Shown: positions 1-64,000 of the stretch, one piece after another
How the letters are laid out: every line of letters begins with the position of its first letter
Position numbering within the stretch: position 1 is the stretch's first letter
NCBI RefSeq assembly: GCF_006874465.1
Contig: NZ_VIRL01000010.1
Span: 62,001-126,000 of the forward strand
Length of the DNA: 64,000 bases
Direction of reading: 5' to 3'
Origin: Microbispora bryophytorum
Lineage (GTDB): Bacteria > Actinomycetota > Actinomycetes > Streptosporangiales > Streptosporangiaceae
Notes under the pieces: model-generated
The model's database searches: none
Told to the model about the DNA's origin: nothing
Seen by the model: the letters and a program-made list of their open reading frames with translations, nothing else
Program-made: the position numbers and the translations under genes

Positions 1-644
1 GGGTAGGGCGTCGGGGTCAGCGCCCAGAACCGGTAGCCGCCGTCCTCGGCCGAGAACAGGTGACCACGTGCGGAGCGCCTGGGCACGTCGTACTGCACGT
101 CATAGAGGCCGGCCTCGTCGGCCTCCCAGACCTCGATGCGCGCGCCCTCGAGCGGGTTGCCGTCGGTGTCGGTCACCGTGCCCTCGACCCAGCAGGGCTC
201 TCCCGGCGCGCCCAAGGCGACGTCGCCGCCGAGCCCGACGTGCGGGGCGTCCTCGACGAAGAACGGGCCGAAGACCGTCGCCTCCGTGGCGTCCTTGTAC
301 GCCGCGTTGTTGACGTTGATGGTCTGCATTGAGGCACCGAGGGTGTCCGACAGCAGGATGAACTCCTGACGCACGTCGTCGGTGATGTGACCGGCCCTGG
401 TGAGGAAGTCGATCGCGGCGCCCCACTCCTGCTCGGTCAGTCGCACCTCGCGGATGAAAGCGTGCAGGTGCTCGACCAGGGCGACCATCAGCTCCTTCAG
501 CCTCGGGTCGGGGCAGTCGGCGAAGGAGGCGACGACGTTCTCGACCAGCTTGGCCTCGACGGCCTCCTGCCCGGCACCGATCTCCCGATGGACGCGGCCC
601 TGAGTGCCGGCCTGGGCCGATCCCGGGTCCCCATGGATGCTCAT
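1..644 (-). CDS. Hydroxyquinol 1,2-dioxygenase, C-terminus cut by window edge
   Basis: Intradiol ring-cleaving dioxygenase that would open hydroxyquinol (1,2,4-trihydroxybenzene) to maleylacetate. The first 214 residues are present. Residues ~20-110 form the helical catechol-dioxygenase N-terminal domain. After that come the family signatures [42 protein letters not shown] (contains the first iron-ligand Tyr) and [12 protein letters not shown]; the His/Tyr ligands further on lie outside the window. The start ATG at 644 overlaps the stop of the maleylacetate reductase gene in an ATGA, so the two are translationally coupled. Known pathway: resorcinol or hydroxyquinol degradation, where this enzyme feeds maleylacetate reductase. 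Catechol 1,2-dioxygenase is the main alternative, but the neighbour argues for hydroxyquinol. Confidence 0.9.
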
Positions 645-1693
645 CGACGCTCTCCTTCCCACGCAGCACGCAACAGCGCAGTGAGGTTCTCTTCGGTCAC
701 GGAGGTCGGGTTGCCGGCCGGTAGGGCGGCCATGATCGGCGCGACCGCCTTGGTGATGCCTTCTTCGGGCATCCCGTAGTCCTTCAGCGCACGCGGCGCG
801 CCGACCTCCGCCCGCAGCGCCGCCAGCCCCTCGACGGCGGTGGCGGCGCCGAAGGCCGCCGCCATGCGCCGCTCGGCCTCGGGCGCGCCCGGAGCGTTGA
901 AGGCCAGCACGTGCGGGAGCACGACGGCGTGGGTCTGCGCGTGGGGCAGGTCGAACATGCCGCCGAGCACGTGGCAGATCTTGTGGTGCAGTCCCGAGCC
1001 GGCCGACGCGAACGCGACCGCGGCGAGGTAGGCGCCGTACAGCGTCTGCTCGATGCCCTCGATCGCGCCGCCGTCCGCCGTGACGACGGGCAGCCCGGCG
1101 GTCAGTGCGCGGATGCCCTCGCCCGCCAGTGCCCGGTCGACCGGGTCCGCCCGCGGTCCCCACATCGAGTCGACGCAGTGGGCCAGCGCGTTGAGCCCCG
1201 ACGCCACGCTCATGTCCGCGGGCAGCAAGGTGAGCAGCCCGGCGTCGTAGACGATCGAGCGCGGCAGCACCTTGTCGTCGACGCCGGTGGTCTTGGTCCC
1301 GCCCTCGGTCAGGCCCCAGACGTTGGTCGCCTCGGAGCCCGCGTAGGTGGTCGGGACGGCGATGACCGGCAGGCCGGTCGTCATGGCGACGGCCTTGCCC
1401 AGCCCGGTGGCCGACCCCCCGCCCACGGTGACCACGACGTCGGCCTCGGCGGCCGCGGCGGCCCTTCGCGCCCGGCCGGCCACCTCGACCGGGACGTGCA
1501 TGACGACCTCCTCATGCCGCAGCACGACCGGCAGCCGTGTCGCGATCGGGTCGGCGAGGGCGGCCGCGCGGCCGGAGGCGATCAGCATGACCCGCCGGGC
1601 GCCGAGGAGGGAGACCTCCTCGGCCACGGCCTCCGGCGAGCCGCCGGAGGCGAAAACGACGCGCTGCGGCAGCGTCGCGTGGACGAACCTCAT
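641..1693 (-). CDS. Maleylacetate reductase
   Basis: Iron-containing alcohol dehydrogenase-fold enzyme of 350 aa that reduces maleylacetate to 3-oxoadipate with NAD(P)H. Visible signatures are the nucleotide-binding stretch [15 protein letters not shown] (~90-105), [18 protein letters not shown] (~120), and the metal-site region [10 protein letters not shown] followed by [12 protein letters not shown] (~235-265). Length and motifs are those of the maleylacetate reductase branch rather than general Fe-alcohol dehydrogenases. It sits directly upstream of the hydroxyquinol dioxygenase with a 4-bp overlap. Its own ATG overlaps the stop of a truncated monooxygenase reading frame, so the transcript probably once began with a hydroxylase. 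Confidence 0.9.
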
Positions 1694-1845
1694 GCCCGCC
1701 CCAGCAGCTTCGGCAGCGCCGCGCGCAGGGCGCCGGCCGGGTCGTCGGGCAGGCTCATCGCACGCCGGGCGATGTGCGCGTCGGGGCGGACCAGCAGCAC
1801 GCCTGACTCCTCTGTCTCTCGAAGTTTGGCCCGGTCATAGTACAG
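1690..1845 (-). pseudogene. C-terminal remnant of FAD-dependent aromatic hydroxylase
   Basis: Upstream of maleylacetate reductase, and ending in its start codon, is an open stretch whose last ~50 codons read like the C-terminus of PheA/TfdB-type flavoprotein hydroxylases: YYDRAKLRETEESG, then LLVRPDAHIARR, then DDPAGALRAALPKLLG. The VRPD-x-H/Y-IA-R tail is a hallmark of that family. No start codon or flavin-binding domain precedes it; the frame runs into the stop codon of the SSB gene at 1915. I infer deletion of roughly the first 500 residues of a resorcinol/phenol hydroxylase that would have supplied hydroxyquinol. The exact left boundary of homology is uncertain. Confidence 0.65.
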
Positions 1846-1914
1846 ATCGGTGATTTCAGGACAGGGATCGACCCGGCCAAGACCCGTGAGGCCCTGAGGT
1901 CCGTGGACACCCCA

Positions 1915-2676
1915 CTAAGCCGCCAGTGCGGGCGGGAGCCAGGCGGCGTCGCCGTTGTCCCGCACGGCACGCTCCGGGTCCGTCGCCCCGTCCGAGGCCG
2001 GGTCCGTCGCCCCGTCCGTCGTGCTTCCCGTTGTGCCTTCCTCGGCGTCGATCTCCGCCGTGCCGCCGGTCCGCGGCGCCTCGTCGCCCTGCCAGGCTCC
2101 GGCGGCCGCCAGCGTTCCGGCCACCGACGAAGCCGCGTCGTTCGCGCCCCGCGCGCCGACGAGGGCGTCGAACGCCTCGTCGTCTCCGCCGCCAACGGAC
2201 GCCGCGCTGGGCCCACTGAGCCCGCTGGAACCGCTGGGAGCGGTCAGCTCCCATTCCCGCGTCGCGTCTTCCATCGCGTGGCGCTCGCCGTCGCTCGGCG
2301 CGCCCGCCGAGTAGGCCCGGATCGGCTTCTCGAACGTGGCGATGCCCCACTTCAGGTCATGGCCCACCGAGCTGGCCTCGATCTCCGCCCAGAACCGCTG
2401 CTCGCCGTCGCGCTCGAACTGCTTGATCCGCAACTTGCCGTACACCACGACCGGGTGTCCCCTGCGGATCGACTGCTGCACGTTGTCCGCCAGCCCGCGG
2501 TAGCAACGAACGGTGTAATAGGTGGTGTCCCTGGTCTGCCAGGTGTTGGTCTGCTGGTCGAGGACACGCCTGTTGACGGCCATCCGCATCGAGGTGACAC
2601 GCGAGCCGTCGCGGAACTGATACTGCCGGGGGTCGTCGGTGACGTTCCCGCTCAGCGTGACGTAGATGTCGTTCAT
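1915..2676 (-). CDS. ssb: Single-stranded DNA-binding protein (SSB paralogue)
   Basis: OB-fold protein of 253 aa. The first ~115 residues show the SSB pattern: YVTLSGNVTDDP, FRDGSRVTSMRMAVNRR, WQTRDTTYYTVRCYRGLADNV, GHPVVVYGKLRIKQFE and WAEIEASSVGHDL. The rest is a long, disordered, Asp/Thr/Gly/Ala-rich tail. The C-terminus does not show the classical acidic DDDxPF tip that recruits partner proteins, which fits a second, auxiliary actinobacterial SSB of the SsbB type rather than the replicative SSB. The gene stands alone between the aromatic operon and the GTPases, with a ~275-bp upstream spacer in which I see no other gene. Confidence 0.85.
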   Translation of the reverse strand: MNDIYVTLSGNVTDDPRQYQFRDGSRVTSMRMAVNRRVLDQQTNTWQTRDTTYYTVRCYRGLADNVQQSIRRGHPVVVYGKLRIKQFERDGEQRFWAEIEASSVGHDLKWGIATFEKPIRAYSAGAPSDGERHAMEDATREWELTAPSGSSGLSGPSAASVGGGDDEAFDALVGARGANDAASSVAGTLAAAGAWQGDEAPRTGGTAEIDAEEGTTGSTTDGATDPASDGATDPERAVRDNGDAAWLPPALAA

Positions 2677-2952
2677 CGAAGTGCCTCCCCGGCCCGGTCA
2701 CTCGCCGGGCTCGGGGGACACACTGGCCGCGCATCGCACAGCCTCACGGGCCAGAAACCCGTTCTGTGGATGAAGCCACGCCTGTGGGCAACGCTCCGGG
2801 CCGCCCCGCTCGACGGGAAGCGGGGGGCGGGAGGTCCGGCGCGGGGCGGCGCGTCCCGCGGCAGGCGTTCGACGCCCGGCCGCGCCCGTCCCGGCGGCAG
2901 GTGCTCAACGCCCGCCGCGTCCGTCGGGCGGCAGACGTTCAGCGAAAGGCGT

Positions 2953-4584
2953 TCAGCGCCGGGCGGCCGCCATCGCGCCGAAATACTCGTTGTAGCGGTT
3001 CAGCTCGCGCTCGACCGGCTCGACGACCATGTTCTGCGCCAGGACGCCCACACGGCGTCTCATGTCGCGCTCAAGCCGGTCGCGTTCCTTGCCCGCGGCG
3101 AGCACCACGAAGTTCCTGCTCGCCATGGCCGAGAACAAGCCAAGTCCGAGGACGCTGATCATCATCAGCCCCACCCAGGGCAGCACGGCCACGTCACCGA
3201 GGACCTCGGCCGGCGGACGGCCCGCCTTGAACACGCCGTACGCCAGGATCGCGCCCGCCCAGGCGAGGCTCGCGACGAACATGAGCACCAGGAGGTACTG
3301 CCAGATCTTCAGGAGCCACCACCAGACGGGCACCCGGTCGAGCGGCGGAGCCACCTCCGCCAGCTCCTCCGACAGCGCCTCGGGAAGCTCGTCCACCCGC
3401 GAGCGGGCCGCCTCGCGGACGCCGTCGCGCCACACCTCCGGCATGCCGGCCGTCAGCCCGTCGGCGAGCGCCTGCACCGCGTTGTCCACCTCGGCGGGCT
3501 GAGCGGTGACCGAACTCGCGACAAGGCCGCGGATGTCGTCCTTCACGCCCCCCAGCCGCAGGCTCTTGAGCGGATCGGGCCGCAGCCGGGCCGCCCAGCG
3601 CGCGTACGGCCAGCCGACCCAGTCGGCCGACCGGACGGCGTGCACGTTCTCGAGGGCCTCACCGAGAGCGGAGACGCCGACGGCGTCGCACAGCGCTTCG
3701 GCCAGCCCGGCACGCCGCGCGCCGTCCACCGTGGACTCCACCCGCAGCAGCTCCGGCACGTCCTTCACCAGGCGCAGCACCAGCCGGTCGAGGTCGGCCT
3801 CCAGGCGCTGGTAGGCCGCCCGCCGGGCGGCCACGGACTCGGCCAGGACGGCCTTCAGGCTGTCGACGCCCTTGCCGGTGGTCGCGGACGTCGCGACCAC
3901 CCGGGGATCGGCCACGCCCTCGCGCCGGAGAAGGTCCTCCAGGTCGGCCACGCACTCCGCCTGCTCCTCCGGAGTGAGCCGGTCGGACTGGTTCAGCACG
4001 AAGACCGTCACCGCGTCGTGCCCGGTCAGCTCGGTCACGTAACGCCGGTGCACCGAGGCGTCGGCGTACTTCTGCGGGTCGAGGACCCACACGATGAGGT
4101 CGGCCGTCTGGATCAGCCGGTGGGCCTCGTGGTCGGTGAGCGCGCGGATCGAGTCGTGGTCGGGCAGGTCGAGCAGGATCAGCCCGTGCAACTGGCTCTC
4201 GCCCTTGTCGAGGGCGCTGGCGCGGGCGAACCGGTGCCGCCACTGGATCTGCAGCCAGTCGAGCAGCGGGCCCGCGCCGTCGATGCCCCACACGCAGGCG
4301 TGGGTGCGCGCGGTGGTCGGCCTGCGTACGCCGATGGGCGAAAGCTCCAGCCCGGAGACGGCGTTGAACAGGGACGACTTCCCGCTGCCCGTGCCACCGG
4401 CGAGCGCGACGACCGTGTGGTCGGACGACAGCTTGAGCCGGTCGCCCGCGCGCAGTAGGAGCTGGGCGGCATCCGTGACCAGCGCCGGGTCGAGCCGGCC
4501 CTGCCCCAGCTCAACGATCCTGGCCAGGGCGGCGAGTCTGGAGCCGAGCCCGTGCCGCCTCTCGGCGGTGCTGACAGCCGTCAT
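2953..4584 (-). CDS. Membrane-anchored dynamin-like GTPase (DynB-like)
   Basis: 543-aa protein. G1/Walker A is GGTGSGKSS at 63-70, G3 is DLPDHDS near 140, and G4 is NQSD near 209, followed by a helical stalk. Two hydrophobic segments near the C-terminus (~413-445, starting VWWWLLKIWQYLL; ~458-482) form a membrane hairpin. The ATG at 4584 was chosen because GAGG precedes it; the open frame continues upstream but only through the neighbour's coding DNA. With the adjacent larger GTPase this matches the arrangement of the Streptomyces DynA/DynB dynamin-like pair, which stabilises FtsZ rings during sporulation septation. The assignment to DynB is by architecture (two C-terminal membrane helices); a YfjP-family GTPase is the conservative name. 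Confidence 0.75.
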   Translation of the reverse strand: MTAVSTAERRHGLGSRLAALARIVELGQGRLDPALVTDAAQLLLRAGDRLKLSSDHTVVALAGGTGSGKSSLFNAVSGLELSPIGVRRPTTARTHACVWGIDGAGPLLDWLQIQWRHRFARASALDKGESQLHGLILLDLPDHDSIRALTDHEAHRLIQTADLIVWVLDPQKYADASVHRRYVTELTGHDAVTVFVLNQSDRLTPEEQAECVADLEDLLRREGVADPRVVATSATTGKGVDSLKAVLAESVAARRAAYQRLEADLDRLVLRLVKDVPELLRVESTVDGARRAGLAEALCDAVGVSALGEALENVHAVRSADWVGWPYARWAARLRPDPLKSLRLGGVKDDIRGLVASSVTAQPAEVDNAVQALADGLTAGMPEVWRDGVREAARSRVDELPEALSEELAEVAPPLDRVPVWWWLLKIWQYLLVLMFVASLAWAGAILAYGVFKAGRPPAEVLGDVAVLPWVGLMMISVLGLGLFSAMASRNFVVLAAGKERDRLERDMRRRVGVLAQNMVVEPVERELNRYNEYFGAMAAARR

Positions 4585-4642
4585 GGATTCCTCACCGTGG
4601 TGCCGGAGACGTACCCGAGCGTGATCTGCCGGATCGGCTGCG

Positions 4643-6865
4643 TCATCGTGCGACCTCGAGGTTGTACGTTGCCTGGTAGAGCCGCGTCGCCGCGGCCTCG
4701 TCCGGGATCCCGGCGCTGTCGAGCACGTCGACATACCGGAGGGTCTCCTCGTCGAAGAGCAGGCCGACGCGGGCGCGCAGATCGCTGCGGGCCTTGGCGC
4801 TGATATTGCGCAGCGACTCGGCGCCGAGCAGGCCGCGCAGCAGCCGCTGGGGCAGTGCGCCGGCGCCCGCGCCCGCCGGCGCGTCCGTGGCGCCGTAGCC
4901 GAGCAGGCCGATCATGAAGATCAGCGAGAGCGAATCGACATCGAACGAGATCAGCTTGGCCACCGACCGCTTGGTCACGCCCTCGGTGCGGATGAGCTCG
5001 GTGACGTGGTCCTGCCAGGCGGCGATGGTCCTGGTGGTCCTGCGGGCGATTTCCTCCGCCGGGCGGCCGAGCCCCGGAGTCGCGGCCAGGCGGTCGCCCG
5101 CGCCTGCCCGCTGCCGCCAGCGCGCGACCGCCTCCTCGGTGGCCTGCTGGACGGCCGAGTTGACCAGCGCTTCGAGGCCCGCCCGCACGGCGGCCCTCAG
5201 CCCGCGCACCCGCTCGGGGCCCTGCGAGTGGCCCTTGCCCCCGCGGCGCAACCGGAGGGTGCGCATGAGGTCACCCGAGCCGGCGAAGTCCTGCCACCGG
5301 GCGAGCACCTCCCCGCGCAGCAGCGAGCCGTCCCTGGTCGCCTCGTCGATCCGCGCCAGGGCGCCCATGTAGGCCGCGTCGACGTCGGAGCGCAGATCGG
5401 CGCGCAGGGCGACCTGGGTCTCAAGATGCCGGGCGAGCGCGGGCAGCCGGGTGCGGAAGCTGTTCAGCACGCCGTTCAGCGTCGCCTTGACCGCCGCATC
5501 CCGCCGCTCGTCGTCGACGGACAACGCCGACAGCCACATGCGGAGATCCGCGATCTCGATCTCGGGCAGCCGCCCGTCACGTACGGACGTCTCGTTGATG
5601 ACGAAGCGTTCGACCTCGCCCAGGCCGTACTCGTGCAGCATCCGGCCGAAGTGCTTCACGACGACCTCGCGGGACCTCGGCGGCACGCGGGACAGCACGA
5701 TGACCAGGCGCGCCCCGCGTTCCTTGGCCCGGCGCAGCAGGCTCCAGGACGGCGCGTCGGCGTACCGGGACGCCGTGGTGACGAAGACCCACAGGTCGGC
5801 GGCGTCCAGCATGCGGTGCGCGATCTCGTGGTGCTCCTCCACGACCGAGTCGATGTCGGGCGTGTCGAGCAGCGCGATTCCCCGGGGCAGTGACGGGCTC
5901 GACGTCAGCACCACGCTGTCAGGCGTGGCGTCCCGTGTGGGTTCTGCGAGTCTTTCCACGCCTCCGAGAAGATCGCCGCGCGCATACCACTCGCGGTTGT
6001 CGGGGTGACAGACGATCAAGGGCGTCGACGTGGTCGGGCGGCGCACTCCCGTGGCCGAGACCCTCCCCCCGGCGAGCGAGTTGACGATGGTGGACTTGCC
6101 CGCTCCCGTCGAGCCGGCCACGGCGATCAGCGCGGGCGCGGTGCTCATGTGGACGCGCGGGATGACGTAGTCGTCGAGTTGCGCCAGGACCGCCGCCTGC
6201 GCCTTGCGCGCCTCATCGGAGCCCGGCACGTCGAGACCGAAGTGCAGGCCCTTCACCGCCGTGCGGAGCTGGTTGAGCGCCTCGGTCAGCGCCGCCGAGA
6301 CCGGCTCTGGCATCGCGAACGAACCGGCCCGATCGCCGTCGAGCTCGTCGCCGTCGGGATTGTCGCCGTCAAGCTCGTCGGCGGCGTGCTCCGTGCCCTC
6401 GGCGCGCTCTGTGTGCTCGGCCCGCTCTGTGCCCTCGGCGTGCTCGGTGCTGTGCTCGGGGTTCTCGGCGGGCTCAGCGTGCTCGTCGGCGTCTTCAGCG
6501 CCCTCCGGGTCGTCCTCAGGGTCCGCCGAAGGGTCCGCCGGGCCTTCGGCGTCCGCCGAGTCGTCGGCGTCTGGTGCGTCCTGTTCGCCGTCGCCGGCCG
6601 CCGGCCCGCCGTCGGTCTCCTCGGCCACCGCGTCCTGCAGGGCCCTGCCGGGCCCGGCAGGCCGTACGGGGTCGTCCTCGGCCTCGGGGACGTCCTCATG
6701 GGAGGGCTCGGCCTCGGTCGCGTCCACGGCGAACCCGGCGGACCCGGCGGACGGCCGCCCGCCCGGACCCGAGTGAGGCGAAGTGAGCTCCGGCGCGGGC
6801 TCGTCGTCGCGGATCGGGCGGAACGCGATGGTCTGCTCACCCGGCGACTCCGGGTGCTGCGCCAT
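4643..6865 (-). CDS. Dynamin-like GTPase with acidic N-terminal extension (DynA-like)
   Basis: 740 aa. Residues ~1-185 are a low-complexity acidic Glu/Asp/Ala region with imperfect repeats of the EHAEGTERAEHTE type. The GTPase domain follows: G1 AVAGSTGAGKST near 250, switch region GVRRPTTSTPLIV, G3 DTPDIDS near 325 and a SRVP element at the G4 position. A long helical region ends with a hydrophobic stretch around 645 (DSLSLIFMIGLLGYG). ATG 6865 is preceded by GAGGAG. Its stop lies 58 bp before the second GTPase, so the two are probably one transcript and partners. Role inferred from the DynA/DynB pair: membrane remodelling at septa. Confidence 0.75.
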   Translation of the reverse strand: MAQHPESPGEQTIAFRPIRDDEPAPELTSPHSGPGGRPSAGSAGFAVDATEAEPSHEDVPEAEDDPVRPAGPGRALQDAVAEETDGGPAAGDGEQDAPDADDSADAEGPADPSADPEDDPEGAEDADEHAEPAENPEHSTEHAEGTERAEHTERAEGTEHAADELDGDNPDGDELDGDRAGSFAMPEPVSAALTEALNQLRTAVKGLHFGLDVPGSDEARKAQAAVLAQLDDYVIPRVHMSTAPALIAVAGSTGAGKSTIVNSLAGGRVSATGVRRPTTSTPLIVCHPDNREWYARGDLLGGVERLAEPTRDATPDSVVLTSSPSLPRGIALLDTPDIDSVVEEHHEIAHRMLDAADLWVFVTTASRYADAPSWSLLRRAKERGARLVIVLSRVPPRSREVVVKHFGRMLHEYGLGEVERFVINETSVRDGRLPEIEIADLRMWLSALSVDDERRDAAVKATLNGVLNSFRTRLPALARHLETQVALRADLRSDVDAAYMGALARIDEATRDGSLLRGEVLARWQDFAGSGDLMRTLRLRRGGKGHSQGPERVRGLRAAVRAGLEALVNSAVQQATEEAVARWRQRAGAGDRLAATPGLGRPAEEIARRTTRTIAAWQDHVTELIRTEGVTKRSVAKLISFDVDSLSLIFMIGLLGYGATDAPAGAGAGALPQRLLRGLLGAESLRNISAKARSDLRARVGLLFDEETLRYVDVLDSAGIPDEAAATRLYQATYNLEVAR

Positions 6866-6939
6866 GTCCGGCTCCTCGGTCACAGCATCGCCGGAACCCG
6901 CACCGGCCCCGTGGTCGGGCGTGTTCCTGGCTGCCGATC

Positions 6940-8172
6940 TCACGGGACCCGCTCCGCTCGCACCATTTCGATCTCCTGGCCGACCTTGACGACCTCGCCG
7001 ACGATCACGATCGCCGGAGGCCGCACTCCGGCCGCGGTCATCCGTTCCGCCACAGTCGACAACGTCGCGGCAACGGCTCGCTGGGTCGGAAGAGTACCGT
7101 CCTGTACCACCATCACGGGAGTTTCCGGTGAACGTCCGTCTCGGACCAGCGTTTCGGCGATCTCCTTGATCCTTTCGACCGCCATGAGAAGTATCAGGGT
7201 TCCCGTCGATCGCGCCAATCCGGGCCAGTCGACGGTGGACGCGGGGTCGTCGGGCGCGACGTGCACGGAGATGACGTGGAACTCCTGGCTCACCCCACGA
7301 TGGGTGACCGGGACCCCGGCCGCCCCTGGCACCGCGACCGCGCTGGTGATCCCGGGCACCACGGTCACCGGGATGCCCGCCCGGGCACAGGCGATCATCT
7401 CCTCGCCGCCCCGGCCGAAGACGAACGGATCCCCGCCCTTCAGCCGTACGACGAACCTGCCCTTGCGGGCGTGCTCGATGAGCAGTTCGTTGATCTTCTC
7501 CTGGGGCAGCGACCGGCCATAGGGCACCTTCGCCGCGTCGATCAGCTCGACGTCGGGCGACAGCTCGTCCAGGAGCGCGCGGGGCGCGAGGCGGTCGGCC
7601 ACGACCACGTCGGCCTGGGCCAGGAGCTGGCGTCCCCGCACGGTGATCAGGCCGGGGTCGCCGGGACCGCCGCCCACCAGTGCGACACCGACCGGCTTGG
7701 TGCGGTGCCGCCGGGCGTCCACGGTGCCGTCGCGCAGCGCGCCCACGATCGCGTCGCGGATGCCGGCCGCCCGGCGGGGATCGCCACCGGCGGTGACCGC
7801 CACGCCGACCTCGTCCACCCGCCCGCTGGCGGGGGTCCAGGCCGCGGAGGCGTCCTTGTCGTCGGCCCGCACGCACCAGATGCGCTTGGCCTCGGCCTCG
7901 GCGGCGACCGCAGTGTTGACGTCGCGGTGGTCGGTGCAGGCGTGCACCAGCCAGGCGCCGTCGCAGTCGCCGACCTGGTAGGGCCGCCGCTCCCAGGTCA
8001 CCCGGCCCGTGGCGATGAGATCGTCCAGCGCCGGGGTGACACTGGGCGAGACCAGGGTGACGGAGGCCCCGGCGTCGAGCAGTGCGGGGATCCGTCGCTG
8101 AGCGACGTGTCCGCCGCCGACCACGAGCACACGCCGCCCATCGAGGCGGAGGCCGAGCAGGTAGGGCGCCAT
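6940..8172 (-). CDS. Fused precorrin-2 dehydrogenase / uroporphyrinogen-III C-methyltransferase
   Basis: 410-aa CysG-type fusion. The N-terminal ~150 residues are the NAD-binding precorrin-2 dehydrogenase/ferrochelatase module (VLVVGGGHVAQRRIPALLDAG). Residues ~160-400 are the SAM-dependent methyltransferase module, with VGGGPGDPGLIT, RLKGGDPFVFGRGGEE and VPGITSAVAVPGAAGVPVTHRG. The enzyme converts uroporphyrinogen III to precorrin-2 and on to sirohydrochlorin/siroheme, the branch point to vitamin B12. It lies downstream of cobT and a CbiX-like chelatase on the same strand, forming a tetrapyrrole group. Confidence 0.93.
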   Translation of the reverse strand: MAPYLLGLRLDGRRVLVVGGGHVAQRRIPALLDAGASVTLVSPSVTPALDDLIATGRVTWERRPYQVGDCDGAWLVHACTDHRDVNTAVAAEAEAKRIWCVRADDKDASAAWTPASGRVDEVGVAVTAGGDPRRAAGIRDAIVGALRDGTVDARRHRTKPVGVALVGGGPGDPGLITVRGRQLLAQADVVVADRLAPRALLDELSPDVELIDAAKVPYGRSLPQEKINELLIEHARKGRFVVRLKGGDPFVFGRGGEEMIACARAGIPVTVVPGITSAVAVPGAAGVPVTHRGVSQEFHVISVHVAPDDPASTVDWPGLARSTGTLILLMAVERIKEIAETLVRDGRSPETPVMVVQDGTLPTQRAVAATLSTVAERMTAAGVRPPAIVIVGEVVKVGQEIEMVRAERVP

Positions 8173-8299
8173 GACCCCTGTCTCCCTATCGCGTCAAGCG
8201 TGCATTGTTAGGAGGCAAACCTACCCGCTGGGCTCGGGCGACATTCACAGGATGAGACTTGTGAGTCCACGGGGCGGTCGCCCGCGCCCCGCGCGGCGC

Positions 8300-9385
8300 T
8301 CACTCGCCCTTGTCCGCCACGCCCGCGGAGTCGAAGGTGGCGACCTCGTGCATGACCCGCGCCGCCGCGCTGACCAGAGGGTGGGCGAGCAGCCCGCCGG
8401 TTCCCTCCCCGAGGCGCAGCCGCAGGTCGACGAGCGGGTCGAGGCCCAGGTGGGCCAGCGCGACCGCGTGACCGGGCTCGGCCGAGCGGTGCCCGGCCAG
8501 GCAGTAGCCGATCGCGTCGGGCGCGAGCGCGCCCGCCACCAGGGCCGCGGCTCCGGCGATCACCCCGTCGAGGATGACGGGCACCCGGGCCGCGGCGGCG
8601 CCGAGCACGAAACCGGCGATCGCCGCGTGCTCCAGGCCGCCGACCGCCGCGAGCACCCGCAGCGCCTCGTCGGGCCCGGCGGGTACGGCTGCCGCCTCGG
8701 TGATCCCGTTGGCCCGCAGGCCCCGCCGTACGATTTCGATCTTGTGCTCGTAGGTGGTGTCGTCGACGCCGGTCCCCCGGCCGGTGACCCCGGCGGCGGG
8801 CCTGCCGGTGAAGGCGCAGATCAGGGCGGCCGACGCGGTGGTGTTCGCGATGCCCATGTCGCCGGTGACGAGGCAGCGCCCACCCGCGTCCACCAGGTCG
8901 CGGGCGACCTCGATTCCGGCCGTCAGGGCGGCGGTGGCCTGCTCCCGCGTCATCGCGGGCCCCTGCGACAGGTCGGCCGTGCCGTACGCGACCTTGCGGG
9001 CGAGCAGCCGGGGCGCGGGCGCCAGGTCGGCCGCGACGCCCACGTCCACCACGGTCACCGACGCGCCCACCTCGGCGGCGAAGGCGTTGGCGACCGCTCC
9101 TCCCGCGGTGAAGTTGGCCACCATCTGCGCGGTGACCTCCTGCGGCCAGGGGCTGACCCCCTGCGCGTGCACGCCGTGGTCGGCGGCGAAGATCGCCAGG
9201 GCGGCCGGGACCGGGAGCGGCGGCGGGCACGTCCCGGCGATGCCGGCGAGCCGCACCGCGACGTCCTCGAGCACTCCGAGCGAGCCGCTGGGCTTGGTGA
9301 GCCTGTCCTGGTAGGCCCTGGCCTCCGTCATGGGGCCGGGCTCGACCGGGCGGATGGCGCCGATCGTCTCGCCGAGGGACGTCAT
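8300..9385 (-). CDS. cobT: Nicotinate-nucleotide-dimethylbenzimidazole phosphoribosyltransferase
   Basis: 361-aa CobT that activates the lower-ligand base (dimethylbenzimidazole) to alpha-ribazole phosphate for cobalamin. Family motifs: LTKPSGSLGVLE near the start, FAADHGVHAQGVSPWPQEVT, GDMGIANTTASAAL, GRGTGVDD, and the catalytic-glutamate segment LGEGTGG near the C-terminus. ATG 9385 follows a GGAG; the longer open frame adds 24 residues without family similarity. The start lies 22 bp from the stop of the upstream chelatase gene, indicating an operon. Confidence 0.93.
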   Translation of the reverse strand: MTSLGETIGAIRPVEPGPMTEARAYQDRLTKPSGSLGVLEDVAVRLAGIAGTCPPPLPVPAALAIFAADHGVHAQGVSPWPQEVTAQMVANFTAGGAVANAFAAEVGASVTVVDVGVAADLAPAPRLLARKVAYGTADLSQGPAMTREQATAALTAGIEVARDLVDAGGRCLVTGDMGIANTTASAALICAFTGRPAAGVTGRGTGVDDTTYEHKIEIVRRGLRANGITEAAAVPAGPDEALRVLAAVGGLEHAAIAGFVLGAAAARVPVILDGVIAGAAALVAGALAPDAIGYCLAGHRSAEPGHAVALAHLGLDPLVDLRLRLGEGTGGLLAHPLVSAAARVMHEVATFDSAGVADKGE

Positions 9386-9407
9386 GCTCTCTCCTTCTGC
9401 GCGGCGG

Positions 9408-10598
9408 CTACACCGCGCTGGCGATTCCGGGCTGGGGGAGCGGCCCGTCCGGCGCATCGCCGCGGGGCTCCTCCCCCGCCTCGCCGCGGCCGGCCACGCC
9501 GATCATGCTATCGGCCTCGATCTCGCCGTCCGTTTCCGGTTCCGGTGTCTCGGCGTCGAGCGCCTCGGCACCGAAGACGCCCACGCCGAGCGACTCCAGC
9601 TCCAAGGGCGCAGGGTCGGCAGGCTCGCGGCTCAGCGGCTCTGCGCCGGCGTTCCGGGTCGCGTCCAGCCGAGCGGCGATGTCGGTCACGCGGCCGGCGC
9701 CGTTCCCGGCGTGACCCGCGGCCGGCCTGCGCCCCGCGGGGAACGGCCGGGCCGGCGACAGCACCGCGGACGGGCGGCGCGCGGCCGGCGCCGAGGACTG
9801 GCCGCCCCCGGCGAGGGCCTCCTCATACCTGTCGATCACCACGTCGGCGAGGCCCTCGCAGTCACCGATCACCTCGGCGCAGCGGATGTCGAGGCCCTCG
9901 TGGTTGGCGCCGTACGCCAGCGCCTGCGCCCAGATGCGTTCGAGGACTCCGCCGGCGAACAGGACGTACGGCAGGACGATCACGCGCTTGGCGCCGAGCC
10001 TGCGGCAGCGCTCCAGGCCGCCCGGCACGCCGGGGCGGGTGTGCGACACGTAGGCGGTCTCCACGGTCAGCAGGTCGGGGGCGTGGGTCTCCCAGAACAG
10101 CCGCGAGACCCGGTGCACCTCGGCGTTGACGGCGGGGTCGGTGGAGCCGTGCCCGACCAGGACGACCGCGGTCTCGCCGGGCGCGATCTCGGCGGGCGGC
10201 TCGTCGGCCACGAACCTCGGCATCTCGGCGCGGGCGTCGGCGAGCCGCTCCGCGAGCAACTTGAGCACCCGCGGGTCGGGCCCGAGGGGGCGGCCGAGGT
10301 CGTATTCGAGCGTGGGGTGCCGCTCCTGCTCCAGGGCCATGGTGCCGGGGATGTCCCCGAGCGCGCGCCGGTCGCCGGTCAGGCTGAGCGGCACAGCGAT
10401 CAGGTGGTGGTGCCCCCGGGCCACGAGAGAGGCGATGGAGTCGCCGAGCGGGGGGCGGGCGTTCGTGATGAAGCCGCCGCTCACCTCGGCGGGAAGCCCG
10501 TCGAGGCGGCAGCGAAGGCGGTGAACGAACCTGCCGAACTCGGCGACGCCGGTCTCATCGTGGGTGCCGTGGCCGATGAGCAGCAGCGGCGGTTTCAT
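9408..10598 (-). CDS. CbiX-type sirohydrochlorin chelatase with C-terminal extension
   Basis: 396 aa with two tandem CbiX-like halves: LLLIGHGTHDE at residue ~6 and VVLVGHGSTDP near 145, each carrying a metal-binding His. CVxFVLP-type elements are represented by HLIAVPLSLTGD and VIVLPYVLFAGG. It inserts cobalt (or iron/nickel) into sirohydrochlorin. After ~residue 285 comes a ~110-residue Ala/Glu/Pro-rich tail with no recognisable domain, longer than usual for the family. It is the first gene of the minus-strand group with cobT; the ~220-bp leader upstream shows no clear cobalamin box. Confidence 0.88.
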   Translation of the reverse strand: MKPPLLLIGHGTHDETGVAEFGRFVHRLRCRLDGLPAEVSGGFITNARPPLGDSIASLVARGHHHLIAVPLSLTGDRRALGDIPGTMALEQERHPTLEYDLGRPLGPDPRVLKLLAERLADARAEMPRFVADEPPAEIAPGETAVVLVGHGSTDPAVNAEVHRVSRLFWETHAPDLLTVETAYVSHTRPGVPGGLERCRRLGAKRVIVLPYVLFAGGVLERIWAQALAYGANHEGLDIRCAEVIGDCEGLADVVIDRYEEALAGGGQSSAPAARRPSAVLSPARPFPAGRRPAAGHAGNGAGRVTDIAARLDATRNAGAEPLSREPADPAPLELESLGVGVFGAEALDAETPEPETDGEIEADSMIGVAGRGEAGEEPRGDAPDGPLPQPGIASAV

Positions 10599-10822
10599 CT
10601 AGCTGATCTCCCCTGCAGTTGACCTGCGTGTCGTTCACAATCCCCCGCCCCTGCCCCCGATCCGGGCCGGCGCCGCCCGTGCGCATGCCCGGACGGAGTC
10701 TCCCGCTTCTGGACGCGCGCTCACCGGCCTGCGGGAGGGTCACGGCTGGCGAGGATAGCCTTCCGGCCCCCAATCATGGTGGCCGCTTGACCGATGGCAC
10801 AGGGACTAGGGGGATTCTTTAC

Positions 10823-11911
10823 CTATTGCCAGGAAATTTCCCCGTTGAGCATGCCGAACAGGACGGCGTCGGCCCAGCCCCCCGGGATCGGCAGCACCTG
10901 CCGCATGATGCCCTCCTCGATGAACCCGGCCTTCCTCGCGACCGCCTGACTCGCGCGGTTGCCCGTCGCGACCAGCAGGTGAACCCGGTGGAAGCCGAGG
11001 TCGAACAGGTAGGCCGCCGCCAGCTGCGTGGCCTCCACCGCGTACCCCTTGCGGCGGGCCCACGGCGCGATCCAGTACCCCAGTTCGGCGTCCCCGCGTT
11101 CGTGGTCCTCACGCTGCACGCCGATGGCTCCGGCGAGCCGTTCCCCGTCCTTCGGCTGTATCGCGAAGTTGCCACCATAGCCGGGGCCGTTCGCGTGCGC
11201 GAGCCGGGTGCACCACTCCAGCGCGCGCTCCAGCGTGTAGCCCTCGGCCCACGGCATCCAGCGGGCGATCTCGGAGTCGCCCTTCACCGCCTCGACGACG
11301 TCGAAGGCGTCCCGCCGGGCGAACGGCCGCAGGACCAGCCGCTCGCTCTCGATCCTGCGGCGCGGGACCCAGCGCTCGTCGCCGCGCAGCCGGCCGAAGA
11401 CCACCAGGTCGTGCGGGCCGTCGTCCTCGAATCCCGCGCCGCGGAGCAGTCCCTCACGGGTGAAGCCGGCCTTCTCCGCGACCCTGACCGACGCGAGGTT
11501 GTCGGCGTTGGCCCGCAGCTCGATCCGCCTCAGCGGGCCCTCCCCGAGCAGGCGGCCGACGAGCCCGCGGACCGCCTCGGTCGCGTAACCCCGGCGGCGG
11601 TAGGCGGGATGCACGCCGTATCCCACCTCCGCGGTGCCCGCGCCCCACAGGGTCTTGAAGACGCTGATCGACCCGACCACGCCGTCCCGCGCGTGCATCG
11701 CGAGGTGGATCCCCTGGCCCGAGCGCCACAGTTCGTGCACGCCGTGGGACAGCCACTGGGCGATCGCGGACGGGTGCCCGGGCGCGCCCGGCGGCAGCGC
11801 GGTGGGGTGCGCGCCGTCCTCGATGACGGCTCGCACCTGGCCCGCGTCCCCAGGCCGGAACGGCCGCAGGATCAGCCGTTCGGTGTTGATCGTCAGCCGC
11901 TCGTCGAACAA
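10823..11911 (-). CDS. Tandem GNAT N-acetyltransferase
   Basis: 362 aa composed of two RimJ/RimL-like acetyltransferase domains. Each opens with a (T/S)ERL(I/V)LRPF motif (residues ~10 and ~190) and carries an acetyl-CoA loop: GYGVHPAYRRRGYATEAV in the first and GYWIAPWARRKGYAVEAT in the second. Each ends with the typical N-x-AS-x-x-V-A-x-KAGF-x-x-EG segment. RimJ-type enzymes acetylate N-termini or small amines; the substrate here is unknown. The upstream 134 bp separates it divergently from the DUF2795 gene. Confidence 0.85.
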   Translation of the reverse strand: MFDERLTINTERLILRPFRPGDAGQVRAVIEDGAHPTALPPGAPGHPSAIAQWLSHGVHELWRSGQGIHLAMHARDGVVGSISVFKTLWGAGTAEVGYGVHPAYRRRGYATEAVRGLVGRLLGEGPLRRIELRANADNLASVRVAEKAGFTREGLLRGAGFEDDGPHDLVVFGRLRGDERWVPRRRIESERLVLRPFARRDAFDVVEAVKGDSEIARWMPWAEGYTLERALEWCTRLAHANGPGYGGNFAIQPKDGERLAGAIGVQREDHERGDAELGYWIAPWARRKGYAVEATQLAAAYLFDLGFHRVHLLVATGNRASQAVARKAGFIEEGIMRQVLPIPGGWADAVLFGMLNGEISWQ

Positions 11912-12045
11912 TGCGTCACTCCATCACATAAGCGGATTTTTCGCCCGCCGCAGATTATGTGGGGCACAGCCTCACCTGACCCGATGTTTGGGGCAGGCGG
12001 TCCGGGTACGAGGCACGTCAGTGACCCTAATCGGGAGGTGAGGTC

Positions 12046-12465
12046 ATGAGTATCCAACGCGGCAGCGCCAAGCACGGCCGCCGGATCGACGAGGAGCAGA
12101 AGCACGAGACGCAAGGCCTCGTGCAGGGCGGCGGAACCAGCCGGGCGGAGGAGTGGCGCGAGCCCGAGCCGACGCAGCAGCCAGAAGAGGACATGTCACC
12201 GCCGCGCCGGCAGCCGCCCGGCCGCGAACCCGGGACCCCGCTCGGCATCACCCCCGCCGACGTCGAACGCCGCAGCCACCTCGCCACCTGGCTCAGCGAC
12301 ACCGGTTTCCCCGCCGACCCGGCCAAACTACTCGCCCACGCGGAACGCAAGAACGCCCCCGAGGCCGTGATCGACGCCGTACGGCGGCTGCCCGACATGA
12401 GGTTCCACAACATCGGGGAGGTGGCGGAGGCGCTCGGACTCGGAGTGGAACGGCAGCGCTGGTAG
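12046..12465 (+). CDS. DUF2795 domain protein
   Basis: 139-aa small hydrophilic protein. The N-terminal ~60 residues are charged and probably disordered. The C-terminal half carries the DUF2795 pattern: HLATWLSDTGFPADPAKLLAHAERKNAPEAVIDAVRRLPD then FHNIGEVAEALG (shown here only in pieces in other proteins of the family). The family is common in actinobacteria and has no established biochemical function. It is followed after 9 bp by the Rv2629-like gene, so the two are likely co-transcribed. Confidence 0.8.
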   Translation: MSIQRGSAKHGRRIDEEQKHETQGLVQGGGTSRAEEWREPEPTQQPEEDMSPPRRQPPGREPGTPLGITPADVERRSHLATWLSDTGFPADPAKLLAHAERKNAPEAVIDAVRRLPDMRFHNIGEVAEALGLGVERQRW

Positions 12466-12474
12466 GGAGGGCCC

Positions 12475-13548
12475 GTGAGACTGGACTTCATTCGCCGGCT
12501 GTACGAGCGGGGCGGCCCGTACGCCTCGGTGTACGCGGACACCGATCGGTCCTCCGAGGGTGCGGCCAGCGTGATCCAGCGGCGGTGGGCCCATCTCAGG
12601 GAGCGGCTCGCCGAGGAGGGAGCGCCCGCCTCGGCCCTCGACCCCATCGGCGAGCTGCTGCTCGATCCCGGGTGGGCCGCTCCCGGACGCGCCGCCTTCG
12701 CCGTGGAAGGCGCGGTGCTGCTCACCGAGCCGCTCGCCGCCCGGCCGCGCCGCCAGACCGCGCGGTGGTCGCCGCTCCCCCACGTGGTGCCGCTGCTCGC
12801 GCAGCGCGGCGAGCACGTCCCGCACGTCGAGGTGCTGGCCGACCGGGCCGGAGGCGACGTCGCCGTCGTGGCCGACGGGCGGCGGCGCGAGCTGACGGTG
12901 GAGGTGGCGGACCAGGACCGGCCGCTGCAGAAGACCGGCCAGGGCGGCAGGTCGCAGGCCAACTTCGACCGAGAGGTCGAGGAGGGCTGGCGCCGCAACG
13001 CCGTGGCACTCGCCGAGGTGGTCGAGAAAGAGGCGCACGGCATCGGCGCGGAGGTCGTGGTGCTGGCCGGCGATCCCAAGGCCCGCGCTCTCGTGACCGA
13101 CCACCTCGCCAAGGACGTCCTACGGCGGCTGACGGTGGCCGAGCGCGGCAGCCGCGCCCCGGGCGCCGACCTGGACCACTTCCGGCAGGAGGTCGAAAGG
13201 GCCTGCCGGGCCTGGACGGATCGGCGCTGCGAGGAGCTGCTGAACACGTACGCGGCGGGCAACGCCGTGACCGGGCTGACCGAGACGGCGCGCGCGCTGC
13301 GCGACCGGAGGGTGGGCGCGGTGCTGATGCACGACGACCCGTCGTCCACGGCCACGATGTGGATCGGGCCCGAGCCCACGCAGTTGTCCACCGACCCGGA
13401 GGAGCTGGCCGCCTGGGGGGTCGAGGAGCCCATGCGGGAACGCGTGGACGCCGCCCTGGCGCGGGCGGTCGCCGCGACCGACGCCGAGCTGTGGTTCGTC
13501 CCGCGCCTCGAGTCGCCCGACGGGATCGGCGCGCTGCTGCGCTTCTGA
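12475..13548 (+). CDS. Rv2629/Vms1-type release-factor homologue (baeRF family)
   Basis: 357 aa beginning at GTG 12475, nine bases after the DUF2795 stop, with GGGAGGGC as ribosome-binding site. The pattern YASVYADTDRS near the start, NFDREVEEGWRRN in the middle and the C-terminal LMHDDPSSTATMWIGPEP are typical of the actinobacterial Rv2629 group of bacterial archaeo-eukaryotic release-factor-like proteins. Rv2629 of Mycobacterium tuberculosis belongs to the dormancy-associated genes. Role inferred: ribosome rescue or hibernation. The gene converges on lutC with only 12 bp between stops. Confidence 0.75.
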   Translation: MRLDFIRRLYERGGPYASVYADTDRSSEGAASVIQRRWAHLRERLAEEGAPASALDPIGELLLDPGWAAPGRAAFAVEGAVLLTEPLAARPRRQTARWSPLPHVVPLLAQRGEHVPHVEVLADRAGGDVAVVADGRRRELTVEVADQDRPLQKTGQGGRSQANFDREVEEGWRRNAVALAEVVEKEAHGIGAEVVVLAGDPKARALVTDHLAKDVLRRLTVAERGSRAPGADLDHFRQEVERACRAWTDRRCEELLNTYAAGNAVTGLTETARALRDRRVGAVLMHDDPSSTATMWIGPEPTQLSTDPEELAAWGVEEPMRERVDAALARAVAATDAELWFVPRLESPDGIGALLRF

Positions 13549-13560
13549 CCGCGTCGTGGT

Positions 13561-14172
13561 TCAGTCCACGATCAGCACTTCGAGCGTGCGCGGGCCGTGG
13601 ACGCCCTCGACCCGGTTCAGCTCGATGTCGCTGGTCGCCGAGGGGCCGCTGATCCAGGTCTGGGGCCGCGCGGGGGCGAGCCGGGCGACGGCGTCCGGCA
13701 CCCCCGCGACGACCTGGGCGGCCCGCACCACGCACAGGTGATAGTCGGGCACCAGCGTGAGCGCCCGCCGGCCCTGGCCCGGCCCGGTGTCGAGGACGAT
13801 CGTGCCGGTCTCCGCGATCGCGACCGCGCAGGTGGTGACCACGCCGTCCACGGCGTCGAGGTCGGCGGCGCTCAGCGGCGGGTCGTCGGCGACCGCCTCC
13901 ACGTCCGCGACGGCGAGCCATCGCGGGGGGAACCCCGCGGGCACGACGACCCGTCGCGCCCCGCGCCCCGCGAGAGACAGCGCGACGCGCTCCGGCACAC
14001 CCGCCTCGTCCACGAGGTGGACGACGGCGCGGTAGTCGCCCACCCGCTCCTCGAACAGGCGGATGTCCCCCGGCGTCTGCGAGGGCCCTCGATAGGCGCG
14101 GGTGATCTCGACGTCGGGCGCGCCCGCCAGGGCGCGGCGGACCCGGGCGAGGATCAGGTCGCGGGAGCTCAT
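13561..14172 (-). CDS. lutC: LutC/YkgG family LUD-domain protein
   Basis: 203-aa LUD-domain subunit of the LutABC lactate oxidation complex. Visible are AEVAIAETGTIV-like GVVTTCAVAIAETGTIVLD and the terminal TWISGPSATSDIELNRVEGVHGPR (the SATSDIE-x-x-R-V-x-G-VHGP signature). The ATG at 14172 overlaps the lutB stop in ATGA. The longer open frame upstream is a shadow of lutB. Acts in the cytoplasm with the two iron-sulfur subunits to oxidise L-lactate to pyruvate. Confidence 0.92.
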   Translation of the reverse strand: MSSRDLILARVRRALAGAPDVEITRAYRGPSQTPGDIRLFEERVGDYRAVVHLVDEAGVPERVALSLAGRGARRVVVPAGFPPRWLAVADVEAVADDPPLSAADLDAVDGVVTTCAVAIAETGTIVLDTGPGQGRRALTLVPDYHLCVVRAAQVVAGVPDAVARLAPARPQTWISGPSATSDIELNRVEGVHGPRTLEVLIVD

Positions 14173-15608
14173 CGGCGTCCTCCGTCCGTGCGGTCCCACC
14201 AGGCGCGGAACGACTCTTCCGGCACCTCGGGGAGGTCCCTGGTGTCGGTCCAGCCGCCGAGCGGCCCCGGCAACCGCCGAGGGATGAGCCGGTGCAGCCC
14301 GCGGGGCGTGAGCCGGCGCAGCCGTCCCCCGGCCCGCTGCAGGCGCGCCAGCCGTCCCGACCGCTCGAACACCCATCCGGCCGCCGCCATCCCGGCGCGC
14401 TCCGGCCAGGGGTGGCGGGCCCGGGTCCGCAGGTGCACCAGCACGGACGGGATGTCGATGGCCACCGGGCAGACCTCGTAGCAGGCGCCGCACAGCGAGG
14501 AGGCGTACGGCAGCGAGCGGTCGAGCTCTGAGCCCATGCCGCGAAGCTGCGGCGTCAGGATCGCCCCGATCGGCCCGGGATAGACCGACCCGTACGCGTG
14601 GCCGCCCACCCGCTCGTACACCGGGCAGACGTTGAGGCAGGCCGAGCAGCGGATGCAGCGCAGCGCCTGCCGCCCCACCTCGTCGGCGAGCACGCCGGTG
14701 CGGCCGTTGTCGAGCAGCACGAGGTGGAACTCCTGGCCCTCGGCGGCACCGGTCCACATCGAGGTGTAGGGGTTCATCCGCTCCCCGGTGGAGCTGCGGG
14801 GCAGCAGTTGCAGGAAGACCTCCAGGTCGCGCCAGGTCGGCAGCACCTTCTCTATGCCGACCACGCTGATCAGCGTGCGCGGCAGCGTGAGGCACATGCG
14901 GCCGTTGCCCTCGGACTCCAGCACGACCAAGGTGCCGGTCTCGGCGATCGCGAAGTTGGCCCCGGAGATCGCGACCTTGGTCTTCAGGAAGCGCTCGCGC
15001 AGGTGGAGCCGGGCCGCGTCGGCCAGCGCGGCGGGATCGTCCGTCAGGTTTTCGGGGGCGGGCCGGCCCCAGCCGGACATGTGCTCGGCGAAGATCTCCC
15101 GGATCTCCGCGCGGTTGCGGTGGATCGCGGGGACGAGGATGTGCGAGGGCCGGTCGTCGCCCAGTTGCACGATGAGCTCGGCGAGGTCGGTCTCGTAGGC
15201 GGTGATGCCGTGCTCCAGCAGCGCCTCGTTGAGGCCGATCTCCTGGGTGGCCATCGACTTGACCTTGACGACCTCGGTCTCGCCCGTGGCCTTCACCAGC
15301 TCGGTGACGATCCGGTTGGCCTCGGCCGCGTCGGCGGCCCAGTGGACATGGCCCCCGGCCGCCGTGACGGCCTCCTCCAGTCGCACCAGGTATCTGTCCA
15401 GGTTGCGGAGCGTGTGCTCCTTGATCGCCCGGCCGGCCTCGCGCAACTCGGCCCAGTCGGGCGCCTCCGCGACGACGCTCGCCCGCTTGGCCCTGATCGT
15501 CCGAGTCGCCTTGCGCAGGTTGAACCGCAGCTGCGAGTCCCGCAGGGCTCCCGCGGCGTTGCGCGGGAAGGGCCGGGTCGCCGGCATGCCGAGGAAGGTG
15601 ACGCTCAT
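14169..15608 (-). CDS. lutB: LutB iron-sulfur LUD-domain protein
   Basis: 479 aa. The LUD region includes VKVKSMATQEIGLNEALLE, GANFAIAETGTLVVLESEGN and PRTLISVVGIEKVLPTW. Two ferredoxin-type clusters follow: CIRCSACLNVCPVYE (~315) and CGACYEVCPVAID (~365). The C-terminal ~70 residues are basic. The start ATG 15608 overlaps the lutA stop (ATGA). It forms, with LutA and LutC, the cytoplasmic lactate-oxidising iron-sulfur complex. Confidence 0.93.
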   Translation of the reverse strand: MSVTFLGMPATRPFPRNAAGALRDSQLRFNLRKATRTIRAKRASVVAEAPDWAELREAGRAIKEHTLRNLDRYLVRLEEAVTAAGGHVHWAADAAEANRIVTELVKATGETEVVKVKSMATQEIGLNEALLEHGITAYETDLAELIVQLGDDRPSHILVPAIHRNRAEIREIFAEHMSGWGRPAPENLTDDPAALADAARLHLRERFLKTKVAISGANFAIAETGTLVVLESEGNGRMCLTLPRTLISVVGIEKVLPTWRDLEVFLQLLPRSSTGERMNPYTSMWTGAAEGQEFHLVLLDNGRTGVLADEVGRQALRCIRCSACLNVCPVYERVGGHAYGSVYPGPIGAILTPQLRGMGSELDRSLPYASSLCGACYEVCPVAIDIPSVLVHLRTRARHPWPERAGMAAAGWVFERSGRLARLQRAGGRLRRLTPRGLHRLIPRRLPGPLGGWTDTRDLPEVPEESFRAWWDRTDGGRR

Positions 15609-16342
15609 CGGACCCCCGCCGTTTCGGTAGCGCACAGGATCTCGGCCAGGTGCATCACCCGCACGCCCGACTTCTGCCGGCCGAGCATGCCGCCGATGTG
15701 CATGAGGCAGGAGTTGTCGGCCGCGCACAGCACCTCGGCGCCGGTGTCGAGGACGGCCCGCACCTTGTCGGCGCACATCGCCGCCGACACGTCGGCGTTC
15801 TTCAGCGCGAAGGTGCCGCCGAAGCCGCAGCACTCCTCCACGCCCGGCAGCGGCGCCAGTTCGAGCCCCTTGACCTGGCGCAACAGCGTCAGCGGACGGT
15901 CGCCGAGATGGATGCCGCGCAGGGAGTGGCAGGTCGGGTGGTAGGTGACCCGGTGCGGGAAGTAGGCCCCCACGTCGGTCACCCCCAGCACGTCGACCAG
16001 GAACTCGGTCAGCTCGTACGTCTTCGGCACGACCTGCGCCGCCGCGTCGGCGAAAGGACCGGACGACCCGGCCAGCTTCGGATACTGCTCGCGGATCATG
16101 GCCGCGCACGAGCCCGAGGGGACGACGACCGCGTCATAGCCGCGCAGCGCCGCCACGCTGCGCCGGGCCAGCCGTACGGCCTCGTCCCGGTAGCCGGTGT
16201 TGGCGTGCATCTGGCCGCAGCAGGTCTGGGCGCGGGGGAAGTCGGCCTCGACGCCGAGACGGCGCAACAGGCGCACGACCGCCCGCCCGGTGTCCGGGAA
16301 AAGCGTGTCGTTGACGCAGGTGACGAACAGGGCTACCCGCAC
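15605..16342 (-). CDS. lutA: LutA cysteine-rich (CCG) iron-sulfur protein
   Basis: 245-aa protein with the two CCG domains of the LutA/GlpC type: TCCGQMHANTGY near 40 and ECCGFGGTFALKN near 190, plus TYHPTCHSLRG. The start is GTG 16342; the nearby ATG at 16344 is in another frame and hits a stop after three codons. A GGGAGGG stretch lies just upstream. It is the first gene of lutABC and its promoter region carries two identical palindromes that are the likely binding site of the facing GntR regulator. Confidence 0.92.
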   Translation of the reverse strand: MRVALFVTCVNDTLFPDTGRAVVRLLRRLGVEADFPRAQTCCGQMHANTGYRDEAVRLARRSVAALRGYDAVVVPSGSCAAMIREQYPKLAGSSGPFADAAAQVVPKTYELTEFLVDVLGVTDVGAYFPHRVTYHPTCHSLRGIHLGDRPLTLLRQVKGLELAPLPGVEECCGFGGTFALKNADVSAAMCADKVRAVLDTGAEVLCAADNSCLMHIGGMLGRQKSGVRVMHLAEILCATETAGVR

Positions 16343-16360
16343 ATGCCCTCCCGGCGTGTA

Positions 16361-16386
16361 TGGTCAGACCAAATATGGTCAGACCA
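16361..16386. promoter_or_regulatory. Duplicated FadR/LldR-type operator between lutA and its regulator
   Basis: Two identical 11-bp palindromes, TGGTCAGACCA, at 16361-16371 and 16376-16386, are 15 bp apart start to start. They match the T-N-G-T-(N3)-A-C-N-A pattern of FadR-subfamily GntR regulators such as LldR. The pair lies 19 bp upstream of the lutA start and 48 bp upstream of the regulator start, where it could control both directions. A further half-site TGGTCTG follows at ~16394. Confidence 0.8.
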
Positions 16387-16433
16387 TACATCCTGGTCTG
16401 CCCCCGGCGACACCGGCATCACGAGGAGCCGTA

Positions 16434-17255
16434 GTGACCACCGACGAACGCCGGCGTCCCGACGCCCGCCCGCGCGCCTTCGAGGAGGTGCTCGCCCGCA
16501 GCGAGGAGCGGATCGGGGCCGACGGCCTGACCGTGGGCGACCGGCTGCCGGGCGAACGGCAGCTCGCCGAGCAGCTCGGCGTCGGCCGGTCGTCGGTCAG
16601 GGAGGCGCTGCGCGTGCTGGAGACCCTCGGGGTGGTCGCGTCGCAGGCCGGGCGGGGCCCGGACGCCGGGGCGGTGCTCACCTCCCGCCCGGGAAACGCG
16701 CTCACCGACCTGCTCCGGCTGCATCTCGGCCTCGCCACGCTCTCGATGCGCGAGGTGATCGACACGCGGCTGATGATCGAGCAGTGGGCCGCGGCCCGCG
16801 CGGCGACGGCCAACGCGACGGCCAACGCGGCGGCTCCGGCGCGGACGGCGGCACAGACGGCGGCGCAGACAACCGAAGCACAGGCGGCAGAGGCACAGGC
16901 GGCGGAGGCGCGCACTGCCGAGGCAGAGACGGCGACGGCGCGGATGGCTGAGGCGGTCGCGGCCATGGACGCCGCCCGCGACCCCGCCGAGTTCGTCAAG
17001 CACGACATCGCGTTCCACCTGGCCCTCGCGGAGGCGGCGGGCAACCGGCTGATCGTGGCGGTCATGCGGGCGCTGCGCGACGCCCTGCGCCGCTACGCCG
17101 TGGACGCGGTCGTACGGCTCGGCGACACCGGCGGCCTGCAGGACGACCACCGGCGCATCCACCGGGCGATCGAGGACGGCGACTCCGTAGCCGCGGCGGC
17201 CGCGGTCGCCGAGCACCTCGCACGCGCCTATCCGGACTCCGGACCGGATTCATAG
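16434..17255 (+). CDS. GntR/FadR-family regulator of the lut operon
   Basis: 273 aa. Winged helix-turn-helix at ~20-85 (RLPGERQLAEQLGVGRSSVREALRVLETLGVV) and a C-terminal FCD effector domain with FVKHDIAFHLALAEAAGN and the metal-ligand-type DDHRRIHRAIEDGD. The GTG start at 16434 follows GAGGAG; the longer open frame would cross the operator. Residues ~122-174 are an Ala/Thr/Glu-rich repeat block inserted into the FCD domain, seen in DNA as reiterated GCGGAGGC-like units. It is divergent from lutABC and presumably a lactate-responsive repressor. Confidence 0.88.
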   Translation: MTTDERRRPDARPRAFEEVLARSEERIGADGLTVGDRLPGERQLAEQLGVGRSSVREALRVLETLGVVASQAGRGPDAGAVLTSRPGNALTDLLRLHLGLATLSMREVIDTRLMIEQWAAARAATANATANAAAPARTAAQTAAQTTEAQAAEAQAAEARTAEAETATARMAEAVAAMDAARDPAEFVKHDIAFHLALAEAAGNRLIVAVMRALRDALRRYAVDAVVRLGDTGGLQDDHRRIHRAIEDGDSVAAAAAVAEHLARAYPDSGPDS

Positions 17256-17267
17256 AACGCGTTCCGA

Positions 17268-18032
17268 TCACGCGTGTTGGCCGACAGATCCGAGACCCGG
17301 GCCGGACCCACGCTCAGAGCGTACGGGATCTGGTCCTCGGCTGAGCGCCGCCCGGTCGGCGGCCGCGGCGGCGAACGCGCGCACGAGCGGATGGGGCCGC
17401 TGCTCGGCCAGCTCGGGCTGGAACAGCGTGACCAGATAGAAGGGGTGGCCGGGCAGCTCGGCCACCCGCGTCTCCCCCTCCTCGTCGTGACCGGTGAAGC
17501 ACAGGCCGTGGGCCTCCAGGGTCTCCAGATAGGCGGGACCGGGGCCGTAGGAGCAGAAGTAGCGCTCCACGGTCCGGCCGGCGCCGACGATCCGCTCGGC
17601 CAGTGAGCCGGGGACGAGCCGCACCGCCGCCTCGTGCCCGGCGAGGGAGCAGGCGAGCTGTCTGATCAGCGGGTCCGGGGCGTCCGGGTCGTTCTCCGCG
17701 TGGCTCACGCTCAGCCCGCACACGTTGCGGGCGTACTCGAGCAGCGCGTGCTGGAAACCGGCGCAGGTGCCGAGCAGCGGGATCGCGTTCTCCCTCGCGG
17801 TCCTGGCGGCCGTGATCGCGCCCTGCTCGCTGCGGTAGGGGCTGCCGGGCAGGATCCAGACGCCCTCGAACCCGCCGAGATCGCCGACCTCGTCGGTCCT
17901 GATCCAGTAGGCGTCGAGGTCCAGCCCCTCACGCTCCCGTAGTGCGTCGAGGATGAGCGGGATGCGGGTGTGGGAGCGTACGGCGGGTGACCGGTCGCCC
18001 ACCAGCGCGATGCGGGGTCTCATGACCTCCAT
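17268..18032 (-). CDS. Class-I glutamine amidotransferase-like protein (CTP synthase C-terminal-related)
   Basis: 254 aa. Glutaminase fold with nucleophile segment LLGTCAGFQHALLEYARNV (~105) and the C-terminal GHPFYLVTLFQPEL, where the His/Glu of the triad would lie. This spacing matches the family annotated as CTP synthase C-terminal region-related (seleno)proteins, which lack the synthetase domain; their donor reaction is not known. Two in-frame starts exist, ATG 18032 and ATG 18023; the first is used because it has the better-spaced AGG upstream. It is divergent from a LysR regulator, which may control it. Confidence 0.75.
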   Translation of the reverse strand: MEVMRPRIALVGDRSPAVRSHTRIPLILDALREREGLDLDAYWIRTDEVGDLGGFEGVWILPGSPYRSEQGAITAARTARENAIPLLGTCAGFQHALLEYARNVCGLSVSHAENDPDAPDPLIRQLACSLAGHEAAVRLVPGSLAERIVGAGRTVERYFCSYGPGPAYLETLEAHGLCFTGHDEEGETRVAELPGHPFYLVTLFQPELAEQRPHPLVRAFAAAAADRAALSRGPDPVRSERGSGPGLGSVGQHA

Positions 18033-18098
18033 GCTGGCGACCTGTGAACTTAATGACAAATGATGATTTCTGCGGTCCCCATAAGCGATGCTGATGTC

Positions 18099-18941
18099 GT
18101 GGATCCTCATCTGCTGCGCACGTTCGTGACCGTGGTCGCCGAGGGGTCGTTCTCGGCCGCCGCGGATCGGCTCGGCTACACCCAGCCGGCGGTGTCCCAG
18201 CAGATCGCCGCACTGGAGGCCGATCTCGGGGTGCCGCTGCTCACCCGCCGCCCCGTACGGCCGACCCGGGCGGGCGAGCGCCTGCTGGAGCACGCGGGGC
18301 CGCTGCTGCTGCGGCTGCGGGCCGCGCGGGCGGACGTGGCACGGTTGTCCGCGCAACCGCGGACCCTCACCGTCGCCGCGGGCCCGCTCACCCTCACGGC
18401 CGGTACGGCGGCGGCGCTGGCCGGGGTGACGACGTTGCGCATCGCCTGTGCGGCGGCGGCCGTGGCGCTGGTGGCCTCGGGCGAGGCCGACCTCGCGCTG
18501 GCCGACGGCCCGGCCGCGCCCTCCGACCCGCTGAACCTCCCCGACACCGGACCGCTCACCACCGTCGGCGTGCGGGAGGAGGAACTGGTGGTCGTGCTGC
18601 CGGAGGGGCATCCGCTGGCGGGCCGGACCGGACTGCGTCTGGACGACCTGGCCGACGCCCTGTGGGTGGACGCGCCGGAGGTGATGCCGCTCGACCGCCT
18701 GCGCGCGGCGGCACGGCTCGACGGGCTGCGGCCCGGCATCCGTTACGAGGGCCACGACCCGGCCGTCGCGGCGCGCCTGGCCGCGGCCGGGCACGGCCTG
18801 ACCCTGCTGCCCGCGTCCGCCGCGCCGTGCGGGGTGCGGGTGCCGCTGGTCGCGCCGAGAATCGTCCACCGGGTCGAACTGGTGCACGCGGCCCTCCCGC
18901 CGGGCCCCGCCGCCGAGGTCGTCCGCGCGCTCACGTCCTGA
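18099..18941 (+). CDS. LysR-family transcriptional regulator
   Basis: 280 aa from GTG 18099 (VDPHLLRTFVTVVAEGSFSAA is the usual LysR N-terminus; the open frame extends 13 codons upstream without homology). The winged HTH includes DRLGYTQPAVSQQIAALEADLGVPLL. The substrate-binding half is present (EEELVVVLPEGHPLAGR; GLTLLPASAA). Divergent from the glutamine amidotransferase with a 66-bp spacer containing an AT-rich stretch, which is the typical LysR-target arrangement. Confidence 0.88.
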   Translation: MDPHLLRTFVTVVAEGSFSAAADRLGYTQPAVSQQIAALEADLGVPLLTRRPVRPTRAGERLLEHAGPLLLRLRAARADVARLSAQPRTLTVAAGPLTLTAGTAAALAGVTTLRIACAAAAVALVASGEADLALADGPAAPSDPLNLPDTGPLTTVGVREEELVVVLPEGHPLAGRTGLRLDDLADALWVDAPEVMPLDRLRAAARLDGLRPGIRYEGHDPAVAARLAAAGHGLTLLPASAAPCGVRVPLVAPRIVHRVELVHAALPPGPAAEVVRALTS

Positions 18942-18985
18942 GCCTTCCCTGAAGGGGAGCAGCGGTACTTCGCGCGGTGACGGAA

Positions 18986-19456
18986 TCAGCCGGACAGGTC
19001 GCCCACCGCGTCGGCGTAGTAGACCGACCCGCCGAGGTGGAAGGCGACCTGGCGGAGCGTCCAGCCATCCCCCGGCGAATGGTCGAGCTGCTCCGGAGTC
19101 AGCGCCTCCAGGCGGGCCGTCCAGATCCGGGCGAGCCGGGTGAGCCTGCTGCGGGCCTCGTCGTGGTCCTGCTCGGTGAAGGGGGCGAGGTCGGCCGCGG
19201 TCGTGATCATGGATGCGTGCCAGTGGTCGGGCAGGGGCGCGCGGCCGGCCAGCCGGTCCTCGATCTCCGCCAGGTGGTCCACGAGGTGATCGGCCACCCG
19301 GCGGATCGCCTTGTGCGGGGTGTAGATCCGGTCCTCCGACGGCACCGGACGGCCGTCCCAGGCGGTCCAGGTCGCCGCCAGGCGGAGCACATGGTCGATC
19401 ATCTCGGTCACGACCCGCGCGGGCTCTCGGTCGTCGGTCAGCGGGGCGTCGGTCAT
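18986..19456 (-). CDS. DinB-superfamily protein
   Basis: 156-aa helical-bundle protein of the DinB/mycothiol-dependent type. Conserved features: ATG-proximal VVTEMIDHVLRLAATW, HKAIRRVADHLVDHLAEIEDR, and near the C-terminus WTLRQVAFHLGGSVYYADAVGDL, where H residues could form the metal triad. In actinobacteria this superfamily includes mycothiol S-transferases and maleylpyruvate isomerases, but nothing here specifies the reaction. Faces the LysR gene tail to tail. Confidence 0.7.
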   Translation of the reverse strand: MTDAPLTDDREPARVVTEMIDHVLRLAATWTAWDGRPVPSEDRIYTPHKAIRRVADHLVDHLAEIEDRLAGRAPLPDHWHASMITTAADLAPFTEQDHDEARSRLTRLARIWTARLEALTPEQLDHSPGDGWTLRQVAFHLGGSVYYADAVGDLSG

Positions 19457-19793
19457 GTGCGGCCTCCAGGGTGCGAGGGGATGTGCCCGTGCAGGCTAGG
19501 GCCGTGTCGTTTCGACGCCCGCCGAAAGATCCCGCCCGGGCGTTTTCCGGAAACAGGCGACCGTGCCATCCGAGGCGATCGCCCAACTCCCGGCCAACCG
19601 TGATCACGACCGGGAAAGGTCTGGATCGACGGACAGGTGAAATCGGATATCGGCTCATGAGGATGCCGCATGGTGGAGAGAGTGAAAGGGGATGAATCCA
19701 GGTAGAGGCCTTGCATTCGTGAGCGGGTGACGGCTTGCCCGCAAAGGGGATGTCACGACGACGGAGACCCCGCAGTCTCCTCCGGCCTCGCAC
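19457..19793. other. Gene-free stretch with aborted start of the LuxR-type gene
   Basis: No supported gene between the DinB gene and the long regulator frame. In the frame of the downstream regulator, an ATG at 19692 preceded by AAAGGGG opens only 12 codons before TGA at 19728. This could be the original start of that gene now separated from it by a stop and missing DNA. I find no P-loop-coding sequence in any frame here. Confidence 0.4.
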
Positions 19794-22373
19794 TTGACAC
19801 GGCCGACGCTCGGGAACACCAGCCGTGTGCTCCCCCCGACCTCTCACATCAACCTCTGCGGTCAAGCCGACCAACGACTGCTGCTGGTAGAACAACTGCA
19901 GGGACAGCTGGAACACCGGGTGGCCCAGAAACCGACACTCCTCGCGCTGGACGACCTGCACTGGGCCGATCCGATCACTCTGCTGGCGCTGCGGTCGATG
20001 ACCAGAGACCTCGCCTCCTACCCACTGGTCTGGATGCTGACCCGCACGACCGGCAGCGCCGACTGCCCCCGCCTCAACCGCCTGTACGACCTGCTGGAGC
20101 ATGACGGCGCCATCCGGATCACGCTGGGAGCCCTGGACCAGCAAGCCGTGACGGACGTCATCACCGACATCCTCGGAGCCACGCCCGAGCCGGACGTGCT
20201 GGCCCTGGCCGGCATAGTCGACGGCAACCCCTTCCTGCTCGTCGATCTCCTCGAGAAGTTCAAAAGCGAGGGCGTCTTCCACATCACCGAAGGTCACGCG
20301 CGGATGGCGGCGTCCCCGCCGCGTACTCACGCGATCATGCAGGAACGCCTGGAAGGGCTGTCCGCACGAACGAGGTATCTGCTTCAGTGCGCCGGGATCT
20401 TAGGCCGTTCGTTCTCAGTGAAGGACCTGGCCGAAATGCTCGGCGAACCGACCAACACTCTGCTGCCGATGCTGGATGAGGCGATGTCGGCGGGCATCAT
20501 CGAACCCGCCGGAGGCGAACTCGCGTTCCGGCACGACCTGCTGTGGCAGGCGGTGGTCAAAACCATCCCCGACTCCGTGCGCCGGGCCATGCACCACGAC
20601 GCGGGAAAGATGCTGCTCAAACGTGGCGGGTCGGCTGTTCCCGCCGCCGCACATCTCATCCACAGCGCCGGTCGCGGTGATACGCCCGCGCTGCTCGGGC
20701 TCGACCGAGCGGCGCGCGAGGTGCTGCGGTCCTCACCGCAGACCGTCGTCGACCTCGCCCTACGGGCGCTTGAACTCAGCGACTCCGCCGACCCCGACTG
20801 GTTCGGTCGCGCCGCCACAGCCGTCGACGCCCTGACGGTCATCGGACGGCTGCCCGAGGCGGCCGATCTCGCCCGTTCCGCACTCGGCAGGGCCCCGCCC
20901 CGCCACGCCCCCCGCCTGCGATGCGCGCTGGCGCACATCCTGCTGTTGAGCGGCCGACCAGCCGATGCGATATCCGAGACCGAAAACCTGCTCACCCAGA
21001 AAGACATCCCCGATGACCTTCGCGGCATCGCCGAATGGACGATGTTCTGGGCGCTTACCTGTCTGAACGACTTCCGGAAAGGACGGCGGCAGGCGGAAGC
21101 CGTTCTGGCCGATCGCGAGCGGCACGCCGATGCCGCGGTCGTCGGAGCACTCCTGCTGCTCGCTCAGTTCGCCATGGTCGATGGGCGGATCGCCGACTCG
21201 TTCACGCACCTTTGCGAAGCCCTGCGCATCACCGACCGCGGCGCCGTCGAAGCCATCCAGCGCCCGTATACGCGCCTGATACTGAGCCTCTACTACAGGG
21301 CCATGCGCGAGTTCGACGCGGCCGACATCGCCATCCAGGCCGCCGAGGAGGAGATCAACGACCTCGGGCTGACCGTGCTCGCCGCACAACCCGCGCTGTT
21401 CCGCTCCGTTCTGCATCTGGGCACCGGCCGACTCGACGACGCCGCCGCCGAGGCCCAGGCCGGGAGCATGACCGCCGAAGAACTCGGCACCCACGGGTTC
21501 ATCCGCGTCGGGCTGTCCATACTCGCTGTCATCGCCCTGCGGCAGGGCGACATCGACGCCGCGGTCCGGCACATCGAACGCTTCCAGTCCATCCAGGCCG
21601 CGCCCGAGATGTTGTACGGATCCGTGTGGGAGAAGTGGGTGATGGCGGCGGTGGCCGAAGCCCAGGGTGATCCCGGGCGCGCGGTCGACATACTCGACGC
21701 CATCTACACCGACGAGGAGAAGCGGCGCTGGGCACTCCTCACGACGCCTCTCACGGCCGCCTGGATGACCCGGCTGGCCCTGGCCGCGGCGAACCGTCCA
21801 TATGCGCGGGCCATCCTTGACACGGCCGAGTACCTGGCCCGGAACAACCCGGACTTCCCCGTCTTCGCCGTCACGTTCGCCCACGCCCGCGGCCTTTTCC
21901 ACCAGGACCCCGGTGCGCTGGCCGCCGCCGCTGATCAACCCGAACCGTGGGCACGCGCCCTGGTCGCCGAAGACCTCGGCGTCCTGCTGGCCACCACGTC
22001 CGGCACCGATGCCACCGCGAAGGCCGTCGACAGCCTGGATGAGGCGCTCGACGGCTATGAGCGCATCGGTGCGCTCTGGGACGTGGCCCGGGTGCGAGCC
22101 CGGCTGCGGGCGCTTGGTGTGCGGCGCCGCCACTGGGGCCAATCCCAGCGGCCGGCCTTCGGCTGGGAGAGCCTCACCGACACGGAACGCGCCGTCGCCA
22201 GCCTGATCATCAGGGGGATGACCAACCGCCAGATCGCCCAGCGGATGTTCCTGTCGCCCCACACGGTGTCCACCCACCTTCGCCGGATGTTCGGCAAACT
22301 CAACATCGCGTCCCGTACCGAGCTGGCCCGAATCGTCGCCGAAATGTGCCCCGAGCTCATCAAGGATGGTTAA
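19794..22373 (+). CDS. LuxR-family large ATPase regulator (LAL type), N-terminus lacking
   Basis: 859 codons from a TTG at 19794. The ATPase core starts just before Walker B: DQRLLLVEQLQGQLE then LLALDDLHWADP (~50-60). There is no Walker A (G-x-GKS/T) upstream, although intact LAL regulators have one ~100 residues earlier. The middle is a long TPR-like helical region. The C-terminus carries an intact LuxR HTH: SLTDTERAVASLIIRGMTNRQIA then SPHTVSTHLRRMFGKL. Either a 5'-truncated pseudogene with a long intact frame or a regulator that no longer hydrolyses ATP. The TTG start is uncertain. Confidence 0.7.
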   Translation: MTRPTLGNTSRVLPPTSHINLCGQADQRLLLVEQLQGQLEHRVAQKPTLLALDDLHWADPITLLALRSMTRDLASYPLVWMLTRTTGSADCPRLNRLYDLLEHDGAIRITLGALDQQAVTDVITDILGATPEPDVLALAGIVDGNPFLLVDLLEKFKSEGVFHITEGHARMAASPPRTHAIMQERLEGLSARTRYLLQCAGILGRSFSVKDLAEMLGEPTNTLLPMLDEAMSAGIIEPAGGELAFRHDLLWQAVVKTIPDSVRRAMHHDAGKMLLKRGGSAVPAAAHLIHSAGRGDTPALLGLDRAAREVLRSSPQTVVDLALRALELSDSADPDWFGRAATAVDALTVIGRLPEAADLARSALGRAPPRHAPRLRCALAHILLLSGRPADAISETENLLTQKDIPDDLRGIAEWTMFWALTCLNDFRKGRRQAEAVLADRERHADAAVVGALLLLAQFAMVDGRIADSFTHLCEALRITDRGAVEAIQRPYTRLILSLYYRAMREFDAADIAIQAAEEEINDLGLTVLAAQPALFRSVLHLGTGRLDDAAAEAQAGSMTAEELGTHGFIRVGLSILAVIALRQGDIDAAVRHIERFQSIQAAPEMLYGSVWEKWVMAAVAEAQGDPGRAVDILDAIYTDEEKRRWALLTTPLTAAWMTRLALAAANRPYARAILDTAEYLARNNPDFPVFAVTFAHARGLFHQDPGALAAAADQPEPWARALVAEDLGVLLATTSGTDATAKAVDSLDEALDGYERIGALWDVARVRARLRALGVRRRHWGQSQRPAFGWESLTDTERAVASLIIRGMTNRQIAQRMFLSPHTVSTHLRRMFGKLNIASRTELARIVAEMCPELIKDG

Positions 22374-22644
22374 GCGGGTCTTCACGGTGGAGCGGGGTTG
22401 CGCTCTCGCTTGATCGCTGAGCGTGATCGCCGTTCTGTTGCTGTTCGTTGTGGGCGCCGAGTCGTGCGGGTGGAGGCGTCGCGGGAGCGATTCTCCCAGT
22501 GACCCTTAATCAGCCTCGAACTGAAGAAGAGCCGCAAATGCCGTAGACCATCCTTCCTCGCGAGGTGGTCCCGTACCGGATTAGCGCGATCGCGGACGGG
22601 ATAAGAGTGAGGCAGGTCACACACCCGGCGCGGGGGGAGAACAC

Positions 22645-23688
22645 ATGCGGTCCACGTCGTCAGCGGTGAGCCGGGCGGCCGCCGGCGTGTACGCGGCCCT
22701 CGCCGCCCAGGTCGTCTCGGTGGCCGCGCTCGCCGTGTTCGAGGAGACCCGGGGCACGCGGCTGGCCACGCAGATCGCGGCCTTCGGCGGCGATCCCGCC
22801 TCCCCGGCCGCCCGCACCGTCAGCGGCGCGGCGACGACGTTCGCCGTGCTGGTCCTGGTGGTGATCGGCGCCACCGTGGCGTGCGCCGCCGCCTACCTGT
22901 CCTGGCTGCGGCGGGTGCGCCCGGCCACGCCGCCCGTCGCGCTCGCGGCGGCGTGCCTCGTGCCCGGAGTCAACCTCGTGGTCCCGCCGTTCCTCGCCGA
23001 CCTGGCCTGGCGTGAGGGTCCGGCGGGCCGCACCCGGCGAAGCGGCGGCCCTGTGCACAACGGCGGGCCTGTGCGAAGCGACCGGCTTGTGCGAAGCGAC
23101 CGGCTTGTGCACAACGGCGGGCCTGTGCGAAGCGGCGGGCCTGTGCGAAGCGGCGGCGTCGCGCGGGACGAGCCGTATTGCGGCAGGGACCGGACGCGGT
23201 GGCTGGTCGTCCTCGCCTGCTGGTGGGTGAGCTGGCTGGCCGCGCTCGGGCTGGTGTTCGCCGGCCCGGCCCGGGACGGGCTGACCGGCCTCGGTACGGC
23301 GCAGGCCGCCGCGGTCGCCGTCGCGGCGCTCCTGTGCGCCTCGGCCGTCCGCGAGGTCACCGCCCGGCACACCGGCGCCGGACGCAAGCCGGCGGCGCGG
23401 CCCGCCGTCCGGCCGCAAGTCCGCCTCGGCAACGGCGAACGGCCGTCCGGCATGCCGACAACACCCACGGCACCCACCGCACCCACCGCACCCACCGCAC
23501 CCACACCGGCAGCACCGGCGGGAAGCCGGGCGGGCGCCGCCCTCGCGGACGGCGGCGGGGAGGATCACCGGCCGGGCGGCGGCCCGGAGCTGCCGGAACT
23601 GGCGTGCCAGAGCCGCCGCTGGGGCGCGGACGGGTTGCCGAGGAACCGCCCCTCGCGGACGGCCGGCGGGGCGCCGTTGTCGGAGTAG
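22645..23688 (+). CDS. DUF4328-like membrane protein with tandem repeats
   Basis: 347 aa. Hydrophobic segments at ~8-32, ~60-85 and ~90-115 followed by a repeat block, then two more at ~190-215 and ~220-240. The segment AYLSWLRRVRP with LVPGVNLVVPPFLADLAWREG resembles DUF4328. Residues ~130-175 consist of GGPVHNGG/GGPVRSGG units (18-bp DNA repeats at 23040-23158), and ~275-290 is a PTA repeat (9-bp units at 23462-23508). The last 124 bp overlap the 3' end of dnaE2 on the other strand, so the annotated C-terminus may be run-on after a frameshift. Function unknown. Confidence 0.6.
   Translation: MRSTSSAVSRAAAGVYAALAAQVVSVAALAVFEETRGTRLATQIAAFGGDPASPAARTVSGAATTFAVLVLVVIGATVACAAAYLSWLRRVRPATPPVALAAACLVPGVNLVVPPFLADLAWREGPAGRTRRSGGPVHNGGPVRSDRLVRSDRLVHNGGPVRSGGPVRSGGVARDEPYCGRDRTRWLVVLACWWVSWLAALGLVFAGPARDGLTGLGTAQAAAVAVAALLCASAVREVTARHTGAGRKPAARPAVRPQVRLGNGERPSGMPTTPTAPTAPTAPTAPTPAAPAGSRAGAALADGGGEDHRPGGGPELPELACQSRRWGADGLPRNRPSRTAGGAPLSE
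23040..23158. repeat. 18-bp tandem repeats within the DUF4328-like gene
   Basis: Reiterated units of the form GCGAAGCG(A/G)C(C/G)GGC(T/C)TGT and CACAACGGCGGGCCTGT fill ~120 bp. All unit lengths are multiples of three, so copy-number change keeps the frame. Confidence 0.75.
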
Positions 23689-26600
23689 GGCGACACCCGG
23701 AAGCCGTTGCCGTACTCGATGGGCCGTCCGCCCACCCCGGCGCCGGACGCGGGCACCTCGCTGATCACGGCGCGCACGGCGTCGAGCCCCTGGGTCCGCC
23801 ACACGCGGTCGAGGTCGGCGAGGTTCCAGCAGTGGACGGCGCGCAGCGAGACCGCCCTGCCCCCGGTGCGCCGCACCACTCCCCTGGCGGCGAGCAGCCA
23901 CGACCCGAACACGGTCGCGGCCGTGTGCGCCTGCACCGACTCGAAGAACGTCAGGTCGATCGGGCCGGTGGAGTCGTCCAGGGTGGTGAAGATGACCCGC
24001 TGCCCCGATCGCACGGCAGGCGTCTGGGTGGCGACCTTCACCCCCGCGACCAGGATCTCCGCACCGTTGCGCTGCCCGAGCAGATCCCCGGCCCGCGTCA
24101 CGCCGAGCGCGTCGAGCAGGTCGCGGTAGAAGTCCATGACGTGGTGGCTCACGTCCATGCCGAGGATCTCCAGCTCGGCCTCGACGGCCTCGGCCTCGCT
24201 CATCTCCGGCAGTTCTCCAGGCATGACATGTTCGGTGAATCCCATCGGAAGCTGCCCCGCCGCGCCCACCGGAGAGCCGCGGTCGAGCGCGCCGACCTGG
24301 GCGATCAGGTCGCGCCTGGTCAGCCGTCCCGGCCGCCAGCGCGGCTCCCCCGGCCGCAGGCCGTGCAACGCGTCGAACCCGCCGACCTCCACGATCCGCT
24401 CGGCGATCGGCCGTGAGGGCCGGGCCCGCTCCCAGAAGTCCGCCAGCGAGGTATAGGGCCGGCCCGCGACCATTCGGTCCACCTCGGCATCGCTCACCCC
24501 CCGGACGGCCGAGAACGGCACCCGCAGGCCGTGTCCGCGGCCGAACTCCCCGGGACCGTCCTGCGCCGGATCCGTACGCTCGACCAGCCAGGTCTTCCCC
24601 GAGCGGTTGACGTCGAGGGGCAGGACGTCCACCCCGCACCGGCGGGCCTCGTCGAGGATGACCCGGCTCGGGTACATGCCGGGGTCGTGGGTGAGCACAC
24701 CCGCGAGGAACGCGGCCGTGTGGTGCCGCTTCAGCCAGGCCGACTGGTAGGTGGGCAGCGCGAACGCCGCCGCGTGCGCCTTGCAGAACCCGAACCCGCC
24801 GAACGCGTCGAGCACCTTCCACGCCTGCTCGACGACGTCGGGGGCGTAGCCGTTCTCTCTGGCGAGCGGCACGAACCAGGCGCGTACGGCCGCGCGGCCC
24901 TCCGGCGTCCCGAGGGCGCGGCGGGCCCGGTCGGCCTCCGACAGCCCCGACCCGGTCATGATGTCGATGACCTTCATGACCTGCTCGTGGAAGACGACCA
25001 CCCCGTTGGTCTCCCTGAGCGCGTCGCGCAGCGACTCGTGCGGGTAGCGCGCCTCGCGGAAGCCGTGCCTGGTCTCCAGGTAGGGCGTGACCATGTCGGA
25101 GTTGACCGGTCCCGGGCGGAACAGCGAGATGTCCACGATCAGGTCGTGCATCGTGCGCGGCTCCAGCTTCGCGACCAGCTCGCGCTGCCCCGGCGACTCG
25201 ATCTGGAAGCAGCCGATCGTGCGGCTGAGGCGGATCATGTCGTAGGTCTCGGTGTCGTCGCGCGGGACGGCGTCCAGGTCGATCTTCCGGTTCTCGACCC
25301 GTTCGACCTCCTGGAGGGCGTACGCCAGGGCCGACTGCATGCGCACGCCGAGCACGTCGAGCTTGAGCAGGCCCGCCTCCTCGACGTCGTCCTTGTCGAA
25401 CTGCGACATCGGGAACTCCAGCAGGCTGCGCTCGACCGGCGTGCGGTCGCGCAGCGTGGAGTTGCCGATCAGCACGCCGCAGGGGTGCAGCGCGATGTGC
25501 CGGGGCAGCCCGTCGAGCCGCTCCGCCAGGCGGAACACGGTCTCCAGCGACCGGTCGTTGAGCCCGCTGTCGCGCAGCTCCGGCAGGTCGGACAGCGCGG
25601 CCCTGATCTGCCTGGCCCGCACCTGCGGGAACGCCTTGGCGATCACGTCGATCTCGTGCGGCGGCAGGCCCATGGCGGCGCCGACGTCCCTGATCGCGCT
25701 GCGGGCGCGGTAGGTCTCCATCATCGACACGCAGGCCACCCGGTCCTCGCCGTACCTGTCGAGGATCGCGCGGTAGCAGTCGAGGCGGCGGGCCGACTCC
25801 ACGTCGATGTCGATGTCGGGCAGGCCCTTGCGGCCCTCCGACAGGAAGCGCTCCATCAGCAGGCCGTGTTCGAGCGGATCCACCTCGCCGATGCCGATCA
25901 GATAGTTGACCAGGCTGCCCGCCCCCGAGCCGCGGATCGCGCACCGCACGCCCATCGCCCGGATCATGTCCGTGATGCCGGCGACGGACGTGAAGTAGCC
26001 CGACAGCCGCTTCTTCTCGATGACGTGGAGCTCGGCGGCGAGCCGGTCGCGGGCCTCGGCCGAACGCTCCAGCCCCCGCCGGGCCAGTCCCTCCTCGCAG
26101 CGGCGCCGCAGCAGGGGCACCGGGTCCTCGCCGACCTCCGGCAGGTGGAGCCGGGGCCGCTCGGGGTCGAGCAGGGGCACGACCTCGACGGGGTCGAGCA
26201 CGCACCGGTCGGCCACGCGGCGCGTCTCGGCCAGCAGCCGCGCGGCCCGGCCGGTGTCGCCGCCGCAGATCCGCGCGGCCACCCGGGCCATGTCGGCGCC
26301 GTCCTTGAGGTACGCGTGAGCCGTGGGGTCGTCGAGGTGCCGCCCGTCGAGGGGCACCAGCTTGCGCGCCGCGTCGAGCACGTTGCCGATCTGGTGGTCG
26401 GCGGCGTCCAGGTAGCGGACCGCGTTGGTCAGCACGACCGGCACGCCCATCGAGTCGGCCAGCCCGATCATGCGGGTGGCGGTGTTCGCGTCGCGGTAGC
26501 CGTACAGGTCGGACACCTCGACGACCAGGTCGGGGACCACCGCGCGCCAGGCGGCCAGCAGGGCGCGGGCCTGGTCGTCGCGCCGCTCGGCCACCGCGCG

Positions 26601-27185
26601 GCCGACGCCGGAGCGGGGCCCGAGCAGCACGGTCAGCCGCGGCTCCCCGTCCGGGCCGGTCGCGTGCTCGGCCACCATCCCCGGCGTGACGTACGGCGCG
26701 CCGCGCTCCCCCGCGTAATGGGCGGCCGTGACCAGGCGGCACAGCGCGGCCCAGCCGTTCGTGCGCGCGAGCACGACGACCCGCGCCGGCTCGGCCGCCG
26801 TCCCCCCGCCGTGCCCATGGCCGTGCCCATGGCCGTGCCCGTGCCCGGGTTTGGGTCCCGGTCCGGTGCGGCGGCCGGACGGCAGGCCGCCTCCGAACAG
26901 GTCGTCCGGCGTGGAAGAACCCGACGTGGAAGAACCCGGCGTGGAAGAACCCGGCGTGGAGGAGGCGCCGTCGAGGGCGAGATCGACCCCGACGACCGGG
27001 CGGACGCCCTGCTCGTGGCAGGCGATGACGTGCTTGACCGCGCCGTAGAGGCCGTCGCGGTCGGTAAGCGCCAGCGTGTCCATGCCGTGCTCGGCGGCCC
27101 GCCGGACGAGGGCGGCCGGGAACGCGGTGCCGTACCGCAGTGAGAAGGCGGACGCCACGTGCAGGTGGGCGAAGGCGTGCGTCAC
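23565..27185 (-). CDS. dnaE2: Error-prone DNA polymerase III alpha subunit
   Basis: 1206 aa, full family length. PHP domain at the N-terminus (FAHLHVASAFSLRYGTAFP, LALTDRDGLYGAVK), polymerase catalytic aspartates in GLPDIDIDVESARR near 457, then the thumb/fingers regions and a C-terminal OB segment. DnaE2 performs translesion synthesis in the actinobacterial mutasome. Residues ~73-132 are an insertion in the PHP domain made of SSTPG repeats and a Gly-His run (GHGHGHGHGHGHG), absent from typical DnaE2. Downstream of a DUF6504 gene that carries a LexA box. No imuA/imuB in this window. Confidence 0.95.
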   Translation of the reverse strand: MTHAFAHLHVASAFSLRYGTAFPAALVRRAAEHGMDTLALTDRDGLYGAVKHVIACHEQGVRPVVGVDLALDGASSTPGSSTPGSSTSGSSTPDDLFGGGLPSGRRTGPGPKPGHGHGHGHGHGHGGGTAAEPARVVVLARTNGWAALCRLVTAAHYAGERGAPYVTPGMVAEHATGPDGEPRLTVLLGPRSGVGRAVAERRDDQARALLAAWRAVVPDLVVEVSDLYGYRDANTATRMIGLADSMGVPVVLTNAVRYLDAADHQIGNVLDAARKLVPLDGRHLDDPTAHAYLKDGADMARVAARICGGDTGRAARLLAETRRVADRCVLDPVEVVPLLDPERPRLHLPEVGEDPVPLLRRRCEEGLARRGLERSAEARDRLAAELHVIEKKRLSGYFTSVAGITDMIRAMGVRCAIRGSGAGSLVNYLIGIGEVDPLEHGLLMERFLSEGRKGLPDIDIDVESARRLDCYRAILDRYGEDRVACVSMMETYRARSAIRDVGAAMGLPPHEIDVIAKAFPQVRARQIRAALSDLPELRDSGLNDRSLETVFRLAERLDGLPRHIALHPCGVLIGNSTLRDRTPVERSLLEFPMSQFDKDDVEEAGLLKLDVLGVRMQSALAYALQEVERVENRKIDLDAVPRDDTETYDMIRLSRTIGCFQIESPGQRELVAKLEPRTMHDLIVDISLFRPGPVNSDMVTPYLETRHGFREARYPHESLRDALRETNGVVVFHEQVMKVIDIMTGSGLSEADRARRALGTPEGRAAVRAWFVPLARENGYAPDVVEQAWKVLDAFGGFGFCKAHAAAFALPTYQSAWLKRHHTAAFLAGVLTHDPGMYPSRVILDEARRCGVDVLPLDVNRSGKTWLVERTDPAQDGPGEFGRGHGLRVPFSAVRGVSDAEVDRMVAGRPYTSLADFWERARPSRPIAERIVEVGGFDALHGLRPGEPRWRPGRLTRRDLIAQVGALDRGSPVGAAGQLPMGFTEHVMPGELPEMSEAEAVEAELEILGMDVSHHVMDFYRDLLDALGVTRAGDLLGQRNGAEILVAGVKVATQTPAVRSGQRVIFTTLDDSTGPIDLTFFESVQAHTAATVFGSWLLAARGVVRRTGGRAVSLRAVHCWNLADLDRVWRTQGLDAVRAVISEVPASGAGVGGRPIEYGNGFRVSPYSDNGAPPAVREGRFLGNPSAPQRRLWHASSGSSGPPPGR

Positions 27186-27273
27186 AGGCGCACCCCCGTC
27201 CGCCCCCCGGCCCGTCCGGCGTTCCGTCCTCCAGCGGCCCGTCCCCCGATCGTGGGGAGCTGGAGCGTTCCCA

Positions 27274-27540
27274 TCAGTCCCAGGCCCTCAGCAGGAGCCA
27301 GCCGCCGCTGGCGGTGTCGAAGCGCAGTTCATAGGTCCCGACCTCCTTGCCGGCCGCGGCCCCCACTCGCCAGAAGCGCCGCTCGCCGGGATCGGCGTCC
27401 GAGGTCTTCCACCATTCCCTGACGACCACCCAGTGGTCCTGGATCTCGCGGACGGTGTAGAGCCGGTCACGCCAGACGAACTGAGCAGGGCGCCCGTCCC
27501 GGACCCACACCTCGATCGGATCGCCGTAAAGTCTGCTCAA
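27274..27540 (-). CDS. DUF6504 family protein
   Basis: 88 aa from TTG 27540 (LSRLYGDPIEVWVRDGRP is where the family similarity begins); an in-frame GTG at 27570 would add ten residues. The upstream GGAGAAGGAG can serve the TTG. Conserved core: FVWRDRLYTVREIQDHWVVVREWW and a terminal WLLLRAWD. DUF6504 proteins are recurrent neighbours of dnaE2/imuB in actinobacteria; biochemical role unknown. It is 88 bp upstream of dnaE2 and downstream of a LexA box, so probably the first gene of a damage-inducible operon. Confidence 0.8.
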   Translation of the reverse strand: MSRLYGDPIEVWVRDGRPAQFVWRDRLYTVREIQDHWVVVREWWKTSDADPGERRFWRVGAAAGKEVGTYELRFDTASGGWLLLRAWD

Positions 27541-27615
27541 GACTCCTTCTCCCTGTGGCTTCGTGGCCACCCGGGGGAAGACGGGCGGATGATTCGGGCA
27601 GAATCGCCGCTACTT

Positions 27616-27629
27616 CGAACATACGTTCC
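27616..27629. promoter_or_regulatory. LexA (SOS) box upstream of DUF6504-dnaE2
   Basis: CGAACATACGTTCC: GAAC-N4-GTTC, the actinobacterial SOS box core, preceded by TT as in the mycobacterial consensus TCGAAC-N4-GTTCGA. It lies ~75-90 bp upstream of the DUF6504 start on the minus strand, in the only promoter-sized gap before dnaE2. Confidence 0.8.
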
Positions 27630-27701
27630 CAGCGGGGTGAACGCAAGTCGGCGCGGCCCGTTCCCGGGTGCGAAATCCCAGGAAGCGCGCCCGCCGGCGG
27701 A

Positions 27702-28934
27702 TCACTCGCCGAGCCAGATCCCGCCGCCCCGGTAGGGCGGCTCCTCCGCTTCGGTGTCGTCCGCCACCGCCGCCCAGACGCGCGCCGTCCTCGGCTCGCC
27801 GACGATGGCCGCCACCCGGGTGTGCCCCAGCGGGCCCGCCGGAAACGTCCCGTACGTCCACTTTCCGCCCGACAGGTGACCGACCGCCGTGTTCCACTCG
27901 TTCTTCGCGTAGAACAGCCAGAACCCGCCCTTGCCGTCGGCCTCCAGCCGCAGCTGGGGATCGAGCTCGGGCTCGGACGGCAGGCTGTAGCTCCACCGTC
28001 CGTTCTCCCGACGCAGGAACAGCGTGCTGCCGCAGTAGGTCACGTCCTCCTCCTCGGTGCCGCAGACCCACGCGACCCAGCCGACGGCGGCCACCCTGCC
28101 CGACTCGTCCACCGCGAGGTCCACGAGCTCGGAGAGCTGGCCGCGGTGCAGCGCGGGGACCGCGGGGAGCGGGACCGTGCTCCAGGACCAGCCGTTCCAT
28201 CGGGCGACGGCGGCCCTGCCGCGGCTGGAACCGGCCACCCAGACCTCGCCGCCGGGCAGGCCGTCCACGCCCTTGGCCACCAGCGGCGGCCGGGCCGTGC
28301 GCCATCTCGTGCCGTCCCAGTGCCGCAGCTCCGCCCGGGACTCCCAGGCGCCCTCGGCTCCCCCTGCTCCGTACAGGATGTTCGCGTTCAGGATCGCCCA
28401 GACGTCGCCGGAGGCCGTCGCGTGCACCCGCTGCGGCTCCGCACCCGGACCGGGCGCCACGGTCCACCTCCGGCCGTTCCAGCGCGCGGCGGCGTTCTCG
28501 CCGAACAGCCACACGTCGCGGTCGGAGGAGGCGGCCACGGCGCGCGGCTCAGTCAGCGGCGGGGCCGGAACCTCGCGCCACCGCCCGCCGTCCCCGCGCA
28601 GCACCAGCGGCGCCTTCGTCTCGGGTCCGCACGGCTCCGGCACGCGCGCGCCGGCCGCCCACACGGTCCCCTCGCGGGTCACGGCCAGGCCCCTGATGCG
28701 GTCACGGTAGTCGTAGTAGGCGACGCGCCACCCGCCACCCCGGACCGGGCTCGGCTGCGGCGTCGGCGAGCCGGTCAGGCAGGAGGGCGACGGCCGCTCC
28801 CGCGCGGCGGCCGAGGCTGCCCCGGCGTCGGTCTCGTTCCAGGTCTCCAGATCGCGAGGCGTGGTCGACGCGCACGCCGCCGGCAGCACCATCGCGGCCA
28901 GCGCCGCCGTCACCCGCAGAATCCGCGTCCGCAT
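27702..28934 (-). CDS. Secreted lipoprotein with repeated Trp-rich beta-propeller-like motifs
   Basis: 410 aa from ATG 28934. Signal peptide MRTRILRVTAALAAMVLPAAC with lipobox LPAAC predicts a lipid-anchored exported protein; the open frame upstream of 28934 has no such features. The mature part repeats a short unit of the type A-x-WNG-x-x-W-x-x-V-P (AARWNGRRWTVAP, LRHWDGTRWRTAR, VARWNGWSWSTVP, SGGKWTYG) interspersed with D-V-W and G-E-V-W strands. This suggests a beta-propeller. Function unknown. Confidence 0.75.
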   Translation of the reverse strand: MRTRILRVTAALAAMVLPAACASTTPRDLETWNETDAGAASAAARERPSPSCLTGSPTPQPSPVRGGGWRVAYYDYRDRIRGLAVTREGTVWAAGARVPEPCGPETKAPLVLRGDGGRWREVPAPPLTEPRAVAASSDRDVWLFGENAAARWNGRRWTVAPGPGAEPQRVHATASGDVWAILNANILYGAGGAEGAWESRAELRHWDGTRWRTARPPLVAKGVDGLPGGEVWVAGSSRGRAAVARWNGWSWSTVPLPAVPALHRGQLSELVDLAVDESGRVAAVGWVAWVCGTEEEDVTYCGSTLFLRRENGRWSYSLPSEPELDPQLRLEADGKGGFWLFYAKNEWNTAVGHLSGGKWTYGTFPAGPLGHTRVAAIVGEPRTARVWAAVADDTEAEEPPYRGGGIWLGE

Positions 28935-29089
28935 ATCCGTAGGACGCGGCGGGCGGGCATCCGGTTCTGCCGCACCCACCCGTGCCGGCCGTGCGCCGTC
29001 GATCAGCAGCGTGGCGATGCGTGCAAGAGAATCGATGAATCGTCGAACGATCCTCTGGATTCCAGGGGAGGTGAGCGAAGGAGCCTCGC

Positions 29090-29218
29090 GTGAACCGACC
29101 CTCCGGCACCCAGACGGCCTCATCGGCCGCCGCGGTGGTCGCGGCCGTGCGGGCCCGCGATTGCGGCCCGCCCGTGCCCCGCATCGGCCTGGCGCCTTTC
29201 GTGGAGGAGAGGGCGTGA
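29090..29218 (+). CDS. Small 42-aa ORF coupled to pxpB
   Basis: A GTG at 29090 preceded by GAAGGAG opens 42 codons ending VEERA and stops at 29216-29218, overlapping the pxpB GTG (29215) in a GTGA. The predicted peptide is Ala/Val-rich with a CGPPVPRIG segment. I recognise no family. The Shine-Dalgarno and the stop-start overlap argue that it is translated and couples expression of pxpB, or that it is the last piece of a longer lost gene. Confidence 0.45.
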   Translation: MNRPSGTQTASSAAAVVAAVRARDCGPPVPRIGLAPFVEERA

Positions 29219-29829
29219 ACGCGCGGCTGCACCGCTGTGGCGAGCACGCGGTCCTGGTCGAGCTCGACCGGCTCGAGGAGGTGGTCGCCCTCTACGACGC
29301 CCTCGTGGCCGGCCCCCCGCGGGGAGTCGTCGACATCGTCCCCGCGGCGCGGACGCTGCTCGTCCGGTTCGAGCCGCCGGCGCGCCACGCCGAGGTGGAG
29401 TCCGCCGTCCTGGCCGTACGGCCGGCCGGAGGGCGCCACGCGACGAGCGAGGAGGTGGTGATCCCGGTGGAGTACGACGGCGACGACCTCGCCGATGTGG
29501 CCCGGCTGACCGGGCTCACCGAACGCGAGGTCGTGGCGGCGCACACCGGGACGCCGTGGACGGTCGCCTTCTGCGGGTTCGCCCCCGGCTTCGGCTATCT
29601 GATCGGCGGCGACTCCCGGCTCGCCGTACCGCGGCGGCCGGAGTCGCGCGTACGCGTGCCCCCCGGCGCCGTGGGGCTCGCCGGGGAGTTCAGCGGGGTC
29701 TACCCGCGCGAGTCGCCGGGCGGCTGGCAGCTGATCGGGCGCACCGGGACCGTGGTGTGGGACACCGCGGCCGACCCGCCCGCCCTGCTGCGCCCGGGGG
29801 TCCGGGTGCGCTTCGCGGAGGCGCTGTGA
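29215..29829 (+). CDS. pxpB: 5-oxoprolinase subunit PxpB
   Basis: 204-aa KipI-type subunit. The signature PWTVAFCGFAPGFGYLIGGD, RRPESRVRVPPGAVGLAG and PGGWQLIGRT are all present. With PxpA and PxpC it forms the ATP-dependent 5-oxoprolinase that opens pyroglutamate to glutamate. GTG 29215 follows GAGGAGAGGGC; the longer open frame is not conserved. Stop overlaps the pxpC start in GTGA. Confidence 0.92.
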   Translation: MNARLHRCGEHAVLVELDRLEEVVALYDALVAGPPRGVVDIVPAARTLLVRFEPPARHAEVESAVLAVRPAGGRHATSEEVVIPVEYDGDDLADVARLTGLTEREVVAAHTGTPWTVAFCGFAPGFGYLIGGDSRLAVPRRPESRVRVPPGAVGLAGEFSGVYPRESPGGWQLIGRTGTVVWDTAADPPALLRPGVRVRFAEAL

Positions 29830-30794
29830 GCGGGGCGACGGCGAACGGGACGACGGTGAGCGGGGCGACGGTGCGAGGAGCGACGGTGCGCGGGTCTCGG
29901 CGGGCGCTGGTGGTGCTGGCCCCCGGCCCCCTCACCACGGTGCAGGACCTCGGGCGGCGCCGGCACGGCCACCTCGGCGTCGGACGCTCCGGCGCCGCCG
30001 ACCGGGGCGCGCTGCGGCTGGCCAACCGCCTGCTGGCCAATCCCGAGAACGCCGCCTGCCTGGAGGTCACCCTGGGCGGGCTGAAGGTGCGCGCCACCGG
30101 CGACCTGCTCGTCACGCTCACCGGCGCGCCGTGTCCCGCCACCGTCACCTGCCCCGAGGGGCGCACGCGCGGCATCGGGCACGCGTCGGTCGAGCGCCTG
30201 CCCGACGGGGCGACGCTGCGGCTCGGCGTGCCGCCCCGCGGGCTGCGGACCTATCTGGCGGTCCGCGGCGGGATCGACGTGCCCGAGGTGCTGGGGTCAC
30301 GGGCCACCGATCTGCTCTCGGGGCTCGGCCCGGAGCGTCCGGCGCCCGGATCGGTGCTCCCGGTCGGGCCGGCGCCGGCGGAGTTTCCCGTGGCCGATCT
30401 CGCGCCGGCGCCCGAGCCGGAGTCCGGCGTCCTCATGCTGGACGTCCTGCCGGGACCACGCCACGACTGGTTCACGCCGGGGGCGCTGGCGGCCCTGTGC
30501 GCGGAGCCGTACGAGGTCACCGCGCAGAGCGACCGGGTCGGCATGCGGCTGCGCGGGCCGCGCCTCGAACGCGCGCGCGACGGGGAGCTGCCGAGCGAGG
30601 GCATGGTCCCCGGCGCGCTGCAGGTGCCGCCGTCGGGACAGCCGACGCTCTTCCTCGCCGATCACCCCGTGACCGGCGGATATCCCGTCATCGCGGTGGT
30701 GCGTGACCATCACATCGACCGGGCGGCGCAGGCCCGCCCCGGTCAACGCATCCGTTTCCGGATGGCCGGCGACCATCGATTCACCGGCAGCTGA
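29826..30794 (+). CDS. pxpC: 5-oxoprolinase subunit PxpC
   Basis: 322-aa KipA-type biotin-dependent-carboxylase-like subunit: VLAPGPLTTVQDLGRRRHGHLGVGRSGAADRGALRLANRL-type N-terminus, VRGGIDVPEVLGSRATDL, LPGPRHDWFTPGAL and LPSEGMVPGALQVPPSGQP. GTG 29826 overlaps the pxpB stop. The first ~22 residues are a SGATVRGATVRG repeat encoded by 15-bp units, so the functional start could be later. No pxpA is present in the window; it may be encoded elsewhere. Confidence 0.92.
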   Translation: MSGATANGTTVSGATVRGATVRGSRRALVVLAPGPLTTVQDLGRRRHGHLGVGRSGAADRGALRLANRLLANPENAACLEVTLGGLKVRATGDLLVTLTGAPCPATVTCPEGRTRGIGHASVERLPDGATLRLGVPPRGLRTYLAVRGGIDVPEVLGSRATDLLSGLGPERPAPGSVLPVGPAPAEFPVADLAPAPEPESGVLMLDVLPGPRHDWFTPGALAALCAEPYEVTAQSDRVGMRLRGPRLERARDGELPSEGMVPGALQVPPSGQPTLFLADHPVTGGYPVIAVVRDHHIDRAAQARPGQRIRFRMAGDHRFTGS

Positions 30795-30932
30795 CCGACC
30801 GGCCGGGCGTGCCGGCGGTCGGGCCATGCCCGCGGTCGGGCGGGCCGGCGGGCGGGCGGCCGGCCCCCTCGTGCTGCCGACGCGCCCGATCCCCGCCGAG
30901 CCGGTGCGACGCGAACGCCGCGGACGCCGGGG

Positions 30933-31670
30933 TCAGTCGCCGGCGCGGCGGACGAGGGGGTTGGCGGCGGTGGAGTTGCGGATGCTGAAGGTCACGCTCC
31001 CTGCGCGGTAGCGGTCGTCGGAGGACTCGACGGGCCGGCCCTCCTGCGTGGTGGTGACGCGGCGCTGGCGCAGCAGGGGGCTGCCCCGTCGCACGCCGAG
31101 CAGCCGGGCGTCCTCGCTGCCGGCCGCCACCGCGTCGATCAGGTGCTCGCCGTAGGCGAAGACCAGGCCGACGGACTCGTAGAGCTCCTGGGTCACCGAC
31201 TCGCAGCCGGGGTCGAGCCGCTCGACGGCGGGGGCGATCCACCCGGCGTAGACGGTGCGCTCGACCAGCACCGGTTCGCCGTCGAGCCGCCGCAGCCGCA
31301 GCACGTCGAGCACCTCCTCCCCCGGCTCCAGCGACAGCCGTACGGCCTCGGAGGGCGAGCACGGACGGCGCTGGGAGGACAGCACGGTACCGCTGGCGCG
31401 GTAGCCCATCGAGCGGGCCCACTGGGCGAAGCTGTGCAACTCGGCGAAGCTCTGGCTGCGCTCGCTGCCGAGCACGATGCGCCGCGCGCCCTGCCGGGAC
31501 CCCACCAGCCCCTCGGCGGCGAGCAGAGCGACGGCCTGGCGAACGGTCCCGCGCGCCGCCGAATAGCGTAAGGCCAGCTCAGCCTCGGAGGGGAGCTGAG
31601 CGCCTATCGGATAGCCGCCCCTGACGATGGCGTCCCGCAGGTCACTCGCAATCTGTTCGTAGCGCGCCAT
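30933..31670 (-). CDS. GntR-family regulator with UTRA effector domain
   Basis: 245 aa. HTH at ~1-70 (YEQIASDLRDAIVRGGYPIGAQLPSEAELALRY in pieces, then GTVRQAVALLAAEGLV). The UTRA domain follows, with VLRLRRLDGEPVLVERTVYAGW, DAVAAGSEDARLLGV and GSPLLRQRRVTTTQEGRPVESSDDRYR, the typical final beta-strand. Divergent from the ABC-importer operon and likely its repressor; the inverted repeat at 31728-31741 is a candidate operator. Composition of regulator plus importer resembles PhnR with PhnSTUV. Confidence 0.87.
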   Translation of the reverse strand: MARYEQIASDLRDAIVRGGYPIGAQLPSEAELALRYSAARGTVRQAVALLAAEGLVGSRQGARRIVLGSERSQSFAELHSFAQWARSMGYRASGTVLSSQRRPCSPSEAVRLSLEPGEEVLDVLRLRRLDGEPVLVERTVYAGWIAPAVERLDPGCESVTQELYESVGLVFAYGEHLIDAVAAGSEDARLLGVRRGSPLLRQRRVTTTQEGRPVESSDDRYRAGSVTFSIRNSTAANPLVRRAGD

Positions 31671-31727
31671 CGTGCTGAGCCCTTCCGTTCACGCGACCGA
31701 CATCGATATGCGACTTACTAGCTCTGG

Positions 31728-31741
31728 CTTGTTTGTACAAG
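31728..31741. promoter_or_regulatory. Candidate operator of the UTRA regulator
   Basis: CTTGT-TTGT-ACAAG, a perfect 5-bp-arm inverted repeat lying 42 bp upstream of the binding-protein start and 58 bp from the regulator start. Followed by the direct repeat AAGTTCG (31740-31746 and 31750-31756). Position and symmetry fit a HutC-subfamily site; binding is inferred. Confidence 0.45.
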
Positions 31742-31782
31742 TTCGCCTAAGTTCGATCCACGCACCACAGTGGGAGGGACCG

Positions 31783-32934
31783 TTGTCCACACGTACCGCC
31801 GGCCTCGTGGCCGCGCTCACGATAACCACCTCAGTGATCGCGGCATGCGGCGCCGCCCCCACGACCGCCGGCGGCGGCTCGGGGGCGGGTGATTCCAAGG
31901 CCGCCTCCGCGACCTCCGCCCAGGACTTCGGCGGGCTGGACAAGCTGGTGGAGGCCGCCAAGAAGGAAGGGAAGCTCAACACCATCGCGCTGCCGCCGGA
32001 TTGGGCCAACTACGGCGAGGTCATCAAGGCGTTCGAGGCCAAGTACGGCATCAAGATCACCAGCGACAACCCCGACGGCTCCAGCCAGGACGAGATCAAC
32101 GCGGTCAAGACCCTCAAGGGCCAGGACCGCGCCCCCGACGTGCTCGACCTCGGCAGCGCCTTCGCGCTCAGCGGCGCCCAGGAGGGCCTGTTCGCGCCCT
32201 ACAAGGTGCAGAGCTGGGACAAGATCCCCGACGGCCAGAAGGAGACCGGCGGCGCCTGGTACTACGACTACGGCGGCTACATCTCCATCGGCTGCGACGC
32301 CAAGCGGGTCAAGACCTGCCCCGAGACGTTCGCCGACCTGCTCAAGCCCGAATACAAGGGCATGGTCGCGCTGAACGGCGACCCGACCAAGGCCGGCGCC
32401 GCCTTCGCCGGCGTCTACGCCGCCTCGCTCGCCAACCAGGGCTCGTTCGACGACATCCAGCCCGGCATCGACTTCTTCAAGAAGCTCAAGGAGAACGGCA
32501 ACTTCAACCCGGTCGAGGCCACCCCCGCCACGGTGGAGAAGGGCGAGACCCCGATCACCCTCGACTGGGACTACCTGCAGGCCAGCTACGCCAAGGAGTT
32601 CTCCTCCAAGGGCGTGGACTGGAAGATCGCCATCCCCGCCGACGGCCAGTACGCCAACTTCTACGCCCAGGCGATCAACAAGTGGGCGCCGCACCCCGCC
32701 GCCGCCCGCCTCTGGCAGGAGTTCCTCTACAGCGCCGAGGGCCAGAACCTGTGGCTGAAGGGCTACGCCCGCCCGGTGCTGCTGCCCTCCATGCAGGAGG
32801 ACGGCAGCGCGGACGCCGCCATGGTCGCCCAGCTCCCCAAGGTCGAGGGCACCCCCACGTTCCCCACTCCGGACCAGGTCAACAAGGCCAAGGAGGTCCT
32901 GGCGAGCGGGTGGGGCGCGGCGGTCTCGGGCTGA
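31783..32934 (+). CDS. ABC importer substrate-binding lipoprotein
   Basis: 383 aa from TTG 31783 (GGGAGGG six bases upstream). Signal peptide with lipobox TSVIAAC at ~19-25, then a Gly/Ser/Ala linker and a type-II periplasmic-binding fold: LVEAAKKEGKLNTIALP, FEAKYGIKITSDNPDGSSQDEI, LDLGSAFALS, TPITLDWDYLQASYAKE. Resembles Fe(III)/2-aminoethylphosphonate/PotD-like binding proteins. First gene of a tight operon with two permeases, ATPase and HAD phosphatase. Substrate unknown; an organophosphorus solute is plausible from context. Confidence 0.88.
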   Translation: MSTRTAGLVAALTITTSVIAACGAAPTTAGGGSGAGDSKAASATSAQDFGGLDKLVEAAKKEGKLNTIALPPDWANYGEVIKAFEAKYGIKITSDNPDGSSQDEINAVKTLKGQDRAPDVLDLGSAFALSGAQEGLFAPYKVQSWDKIPDGQKETGGAWYYDYGGYISIGCDAKRVKTCPETFADLLKPEYKGMVALNGDPTKAGAAFAGVYAASLANQGSFDDIQPGIDFFKKLKENGNFNPVEATPATVEKGETPITLDWDYLQASYAKEFSSKGVDWKIAIPADGQYANFYAQAINKWAPHPAAARLWQEFLYSAEGQNLWLKGYARPVLLPSMQEDGSADAAMVAQLPKVEGTPTFPTPDQVNKAKEVLASGWGAAVSG

Positions 32935-32938
32935 GATC

Positions 32939-33775
32939 GTGCGCGACAGCCGTACGCGATCGAAGAGCCGGTGGGCGGCCGTTCCGCTGCTGGTCTTCGT
33001 CGTCATCGTCTTCGGTGTGCCGATGCTGGTCCTCCTCGGTGGCACGTTCACCAAGGAGGGCACGCTCAGCACCGCCAACCTCACCGAGTCGCTCCAGGGC
33101 GCGTACCTGACCGCCCTGCTCGGGAGCGTCAAGATCTCGGCGCTCGTGGCGGTGCTGGGCGGGGTGCTCGGCACCTTCCTCGCCCAGGCCGTGGTGACCT
33201 CCCGGTTCCGCGCGCTGCGCGAGGCGGTGCTGACCGCCTCCGGCGTGCTGGCCAACTTCGGCGGCGTTCCGCTGGCCTTCGCCTGGATCGCCACGCTCGG
33301 CAACTCGGGCGTCGTCACCACCACGCTCGGCCTCGGCCAGCACGGGTGGAGCCTGTACAACTTCTGGGGTCTCACCCTGGTCTACCTGTACTTCTCCATC
33401 CCCCTTCAGGTCCTCACCGTCGTGCCCGCGCTCGACGGGCTGCGCCCGCAGTGGCGTGAGGCCGCGCAGAACAACGGCGCGAGCACCTGGCAGTTCTGGC
33501 GGTATGTCGGGATTCCGGTGCTGACCCCGGCGCTGCTCGGCGGGGTCGTGCTGCTGTTCGGCGGCGCGTTCTCGGCGTACGCGACGGCGCAGGCCATGGT
33601 CGGGTCCACCGTCCCGCTGGTCACGCTGAAGATCGCTGACGCGCTCACCGGCAACGTCCTGATCGGCCACGAGAACGTCGCGCTGGCCCTCAGCCTCGAC
33701 ATGATCGTGGTCGCGGGCCTGGTCATGGCCGTCTACCTCCCGCTGCAGCGAAGGAGCGCCCGATGGCTTCGCTGA
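32939..33775 (+). CDS. ABC importer permease 1
   Basis: 278-aa binding-protein-dependent permease starting at GTG 32939, 4 bp after the binding-protein stop. About six hydrophobic segments: ~14-38, ~60-82, ~95-115, ~130-155, ~190-215, ~245-270. EAA loop: DGLRPQWREAAQNNGASTWQFWRYVGIPVLTPAL in the family consensus position (~160-195), the contact site for the ATPase. Overlaps permease 2 by 13 bp. Confidence 0.9.
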   Translation: MRDSRTRSKSRWAAVPLLVFVVIVFGVPMLVLLGGTFTKEGTLSTANLTESLQGAYLTALLGSVKISALVAVLGGVLGTFLAQAVVTSRFRALREAVLTASGVLANFGGVPLAFAWIATLGNSGVVTTTLGLGQHGWSLYNFWGLTLVYLYFSIPLQVLTVVPALDGLRPQWREAAQNNGASTWQFWRYVGIPVLTPALLGGVVLLFGGAFSAYATAQAMVGSTVPLVTLKIADALTGNVLIGHENVALALSLDMIVVAGLVMAVYLPLQRRSARWLR

Positions 33776-34650
33776 CCCCACAGGTGACTCCCGGGACGGC
33801 GCCCGGCGCCGCCCCGGCCCCCGCACCCTCCCGGCCCGGCCGGCCGCGGCGTCCCCGGGTGTGGCGCGGGGCGGTCCTCCTGCTCGCCGCCGTCTACTTC
33901 CTCGTCCCGCTGATCGCGTCGTTCGTCTTCACGGTGAAGGCGCCGGGCCAGGGCTTCTCACTCGACGCGTACGGCCAGATCTTCTCGGCCGAGGGCTTCG
34001 GCGGCAGCCTCCTGCTGTCGCTCGGGCTCGGCGTCGCCACGATCGTGCTGGTGCTGCTGCTGACGCTGCCCGCCGTGGTGGCCGTACGGCTCGGCGCGCC
34101 GCGGCTGCGGCCGGTGCTTGAGGTGGTCTGCACGCTGCCGCTGGTCGTTCCCCCGATCACGTTCGTGGCCGGGATCAGCACCGTGCTGCGGTGGGGGCCC
34201 GACTACCTGGCGACCACGCCCCTCTACCAGACGATGATCGCGGTGCAGAACCCGGACTTCCCCGTGGTGCTCGTGCTCGCCTACGTCGTGCTCGCGCTGC
34301 CGTTCGCCTACCGCTCGCTCGACGCGGGCCTGGGCGCGATCGACGTGCGCACGCTGTCGGAGGCGGCCAGGAACCTCGGGGCCTCGTGGCCCCACGTGCT
34401 GCTGCGGGTGATCATCCCCAACATGCGGTCGGCGATGGCGAGCGCGTCGTTCCTCACGCTGGCGCTGGTGCTCGGGGAGTTCACGATCGCCCGGCTGCTC
34501 AGCTTCGAGACCTTCCCCAACTGGATCTACCGGATCTCCGGCTCACAGGCGCAGGTGTCGGTGGCCGTCTCGGTGTTCAGCCTGCTGATCACCTGGCTGC
34601 TGCTGCTCGCCCTGTCGTCGGCCGGCGCGAGACAAAGGAGTGGATCATGA
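33763..34650 (+). CDS. ABC importer permease 2
   Basis: 295-aa permease with a Pro/Ala-rich N-terminal ~35 residues, then six membrane segments beginning AVLLLAAVYFLVPLIASFVF. The EAA loop reads LSEAARNLGASWPHVLLRVIIPN near 210. It pairs with permease 1 in the inner membrane. Its stop overlaps the ATPase ATG (ATGA at 34647-34650). Confidence 0.9.
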   Translation: MASLTPQVTPGTAPGAAPAPAPSRPGRPRRPRVWRGAVLLLAAVYFLVPLIASFVFTVKAPGQGFSLDAYGQIFSAEGFGGSLLLSLGLGVATIVLVLLLTLPAVVAVRLGAPRLRPVLEVVCTLPLVVPPITFVAGISTVLRWGPDYLATTPLYQTMIAVQNPDFPVVLVLAYVVLALPFAYRSLDAGLGAIDVRTLSEAARNLGASWPHVLLRVIIPNMRSAMASASFLTLALVLGEFTIARLLSFETFPNWIYRISGSQAQVSVAVSVFSLLITWLLLLALSSAGARQRSGS

Positions 34651-35741
34651 ACGGCGCCCGGGTCGAGTTCCGCGGCCTGCGGCGGCGGTTCGGCAGCACG
34701 GTCGCGCTGGACGGGCTCGACCTCACGGTGGAGCCCGGCGAGCTGATCGCGCTGCTCGGCCCGTCGGGATGCGGCAAGACCACCGCGCTGCGCTGCCTGG
34801 CCGGCTTCGAGCAGCCCGACGAGGGCGAGGTCCTGGTGGACGGCTCCGACATCACGCGCGTGCCGGCCAACCGGCGCGACGCCGGCATGGTCTTCCAGTC
34901 CTACAGCCTCTTCCCCAACCTCAACGCGCGGGACAACGTGGGCTTCGGCATGCGGGTGCGCAAGGCGCCCGCCGCCAGGCGGCACGCCCGCGCGCAGGAG
35001 CTGCTGGAGCTCGTCGGCCTGCCCTCGGTCGGCGACCGCTACCCCCACCAGCTGTCCGGCGGTCAGCAGCAGCGCGTGGCGCTGGCCCGCGCGCTCGCCC
35101 TGGAGCCCAGGGTGCTGCTGCTGGACGAGCCGCTGTCGGCGCTCGACGCCAAGGTGCGGGTCACGCTGCGCGAGGAGATCCGCCGCCTGCAGCTCTCCCT
35201 CGGCATCACGACGATCTTCGTGACGCACGACCAGGAGGAGGCGCTGTCGATGGCAGACAGGGTCGCCGTGCTGCGCGACGGCCGCCTGGAGCAGGTCGCC
35301 GACCCCGCCACCCTGTACGACCGGCCGGCGACCCCGTTCGTCGCCGAGTTCGTCGGCGCGATGAACCACCTGCCCGGCCTGGTGTCGGGCGACCGGGTCA
35401 CGGTCCTCGGGCAGAGGCTGCCGGTGGAGGGCCCGTCCCCGGACTCCGCGCGGGTGGACGTGCTCGTACGGCCCGAGGCCGTGCTGGTCACGCCGGTCGA
35501 CGCGTCCGGCGGCGAGGGCGACGGGATCGTCATGGTGTCGTCGTTCCGCGGCTCCACCGCGCGTCTTCGGGTCCGCCTGGACGACGGCACCGAGGTGCTG
35601 GCCGACGTCCCCGGGCACGACTCGGCGCGCTTCGCGCCCGGCACCGCCGTACGGGTCGGGCTGGTCGAACGGCCGGTGCTCGTGGCGGCCCGTCCGGAGA
35701 CCGCGGTCGCGGCGGCGATCCCGGAACCCGATGTCGTCTAG
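34647..35741 (+). CDS. ABC importer ATPase
   Basis: 364 aa from ATG 34647 (AAAGGAG upstream). Walker A LLGPSGCGKTT (~38), Q-loop FQSYSLFPNL, signature LSGGQQQRVALARAL, Walker B VLLLDEPLSALD, switch His VTHDQEEALSMADR. Residues ~240-360 form the TOBE regulatory domain typical of PotA/FbpC/PhnT-type importers. Ends overlapping the HAD gene by 11 bp. Confidence 0.93.
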   Translation: MNGARVEFRGLRRRFGSTVALDGLDLTVEPGELIALLGPSGCGKTTALRCLAGFEQPDEGEVLVDGSDITRVPANRRDAGMVFQSYSLFPNLNARDNVGFGMRVRKAPAARRHARAQELLELVGLPSVGDRYPHQLSGGQQQRVALARALALEPRVLLLDEPLSALDAKVRVTLREEIRRLQLSLGITTIFVTHDQEEALSMADRVAVLRDGRLEQVADPATLYDRPATPFVAEFVGAMNHLPGLVSGDRVTVLGQRLPVEGPSPDSARVDVLVRPEAVLVTPVDASGGEGDGIVMVSSFRGSTARLRVRLDDGTEVLADVPGHDSARFAPGTAVRVGLVERPVLVAARPETAVAAAIPEPDVV

Positions 35742-36456
35742 GGAGAGCCCGGCGGCGGTCCTGTTCGACATGGACGGCACGCTGGTGGACACCGAGGACC
35801 TGTGGTGGGACGCCTGCGTGGAGGTCGCCGGCGGACTGGGCTCCCCTCTCGGGGAGGCCGACCGGGAGGCGCTGTTCGGCCTGTCGGTCGAGGACGCCGC
35901 CCTGCACATCTCCGGAGGTCCGGGGGCGGGGGCCGTGGAGTCCCTGCTGACGGACGCGTTCACCCGCCGGCTGAAGAACGGGGTGACCATGCTTCCGGGC
36001 GCGGTCGCGCTGCTGGAGGCCCTGCGCGCGGCCGGGATCCCGGCGGGGCTGGTCAGCGCGTCCCCCCGGCCGGTCGTGGACCTGGTGCTCGAGACCGTCG
36101 GCGGGCACCGCTTCCGCCTGTCGGTGGCCGCCGGGGACAGCGCCAGGAACAAGCCCGCGCCCGATCCGTACCTGGCCGCCGCCGCGCGGCTCGGTGTCGA
36201 CCCGGCCGCGTGCGTGGCGATCGAGGACAGCCCGACGGGCGTCGCCTCGGCCCGGTCCGCCGGGTGCGCCGTCATCGTGGTCGGCCCCTCCGGCGCTGCC
36301 GGCGGCGTGACGGCCGCGGGTGTGACAGCGGGCGGTGTGACAGCCGCGGGTGTGACGGTCGGCGGCGTGACGGCGGTGCCGACGCTGGAGAGCGTCGACC
36401 TGCCGCTGCTGCGCCGGCTTGTCTCCGATCCCGGTCCGGTCACTCCTCGGACCTAA
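35731..36456 (+). CDS. HAD-superfamily phosphatase (beta-phosphoglucomutase-like)
   Basis: 241 aa. Motif I FDMDGTLVDTEDLWWDA with nucleophile Asp, motif II VSASPR, motif III KPAPDPYLAAA, motif IV AIEDSPTGVASARSAG. A helical cap sits between motifs I and II. It lacks the DWAGT start of phosphonoacetaldehyde hydrolase, so it is not PhnX. Residues ~195-220 are a GGVTAAGVTAGG-type repeat from 15-bp DNA units. Last gene of the importer operon; I infer that it dephosphorylates the imported solute. Confidence 0.85.
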   Translation: MSSRESPAAVLFDMDGTLVDTEDLWWDACVEVAGGLGSPLGEADREALFGLSVEDAALHISGGPGAGAVESLLTDAFTRRLKNGVTMLPGAVALLEALRAAGIPAGLVSASPRPVVDLVLETVGGHRFRLSVAAGDSARNKPAPDPYLAAAARLGVDPAACVAIEDSPTGVASARSAGCAVIVVGPSGAAGGVTAAGVTAGGVTAAGVTVGGVTAVPTLESVDLPLLRRLVSDPGPVTPRT

Positions 36457-36480
36457 GTTCCTTATGGATATCGTCGCAGC

Positions 36481-36843
36481 ATGCACATCGAGAGCACCGT
36501 TTGCGAGGACCCGAAGGACGTCTACTCGGCCGCCTGCCCGTGCCGCAACATGCTCGACCTGCTGGCCAACAAGTGGAGCGCGCTGGCCCTGGGCGCTCTG
36601 GAGGAAGGACCGCAGCGTTTCGGCGCGCTGCGCGCCCGCCTCCAGGGCGTCAGCCCCAAGATGCTCACCCAGACCCTGCGCCGCCTGGAGGACCACGGTC
36701 TCGTCCACCGCGACGTGTACCCCGAGGTGCCGCTGCGGGTGGAGTACAGCCTCACCCCGCTCGGCCGGGACGCCAACGTCCCGCTCGCCCACCTGCGGAC
36801 GTGGGTGGAGCGCAACATCGCACGCTTCCCCGACCAGGGCTGA
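36481..36843 (+). CDS. HxlR-family transcriptional regulator
   Basis: 120-aa winged-helix protein: CPCRNMLDLLANKWSALAL, ALEEGPQRFGALRARLQGVSPKMLTQTLRRLEDHGLV and VEYSLTPLGRD are the HxlR hallmarks. The Cys residues near positions 8, 18 and 20 could act as redox or electrophile sensors as in other HxlR proteins. Upstream of and on the same strand as an NADPH:quinone-type oxidoreductase, a frequent HxlR target. Confidence 0.9.
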   Translation: MHIESTVCEDPKDVYSAACPCRNMLDLLANKWSALALGALEEGPQRFGALRARLQGVSPKMLTQTLRRLEDHGLVHRDVYPEVPLRVEYSLTPLGRDANVPLAHLRTWVERNIARFPDQG

Positions 36844-36869
36844 CCCTCTCACCTCGATGGTTCCCGAGA

Positions 36870-36912
36870 GGTACTCGCCCTCCTTGCGGGTAACCAGGCG
36901 TGGGTGGGTACC
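36870..36912. promoter_or_regulatory. Three phased GGTAcY hexamers between hxlR and the oxidoreductase
   Basis: GGTACT (36870), GGTAAC (36889) and GGTACC (36907) begin 19 and 18 bp apart, close to two helical turns. They lie just upstream of the oxidoreductase start. A candidate operator for the HxlR protein; inference from position and phasing only. Confidence 0.35.
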
Positions 36913-36972
36913 GTGCAGGTCATGCCGCCGAACCGTACGAACGGCACGAAATCCTTAAGCACAGGGACAGAC

Positions 36973-38007
36973 ATGATCGAGAACCAGAACGGGACCATGC
37001 CCGCCGTCGCCTTCCGGCGCAGCCTTCCCATCGACGACCCGGAAAGCCTGCTGGACGTTGAGCTGCCGGTGCCCGAGCCCGGCCCTCGCGACCTGCTGGT
37101 CCAGGTGGAGGCCGTCGCCGTGAACCCGGTGGACTACAAGGTCCGGCGCAACAGCGATCCGGGCGGCGAACCCAAGGTGCTCGGCTGGGACGCCGCCGGC
37201 ACCGTGGTCGCCGTGGGCGACGAGGTCGAGCTGTTCGCGGTCGGCGACGAGGTCTACTACGCCGGTGCGCTCGACCGGCCCGGCGCGAACTCCCGCTTCC
37301 ACGTGGTGGACGAGCGCATCGTCGGCCACAAGCCCGCCACGTTGTCCTTCACCGAGGCCGCCGCGCTGCCGCTGACCTCCCTCACGGCCTGGGAGGGCCT
37401 GTTCGAGCGGCTGGGCCTGCGCGGCGACGCGCTCGGCCAGACCGGGACGCTGCTGGTGACCGCGGCCGCGGGCGGCGTCGGCTCCATCGCCGTGCAGCTC
37501 GCCCGCGCCCTGACCGGGCTCACCGTGATCGGCACGGCCTCCCGCCCCGAGACGGTGGAGTTCGCCCGCCGGATGGGCGTCCACCACGTCGTGGACCACC
37601 GGGGACCGCTGGCGAAGCAACTGGCCGAGGTCGCGCCCGGCGGCGTGGACTACGTCTTCAGCACGATCGGCACCGACCGCAACCTCGCGGCCTACGCCGA
37701 GGCGCTCGTCCCCTTCGGCCAGATCGTCGCCATCGACGACCACGACTCCCTCGACATCGGCGTGCTCAAGCCGAAGAGCATCTCGTTCCACTGGGAGCTC
37801 ATGTACACCCACTCGCTGTTCCGGACTCCGCACCAGGTGAACCAGCACCGCATCCTCGACCGGGTCGCGCGGCTCGTGGACGCCGGGGTCCTCACCACCA
37901 CCGCCACCCGCGACCTCGGCCCGGTCAACGCCGCCAACCTGCGTGAGGCCCACCGGATCCTCGAATCGGGCACCGCCATCGGCAAGCTCACCCTGACGGG
38001 CTTCTGA
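36973..38007 (+). CDS. Zinc-type alcohol dehydrogenase / quinone oxidoreductase
   Basis: 344-aa MDR-superfamily enzyme: VPEPGPRDLLVQVEAVAVNPVDYKVRR at the N-terminus, GWDAAGTVVAVGDEV, nucleotide-binding VTAAAGGVGSIAVQLARAL (~170) and TGLTVIGTASRPETVEF. It lacks the structural-zinc cysteine set, as do NADPH-dependent quinone reductases. ATG 36973 chosen; an ATG at 36997 is an equally family-like start. Likely removes reactive carbonyls or quinones under HxlR control. Confidence 0.87.
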   Translation: MIENQNGTMPAVAFRRSLPIDDPESLLDVELPVPEPGPRDLLVQVEAVAVNPVDYKVRRNSDPGGEPKVLGWDAAGTVVAVGDEVELFAVGDEVYYAGALDRPGANSRFHVVDERIVGHKPATLSFTEAAALPLTSLTAWEGLFERLGLRGDALGQTGTLLVTAAAGGVGSIAVQLARALTGLTVIGTASRPETVEFARRMGVHHVVDHRGPLAKQLAEVAPGGVDYVFSTIGTDRNLAAYAEALVPFGQIVAIDDHDSLDIGVLKPKSISFHWELMYTHSLFRTPHQVNQHRILDRVARLVDAGVLTTTATRDLGPVNAANLREAHRILESGTAIGKLTLTGF

Positions 38008-38144
38008 GGCCCGCCGCGCCGGGCCCCCGCCGTACGGGCCCGCCGCGCCGGGCCCCCGCCGTACGGGCCCGCCGCACTGGCCCACCACACTGGCCCGGTG
38101 AACAACGGGGCCGGGGAACAACGGGGCCGGGGAACAACGGGTAC
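38008..38144. repeat. Intergenic tandem repeats (29-bp and 16-bp arrays)
   Basis: Two adjacent identical 29-bp units (38008-38036, 38037-38065) of the form GGCCCGCCGCGCCGGGCCCC..., a degenerate third, then 16-bp units GAACAACGGGGCCGGG at 38100-38115 and 38116-38131 plus a partial copy. They fill almost the whole gap between two oxidoreductase genes. Confidence 0.85.
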
Positions 38145-38197
38145 GGCCCGGCCGGTTGGCACCACAGGAACCGAGCCGAAGACAACAGGAGCCGCGC

Positions 38198-39160
38198 ATG
38201 CACGCCATCGTCATCCCCGCTTACGGTGATTCCTCGGTGCTGGAGTACGCCGAGCGGCCCGACCCCGAGCCCGGCCCCGGCGAGGTGCTGGTCGAGGTCG
38301 CGGCGACGGGCGTCAACTTCATCGACGTCTACCACCGCGAGGGCCGCTACCCGCTGCCGCTCCCGCTGATCCCGGGTTCGGAGACGGCGGGGACCGTCAC
38401 GGCGGTCGGGCCCGGCGTGACCGACGTGGTGCCCGGAGACCGGGTCGCCTCCGCCAGTGCGGTCGGCGCGTACGCGACCAAGGCCGTGATCCCGGCGGAC
38501 AAGGCGATCCGGCTGCCCGACGGGCTGTCGCCGGATCTGGCGGCGGCGGTGATGCTCCAGGGGCTGACCGCCCACTACCTGACCCACTCCACGTACGCGA
38601 TCCGGTCGGGTGACGACGTGCTCGTGCACGCGGCGGCCGGCGGCATGGGCCTGCTGCTCGTCCAGATGGCCAAGCTCCGCGGCGCCCGCGTGATCGGCAC
38701 GGTCTCCAGCGCCGAGAAGGAGAAGCTCGCCCGGCAGGCGGGCGCCGACGAGGTCGTCGGCTACGAGGGCTTCACCGACGCCGTCAAGGAGATCACCGAC
38801 GGAGCCGGAGTGCACGTCGTCTACGACGGGGTCGGCGCCGCCACGTTCGACGGGTCGCTCGCGTCGCTGCGACCGCGCGGCATGATGGCGCTGTACGGCG
38901 CGGCCAGCGGGCCCGTCCCGCCGTTCGACCCGCAGCGGCTCAACGCGGGCGGGTCGCTGTTCCTGACCCGGCCCACGCTCGGGCACTACACGGCCACCCG
39001 CGAGGAACTGCTGTCACGGGCGGACGACCTGCTCGGCTGGGTCGCCTCCGGCGCGGTCAAGGTGCACGTCTCCCAGCGCTACCCGCTGGCCGAGGCCCGG
39101 CGCGCCCACGACGACCTGGAGGGCAGGCGGACGACCGGCAAGCTGCTGCTCACGCCCTGA
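38198..39160 (+). CDS. NADPH:quinone oxidoreductase
   Basis: 320-aa QOR-type MDR enzyme: IVIPAYGDSSVLEYAERP, GVNFIDVYHREGRYPLPLP (the quinone-reductase signature), PGSETAGTVTAVGPGV, VHAAAGGMGLLLVQMAK at ~150 and the C-terminal LAEARRAHDDLEGRRTTGKLLL. ATG 38198 has GGAG upstream; the extra N-terminal codons of the open frame are not conserved. One-electron-free reduction of quinones with NADPH is the known family activity. Confidence 0.9.
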   Translation: MHAIVIPAYGDSSVLEYAERPDPEPGPGEVLVEVAATGVNFIDVYHREGRYPLPLPLIPGSETAGTVTAVGPGVTDVVPGDRVASASAVGAYATKAVIPADKAIRLPDGLSPDLAAAVMLQGLTAHYLTHSTYAIRSGDDVLVHAAAGGMGLLLVQMAKLRGARVIGTVSSAEKEKLARQAGADEVVGYEGFTDAVKEITDGAGVHVVYDGVGAATFDGSLASLRPRGMMALYGAASGPVPPFDPQRLNAGGSLFLTRPTLGHYTATREELLSRADDLLGWVASGAVKVHVSQRYPLAEARRAHDDLEGRRTTGKLLLTP

Positions 39161-39268
39161 ACGTCCGCTCGGCGGCAATGTCGGCCATGTCGGCCAGACG
39201 TCGTCACCGGGTCGTGCCGCAAGTCCCCCCGCCGCCTATACGTTGACAGTGGCGGGGGGGTGCCTCGA

Positions 39269-40321
39269 TCAGACCAGAGGGTGGGCCGGCCACTCCAGGA
39301 GGCGGGCCCCGAGCACGGCCGTCTCCAGCGTGAACCGCTGGGTGGAGTCGCTCGGCGAGAAGCCGGTCAGCCTCCTGATCCGTTCCAGCCGGTAGGTGAT
39401 CGCCCGGGTGCTGACGCCGAGCCTGCGCGCCGCCGCCGTGTGGTTGCCCTGGGAGGCGAAGACGGCCTCCAGCGTCTCCAGCAGCGCCTCTGGCCCGCCG
39501 CGGGCGGAGGTCAGCGGCCCGAGCACGGTGGAGACGAGGTCCACGATCGCCTCCCTGTCCCGCAGCAGCACCGGGAAGACCAGCAGGTCGGCCGCCTTCA
39601 GCACCTGCGCCCGCAGGCCCAGCCGCTCGCCGAGGTCGATGGCGCCCGCCGCCTCCCGGTAGGAGGTGACGATGCCGCCGGGGCCCCGGTGGGGGCGGCC
39701 CACCCCTGCCCGCCAGTCCGTGAGCGCGGAGCGTACGTGGTGGGTGAACTCGCCGCTCGCGGCGGTCAGCGCGCCCGGCGACACGCACACCAGCAGGCCG
39801 TCGCGGACGGCGACCAGGATGTTGTGCGAGCCGAACCTCGCCACCAGCGCCTGCTCGATCCCCTTGACCAGCGGGTCGCCCGCCGTCACCGGGGTGCCGG
39901 GCCTGACCACGGTCACGACGTACGCCCCGGCGAGCCGCAGGCCGAAGTGCTCGGCCCGCTCGGCGTCCGCCCTGCCCTGCAACAGGTCGTCGACGAACAG
40001 GCGGCGGGCCTCCTCCTCCTGCCGGAGGGCGGCCCGCTGGGCGTCCTCGTATCCCTCGATGTAGGCGGCCATGCCGCGGCGCACGGCGCCGAAGGCCCCA
40101 CCGGCGGTGATCTCGGCGGCGTGCAGGCAGGCGTCGGCCAGCACCCGCAGCGGGATGCCGCGTTCGGCGGCGAGGGCGCCGCACTCACGCAGGCCGTCGA
40201 TGTCGGCGCGGCCGGGCAGCCTGCCGGTGGCGGCCGACGCGGCCAGAACCGACAGGAACCCGCCGAGTAAGTCGGCGGGCACCCCGGTCGCCTCGCTCAC
40301 GCGAGCGAGAACGCTGTCCAT
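39269..40321 (-). CDS. PucR/CdaR-type transcriptional regulator
   Basis: 350 aa. The C-terminal HTH NHTAAARRLGVSTRAITYRLERI (~300-325) followed by RRLTGF is the PucR-family DNA-binding domain. The middle contains a GGDEF-like/CdaR region and the N-terminal ~110 residues a helical sensor-like part. Its ATG (40321) overlaps by one base the stop of the ABC-2 permease, so it is the last gene of a minus-strand operon with an exporter and could autoregulate it. Confidence 0.85.
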   Translation of the reverse strand: MDSVLARVSEATGVPADLLGGFLSVLAASAATGRLPGRADIDGLRECGALAAERGIPLRVLADACLHAAEITAGGAFGAVRRGMAAYIEGYEDAQRAALRQEEEARRLFVDDLLQGRADAERAEHFGLRLAGAYVVTVVRPGTPVTAGDPLVKGIEQALVARFGSHNILVAVRDGLLVCVSPGALTAASGEFTHHVRSALTDWRAGVGRPHRGPGGIVTSYREAAGAIDLGERLGLRAQVLKAADLLVFPVLLRDREAIVDLVSTVLGPLTSARGGPEALLETLEAVFASQGNHTAAARRLGVSTRAITYRLERIRRLTGFSPSDSTQRFTLETAVLGARLLEWPAHPLV

Positions 40322-41121
40322 CAGACTCCTACGTCACGCCGTTCGAAGGCGAGCAGCGCCGTCATGAGCAGGACGGCCGTCGCACCCAGCAGGACAAGGT
40401 AGTCACCGTACGGCCAGCCCTGATAGAGCGGCCTGCCGTCGAGGTAGTAGTGGACGGGCGAGAGCCAGCGCAGCCAGGAGATCGCGTCGATGCTCCTGCC
40501 CATGGTCTCCACGATGTACCCGGCCACGCCCCAGACGCCGACCACGGCGAGCGCGACCTGCTTGCGCCCGAAGGCCGCGCCCACGCACAGTGTCAGCGTC
40601 CCGAAGAACAGCACGAGCAGGAACAGCCCGGTGTGCGCGGCGAGGATGCCGCCGAACGGCACCTCCATGTGGGCGGCGGACGACGCCCCCGTGGCGACGG
40701 CCAGCGTCACCAGCGCCACGGCGAGCAGGCCGAGCGCCAGCGCGGCCCAGCGCTCCAGGAGCAGCCGCCTGCGGTCGATCGGCAGCGTCAGCGTGAGCTC
40801 CAGCGTCTTGGCCTCCTCCGGGCCGGCGATGGCCCGGTTGCCGAGGATCGCGGCGCACATGGTGAACAGCAGCGGGCCGAGGAGCTGGTAGGCGACCGCC
40901 TGCAGGTAGCCGCGTCCGGTCGCGATGTCGGACATGCCGCCCATCAGGTCCTTGAACGCGCCCGGATACTTGGCGATGGCCTGCTTGCTGAACGTCTCGG
41001 GGTCGTTCATCATGCTCGCGTAGATCGAGATGTACATCCCGAGGAACGCGCACAGCCCGACCGTCCACCCGATGAGGGCGCGGCGGTACTCTCCGAGGCT
41101 CTTACGCACCAGCGTGGGCAT
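40321..41121 (-). CDS. ABC-2 type exporter permease
   Basis: 266 aa with six hydrophobic segments (first RALIGWTVGLCAFLGMYISIY, last LVLLGATAVLLMTALLAF), a large loop with GRGYLQAVAYQLLGPLL, and the ABC-2 pattern of EEAKTLELTLTLPIDRRRLLLERW. It pairs with the adjacent ATPase, whose 3' end it overlaps by 20 bp. Substrate unknown; drug or lipid export is typical. Confidence 0.87.
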   Translation of the reverse strand: MPTLVRKSLGEYRRALIGWTVGLCAFLGMYISIYASMMNDPETFSKQAIAKYPGAFKDLMGGMSDIATGRGYLQAVAYQLLGPLLFTMCAAILGNRAIAGPEEAKTLELTLTLPIDRRRLLLERWAALALGLLAVALVTLAVATGASSAAHMEVPFGGILAAHTGLFLLVLFFGTLTLCVGAAFGRKQVALAVVGVWGVAGYIVETMGRSIDAISWLRWLSPVHYYLDGRPLYQGWPYGDYLVLLGATAVLLMTALLAFERRDVGV

Positions 41122-42010
41122 GACGGCCCTCCTCCTCGCTGTAGTAGGTCAGGAAGATCTCCTCCAGGTCCGGCTCCGCGCTGACCATGTGGACCACCGT
41201 GTAACGGGCCGCGGCCTTGATCAGCGCATCGGGCCTGCCGTCGATGGTGCAGCGCAGGCTCGTCCCTTGGACGACCACGTCCCGTACGCCCGGGAGCCCG
41301 TCGAACGACTCTCTGGGGACCGGCGCGTCGAAGTGGAGCTCCACGTGCCGTACGGCCCGCTCGCGCAGCGCGGCGATGTCCTCGACCGCGACGAGGCGCC
41401 CCGCGCGCACGATGCCCACCCGGTCGGCCACGTGCTCCACCTCGGCGAGCACGTGCGACGACATGAGGATCGTGTGGCCGGCCGTGCGCGCCTCCCGGAC
41501 CATGGCCAGGAACTCCTGCTGCACCAGCGGGTCGAGCCCGCTCGTCGGCTCGTCCAGGATGAGCAGCTCGGGCTCGTGCATGAACGCCTGGATGAGCCCG
41601 ACCTTCTGCTTGTTGCCCTTGGACAGCTCGCCCATCCTGACCGACAGGTCGGCGTCGAGCCGCTCGGCCAGCTCGTCGATCCTGCCGCGGCTCACCCCGC
41701 CGCGCACGTCGGCGAGGAACTGCAGGTAATTACGGGCCCGCTCCCTGCCCTCCAGGGCCAGCTCGCCCGGGAGGTAGCCGATCCGGGCGCGCACGCGCGG
41801 ATCGCGGGTGCCGGCGCCGAGGACGGTCGCCCGGCCGGACGTCGGCCGGATCACGTCGAGGAGCAGCCGGATCGTCGTCGTCTTGCCGGCGCCGTTGGGG
41901 CCGAGATAGCCGAAGACCTCGCCCGGCCGGATTTCGAGGGTGAGGTCCTCGAGGCCCCGCCTCGCACCGTAGAACTTCGTCAGTCCTTCGGTTTCCACCA
42001 CTGCTGTCAT
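41102..42010 (-). CDS. ABC exporter ATPase
   Basis: 302 aa. Walker A LGPNGAGKTTT (~40), signature ELSKGNKQKVGLIQAF, Walker B LLILDEPTSGLDP, switch His MSSHVLAEVEHVAD. A ~90-residue C-terminal extension ends EEIFLTYYSEEE, as in CcmA/DrrA-like exporters. First gene of an operon with the ABC-2 permease and PucR regulator. Confidence 0.92.
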   Translation of the reverse strand: MTAVVETEGLTKFYGARRGLEDLTLEIRPGEVFGYLGPNGAGKTTTIRLLLDVIRPTSGRATVLGAGTRDPRVRARIGYLPGELALEGRERARNYLQFLADVRGGVSRGRIDELAERLDADLSVRMGELSKGNKQKVGLIQAFMHEPELLILDEPTSGLDPLVQQEFLAMVREARTAGHTILMSSHVLAEVEHVADRVGIVRAGRLVAVEDIAALRERAVRHVELHFDAPVPRESFDGLPGVRDVVVQGTSLRCTIDGRPDALIKAAARYTVVHMVSAEPDLEEIFLTYYSEEEGRHAHAGA

Positions 42011-42102
42011 GCCGCAATGGTGGCGCTCCCGTCAGGCGCGGGGTATGCCCGCTTCCGGACACTTGCCGGTCGCGTTCGTTCCCACCTTCGGCAAAGCGGC
42101 GG

Positions 42103-42486
42103 TCAGGGCATGCGGCAGGTGGTGGAGCCGGGCAGCAGGTGCCGGTAGCGGGAGACCAGCCGGTAGCCCGCCTCGGCGAGCCCGCTCACCGGCGGGGTCA
42201 GCATCACCCGGCCGGCCACGCTCCAGGCCACGTTCGGCTGCAGGGCCAGGAGCAGCGCGATTGCGCGCGCGCCGTGGGCACGCAGCCCGTCCGGGCCGAG
42301 CAGCCGCACGGACGTCTCGACCTCCTCGCGCGTCAGGCCCACCGCGCCGAGATCGAGGCCCTGCCACGCCCGCACGGCGGGCATGTACGGCAGGAACCGA
42401 TGCCCGGCGTTCACGCACGTCTGGCAGAAGGCGCAGTCGCCGTCGAAGACCAGCAGGATCCGGTTGTCTCCGCTTTGTCCGCCCAT
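42103..42486 (-). CDS. DCC-family thiol-disulfide oxidoreductase-like protein
   Basis: 127 aa starting at ATG 42486; the longer frame adds 11 residues without similarity. The DCC/YuxK signature VFDGDCAFCQTCV (~residue 15) gives a C-x-x-C redox-type pair. Cytoplasmic, function poorly defined. Lies between the exporter and the poly-proline peptide, on the same strand. Confidence 0.85.
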   Translation of the reverse strand: MGGQSGDNRILLVFDGDCAFCQTCVNAGHRFLPYMPAVRAWQGLDLGAVGLTREEVETSVRLLGPDGLRAHGARAIALLLALQPNVAWSVAGRVMLTPPVSGLAEAGYRLVSRYRHLLPGSTTCRMP

Positions 42487-42496
42487 GCCGTCGAAC

Positions 42497-42667
42497 CTAC
42501 CAATCCTGGGACGGATCATTCCGGTCGCGCGGTGGCGGTGGCGGTGGCGGTGGCGGTGGCGGTGGCGGCCGCCGTGAGGCCCGCACCGCCAGCACGACGA
42601 TGAGGATCACCGCGACCGCGAGACTGAAGACGACCGCGACGACCAGCAGCAGGACGAGCGCACTCAT
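42497..42667 (-). CDS. Membrane micro-protein with poly-proline tail
   Basis: 56 aa. An N-terminal membrane helix (~2-30, SALVLLLVVAVVFSLAVAV then ILIVVLAV) is followed by RASRR and thirteen consecutive prolines, ending RDRNDPSQDW. The proline run is encoded by six copies of a GGTGGC unit (read on the other strand, 42531-42568). ATG 42667 overlaps the cobD stop (ATGA), which argues for translation. No family recognised; poly-proline would need EF-P for translation and could bind SH3/WW-like or profilin-like partners. Confidence 0.6.
   Translation of the reverse strand: MSALVLLLVVAVVFSLAVAVILIVVLAVRASRRPPPPPPPPPPPPPRDRNDPSQDW
42531..42568. repeat. GGTGGC hexanucleotide microsatellite
   Basis: Six uninterrupted GGTGGC units plus a partial one, encoding Pro-Pro pairs on the minus strand. 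Six-base steps change length in frame. Confidence 0.85.
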
Positions 42668-43665
42668 CGTCGATCCCTTCGGCGGTTCCGGGTGAGGGCG
42701 AGCCGGGCGGCGACGGCCAGGCCGACCGACGCGTACGACACTGCGCGCGCCAGCTGTACGGACCTGGGGATGTCGGCGACGGCCGGGCGGGGACCGTCGC
42801 CCAGCTCCGGGCGGCGCTCCACCCTGCCGCCGTAGTCGTTGGCCCCGCCGAGGCGTACGCCGAGGGCGCCGGCGAAGGCCGCCTCGCAGCGGCCGGAGTT
42901 GGGGCTGGGATGGCGGTGACCGTCCCGCGCGAGGACGGCCGCCGCGCGGCGCGGGGAACCGCCCGCCAGACCGGCGAGGCCCACGGTGAGCAGGGCCGTC
43001 AGCCGGGCCGGCACATAGTTGGCCACGTCGTCCAGCCGGGCCGAGGCCCAGCCGAACCTCTCGTAGCGCGGCGACCGGTGGCCCACCATCGCGTCCAGCG
43101 TGTTCACCGCGCGGTAGCCGAGCAAGCCGGGAACGCCGAAGACCGCGCCCCACACGAGCGGGGCGACGACGGCGTCTGATGTGTTCTCCGCGATGGACTC
43201 GACCGTGCCCCGCGCGAGCTCCGCGGCGTCCAGCCCCGACGGGTCGCGCCCGCACAGGTGCGGGAGGCGTGCGCGGGCGGCGGCCAGGTCGCCCTCCTGC
43301 AACGAGTGGGCCATCAGCGTGCCCTCCCTGCCCAGGGTCGTGCCGCCGAGCACCGCCCACGTGGCGGCGGCGGTGACCGCGGTCCGCGCGATCGGGCGTG
43401 CCCTGGTCATCCGCTCGGCGAGCAGCCCCGCCGCCGTCGCCGCGCCGACGCAGACCATGGTGTAGGCCAGGCCCGCCAACCTCGAATCACGATATATGCG
43501 CTTTTCGAGGGCGGCGGCACGGCTGCCGAACACCGCGACGGGGTGACCCCGCCGGGGATCCCCCACCGCGGCGTCGATCGCGGCCCCGGCGAGCAGCCCT
43601 GCCACCGTGGCACCGTCCATGATCCGGGTCACGCACGCATTCTGCCGTACGTGCGTATTTGTCAC
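42664..43665 (-). CDS. cobD: Adenosylcobinamide-phosphate synthase
   Basis: 333-aa CobD/CbiB membrane protein that attaches aminopropanol (phosphate) to cobyric acid. Family features: AAIDAAVGDPRRGHPVAVFGS at ~30, ARGTVESIAENTSDAVVAPLVWGAVFG, GYRAVNTLDAMVGHRSPRYERFGWASARLDDVANYVPARLTALL in part, and a late PSPNSGRCEAAFAGALGVRLGG. Start GTG 43665 overlaps the upstream kinase stop (GTGA); in-frame GTG 43632 and ATG 43620 are alternatives. Separated by 33 kb from the cobT group. Confidence 0.9.
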   Translation of the reverse strand: MTNTHVRQNACVTRIMDGATVAGLLAGAAIDAAVGDPRRGHPVAVFGSRAAALEKRIYRDSRLAGLAYTMVCVGAATAAGLLAERMTRARPIARTAVTAAATWAVLGGTTLGREGTLMAHSLQEGDLAAARARLPHLCGRDPSGLDAAELARGTVESIAENTSDAVVAPLVWGAVFGVPGLLGYRAVNTLDAMVGHRSPRYERFGWASARLDDVANYVPARLTALLTVGLAGLAGGSPRRAAAVLARDGHRHPSPNSGRCEAAFAGALGVRLGGANDYGGRVERRPELGDGPRPAVADIPRSVQLARAVSYASVGLAVAARLALTRNRRRDRR

Positions 43666-44480
43666 GCTATGGGCTCATCGCCGAGGAGACGACGCTGGAT
43701 CGCGTCCTCGTTCGCGTCGAGCCAGGCCGCGGCGCGCCTGATCCGTCCGCCCGCGCCGCCGTCCCACATGCGCGCCCAGCCGCCGCCGAGGGTCCTGGCC
43801 CGGTCCCGCATGAGCGCGTAGGAGCGGCCGAACCGCATCCTCGCCGTCTCCACCAGCATGAGCCGATCCCGCGCCGGCAGGCCGTACGCATCGCAGAACG
43901 ACCGCACCCGGGCCGCCGCGTCCAGGGACCGCTGCAGCGGGTCGCGGTCGAGCGGATCGGCGAGCGGAGCCCAGTGCCGCACCGTGGTGACCACGTCGAA
44001 CAGCCGCGTGGTCGGCCTGGCCATGTCGAAGTCGATCAGCGCGTACGGCAGGAGTCCCGAGCCGGGCCGCTCACGGAAGACGACGTTGGCCGGGGTGACG
44101 TCGCAGTGACCCACGAGCTCGGGAGAGCCCTCCGGCGCCGAGCCGTCCTCCCAGGCGGCGCCGGGAGGCGGCCGGAACGAGGCCGCCGCGTCGTGGAAGC
44201 GCCGCAGCAGCCGGGCCAGAGTGGTCAGCGCCTCGTCGCTCACCGCGTACGCCGGCAGGGGATGCGCGGGCACCACGCCCTCGACGTACGTGAGGATCAT
44301 CCTGCCCCGCTCGTCGACCCCGCGAACCCGCGGCGCCCGGTCGAACCCCACGGCCTCCAGGTGCCGCAGCAGCGCGTGGACCGACGGTGACGTGGGACGC
44401 ATCGGCCGCCGCACCGTCGCCCCCACCCGCACGACCCCCTCGGAGACGTCTCCGATGAGCGGGATCTCGCGTACGGACAT
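43662..44480 (-). CDS. Aminoglycoside-phosphotransferase-family kinase
   Basis: 272 aa, kinase-like fold. The Brenner motif is GHCDVTPANVVFR (catalytic Asp) and the metal-binding motif ALIDFDMARPTTRLFDV. The N-terminal lobe has no obvious glycine-rich loop. Substrate unknown; members phosphorylate sugars, choline or antibiotics. Overlaps cobD by 4 bp, so the two share a transcript. Confidence 0.85.
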   Translation of the reverse strand: MSVREIPLIGDVSEGVVRVGATVRRPMRPTSPSVHALLRHLEAVGFDRAPRVRGVDERGRMILTYVEGVVPAHPLPAYAVSDEALTTLARLLRRFHDAAASFRPPPGAAWEDGSAPEGSPELVGHCDVTPANVVFRERPGSGLLPYALIDFDMARPTTRLFDVVTTVRHWAPLADPLDRDPLQRSLDAAARVRSFCDAYGLPARDRLMLVETARMRFGRSYALMRDRARTLGGGWARMWDGGAGGRIRRAAAWLDANEDAIQRRLLGDEPIA

Positions 44481-44777
44481 GGCGAAGCAGTGTAGCCGCG
44501 AGATCGCTCAGACGCAGGCGAGCAGGCGACGTTCCCCCTCGCTCCCCCTCGCGCGCTGATCGGGCGCCCTCCCGGAACCTCGTCTCACGGCCGGCGGCAC
44601 CGGACGCCCTCGCGGAGCGCCCTGGACGAGGGGTCTGAACGGCGTCGGCCAGGGGCCGACCGGGCATCTCCGACGAGCATGACCACCAGGCCCGGGGCCC
44701 GTGCGAGGCATGGTGTGGCCCATGTCGGGGAAACCGGGTGTGTACCCGGTCCCCGGATCATGCAGAATTAGGCACGA

Positions 44778-44851
44778 GCGCCCTTAGCTCAGCTGGATAG
44801 AGCATCGGACTTCTAATCCGACGGTCGCAGGTTCGAATCCTGCAGGGCGCG
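44778..44851 (+). tRNA. tRNA-Arg (anticodon TCT)
   Basis: 74 nt cloverleaf: acceptor GCGCCCT pairs with AGGGCGC; D-arm with AGCTCAGCTGGATAGAGC; anticodon stem TCGGA/TCCGA closing loop CTTCTAA (anticodon TCT); T-arm GGTTCGAATCC. CCA is not encoded. Its 3' flank begins a patch with an integrase fragment, consistent with use as an attachment site. Confidence 0.97.
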
Positions 44852-44862
44852 CTCCTCTCATC

Positions 44863-44876
44863 AGCCCATCTGGGCT
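44863..44876 (+). terminator. Possible hairpin after tRNA-Arg
   Basis: AGCCCATCTGGGCT, a perfect 6-bp stem with a 2-base loop 12 bp after the tRNA. It has no T-run, as is usual in high-GC actinobacteria. Confidence 0.35.
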
Positions 44877-44883
44877 CCGAGCT

Positions 44884-44942
44884 GGGCTTCTGCTGGATCA
44901 CGCGCGATCGCGCATGCGACCGCGCGCCACCAGAAGCAGCCC
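44884..44942. repeat. Imperfect long inverted repeat
   Basis: GGGCTTCTGCTGG (44884-44896) faces CCAGAAGCAGCCC (44930-44942) across a CG-rich centre that is itself palindromic (CGCGCGATCGCGC). It could be a terminator or recombinase arm-site for the neighbouring integrase remnant. Confidence 0.5.
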
Positions 44943-45092
44943 CAGGCGGCCACTCCCGGAACATTTCGGAATGATGTTGGTCACTTTCCGCAGGTCGCCA
45001 GGCGGATTCCGCCAGCTTCCGGAGCGATCCCGAGGTCCCCGAGCAAGCCGAAGGGTCCCAGCCTGAGCCGGGACCCCTGACGGTGCGTTGTC

Positions 45093-45371
45093 CTACTCCG
45101 CGTCAACGTGCGCCTTGATCCACTCCCATCCGTCCTGCCATGAGCTGAACGCTTGAAGGTGTTGACCATCACGCGCGTCAAAAACGTGGTACTGAAACTT
45201 CCCGTTGCTCCCCGTTCGGATGAGGTCATACGCCTCATCGTTCGAGCGGTACCAGACGCACTCACCATCCAAAGGGCGCGAGGGAGAGGCGTAGGCGTAC
45301 TGGTGAGTGATCGACATGAGCCGGAGCGTACGAGCCGAAGAGAACACAAGCAATGGCCCCCGCTTCCTCAT
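45093..45371 (-). CDS. Small hypothetical protein coupled to integrase fragment
   Basis: 92 aa from ATG 45371, which overlaps the integrase stop (ATGA); an internal ATG at 45317 gives a 74-aa version. Contains GECVWYRSNDEAYDLIR, FQYHVFDARDG and SSWQDGWEWIKAHVDAE, soluble and aromatic-rich. I recognise no family. The overlap suggests it was the gene following the integrase in a mobile element. Confidence 0.55.
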   Translation of the reverse strand: MRKRGPLLVFSSARTLRLMSITHQYAYASPSRPLDGECVWYRSNDEAYDLIRTGSNGKFQYHVFDARDGQHLQAFSSWQDGWEWIKAHVDAE

Positions 45372-45785
45372 ACGCCGAGGGCTTCCATGATGCGCTGGTT
45401 GGCCACCTCACGTTGCCCGTCGATGCACTTGGCGTAGACCCTGAGCATCACGTCTATGCCATGACCGGCCCGCTCTGCGGCTTCCGGCGCGTGGACTCCC
45501 GCATTGAGCCACAGCGAGACGGCCGCAGGGCGCAGGTCGTACGGCCGGGCCGCCAGGGGCGAGGCGACCTGCCCGGGCGTGAAGGCGTAGCTCCGGGCTT
45601 CCTTCCAGATCTTCGAGTAGGCCGACCCGGAGATGAGCCCGCCCGTCCTCGTACGAAACAGCCGTCCGTCATCACTGACGCCGTGCCGCTCGATGTGCTC
45701 GCGGAGGATGGCGACCAGTTGGGGCAGGATCGGTACCTGGCGCGTGTCCTTCTCGCCCCGATGCTTGAGCCCGCGAATTTTAGAT
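45368..45785 (-). pseudogene. C-terminal fragment of a tyrosine site-specific integrase
   Basis: Read from ~45785 to the stop at 45368 the frame gives GLKHRGEKDTRQVPILPQLVAILREHI, then FRTRTGGLISGSAYSKIWKEA, RPYDLRPAAVSLWLNAGV, and VYAKCIDGQREVANQRIMEAL, in that order, i.e. the catalytic region of actinophage-type tyrosine recombinases with the YDLR-x-x-AVSLWLNAG and RVYAKC elements. In this copy the usual H of the RHT motif is P (LRPAA). The N-terminal half is missing and replaced, out of frame, by an unrelated ATPase start. Non-functional. Confidence 0.8.
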
Positions 45786-45972
45786 GATGCGCGATAGTGG
45801 GCATGATTCGCACTCTTCGCGCACCGAGGGCGAACTTAATCAGTTCAAACAGGCTGCTCTTGCCTGTTCCGTAACTTCCTATCACGGCATTGACTCCACT
45901 CGCAAACTGATATACTCTCACATCCATATCTGTATTGAGCGTTATGCTATTGAAGCGCAAGGAGACGGCCAT
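45783..45972 (-). pseudogene. N-terminal fragment of an AAA/SMC-like ATPase
   Basis: From ATG 45972, ~63 codons read as the start of an ATPase: MAVSLRFNSITLNTDMD..., then VNAVIGSYGTGKSSLFELIKFALG, where GSYGTGKSS is a Walker A. The frame then enters the integrase fragment in the wrong frame at ~45783, so the rest of the ATPase is gone. DNA here is clearly more AT-rich than the surroundings, indicating foreign origin. Confidence 0.7.
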
Positions 45973-45994
45973 ACTTTTCTGCTTTCTCTGAGAT

Positions 45995-46117
45995 TTAGAT
46001 CAGTGTCCGATGTGGGCGATCGATCGCGTCTGGCAGATTCTTGTAAATAAGGTCTTGCAGAGACGCGCCGCCGCCATACAGATACAGCACGACGATCGCC
46101 ATGCTGTGGCCGGCCAT
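45995..46117 (-). CDS. Possible 40-aa ORF upstream of ATPase fragment
   Basis: An ATG at 46117 opens 40 codons reading MAGHSMAIVVLYLYGGG, then LQDLIYKNLPDAI, and stopping 22 bp before the ATPase ATG. Not recognised. It may be the tail of a longer gene of the same element, since the frame remains open further upstream. Low confidence. Confidence 0.3.
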   Translation of the reverse strand: MAGHSMAIVVLYLYGGGASLQDLIYKNLPDAIDRPHRTLI

Positions 46118-46211
46118 CCCACGGGGTAGGGGGCGATCGGAGGCCTGGGACTTCGTTCCTCAGCCCCAGTCCAACGGGCTGCGGTGGTGACCGCTGAGCA
46201 GAGTGCTGATG

Positions 46212-46703
46212 TCAGGCAGGCACATCACGATCGGTGCCCGTGTCTGCGGTGGGCAATCCCAGCTCTGCCAAGCCGGACCGGACCGCCTTCGATTCCTGAT
46301 CGAGCAGACTCCGCGCCCTTGTGCCCCAGTTGGCGTCTATCCGGAAGCTGTCTCCCTCGAAGCGAGGGAACACATGCAGGTGGAAGTGGAAGACCTCCTG
46401 AAACGCTGCTTTCCCGTCCGCCAGGAAAATGTTCACGCCCTCACACCGCAAACCAGAGCGCCGTAGAGCCCGGCCCATCCGATGGCCGATCGTCCATACA
46501 TGCGCACTCGTCTCCTCATCAAGGTCTTCCAACCCCACGGCGTGAACGCGTGGAATGACAAGGAGGTGACCTGGGGTGACGGCTCCTATGTCCATGATTA
46601 CCATTACGCGGTCGTCTGCGTAGGGAACGCTCGCTTCAGCCTCGCCGCGAAGGATCGCGCAGAACACGCAGTCCGATCGGCCAAGATCTTCCATGGTCAA
46701 CAT
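46212..46703 (-). CDS. HIT-family hydrolase
   Basis: 163 aa from ATG 46703 (ATGs at 46721 and 46694 are alternatives; none has a strong ribosome-binding site). The N-terminal C-x-x-C (DCVFCAILRGE), PGHLLVIPRVHAVG and the catalytic histidine triad FHFHLHVFPRF (~112) identify an HIT nucleotide hydrolase/transferase. The C-terminal ~45 residues extend beyond the usual ~115-140 aa length. In the accessory patch beside the integrase remnant. Confidence 0.85.
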   Translation of the reverse strand: MLTMEDLGRSDCVFCAILRGEAEASVPYADDRVMVIMDIGAVTPGHLLVIPRVHAVGLEDLDEETSAHVWTIGHRMGRALRRSGLRCEGVNIFLADGKAAFQEVFHFHLHVFPRFEGDSFRIDANWGTRARSLLDQESKAVRSGLAELGLPTADTGTDRDVPA

Positions 46704-46855
46704 GGTGACAGTGAGCGGCATCCACAGCGAATGCTTTTGGCTTGAGCAAGATCCGGCATGTGCGCAGGACGCACTTCCAGCCGTACAACCCTCGCCGATC
46801 CTGCCGGGAGCCCTGTCATGGGTAGGGGGATCGAGCTGATAAGTCGCTTGCCAGC

Positions 46856-47185
46856 GTGGAGAGGAACGTCAACCACCACTCCCACTTCGTGCATGCCGTA
46901 GACGGCCACATCGTCGAGCGCCTGGTTCCGATGTACGCCCACTGGAGCGACAGCACCGACCCTGAACGACTGAAGCAGGACCTCGAAGAACTGGGCATGC
47001 TCTGGGACTTCGGCTCAGACCCCGAGGTGTTCCCGCCCTACATCGAGGGTGCTCTGGCACTCGCTGAACGACGCACCGGCGTCCGATTGGAACCTCGCCA
47101 CTTCCAGCCCGGTGGTTTACCTCACCGCGCCTCCATCGCCCGCTACTACGAAAGCCCTCAAGGCACATTTCCCGAGCTAGCGTGA
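46856..47185 (+). pseudogene. C-terminal half of a DUF6461 protein
   Basis: From GTG 46856, 109 codons including SHFVHAVDGHIVERLVP, STDPERLKQDLEELGML and IEGALALAERRTGVRLEP, the C-terminal half of DUF6461. The frame is closed upstream by TAG at ~46821. The N-terminal half (leucine-rich D-x-x-x-x-x-F-V-x-G region) is missing. Either a truncated gene or a short derivative still made from the GTG. Confidence 0.6.
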
Positions 47186-47315
47186 CATCGGTGTGTGCGA
47201 CTCGGGTGACGGAAGATTCGACTGGAGAGGCATTCGCACGCCTAGATTCATGGCTCGTTCGAGTTGCAGTCGGCACTACGTCGAAACCGAGTGGATAGTT
47301 GGGTGGAAGATGTCG

Positions 47316-47612
47316 ATGTCAGAGCCAACACGAATCGATGTAGAGCAGCTCAGGCGGGTGCTTGAGGTGCTCATAAATCACATAACCGGGGAATCCCGCA
47401 CCGAGATAACCATCTCCAACGAATATTTCTGGTCGGTTCCATCACCTGAGATTTACAAGGCGTACGAGCAGCCGACCGGGCTTACCATCGGACAGATCTC
47501 CGAGTCGTGGGACAACCTGCAAAGGATGGTCGAAGACGACGGCGTGATCGACTGGGGGCTGGTGTGGCTCGGCGAAGTTCTCCGGGCCATCGGTCACGAG
47601 ACCATTGACTGA
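47316..47612 (+). CDS. Small conserved-looking protein of unknown function
   Basis: 98 aa from ATG 47316 (GGAAG six bases upstream; ATG 47310 also in frame). Acidic, helical: VEQLRRVLEVLINHITGES, EITISNEYFWSVPSPEIYKA, QISESWDNLQRMVEDDGVIDWGLVWLGEVLRAIG in parts. The composition resembles small immunity-type or regulatory proteins, but I do not recognise a family. Base composition is lower in GC than the core genes. Confidence 0.65.
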   Translation: MSEPTRIDVEQLRRVLEVLINHITGESRTEITISNEYFWSVPSPEIYKAYEQPTGLTIGQISESWDNLQRMVEDDGVIDWGLVWLGEVLRAIGHETID

Positions 47613-47652
47613 TCGCCCGACGGCCGTCGGGCAGGAGGCAGATGATGTTGCG

Positions 47653-48456
47653 TCAGCGCAGGTCGATGACAGGGCGGGTGGAGAAGTCCTCGTACATATC
47701 CTCGCCGTCCGGCCCATGCACGAACTCGGCGATGCTCGGGTTGTGATTTGCCGTGGCGAGCGGTAGCCAGGCCAGCAGGGTGCCATAGCCACCACAAACC
47801 GCCTCGCCGCCGTCGCCGCCGTGGATCGCGGCGGGGTCACTGGTGACCTCGGCACTGTAGACGCTGTCGGCAATGCGGAGACCGAAGGCGTTGGGTTGAT
47901 GCTGCGGGCCGGCCTTGTCGCCATAGGGGATTCGGTCCAACGGGCACCAGTTACCCCACCTGAACAGGGTGGCGGCCCCCGCGCCGCAGGCGTGCTCCCA
48001 CTCGTCGGGGTGGGGCAAACGGAGCCCGCGGCTGGTCAGCGCCGCCGGCATCTTCTCAGGCGGAGCAGTCAGTGGTTCGTCCTCTACCGCCATCAGCAAC
48101 GTCGGCACGGTGACCGTGCGTCGCGGGCTGAGGTACTGGCCGAGGTGCACGCGCAGGTCCGGGTCGAAGCCGTACCCTTGGCTGAGGCTCTGCTCTCGGT
48201 AGCAGTCCAGCATGTCGGGCGCTGGCTGCCATGCGGCCAGGTCGAAGCCGACCGTGACCTTCCCCCCGGGTATCAGCGAGAACACCTGGCCATCGCGCTC
48301 GATCAGCACGCGGTGCAGCGTAGTTCCGAGGTGCTCGACTGATTCGACCCGGTCGAGGCGGCCCTCTGACTCGGCGGCAGCCTGTTCGGCGATCCGGGTA
48401 GCGGCAGCGAGTTCGAGGCCGCGCCATTCGTTGAAGGTGAGAGATGCCAGGGACAC
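47653..48456 (-). CDS. SUMF1/formylglycine-generating-enzyme-like domain protein
   Basis: 267 aa from GTG 48456. The C-terminal half carries the FGE-sulfatase pattern GLRLPHPDEWEHACGAGA and TLFRWGNWCP. The N-terminal ~120 residues (SLTFNEWRGLELAAATRIAE; VLIERDGQVFSLIPGGKVTVGFD) are specific to a small actinobacterial group. The active-site Cys pair of true FGE is not evident, so an enzymatic role is uncertain. At the right edge of the accessory patch. Confidence 0.65.
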   Translation of the reverse strand: MSLASLTFNEWRGLELAAATRIAEQAAAESEGRLDRVESVEHLGTTLHRVLIERDGQVFSLIPGGKVTVGFDLAAWQPAPDMLDCYREQSLSQGYGFDPDLRVHLGQYLSPRRTVTVPTLLMAVEDEPLTAPPEKMPAALTSRGLRLPHPDEWEHACGAGAATLFRWGNWCPLDRIPYGDKAGPQHQPNAFGLRIADSVYSAEVTSDPAAIHGGDGGEAVCGGYGTLLAWLPLATANHNPSIAEFVHGPDGEDMYEDFSTRPVIDLR

Positions 48457-48846
48457 GAGCGAGAGTCTGGCATGAGGCGCCGACAGCGGGGCGGTCGTAG
48501 TCCCCTGAAGAAAGACGGCCCTGTATTGCCGTGGGGACACGGCAGTACAGGGCCGCTTGCTCCAGGGCGCCGGCTCGCAGCGGATCAGGGTCGCCGCTTC
48601 GGTCAGTGAGGAGCCGGCCGGAGAAATGCTGGGGCTGAAGCCGGTCGCCGTCGAACTGGATGTAGACGAACCCGGTGTGGGGACTGTCCGGCGAACGGCC
48701 TGTCTCGTAATCGGCTCTGTCCCGTAATCGGCTCTGTCTCGCAGGCGGACCCGTACCGGGGAAGCCGCGGAACGATGGTCGCTCGGAAGGCCGCTCACGA
48801 TCGTCGCGGGCGGCTTTCCCGCTGGTCGTACGGACGACCAGCCCGG
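48457..48846. other. Gene-free stretch with 17-bp direct repeats
   Basis: No supported gene. A unit of the form TGTCTCGTAATCGGCTC occurs twice in tandem with a degenerate third copy (48701-48751). The minus strand is open in more than one frame here, but I see no recognisable protein. Probably non-coding DNA at the boundary of the accessory patch. Confidence 0.6.
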
Positions 48847-50178
48847 TCAAACGCCGATTGCCACAGGCTCCATGATCTCGCGGTCCTGGTCGGCGTCGGA
48901 GCGGAAGTGCTTCGATTGGTGTGCGGCGATCAGGGTGATCAGAGCATTGGCGCCCATGAAGATGGCGATCGGCCACCAGTGTCCGGCGCCCGCGTACAGG
49001 GCCGTCGCTATCAGCGGTGCCAGGCCGCCGAGGATCGCGCCGGTGATTTCGCGGGCGAACGCGATGCCGGAATACCGGGTGGCGGCGGGGAAGAGCTCGG
49101 TCAGGAATGCGCCCTGCGCGGCCACACCGGTGGACGCCACACCCACCCAGCAGATGATCAGGCCGGCCGCGACGAGCCATGGGTTCCTGGTGTCGATGAG
49201 CAGGAACATCGGGACCGTCCAGACGATCCCGAAGCATGCGGCGAACATCAGGAGCTTGCGGCGACCGATCCGATCACCGAGTTTGCCGAAGTACGGCAGG
49301 AACGGGGACCCGACGAGGAATATCGCCGCGTTGATCGCGAGCCCGATTCCCGCGGCCATGCCGAGGTTGTTCGTCAAGTAGCTGAGCGCCCACACCTGGG
49401 GGATGTAGGTGAAGCCCGACAGCAGGAAGTTCGACCCCAGTGCGACCAGCAGTCGTCGCTTCTCGGTGGCCAGCAACGTCACGAGGGGGATCTTGTGGGC
49501 TGCTTCGCCCGCGGCCTCGTCGCCGGGTTGCCGGGTCTCCGTGACTCGGAGCCGCACGTAGAGACTGATGGCGAGAACAATGACGCTGGCCAGGAACGGG
49601 ATGCGCCAACCCCAGACGAGGAAGCCATCGCCGGTGAGGGCGTCGAGCGCGTTGAAGGTCAGCAGGCCGAGTGCGCTGCCCAGCCACAGGCCGACTCCGG
49701 ACCAGGAGGAGTAGAAACCCCGTCGCCCCGGGGTGGACGCCTCAGCCGAGAGGGTGATCGCGCCGGCGTACTCCGCCCCCGCCCCGAGACCCTGAATCAC
49801 CCGCAGCGCGACCAGCAGCACCGGCGCCAGCACTCCAGCAGTGGCGTAGGTCGGCAGAGTGCCGATCAGCGCCGTGCAGATACCCATGATCAGCAGTGTC
49901 GTGATCATGACGGGCTTGCGACCGATCCGGTCACCGAGATGGCCGAACACGATGCCGCCGATCGGCCGGGCGAAGTAGCCCACGGCGAATGTCGCGAACG
50001 CCGCGAGCAGGCCGGTCAGCTGGTTGTCAGCTCCGAAGAACTGATCCTTGAAGATCAGGGCCGCCGCCGCCCCGTAGAGCGCGAAGTCGTACCACTCGAT
50101 GAGCGTGCCGACGAGTGCGGCCCCCGCCGCACGGCGGGCCGTCCGCCGACCCGGCGTCGATGCGGTTCCGGTAGCCAC
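48847..50178 (-). CDS. MFS transporter, metabolite:H+ symporter (MHS) type
   Basis: 443 aa, 12 predicted membrane helices. MHS-family signatures: GTLIEWYDFALYG at the first helix, FARPIGGIVFGHLGDRIGRKP in loop 2-3, RVIQGLGAGAEYAGA in helix 4-5, and FGKLGDRIGRRK in loop 8-9. Family members import carboxylates, betaines or shikimate. Divergent from the catabolic genes and next to an IclR regulator, so it probably imports the substrate of the cluster. Confidence 0.9.
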   Translation of the reverse strand: MATGTASTPGRRTARRAAGAALVGTLIEWYDFALYGAAAALIFKDQFFGADNQLTGLLAAFATFAVGYFARPIGGIVFGHLGDRIGRKPVMITTLLIMGICTALIGTLPTYATAGVLAPVLLVALRVIQGLGAGAEYAGAITLSAEASTPGRRGFYSSWSGVGLWLGSALGLLTFNALDALTGDGFLVWGWRIPFLASVIVLAISLYVRLRVTETRQPGDEAAGEAAHKIPLVTLLATEKRRLLVALGSNFLLSGFTYIPQVWALSYLTNNLGMAAGIGLAINAAIFLVGSPFLPYFGKLGDRIGRRKLLMFAACFGIVWTVPMFLLIDTRNPWLVAAGLIICWVGVASTGVAAQGAFLTELFPAATRYSGIAFAREITGAILGGLAPLIATALYAGAGHWWPIAIFMGANALITLIAAHQSKHFRSDADQDREIMEPVAIGV

Positions 50179-50342
50179 AGCGTCCTCCGATCATCTCTTG
50201 GGTATAGCGAGTTCCGTAGAATGGGACCATGTTCCGCACTGTAACGGATCCAGTGTGGCGGCGACCACAGTCCCGGCGACGGACTTCTCACCCTCCGGCC
50301 GCGTACGGCACGCCTCGCCTGAGGCAGAGCGGCGAAAGCGCG

Positions 50343-51146
50343 CTAGAGGTGCGGATCCAGCAGCCGGCGAATGCTCGGCTCACTCAGCCGAGGGGCGACT
50401 TCGCGCAGATCCTCGCGTAGCACGCCCGCCTCGACGGCCATCCGCTCCGCGATGGCGGCGATACGCTCCGGCCCCATCCGAGTCTCGACGGCGGCGACGC
50501 TGAGCGAGGCGATGGGCAGACCGTCCTCGGCCAGCACGGGGACGCCGACACCGACCGCACCAGGCACGATACCGCCGTTGTTCACCGTGTAACCGCGCTC
50601 ACGTGCCGTACGCGCGGCCTGCAGCACAGACGCGGCGTCCGGCCGCGGATAGCGCGAGCTGGAAGGTGAGCTGGCCAGGACCGCCTCGATCTCGTCGTCC
50701 GGCAGCCAGGCGAGCAACGCCATCGCGCCGGCGCCGACTCCGAGGGGGCGCCTGTCGCCGACCTGCAAGGTCAGGGTGCGAATCGGGAAGCTGCCGAGCA
50801 CGCGGTCCACACAGAGCGATTCGATGCCGCTCCGGGTGGACAGGAAAACCGTGTCGTGTGTCGTGCGCGCCAGCGCGGCCAACCGCGGCCCGGCTATGTC
50901 GACGATCCCGTGCCGGTTCAACGCCTCGGTGCCGAGACCGACGAGCTTGGGGCCGAGGTGGAATGAGCCGGCCTCGGTCTGCTCCAGCCAGCCGAGCTCG
51001 GTGAGCGTCGCGAGGATCCGGTGCACCGTGGTCTTCTGCAGGCCGGTCGCGGTCACGACATCCATCAGCCGCGCCCCTTCGGCGCCCCCGTTGGCCACGA
51101 CGTCGACGATCCCTGCCGCGCGCGTGACGCTGCGAACGCTCTCCAT
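50343..51146 (-). CDS. IclR-family transcriptional regulator
   Basis: 267 aa. N-terminal HTH ARLMDVVTATGLQKTTVHRILATL (~25-50) and C-terminal effector domain with TVFLSTRSGIESLCVDRV, LPDDEIEAVL, ARERGYTVNNGGIVPGAVGVGVPV and IASLSVAA. Divergent by 83 bp from the SHGG/TPP/SDR/amidase operon and upstream of the MHS transporter, hence the presumed regulator of both. GTTCCG half-sites occur in both flanking gaps (e.g. 50209, 50229, 51182, 51203). Confidence 0.9.
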   Translation of the reverse strand: MESVRSVTRAAGIVDVVANGGAEGARLMDVVTATGLQKTTVHRILATLTELGWLEQTEAGSFHLGPKLVGLGTEALNRHGIVDIAGPRLAALARTTHDTVFLSTRSGIESLCVDRVLGSFPIRTLTLQVGDRRPLGVGAGAMALLAWLPDDEIEAVLASSPSSSRYPRPDAASVLQAARTARERGYTVNNGGIVPGAVGVGVPVLAEDGLPIASLSVAAVETRMGPERIAAIAERMAVEAGVLREDLREVAPRLSEPSIRRLLDPHL

Positions 51147-51229
51147 GAGCGACTCCTTCCAATATCCAACAATTCTATCGCTGGTTCCGTCTGACAGTCC
51201 GTAGTTCCGACACGTGGTACGTTCACCCT

Positions 51230-52069
51230 ATGGATGACGGCTGCAATCAGGTGAACCCGTCGGCGGCCCTGATCGATCTTCGACCTGTCACCGTGCTTGA
51301 CAGCATTACCGAACTGCAAACGGCGGATCGTCACAAGGTCGCCGTCACGGGTTCCCACGGCGGGCTGGCCAGCGGACGGCATGCGCTCGCCCACGGTGTC
51401 GCGGCGGTGATCTTCAATGACGCCGGCGTCGGACTGAACGGCGCCGGCACACGATCCCTGGCGGACCTCGACCGTTGGGGAGTGCCGGCCGCCGTGGTAT
51501 CGCACCTTTCCGCTCGCATCGGCGACGGCCGGGACACCATGCGGTCGGGAGTCGTGTCCGCGTGCAACGGCACCGCCCAGGCGCTCGGAGTGCGGCCGGG
51601 CCACAGTTGCCTCGCCGCGGTGGCCGCACTCCGCACGTCAGCCGCTCACGCACAGGAGACGGATACGGCCGGCTTCGCCTCGGCGAGCGGTCAGGTCGGC
51701 CCTCACCACGTGGTCATCCTCGACTCGGCTTCACTGATCGGGCCGGATGCCGCGGGCAGCGTGGCGGTGACCGGATCGCATGGGGGGCTGCCGGGGCGTC
51801 GAGCCGCCAGAGCGCTCAAGCACCCGGCTCGCTTCGCCGCCTTCAACGACGCGGGCGTCGGAAAGGACCAGGCCGGCATCGCGCGGCTTGAGGTGCTCGA
51901 CTCTCAGGGCGTTCCCGCGGTGACGGTTCGCCACGACAGTGCCGAGATCGGCGACGGGTCGTCGACTCTGCGCTCCGGAGTCGTCTCGTACGCCAACAGC
52001 CTCGCCATTCGAAGCGGTGCGCGGGCCGGCGCATCGCTGATCGAAGTGATCCGCCGGCTGCCGGAATAA
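51230..52069 (+). CDS. Internally duplicated protein of unknown function (SHGG/NDAGVG repeats)
   Basis: 279 aa consisting of two homologous ~120-residue halves (about 15-135 and 155-278). Each half runs through the same ordered motifs: VAVTGSHGGL; (I/A)FNDAGVG; LD-x-x-GVPA-x-x-V-x-H-x-SA-x-IGDG; T-(M/L)-RSGVVS. No signal peptide or membrane segment, so cytoplasmic. The conserved His, Asn-Asp and His/Asp residues look like paired active sites of a pseudo-symmetric enzyme. I do not recognise the family. First gene of an operon with a TPP enzyme, SDR and amidase; 24 bp from the next gene. Confidence 0.85.
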   Translation: MDDGCNQVNPSAALIDLRPVTVLDSITELQTADRHKVAVTGSHGGLASGRHALAHGVAAVIFNDAGVGLNGAGTRSLADLDRWGVPAAVVSHLSARIGDGRDTMRSGVVSACNGTAQALGVRPGHSCLAAVAALRTSAAHAQETDTAGFASASGQVGPHHVVILDSASLIGPDAAGSVAVTGSHGGLPGRRAARALKHPARFAAFNDAGVGKDQAGIARLEVLDSQGVPAVTVRHDSAEIGDGSSTLRSGVVSYANSLAIRSGARAGASLIEVIRRLPE

Positions 52070-52093
52070 TTCGCGAATCAAGGATGGAGTCAG

Positions 52094-53830
52094 ATGATCA
52101 TCAATAGCCAGGAGTCCACAAGGATCTGTTCCGGTGGCCGGGCGATCGCCGAGATGATCAAGCTCTACGAGCCCGGGCCGATATTCGGCATGGGCGGGTT
52201 CCAGATGCTCCCGTTCTACGAGGGGGCGCGTCAGCTCGGGATGCGTCACATCCTGATCAACGATGAGCGAGCCGGTGCGTTCGCCGCCGACGCCTACGCC
52301 AGGGCGACCGGGCGACCCGGATTGTGCGACGCCACGCTGGGGCCCGGCGCCACCAACCTGGTGACCGCGCTGGTCGAGTCGTTGAACGCGGGAATCCCGA
52401 TCGTCGCCTTGGTCGGCGACACCCATCGTTCCCACTCCTGGAAGAACATGACCCAGGAGACGCGGCAGGAGGAGCTGCTGCGACCGGCGGTGAAGGAGTA
52501 CCTGCGGGTCGAGGACATCGCCCGCATTCCGGAGTTGGTGCGCCGAGCGTTCTCAGTCGCCACGTCGGGCCGGCCCGGCCCGGTCGTCCTGGCCGTTCCG
52601 GAGGACATCGCGCACGCCGAGCATCACTTCGCCGCCGCCGACTTCTGGGCCGATCAGCGTGCGACGCGCGTCCCGTCCACCCGGTCCAGCCCCGCGCCCG
52701 ACGCCGTACAGGACGCTGTCGCTGTGCTCGAGGGCGCACAGCGGCCGGTGATCCTCGCCGGCGGAGGCGTGCACCTGGCCGACGCGTACGCCGAGCTCGC
52801 CGCTCTCGCCGAAACGCTCAACGCGCCGGTCGCGCACACCCTCAGCGGAAAGGGCGCGCTCTCCTGTCTCGACGACCGGTCGATCGGACTGTTCGGACGG
52901 TACAGCCGATTCGCCAACGAGATCATCGACTCGGCCGACGCGCTGGTCGTCGTCGGGAGCAAGCTGGGTGAGATCGCCACCAAGCGCTACACGATTCCAC
53001 GGGCAGGGATCCCGATCGTGCACCTGGACAACACCGCCGAGGAACTCGGCCGCTACACCAAGATCGATGTCGCCCTCTGGGGAGACGCCAAGGAGGGTCT
53101 GAGCCGTCTCCACGAGGCGCTGTCGGACCGCGTCCCCCCGCAGCGGACGTCGTTCTGGCAGGAGATCGCCGAGCGGCGCACGGCCTGGGAGCGGGAGGCG
53201 GAACCGCGGTACGCCTCCGCGGACAGTCCGGTTCACATGGCCCGGCTGATCAACGAGATGAACACCTTGCTGCCGCCTGAGGCGGTGGTGGTGGCGGACG
53301 GCGGTTTCGCCAGTCACTGGACCGGACTGTTGTACAACACCAAGCAGGCCGGTCGCGGCTACATCAGCGACCGCGGGTTCGCCTCGATCGGCTATGGGCT
53401 GCCCGGAGCGATGGGCGCCTTCCTGGCGGGCCGGTCGCCGGTGATCGGCCTCACCGGAGACGGTGGGTTCAACATGACGGTCGGGGAGTTGGAGACGGCG
53501 GTCCGGGAGAAGATGGAGTTCGTTCTCCTGGTCGTGAACAACGCCGCTTCGGGATACGTCAAGGCGCTGCAACACGCGGTGTACGGACCTGGCAGCTACG
53601 AGTCGAGCGACCTGAGCGAGCTGAACTACGCACGGATCGCGGAGGCGTACGGTTGCCTCGGGATCCGGGTGGACGACCCTGGTCAGCTCGCCGGCGCGCT
53701 CACCCGAGCCCTCGCCGAACGCGGACGGCCGGTCGTGATCGATGTCGCGGTGACTCGGGATCCGGCGCAAATGCTCCCTGCCGTCGACAGCCGGACGCTC
53801 AAGGTGGAAGCCGGGGACAGACCGGCCTGA
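52094..53830 (+). CDS. Thiamine-diphosphate enzyme, acetolactate-synthase-like
   Basis: 578 aa, three-domain TPP fold. The N-terminal PYR domain has the catalytic-Glu segment ILINDERAGAFAADAYARATG and LGPGATNLVTALVESLNAGIP. The middle FAD/NAD-like domain contains RPVILAGGGVHLADAY. The C-terminal PP domain has GDGGFNMTVGELETAVREK then NNAASGY, the ThDP/Mg site. True AHAS carries HEQ at the Glu segment and a regulatory subunit gene nearby; neither is seen, so a decarboxylase or carboligase acting on a 2-oxo acid is more likely. Operon context: unknown catabolic cluster. Confidence 0.85.
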   Translation: MIINSQESTRICSGGRAIAEMIKLYEPGPIFGMGGFQMLPFYEGARQLGMRHILINDERAGAFAADAYARATGRPGLCDATLGPGATNLVTALVESLNAGIPIVALVGDTHRSHSWKNMTQETRQEELLRPAVKEYLRVEDIARIPELVRRAFSVATSGRPGPVVLAVPEDIAHAEHHFAAADFWADQRATRVPSTRSSPAPDAVQDAVAVLEGAQRPVILAGGGVHLADAYAELAALAETLNAPVAHTLSGKGALSCLDDRSIGLFGRYSRFANEIIDSADALVVVGSKLGEIATKRYTIPRAGIPIVHLDNTAEELGRYTKIDVALWGDAKEGLSRLHEALSDRVPPQRTSFWQEIAERRTAWEREAEPRYASADSPVHMARLINEMNTLLPPEAVVVADGGFASHWTGLLYNTKQAGRGYISDRGFASIGYGLPGAMGAFLAGRSPVIGLTGDGGFNMTVGELETAVREKMEFVLLVVNNAASGYVKALQHAVYGPGSYESSDLSELNYARIAEAYGCLGIRVDDPGQLAGALTRALAERGRPVVIDVAVTRDPAQMLPAVDSRTLKVEAGDRPA

Positions 53831-53868
53831 TGAGTGACGCGTCAAAGGAGCCGCAAGGAGGATCATGA
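53830..53868 (+). CDS. 12-codon mini-ORF linking TPP and SDR genes
   Basis: ATG 53830 overlaps the TPP stop (TGATG) and the frame ends in a TGA that overlaps the SDR ATG (ATGATG). It contains the AAGGAGGATC that serves the SDR gene. It probably keeps ribosomes engaged across the gap; the 12-residue product is unlikely to have its own role. Confidence 0.3.
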   Translation: MSDASKEPQGGS

Positions 53869-54719
53869 TGGGACCGAACCAGCTCCGTGAGGTCGCGCAG
53901 GTGACCGGGCCGGGCGGCCGGCTGCAGGACCGTGTTGTCGTCGTCACCGGCGCCGGCGCGCTCGGCGACGAGATCGGGAACGGGCGCGCGATCGCGATGC
54001 TCGCCGCCTTCGAAGGCGCCTCGGTAGTGATCGTCGACCGGGACGCGGCGTCGGCCCGGCGCACGCGCGACCTCCTGGGTGAGGAGTACGCCGATCGGAC
54101 GCTGGTCGTCCGTGCCGACACCACGTCGGTGGAAGACACCCGCAGGGTCGCCGAGCAGGCCTCCGAGAGGTTCGGCAGAGTCGACGGACTGGTGAACACC
54201 GTCGGTGTCATAGGTGCGCCCGGCACCGCGGCCGACGTCGACCCCGCCGAATGGGCACGTGGGCTGGAGATCAACATCACCTCCACGATGCTGATGAGCA
54301 AGGCCTGCCTGCCTGACCTGACGCGCGGCGGTGGAGCGATCGTGAACATCGCTTCGACCGCGGCCCTTCGTGGCGGCCACCCGTTCCTTCTCTACCCGAC
54401 GTCCAAGGGCGCCCTGATCAACATGACCAGGGCGATGGCGGCGCACCATGGGCGGGCCGGGGTCCGCGTGAACGCGGTGGCGCCGGGGCTGGTCGAAACA
54501 CCGATGGTCGACGCCGCGTCGATGACCGAGGAGTATCGCGAAACGCGCCGGGCGGCGTCACTGCTGGGCACCGCGGGAACCGGATGGGACGTCGCGCGGG
54601 CAGTCGTCTTCTTGCTCAGTGAGGACGCCCGATGGATCACCGGAGTGACGATACCCGTCGACGCAGGATTGACCGCGGCGGCCACCGACCTGCCGCTGGA
54701 CGTCGAACCGACCAATTGA
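53865..54719 (+). CDS. SDR-family NAD(P)-dependent dehydrogenase
   Basis: 284 aa. Cofactor motif VVVVTGAGALGDEIGNGRA (a TGxxxxGxG variant with an extra residue), Asp at the end of beta-2 (VIVDRD, NAD preference), N-x-V-G element, catalytic IASTAAL Ser and YPTSK Tyr/Lys, and PGLVETPM. Two adjacent ATGs at 53865 and 53868 are served by AAGGAGGATC. Oxidises or reduces a hydroxyl intermediate of the cluster (inferred). Confidence 0.9.
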   Translation: MMGPNQLREVAQVTGPGGRLQDRVVVVTGAGALGDEIGNGRAIAMLAAFEGASVVIVDRDAASARRTRDLLGEEYADRTLVVRADTTSVEDTRRVAEQASERFGRVDGLVNTVGVIGAPGTAADVDPAEWARGLEINITSTMLMSKACLPDLTRGGGAIVNIASTAALRGGHPFLLYPTSKGALINMTRAMAAHHGRAGVRVNAVAPGLVETPMVDAASMTEEYRETRRAASLLGTAGTGWDVARAVVFLLSEDARWITGVTIPVDAGLTAAATDLPLDVEPTN

Positions 54720-54738
54720 GACGGCGGAGGGCAGGGCG

Positions 54739-56067
54739 TTGACGACGAAACAGGACCGGATCGCGGCTCAGTTGGATGGGATCGACCGGCTCAACGGTTC
54801 CTACCATGCGGTGATCAGCAAGCTGCCCGAAGCAGCTGTCGTCGCAGCGGAGCTGGACAGGCCCGGCAGCTCCCCCGGACCTTTGGCCGGGCTCTCGGTG
54901 GGAGTCAAGGACGTGATCGCGACCGCCGGGCATCCGACCACGATGGGCTCGGCGATGTATCGCGATCACGTTCCGGATGCCGACGCCGAGGTGGTGGCAC
55001 GCATCAGGGCGGCCGGCGGGGTGGTTCTCGCCAAGACGAATCTCTCGGAGTTCGCCATGGGCGCCACGTCGCACAACGCGCACTACGGCAACGTCGGCAA
55101 CGCGTGGAATCCAGCGCGTGTTGCCGGCGGCTCGAGCGGAGGGTCGGCCGCGGCCGTGGCTCTCGGACTGTGTGACGCCGCGCTCGGCACGGACACGGGC
55201 GGGTCGATCGTGATCCCTGCGGCTCTGAACGGGTTGACGGGTCTGCGCCCGAGCCTCGGCCTGGTCTCCAACCGAGGCGTCTTCCCCGTCAGCAGCAACT
55301 TCGACACCACCGGCCCGATCGCCCGCTCCGTGGGTCAGGTGCGCCGTCTTCTCCAGGTCATCGCCGGATGGGACCCGGATGACCCCGACCAGCCGCCGAC
55401 GGCCCGTGAGTGGGACGCCGGGCACAAGGAGACCCGCCTGCCCGGGCTTCGCATCGGGGTACCACGCGGCCACTTCGTCGCCGAAGAGCCGGAGATCGCG
55501 GCCCGGTTCGAGGAGGCGCTCGGCGTTCTCGCCGGGCAGGGCGCCAAGCTGGTCGAACTCGAACTGGCCGCCGCGTCCGAAGCGCTGCCGAACATGGCCA
55601 CCCAGATGTTCACCGACTTCTACGGTGTGCACGCCGAGCGATTCACCACGCACCCCGAGCAGTATGGTTCCGACCTGACTCACAGGTTGCGGCTGGGTGG
55701 CGCGACGACCGGCGTCGGATACTCCACGAGCAGGCGCTGGACCGAGCGCTGGCGACATTCACTGGCCCTGACATTCGAGCAGGTGGACGTGATCGTCACC
55801 CCGGCCACGTCGATCAGCGCGCCGCTGATCGACGATTCGGCGATGGCCACGACCACGCCACTGCTGACGCGCTTCACCCACCCCTGGTGCCTGTCGCTCG
55901 GTCCGACGCTGAGCGTGCCCATCGGTGCGGGTCGCCACAGCCCGGTCGGCATGTTGATCACGGGCCCGGCCTTCGGCGAACGATTGGTGCTCGAGGTGGG
56001 CGATGCGTACCAGTCGATGACCGAATGGCACCACCACACGCCGGAGGCGCGCATCGACATCCCGTGA
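54739..56067 (+). CDS. Amidase-signature family hydrolase
   Basis: 442 aa from TTG 54739 (GGAGGGCAGG upstream). Ser-cisSer-Lys triad: Lys in SVGVKDVIATAG, cis-Ser in GGSSGGSAAAVA, nucleophile Ser in DTGGSIVIPAALNGLTGLRPS. The usual Arg in GGSxRxPA is Val here. Hydrolyses a carboxamide or ureide to acid and ammonia; last gene of the cluster and possibly its entry or terminal step. Confidence 0.9.
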   Translation: MTTKQDRIAAQLDGIDRLNGSYHAVISKLPEAAVVAAELDRPGSSPGPLAGLSVGVKDVIATAGHPTTMGSAMYRDHVPDADAEVVARIRAAGGVVLAKTNLSEFAMGATSHNAHYGNVGNAWNPARVAGGSSGGSAAAVALGLCDAALGTDTGGSIVIPAALNGLTGLRPSLGLVSNRGVFPVSSNFDTTGPIARSVGQVRRLLQVIAGWDPDDPDQPPTAREWDAGHKETRLPGLRIGVPRGHFVAEEPEIAARFEEALGVLAGQGAKLVELELAAASEALPNMATQMFTDFYGVHAERFTTHPEQYGSDLTHRLRLGGATTGVGYSTSRRWTERWRHSLALTFEQVDVIVTPATSISAPLIDDSAMATTTPLLTRFTHPWCLSLGPTLSVPIGAGRHSPVGMLITGPAFGERLVLEVGDAYQSMTEWHHHTPEARIDIP

Positions 56068-56152
56068 CAGCACGGGCCAAGCCGCCGATCATCACGTCCA
56101 CACGCTCGGAGATCGGATCAGAAGCGGGGCCTCCGGCCCCGCACGTGCCCGG

Positions 56153-59100
56153 TCATGACGTGGCCCCGGTGAGCTGGGCGTGGAGGCGTCTGCACTCGTG
56201 GACGAAGCGCGTCGTCCGGCGGCTCCGCGCGAACTCGCCGATGACCGGGATCTCCCCGCGCGCGCCGGTCCAGCGTGCCACGTCCGCCGCGAAGGCGACG
56301 AGTTCGGAATGAGTCACGGTGGCGCGCTGCCCCTCGCCCGGCAACATCCCGGGTAGCAGTGTGCGCAGGATGCGCCACACCTCGTGATGGCCGCCGGCGT
56401 CGGCCAGCTCGGTGAGGGCCGCGATGGCGGGACGGGTCTCCCGCCAGGTGCGGCGCAGCACCAGCGCGAGCTGGTGGCCGATCGCCTCGGCGGGCAGTTC
56501 GCCCCTGACGGCCATGCGCAGGACCAGCGGGATCATGTCGGGCACGCCGCCGGCCAGGAGGAAGGCGAGGATCACCGCCGTGGACTCGCCCATCGGGCCC
56601 TCGGCGATCTCCAGGCCGGCGACGTCCGCCGGAGTCACCCGCCCGCCCCAGTGGCCGCGCAGCAGGAACGGAAGGAAGTTGACGGCCGCGACCTCGCGGT
56701 GCGAGGGCAGCATGCCGGGCCATGCCCTCAGCGTTCCGTCGGACTCGTCGATCGTCCAGTCGAACGGCTCACGCAGCAGCACCTCGTCGATCAGCCGATG
56801 ACCGGTCGGGGCCGTCATCCGCAGCACGGGCCGCAGTCTGACCTCGGTGAAGTGTTCCGGTTCGCCGTCGCCGAAGTCGACCATGGAGGCGTTGACCATA
56901 TGGCGCCACACGTGGCCGCACTCGGGGTCGGCCATGCCGTCACCGGCGAGCCAGCGGGCGGCCGAGCGCGCCGCCTCCGAGCCGACCTTCGCGGCCCGGT
57001 CGGCCGCGGCCTGGTGGCAGCCCCTGGGCAACCGCAGCAGCGCCTGCGCCAGGTCGGCCGGGGGTGGCTCGACGCCGGCGGCGGCGCAGGTCTCCAGCCG
57101 GTCGATCAGCACGTCGGGGTCGAGGCGGCCGCTCATCCAGGTCGGCGTGGCCAGCAGCACCGGCGGCAGGGTGCCGTTGCGGAGGGCCTCGGCGAGTTCC
57201 GCGTAGCGGTGCAGCAGGAAGTCATGGGGCGGGGAGACCCGATTGGGATGGGGCAGTTGGTTGCGCCGACGCCACTCGTCGTGCTCGGGCAGTTCCTTGG
57301 GCATGAAGGAACGCAGCCGGGGCGGAACGAAGACGACGGTCACCTCCACGAGCGGTTCGCCCGATTGCGGCGGAGGCACCGGCTCCCCCCTGCGCATCGC
57401 CGCGATCCGGGCGGGGTTCACGCCGAGCTCCGCCATGTGCTCGTAGGCGCGGTCGAGGATGAAGGACGGCATGGCCTCCACGGAGTCGTCGTATAAGGCG
57501 CCTGGTCTCGTCCGCATCGGATGGGGGCGATCCGGCAGTTCGTCGTCCCAGATCTCCTCGTCCTCCTCCTCGGCGCCGTCATGCCACGCCTCCTCGACGT
57601 CGGTCGGGGAGCCGTTCAGGTGGATCCGGCCCCCGGCGAAGGGGATCTGCCGGTCGCCCTCGCGGGCGACCGCTCCGTCGGGGCCGTCGTCACTGGTCCA
57701 GGTGATGAAGAAGGCGCGCAGCGGAGTGTCGTCGTCGAGATAGCGGCCAGGCCGGTAGACGCCGCCCACCGTGATTCGCCGGGGCGACGGCTCTGGCTCG
57801 GGCTCCTCGCCACGGGTGAGCAGACGCATTCTCACGGAGTGGTTCGCACTGTCCCAGAATTTCTCCGGCCCGATCGGCGGTAACTCCGGCACGCTGCCGG
57901 GGTTGACGAACTCGGCGGACAGCGCCGACTGCCAGTCGCCGGGGTCGATGCGCACCTGTCTGGACCGCCAGTAGCCCTGGTTCTGCTCGACGTGGGGCTT
58001 GAGCGTGCGACGCAGTCCCTCCCGGTCGTCGGCGATTCCGGCGACGAAGGCCGCTAGCCAGCGCTCCTGGCCGACCCAGCGCTCCTGGTAGTCGGGGAAG
58101 ATCGACGGCTCGGGGAACCGCCGCGTCTCCGCCGGCTCGGGCAGCGGCGGGAAGTCCTTCTGCTCCAGCGGTTCCTCGACCGGGGTGTCCCCGCCGACCT
58201 CCCCGCCGAACTGCCCGGCCAGCTTCGCCGCCAGGTCGGCGGGGAGGTGCCGGGCGCCGTCGAGGATCGCCTCGGCGTGGTCGGCGAACAGGCCGGCGTA
58301 TTTCAGGGTCAGCTCGACCGCGCGGCCGCGCACGTCGAAGGACTTGTGCGCGTACGCCGTGGTCAGCGCGGTCACGAAGTCGGCGGCCGCCTCGGGCGTG
58401 GCCCGGATCGCCTGGTCGAGCCAGCGCAGGCCCGTGGCGGCGAGCTTGGACTCGTCCCGGAAGGTGAGCGCGTCGACCGCCTCGGCCAGGTCGGCGTGGT
58501 CGAGCGGCATCGCCCCGCGCACCTGCCCGGCGGCCAGCTCCGCGACGGTGCCCGGAGCCGACGGCAACAACCGCAGGTAGTCGCGCAGGCGGGGCGCGGA
58601 CTCCGCGGGCGTGGGGTCGACAAGGGTGTGCAGCCGGACGAAGAAGCGCAGGTCCTGCGCCTCGCCGCCGCGCAGGAAACGGCGCACGCATCCGTCGAGC
58701 ACCTGCTCCCTGGGCAGTTCGCGGGCGGCGGTGGCCAGCCAGCGAGTCGGCCGGGGCTCCAGCCGCTCGTCACGGAGAGCGCGGCCCGCGCCGTCAGCGG
58801 TGAAGACGCGGGGCAGCAGCACCGGGGTCAGCGGGTCATCGGCCACGCTCGGCGCGGCCAGCCAGGCGGCCACGAGCGGGTCGTGGTCGGGAGGCACGGC
58901 GCCGGACTCGCGCAGCAGCGCCACCGCCAGCGGCGCGATGCGGTCGGTGGGACGGCGCACCCTCTGAGCCAGCCGGACCGCGACATCGCGACGCCACTCC
59001 AGGGGACGGGTGGCCGCCACCCGGCACACCTGAGCGATGTTGGGGTCCTCGGCCCAGCGGCGGTTGACGTCGCGGCCGGTCATCCACGTCACGGCGGCCG

Positions 59101-59374
59101 CCGGGCCGGTGATCACGCCGACACCGGTCAGCAGCAGCGCGCCGGCCAGTTTGTCGAGCAGGTCGCCGACCTCCCAGGAGGCCAGCTCCTCGAAGTCGCC
59201 GGGATGCTGGGCGCGCACCTGCTCCGTGCGGGCGTGGCGCAGCTCCTTGACGAGGCCGGGCAACCGTCCGCCCAGCTCGGCGCGCTCCTCCTCGGTGAGC
59301 GTGACCAGCCGGTCGGCCAGGCGGGAGACGTGGTTACCGCTGATCAGGTCGCGGATCTCCGTCCAGACGGTCAT
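56153..59374 (-). CDS. DUF6493-like large protein partnered with SWIM protein
   Basis: 1073 aa from ATG 59374, overlapping the SWIM-gene stop by ATGA. No signal peptide. The N-terminal ~60 residues (EIRDLISGNHVSRLADRLV; EERAELGGRLPGLVKELR) and the long helical-repeat body resemble DUF6493 proteins that accompany SWIM-domain and often MoxR-vWA genes in actinobacteria. An acidic stretch and several Pro-rich linkers occur near 600-700. Function unknown; scaffold-like. No MoxR/vWA genes are in this window. Confidence 0.7.
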   Translation of the reverse strand: MTVWTEIRDLISGNHVSRLADRLVTLTEEERAELGGRLPGLVKELRHARTEQVRAQHPGDFEELASWEVGDLLDKLAGALLLTGVGVITGPAAAVTWMTGRDVNRRWAEDPNIAQVCRVAATRPLEWRRDVAVRLAQRVRRPTDRIAPLAVALLRESGAVPPDHDPLVAAWLAAPSVADDPLTPVLLPRVFTADGAGRALRDERLEPRPTRWLATAARELPREQVLDGCVRRFLRGGEAQDLRFFVRLHTLVDPTPAESAPRLRDYLRLLPSAPGTVAELAAGQVRGAMPLDHADLAEAVDALTFRDESKLAATGLRWLDQAIRATPEAAADFVTALTTAYAHKSFDVRGRAVELTLKYAGLFADHAEAILDGARHLPADLAAKLAGQFGGEVGGDTPVEEPLEQKDFPPLPEPAETRRFPEPSIFPDYQERWVGQERWLAAFVAGIADDREGLRRTLKPHVEQNQGYWRSRQVRIDPGDWQSALSAEFVNPGSVPELPPIGPEKFWDSANHSVRMRLLTRGEEPEPEPSPRRITVGGVYRPGRYLDDDTPLRAFFITWTSDDGPDGAVAREGDRQIPFAGGRIHLNGSPTDVEEAWHDGAEEEDEEIWDDELPDRPHPMRTRPGALYDDSVEAMPSFILDRAYEHMAELGVNPARIAAMRRGEPVPPPQSGEPLVEVTVVFVPPRLRSFMPKELPEHDEWRRRNQLPHPNRVSPPHDFLLHRYAELAEALRNGTLPPVLLATPTWMSGRLDPDVLIDRLETCAAAGVEPPPADLAQALLRLPRGCHQAAADRAAKVGSEAARSAARWLAGDGMADPECGHVWRHMVNASMVDFGDGEPEHFTEVRLRPVLRMTAPTGHRLIDEVLLREPFDWTIDESDGTLRAWPGMLPSHREVAAVNFLPFLLRGHWGGRVTPADVAGLEIAEGPMGESTAVILAFLLAGGVPDMIPLVLRMAVRGELPAEAIGHQLALVLRRTWRETRPAIAALTELADAGGHHEVWRILRTLLPGMLPGEGQRATVTHSELVAFAADVARWTGARGEIPVIGEFARSRRTTRFVHECRRLHAQLTGATS

Positions 59375-60699
59375 CGGGAGACCTCCACTGCGGCGCGGGC
59401 GACGATCCGGGCGGCCAGCACGTGTTTGCACGGCCCACGAGAGCCGCGATGGTCCCACCACCACTCACAGGTGCAGGAGCCGTCGGCCAGCGAGACCCGG
59501 CGCGCACCGCCCGGGGTGCGGACGGTGGCCGACTCCCCTTCGAGGTGCACGGCGCCCGCGTCGACAAGCGTGCGCGCCTTGGCCAGCCGGGGGTTGAGCA
59601 GGATCACGTTGTCTTTGTCATAGGGCAGCTCACGGTGGAAGTGGGCGGCCTCCGCCAGGTCGTAGCCGACCCGGCCGGCGACGCCGAGCTGCGTCAGCGC
59701 GGCACGCACCCGGTCGGCGGGGATGCCCGCGCGGCCCGCCAGCAGGCCGATCTCGACCTCGGGCTCGAAGTTGAGCAGCATGCCCACCACGTCGGCGTCG
59801 TTCTCGGCCTCGTCGGTGGCCAGGTCGTCGAGCACCGCGCCCTCGCCGGAGAAGCCGCGCCAGCGCTCGGGCGAGAGGGTGAGCGTGTAGCGCATGCCCG
59901 GCAGCTCCAGCTCCCAGGCGCTGGAGGCGGCGTCGGCCGGGCCGTACACCCGGAGGGCCTTCGCGAAGCGCAGCAGCGGCAGGAGGGTGCCGAGCCGGTT
60001 GGGGCCGGCAAGCCGGACCGAGCCCGGAACCTGGCGGTCGGAGACCTTCAGCTCACGCCCCGCCTGCGCCACCCACACCGTGCCCTTCCTCGGCAGCCTG
60101 CGCAGGAACCGCACCGCCGCCATGCCGGTCAGCTCACCGCGCTGATCCATGCCCGAGGCGATGACCTGAACCTCGGCGAAGCCGCGCAACCACCGCTCGG
60201 GCAGCGGCACCTTCTTCTCCACCACCGCGCCGTCCATCGTGGTCACGACCAGCTCGTCGAGGCCCACCCCCAGATGCAGCGGGTCACGCGTGCCGATGCG
60301 CGCCAGCGCCTCCCGGAGCGGCGCGTTCACGTCGACGTTGGTGGTGCCCCGGTCGAACACCTCGCCGTCGAGGGTGCCGTTCAGCAGATCAAGCCGGGCA
60401 TACACGCCGCCACAGGCTGAGAACGACTCGAACCGTAATCGGTCTCCGTTGCACGTCACCACCGGGTCCCGCACCCAGCCGGGCCGCGCCTTCGGCTGGT
60501 GGTAGCGGGCCAGCGCCACGTCGGCGACGCCGAGCAGGCCCGCAGCGGCGGGGGCCGCCTGGGTCACCACGCCGCTGAAGAACCGGGGGGCCGTGGCCGG
60601 GCCGGACAGGGCCCGTCCGCCGGAGGTCGCCAATCCGAGACGACCGTCGACAAGGGAGGAGGGCGCGGCGTACGTGTACGCCTGCGTCGCTGGAGTCAT
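59371..60699 (-). CDS. SWIM zinc-finger family protein
   Basis: 442 aa from ATG 60699. The SWIM motif CTCEWWWDHRGSRGPCKH (C-x-C-x(n)-C-x-H) lies near residue 420, and the preceding winged-helix-like region (EIGLLAGRAGIPADRVRAAL) suits nucleic-acid or protein binding. Typically found as the first gene of a SWIM-DUF6493 pair. Its 3' end overlaps the DUF6493 start. Confidence 0.85.
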   Translation of the reverse strand: MTPATQAYTYAAPSSLVDGRLGLATSGGRALSGPATAPRFFSGVVTQAAPAAAGLLGVADVALARYHQPKARPGWVRDPVVTCNGDRLRFESFSACGGVYARLDLLNGTLDGEVFDRGTTNVDVNAPLREALARIGTRDPLHLGVGLDELVVTTMDGAVVEKKVPLPERWLRGFAEVQVIASGMDQRGELTGMAAVRFLRRLPRKGTVWVAQAGRELKVSDRQVPGSVRLAGPNRLGTLLPLLRFAKALRVYGPADAASSAWELELPGMRYTLTLSPERWRGFSGEGAVLDDLATDEAENDADVVGMLLNFEPEVEIGLLAGRAGIPADRVRAALTQLGVAGRVGYDLAEAAHFHRELPYDKDNVILLNPRLAKARTLVDAGAVHLEGESATVRTPGGARRVSLADGSCTCEWWWDHRGSRGPCKHVLAARIVARAAVEVSR

Positions 60700-60901
60700 G
60701 GCCGGGACATTAGAGCGCCCCACCGACATTCAGGCTCGCTCGTGAGCTGCCAGGGCACTTTGCCGGTTTCGCAGAGTGTCCTGGCGGGTCCTTCCGACAC
60801 GGCTTCCGTACCGGCTGTCAGCCCCATCGGCGGGTGAGGGGCCGCCGGGTCGCGGCCTGCGGCGCGGCGGGGTGTTCCGCACCGCAGGCCACAGGTGCGG
60901 G

Positions 60902-62726
<1,825 letters not shown>

Positions 62727-63734
62727 TCAGCCGTCCCCGCCCGCCCGGGCCGAGACGAAGTTCTCCGCTGCGTGGAAGTGGGTGATCCATGACGCGGCGT
62801 CCGGCCAGTACGGCGTCGCTACCTGGATGAGCCGCGCCTCGGCGAGCGAACCCAGAGCCGAATGGATCTCCAGCATGAGGTCCCTGGCGGTTTGGCGGGG
62901 CCACGGTGCCGGCAGGAGGTGCTCGGGCAGGTTCGGGTCGATGTCCGGAAACCTCCGCCAGGAATCCATGACGGAGGTCCGGGCCACCAGCGCCCGGCTC
63001 GCGTCGATCTCCCCGTCGCGGACGGCCACCCGCAGGTCCGAATACTGCGCGATGAATGCCTCGTAGGCCGCGGCGAGGCCGGCCAGGTCGTAGGCGGCGG
63101 CCGGTCCATGCGGGCCGGTCTCCTCGTCGAACCGGGTGTGCATCACCGACCATCGACCACCGTCGACCTCGTCCAGAATGTCGTGCAGCGCCTGAGTCAC
63201 CGGCCCGGCGTCGGATCCGGGCCGGATCCACACGCTGTCGTACAGCCGCGCGAACCCCAGCGACCCCAGAGCCTTGCGGACCGCGTGCCGTGGGGCCTGA
63301 CCGGACCACGCCTGGCCTGACCGCGCCTGGCTGGACTGTCCCTTGCCCGACTGTGCCTGGCCGGATTGGGGGATCGAGAACGAGACGGTCACCCAGTCGC
63401 CGGTCCACTGCGGCGGGTGTGCGCCGAAGCCGAGGAAATGATCCATCCGGGACCGATGCCGGGCGATCGCCTGAGGCGTGAGGTGATACACGGGTGGCCG
63501 TCCGGATCCCCGCACGGCGATCAGGCCACGCTTGGTCAGCCGGGACAGCGCGGCCCGCGCGCTGGACTCGCTGATGCCGAACTCCCCGAGCATCGCGACC
63601 ACCGCCGTCGACGGGAGGCCCGCCTCCGAGGAGTCGAGGTACTCACCGAGCAAGGTCGCCAGCAGGTGCTGCGGGTTGGGGCCGGCCTGCGCACGTGGGG
63701 CTCCGGCATCGTCCGGAGGCACATGGACACTCAC
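62727..63734 (-). CDS. PaaX-family transcriptional regulator
   Basis: 335 aa from GTG 63734; the open frame goes further upstream without homology. N-terminal winged HTH LLATLLGEYLDSSEAGLPS, EFGISESSARAALSRLTKRGLI (the PaaX signature) and the C-terminal domain ending EIHSALGSLAEARLIQVA, with WRRFPDIDPNLPEHLLPAPWP. Residues ~120-150 carry a Gln/Ser/Gly repeat block (SGQAQSGKGQSS-type) not usual in PaaX. PaaX regulators repress phenylacetate or related catabolic genes; no such genes are adjacent here. Confidence 0.88.
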   Translation of the reverse strand: MSVHVPPDDAGAPRAQAGPNPQHLLATLLGEYLDSSEAGLPSTAVVAMLGEFGISESSARAALSRLTKRGLIAVRGSGRPPVYHLTPQAIARHRSRMDHFLGFGAHPPQWTGDWVTVSFSIPQSGQAQSGKGQSSQARSGQAWSGQAPRHAVRKALGSLGFARLYDSVWIRPGSDAGPVTQALHDILDEVDGGRWSVMHTRFDEETGPHGPAAAYDLAGLAAAYEAFIAQYSDLRVAVRDGEIDASRALVARTSVMDSWRRFPDIDPNLPEHLLPAPWPRQTARDLMLEIHSALGSLAEARLIQVATPYWPDAASWITHFHAAENFVSARAGGDG

Positions 63735-64000
63735 GTCATCAGCTTGCCTCACGACAACGTCCCTGCCGGACGACTCCGGCCCCGCACCGTCGCCCTGGAA
63801 CGGCGAAGAGCCCCGCAGGAGCGACGTCACGGGATCGGCAGACGGCGATCGGGCACTCCTCGGTATGCACGGTGATCGGCTCGGGCTCCTGCGTCCCGAC
63901 CTCGACGCGGACGTCCTCAACCGCGCGACCGGCTCGCGAAGCCACTCCTCCTCCCACGCCGCCGGAGTCGCCGGCTTGAGCCGTACCTACCGGTCGTGAC
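63735..64000. other. Right-end stretch without a supported gene
   Basis: 266 bp. Open in several frames on both strands but without motifs, ribosome-binding site or codon signal that I can trust. It may be the PaaX promoter region or the edge of a gene outside the window. Confidence 0.4.

Follow-up and report, generated by a model that had tools for sequence, protein, structure and literature searches.

A widespread family of twin-domain proteins with a predicted DUF1805-type fold, enriched next to ThDP-dependent enzymes

In this study, we analysed a gene of Microbispora bryophytorum that encodes an internally duplicated protein, and found that the predicted models of its two halves share the TA1206/DUF1805 fold and that the family to which it belongs is enriched next to ThDP-dependent enzymes. 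The gene lies at 51230..52069 on the forward strand of the window, by which we mean the whole 64,000-nucleotide stretch of DNA under analysis. Judged from sequence searches, the family is widespread yet has no name; it is real, its fold is well assigned and its genomic association is clear, short of a mechanism. Our tentative preference is that the protein may be an enzyme, a soluble pseudo-dimer whose substrate would be a small oxo- or hydroxy-acid made or used by the ThDP enzyme.

Results

The gene starts with ATG and encodes 279 amino acids. Its GC content at the three codon positions (0.74/0.56/0.79) has the bias of high-GC coding sequence and resembles that of the neighbouring genes, and no antisense ORF across it was retained by a simple codon-usage gene caller. 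Annotated plasmid genes served to train this caller, and its calls at locus L025 match the annotation except at several start sites; since L025 was a training locus, that agreement is no independent test. The twin-domain gene, present in one copy in this genome, is followed on the same strand by an acetolactate-synthase-like ThDP-dependent enzyme (52094..53830; Pfam TPP_enzyme_N/M/C), which falls under the cut-off of all 25 NCBIfam models listed, of 54, then by a short-chain dehydrogenase/reductase (SDR; 53865..54719, from Pfam and NCBIfam searches) and a TTG-initiated amidase-signature hydrolase (54739..56067; Pfam Amidase, 332 bits), with intervening gaps of 24, 34 and 19 bases. The gene order and strands thus bear out the catabolic-looking operon of ThDP (TPP) enzyme, SDR and amidase that an earlier note on this DNA had described. 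Divergently, 83 bases upstream of the twin-domain gene, lies an IclR-family regulator (50343..51146, reverse strand; Pfam), which likely controls the block, and past it an MFS metabolite/H+ symporter-like transporter (48847..50178, reverse strand; Pfam MFS_1; TIGR00883 at 387.5 bits, under its cut-off of 443), a possible importer for the pathway. The gap between regulator and twin-domain gene (51147-51229) contains GTTCCG twice.

The earlier note had also proposed that the halves of the protein are near half identical, and this held: a local alignment of one half with the other scored 224, with 56 of 115 aligned positions identical (48.7%), while 2000 shuffles of the C-terminal half gave a mean of 37.7 (SD 6.6) and a maximum of 66, and blastp between the halves gave 47.9% over 117 columns (E 1.8e-25). 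Nor is the duplication missing from close homologues, as it is kept in all nine relatives found on genome contigs. Across the family, first and second halves are 30-52% identical (median 40%) in 51 pairs, made up of 48 two-half proteins and three adjacent split pairs; this set and the quick tree described below omit truncated or near-duplicate members (L116, L121, L119, L120, L087, L118 and L030) and start-truncated calls (L075, L081, L100 and L114).

The first half (51284..51631, about residues 19-134) carries D24 S25, S42 H43 G44 G45, N63 D64 A65 G66 x G68, S94 A95 R96 I97 G98 D99 and S110 x x N113; the second (51668..52066, residues 147-279) carries D165 S166, S183 H184 G185 G186, N206 D207 A208 G209 x G211 K212, S237 A238 E239 I240 G241 D242 and S253 x x N256. 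Scored over 107 family halves, with start-truncated rows excluded, the residues kept in at least 84% of halves include D24/165, S42/183, H43/184, D64/207, A65/208, G66/209, G68/211, G73/216, I97/240, G107/250, S110/253, N113/256, A116/259, G120/263 and G124/267. The conserved columns are chiefly Gly and Ala, together with Asp, Ser, His and Asn; none of the columns with conservation of at least 60% is a Cys, and no Lys position is conserved across all 107 halves. All 14 single or split halves have a Lys directly following NDAGxG, yet this Lys falls below 60% overall, and in the window protein it occurs in the second half only (K212). His43 is substituted in 11 of 47 first halves. Neither half seems to be an inactive pseudo-domain, and the conserved Asp, Ser, His and Asn columns would fit a binding or an active site, short of proof.

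The AlphaFold model of the 279-residue protein (pLDDT 90.5, pTM 0.86) places both halves in the fold of TA1206 (PDB 1qw2), the solved member of DUF1805 (Pfam PF08827, COG3377), to which B. subtilis YunC presumably also belongs. Two profile comparisons of the family with DUF1805 by hhalign, each a single comparison with five DUF1805 sequences, gave probabilities of 41% over 34 columns (E 3e-4) and 54% over 67 columns (E 1e-4). The window protein itself had no DUF1805 hit at E <= 1; nine of the 10 relatives scanned matched at that level, and only L025 (32.3 bits) exceeded the Pfam gathering cut-off of 29.5 bits. The twin-domain family differs from DUF1805 in being about 30 residues longer per domain, in usually having two domains per protein with SHGG and NDAGVG motifs, and in having no counterpart of a Cys-Gly that is invariant in all five DUF1805 sequences aligned. 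Other searches with the 279-residue protein returned no significant match in Pfam (best IMS, E 0.042), NCBIfam (best E 0.19) or PDB sequences (best E 0.29). The view in the earlier note that the family is unrecognised therefore stands insofar as the searches made found neither a name nor a strong match to a characterised enzyme family, and gives way insofar as the halves have a recognisable fold.

One further likeness, to Y-family DNA polymerases (IMS), is local and without common function. The two have a strand-helix piece in common (26-65 aligned columns, about 12-39% identity), and 30 of 42 members match IMS at E <= 5. Five of the 10 relatives scanned (L104, L030, L157, L101 and L025) pass the Pfam cut-off of 23.2 bits through a short stretch, and the window protein, at 14.2 bits, falls under it. 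The best stretches span 29-38 residues at roughly positions 29-63 of the 148-position profile; the remaining polymerase is missing from the family. A 42-row family profile retrieved 39 PDB sequences, nearly all polymerases, over 33-43 residues (E 0.012-0.6), and we reject kinship because the common part is one strand-helix alone. This strand-helix ends each half (about 51530-51620 and 51960-52060, and likewise in relatives) and resembles a short segment early in Y-family polymerases as well as in DUF1805; it is possibly an old shared fragment or a convergence. DepH, the best PDB match of a 14-row single-domain profile (E 0.1), was likewise rejected as a relative. The RPH (5fbt) and pyruvate kinase C-terminal (3t05) domains, which we take to be swivelling phosphohistidine-type domains, and aconitase X (7cnr) ranked level with unrelated Rossmann folds, and no sequence link to these proteins was found.

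Family members occur in Actinomycetota, Alpha- and Gammaproteobacteria, a Desulfovibrionaceae metagenome-assembled genome (MAG) and its phylum, and haloarchaea. A plasmid search returned 13 records, including haloarchaea, Rhodococcus and Rhizobium, of which 12 are annotated as hypothetical proteins and one is unannotated; among 62 candidate stretches of viral contigs, picked with two short patterns, there was no relative. Counting the centre genomes and a few weak matches, relatives were present in 9 of the 345 genomes from the window's order (its own included), 8 of 346 from its phylum (two marginal, E 9e-4), 35 of 397 from the order to which a Nitratireductor genome belongs, 3 of 274 from the class that includes a Granulosicoccaceae MAG and 7 of 148 from the same phylum as the Desulfovibrionaceae MAG. 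The 14 listed genomes of the window's genus contain none, and with 9 of 345 in the order, this looks like an accessory gene.

By a half-domain profile, most called members have two domains. Single-half genes were also found, of 174, 134 and 133 amino acids in L095-L097 and of 132-139 amino acids in L146-L150, five loci that the search of the Desulfovibrionaceae phylum returned, as were adjacent single-half pairs in L098, L105 and L106. In the last of these (L106:8381-9832), the second half of the split pair continues in frame, with no stop, into a complete Dak1 domain (residues 171-481 of 484), which in the related L103 and L105 is encoded by a separate neighbouring dihydroxyacetone kinase gene. 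This fusion is likely, not certain, as a GTG near the boundary may be the kinase's own start. The coexistence of single, paired and two-domain forms makes the family a good case for the transition from homodimer to two-domain protein.

In the quick tree, the halves of L103, L107 and L108 group together, as do those of L145. A careful tree of 51 chosen halves placed 13 of the 16 main second halves in one clade (100/96), with the second halves of L025, L026 and L154 outside it; the first halves formed no resolved grouping, that of the window standing apart, and the pairing of first and second halves of L103-L107 (94/84) was not starred. A single clade of all 21 first halves was not rejected (AU p 0.121), and given these trees we claim neither a single nor several duplications.

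We then compared the neighbourhoods of 75 loci, several of which are close relatives and so not independent, in stretches of up to 17 kb, some ended by contig ends, using blastp at E <= 1e-15 against chosen representatives. L116, in which the family gene was uncalled, was excluded, and the positions of the family genes in L076, L079, L085, L117, L151 and L152 came from genome searches. A ThDP enzyme was nearby in 32 of the 75 loci: E1 alpha/beta genes in 19, an acetolactate-synthase-like gene in 23 and both in 10. SDR homologues were near 22 loci, a TRAP permease near 16 and related IclR genes near eight, the window counted. As a rough control, about 81 Mb from 14 whole genomes held 131 TPP_enzyme_N and 62 E1_dh matches (E <= 1e-10), or about 0.04 expected per 17-kb stretch, and by coordinates, 13 of the 16 family genes that these genomes carry had such a match within 8 kb; this last figure is biased, as the genomes were picked after the neighbourhoods had been seen, and the 32 of 75 was counted by a different criterion with relatives included.

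Acetolactate synthase has a regulatory partner, IlvN, and the family could by analogy comprise partners that regulate or activate the ThDP enzyme, or cytosolic sensors of metabolites, with twin domains that bind a ligand and exert an effect on another protein without catalysis. The family gene often lies 0-73 bases from an acetolactate-synthase-like gene (the window, L005, L080, L086, L101, L102, L109-L113, L118 and L147), the single-half gene of L149 adjoins genes for ACT and DUF711 proteins, and one DUF1805 gene is flanked by a PAS and an ATP-binding gene. We nevertheless consider this reading rather unlikely, since the stretches examined around 43 of the 75 loci (some ended by contig ends) contain no ThDP enzyme, the E1 alpha/beta genes for the most part diverge from the family gene and are not co-transcribed with it, and the retention of Asp64/207, Asn113/256 and Ser110/253 in both halves would suggest a chemical site sooner than a mere ligand pocket.

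Other contexts include a RuBisCO-like protein with a four-carbon acid sugar kinase, DhaK/DhaL/BKACE/dihydroxyacid dehydratase, an adjoining FMN-dependent dehydrogenase (L091) and, in Rhodococcus, acyl-CoA-type clusters. A substrate-binding, carrier or damage-control protein that binds or detoxifies reactive catabolic intermediates such as dicarbonyls would explain this diversity of neighbours, and is consistent with the varied catabolic contexts that have no single common partner and with the patchy distribution in the window's order and genus; the enrichment for ThDP enzymes and the in-frame DhaK read favour a defined place in a pathway, and we regard a carrier as unlikely. Both this and the regulatory reading stay live because literature searches, as far as the sources could be seen, found no report of a DUF1805 activity, and because of the DUF1805 gene beside signalling-type genes.

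The earlier note leaned towards a role in amide catabolism, and genes for amide hydrolysis do occur near 18 of the 75 loci (amidase in six, the window counted, AtzD in nine and a hydantoinase type in three). The link is not general, as an amidase of the window's type is near only six loci, versus 32 for ThDP enzymes. In the nine AtzD loci (L078, L084, L086-L088 and L118-L121), a cyanuric acid amidohydrolase gene, above its NCBIfam cut-off in L118, lies convergent to the family gene, and so is not co-transcribed with it, in a block whose flanking genes are common to all nine as far as the stretches reach; eight also have PDH-type E1 alpha/beta genes, and L086 and L118 an acetolactate-synthase-like gene. 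Conserved flanks and convergent orientation suggest a neighbourhood inherited in one clade. The window protein has no match to the Amidase or AtzD models at E <= 1, neither Amidase nor AtzD/TrzD (PF09663) is among the 11 Pfam families matched by 42 members, and the halves lack a conserved Cys and a Lys common to all of them. It is thus very unlikely that the protein is itself an amidohydrolase or an accessory factor in the breakdown of amides or cyclic amides.

Discussion

We return to catalysis on a small oxo- or hydroxy-acid as the explanation that we tentatively prefer. The similar polar set in each half (Asp-Ser, Ser-His-Gly-Gly, Asn-Asp, Ser-x-Arg/Glu-x-x-Asp and Ser-x-x-Asn) suggests either a pair of equivalent acid-base sites or a single site that the halves share at their interface; together with a probable dimer, whose ancestor would have been a homodimer, and with neighbours that act on oxo-acids, acyloins and keto-sugars, it points most simply to an enzyme that may use acid-base chemistry on a small carbonyl compound. 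The reaction would most likely be an isomerase, epimerase/tautomerase or lactonase-type step, and in clusters of other kinds the making or use of the substrate may fall to a kinase or an aldolase in place of the ThDP enzyme. For the window, our guess at the order of the pathway would be import, amide hydrolysis, oxidation by the SDR, the twin-domain step and then C-C cleavage or decarboxylation by the ThDP enzyme. It is more doubtful that the family constitutes a new enzyme class, in which a pseudo-dimer of DUF1805 fold would isomerise or hydrolyse oxo-acid or acyloin intermediates of ThDP-dependent catabolism in a reaction so far undescribed; if it did, this would be the first activity for the DUF1805/COG3377 fold.

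That so widespread a family recurs in catabolic clusters alongside ThDP enzymes points to several unmapped degradation pathways in which a step is missing. Since the function of the DUF1805 fold is apparently unknown, operons whose chemistry is partly readable offer a practical route to its role.

Two of the loci mentioned above merit a fuller description. In L149:6722-8775, the single-half family gene lies directly ahead of the ACT-domain and DUF711 genes. The DUF1805 gene between PAS-domain and ATP-binding genes (L167:4941-5216) belongs to a conjugative plasmid of Acidovorax and has a response regulator in its vicinity.
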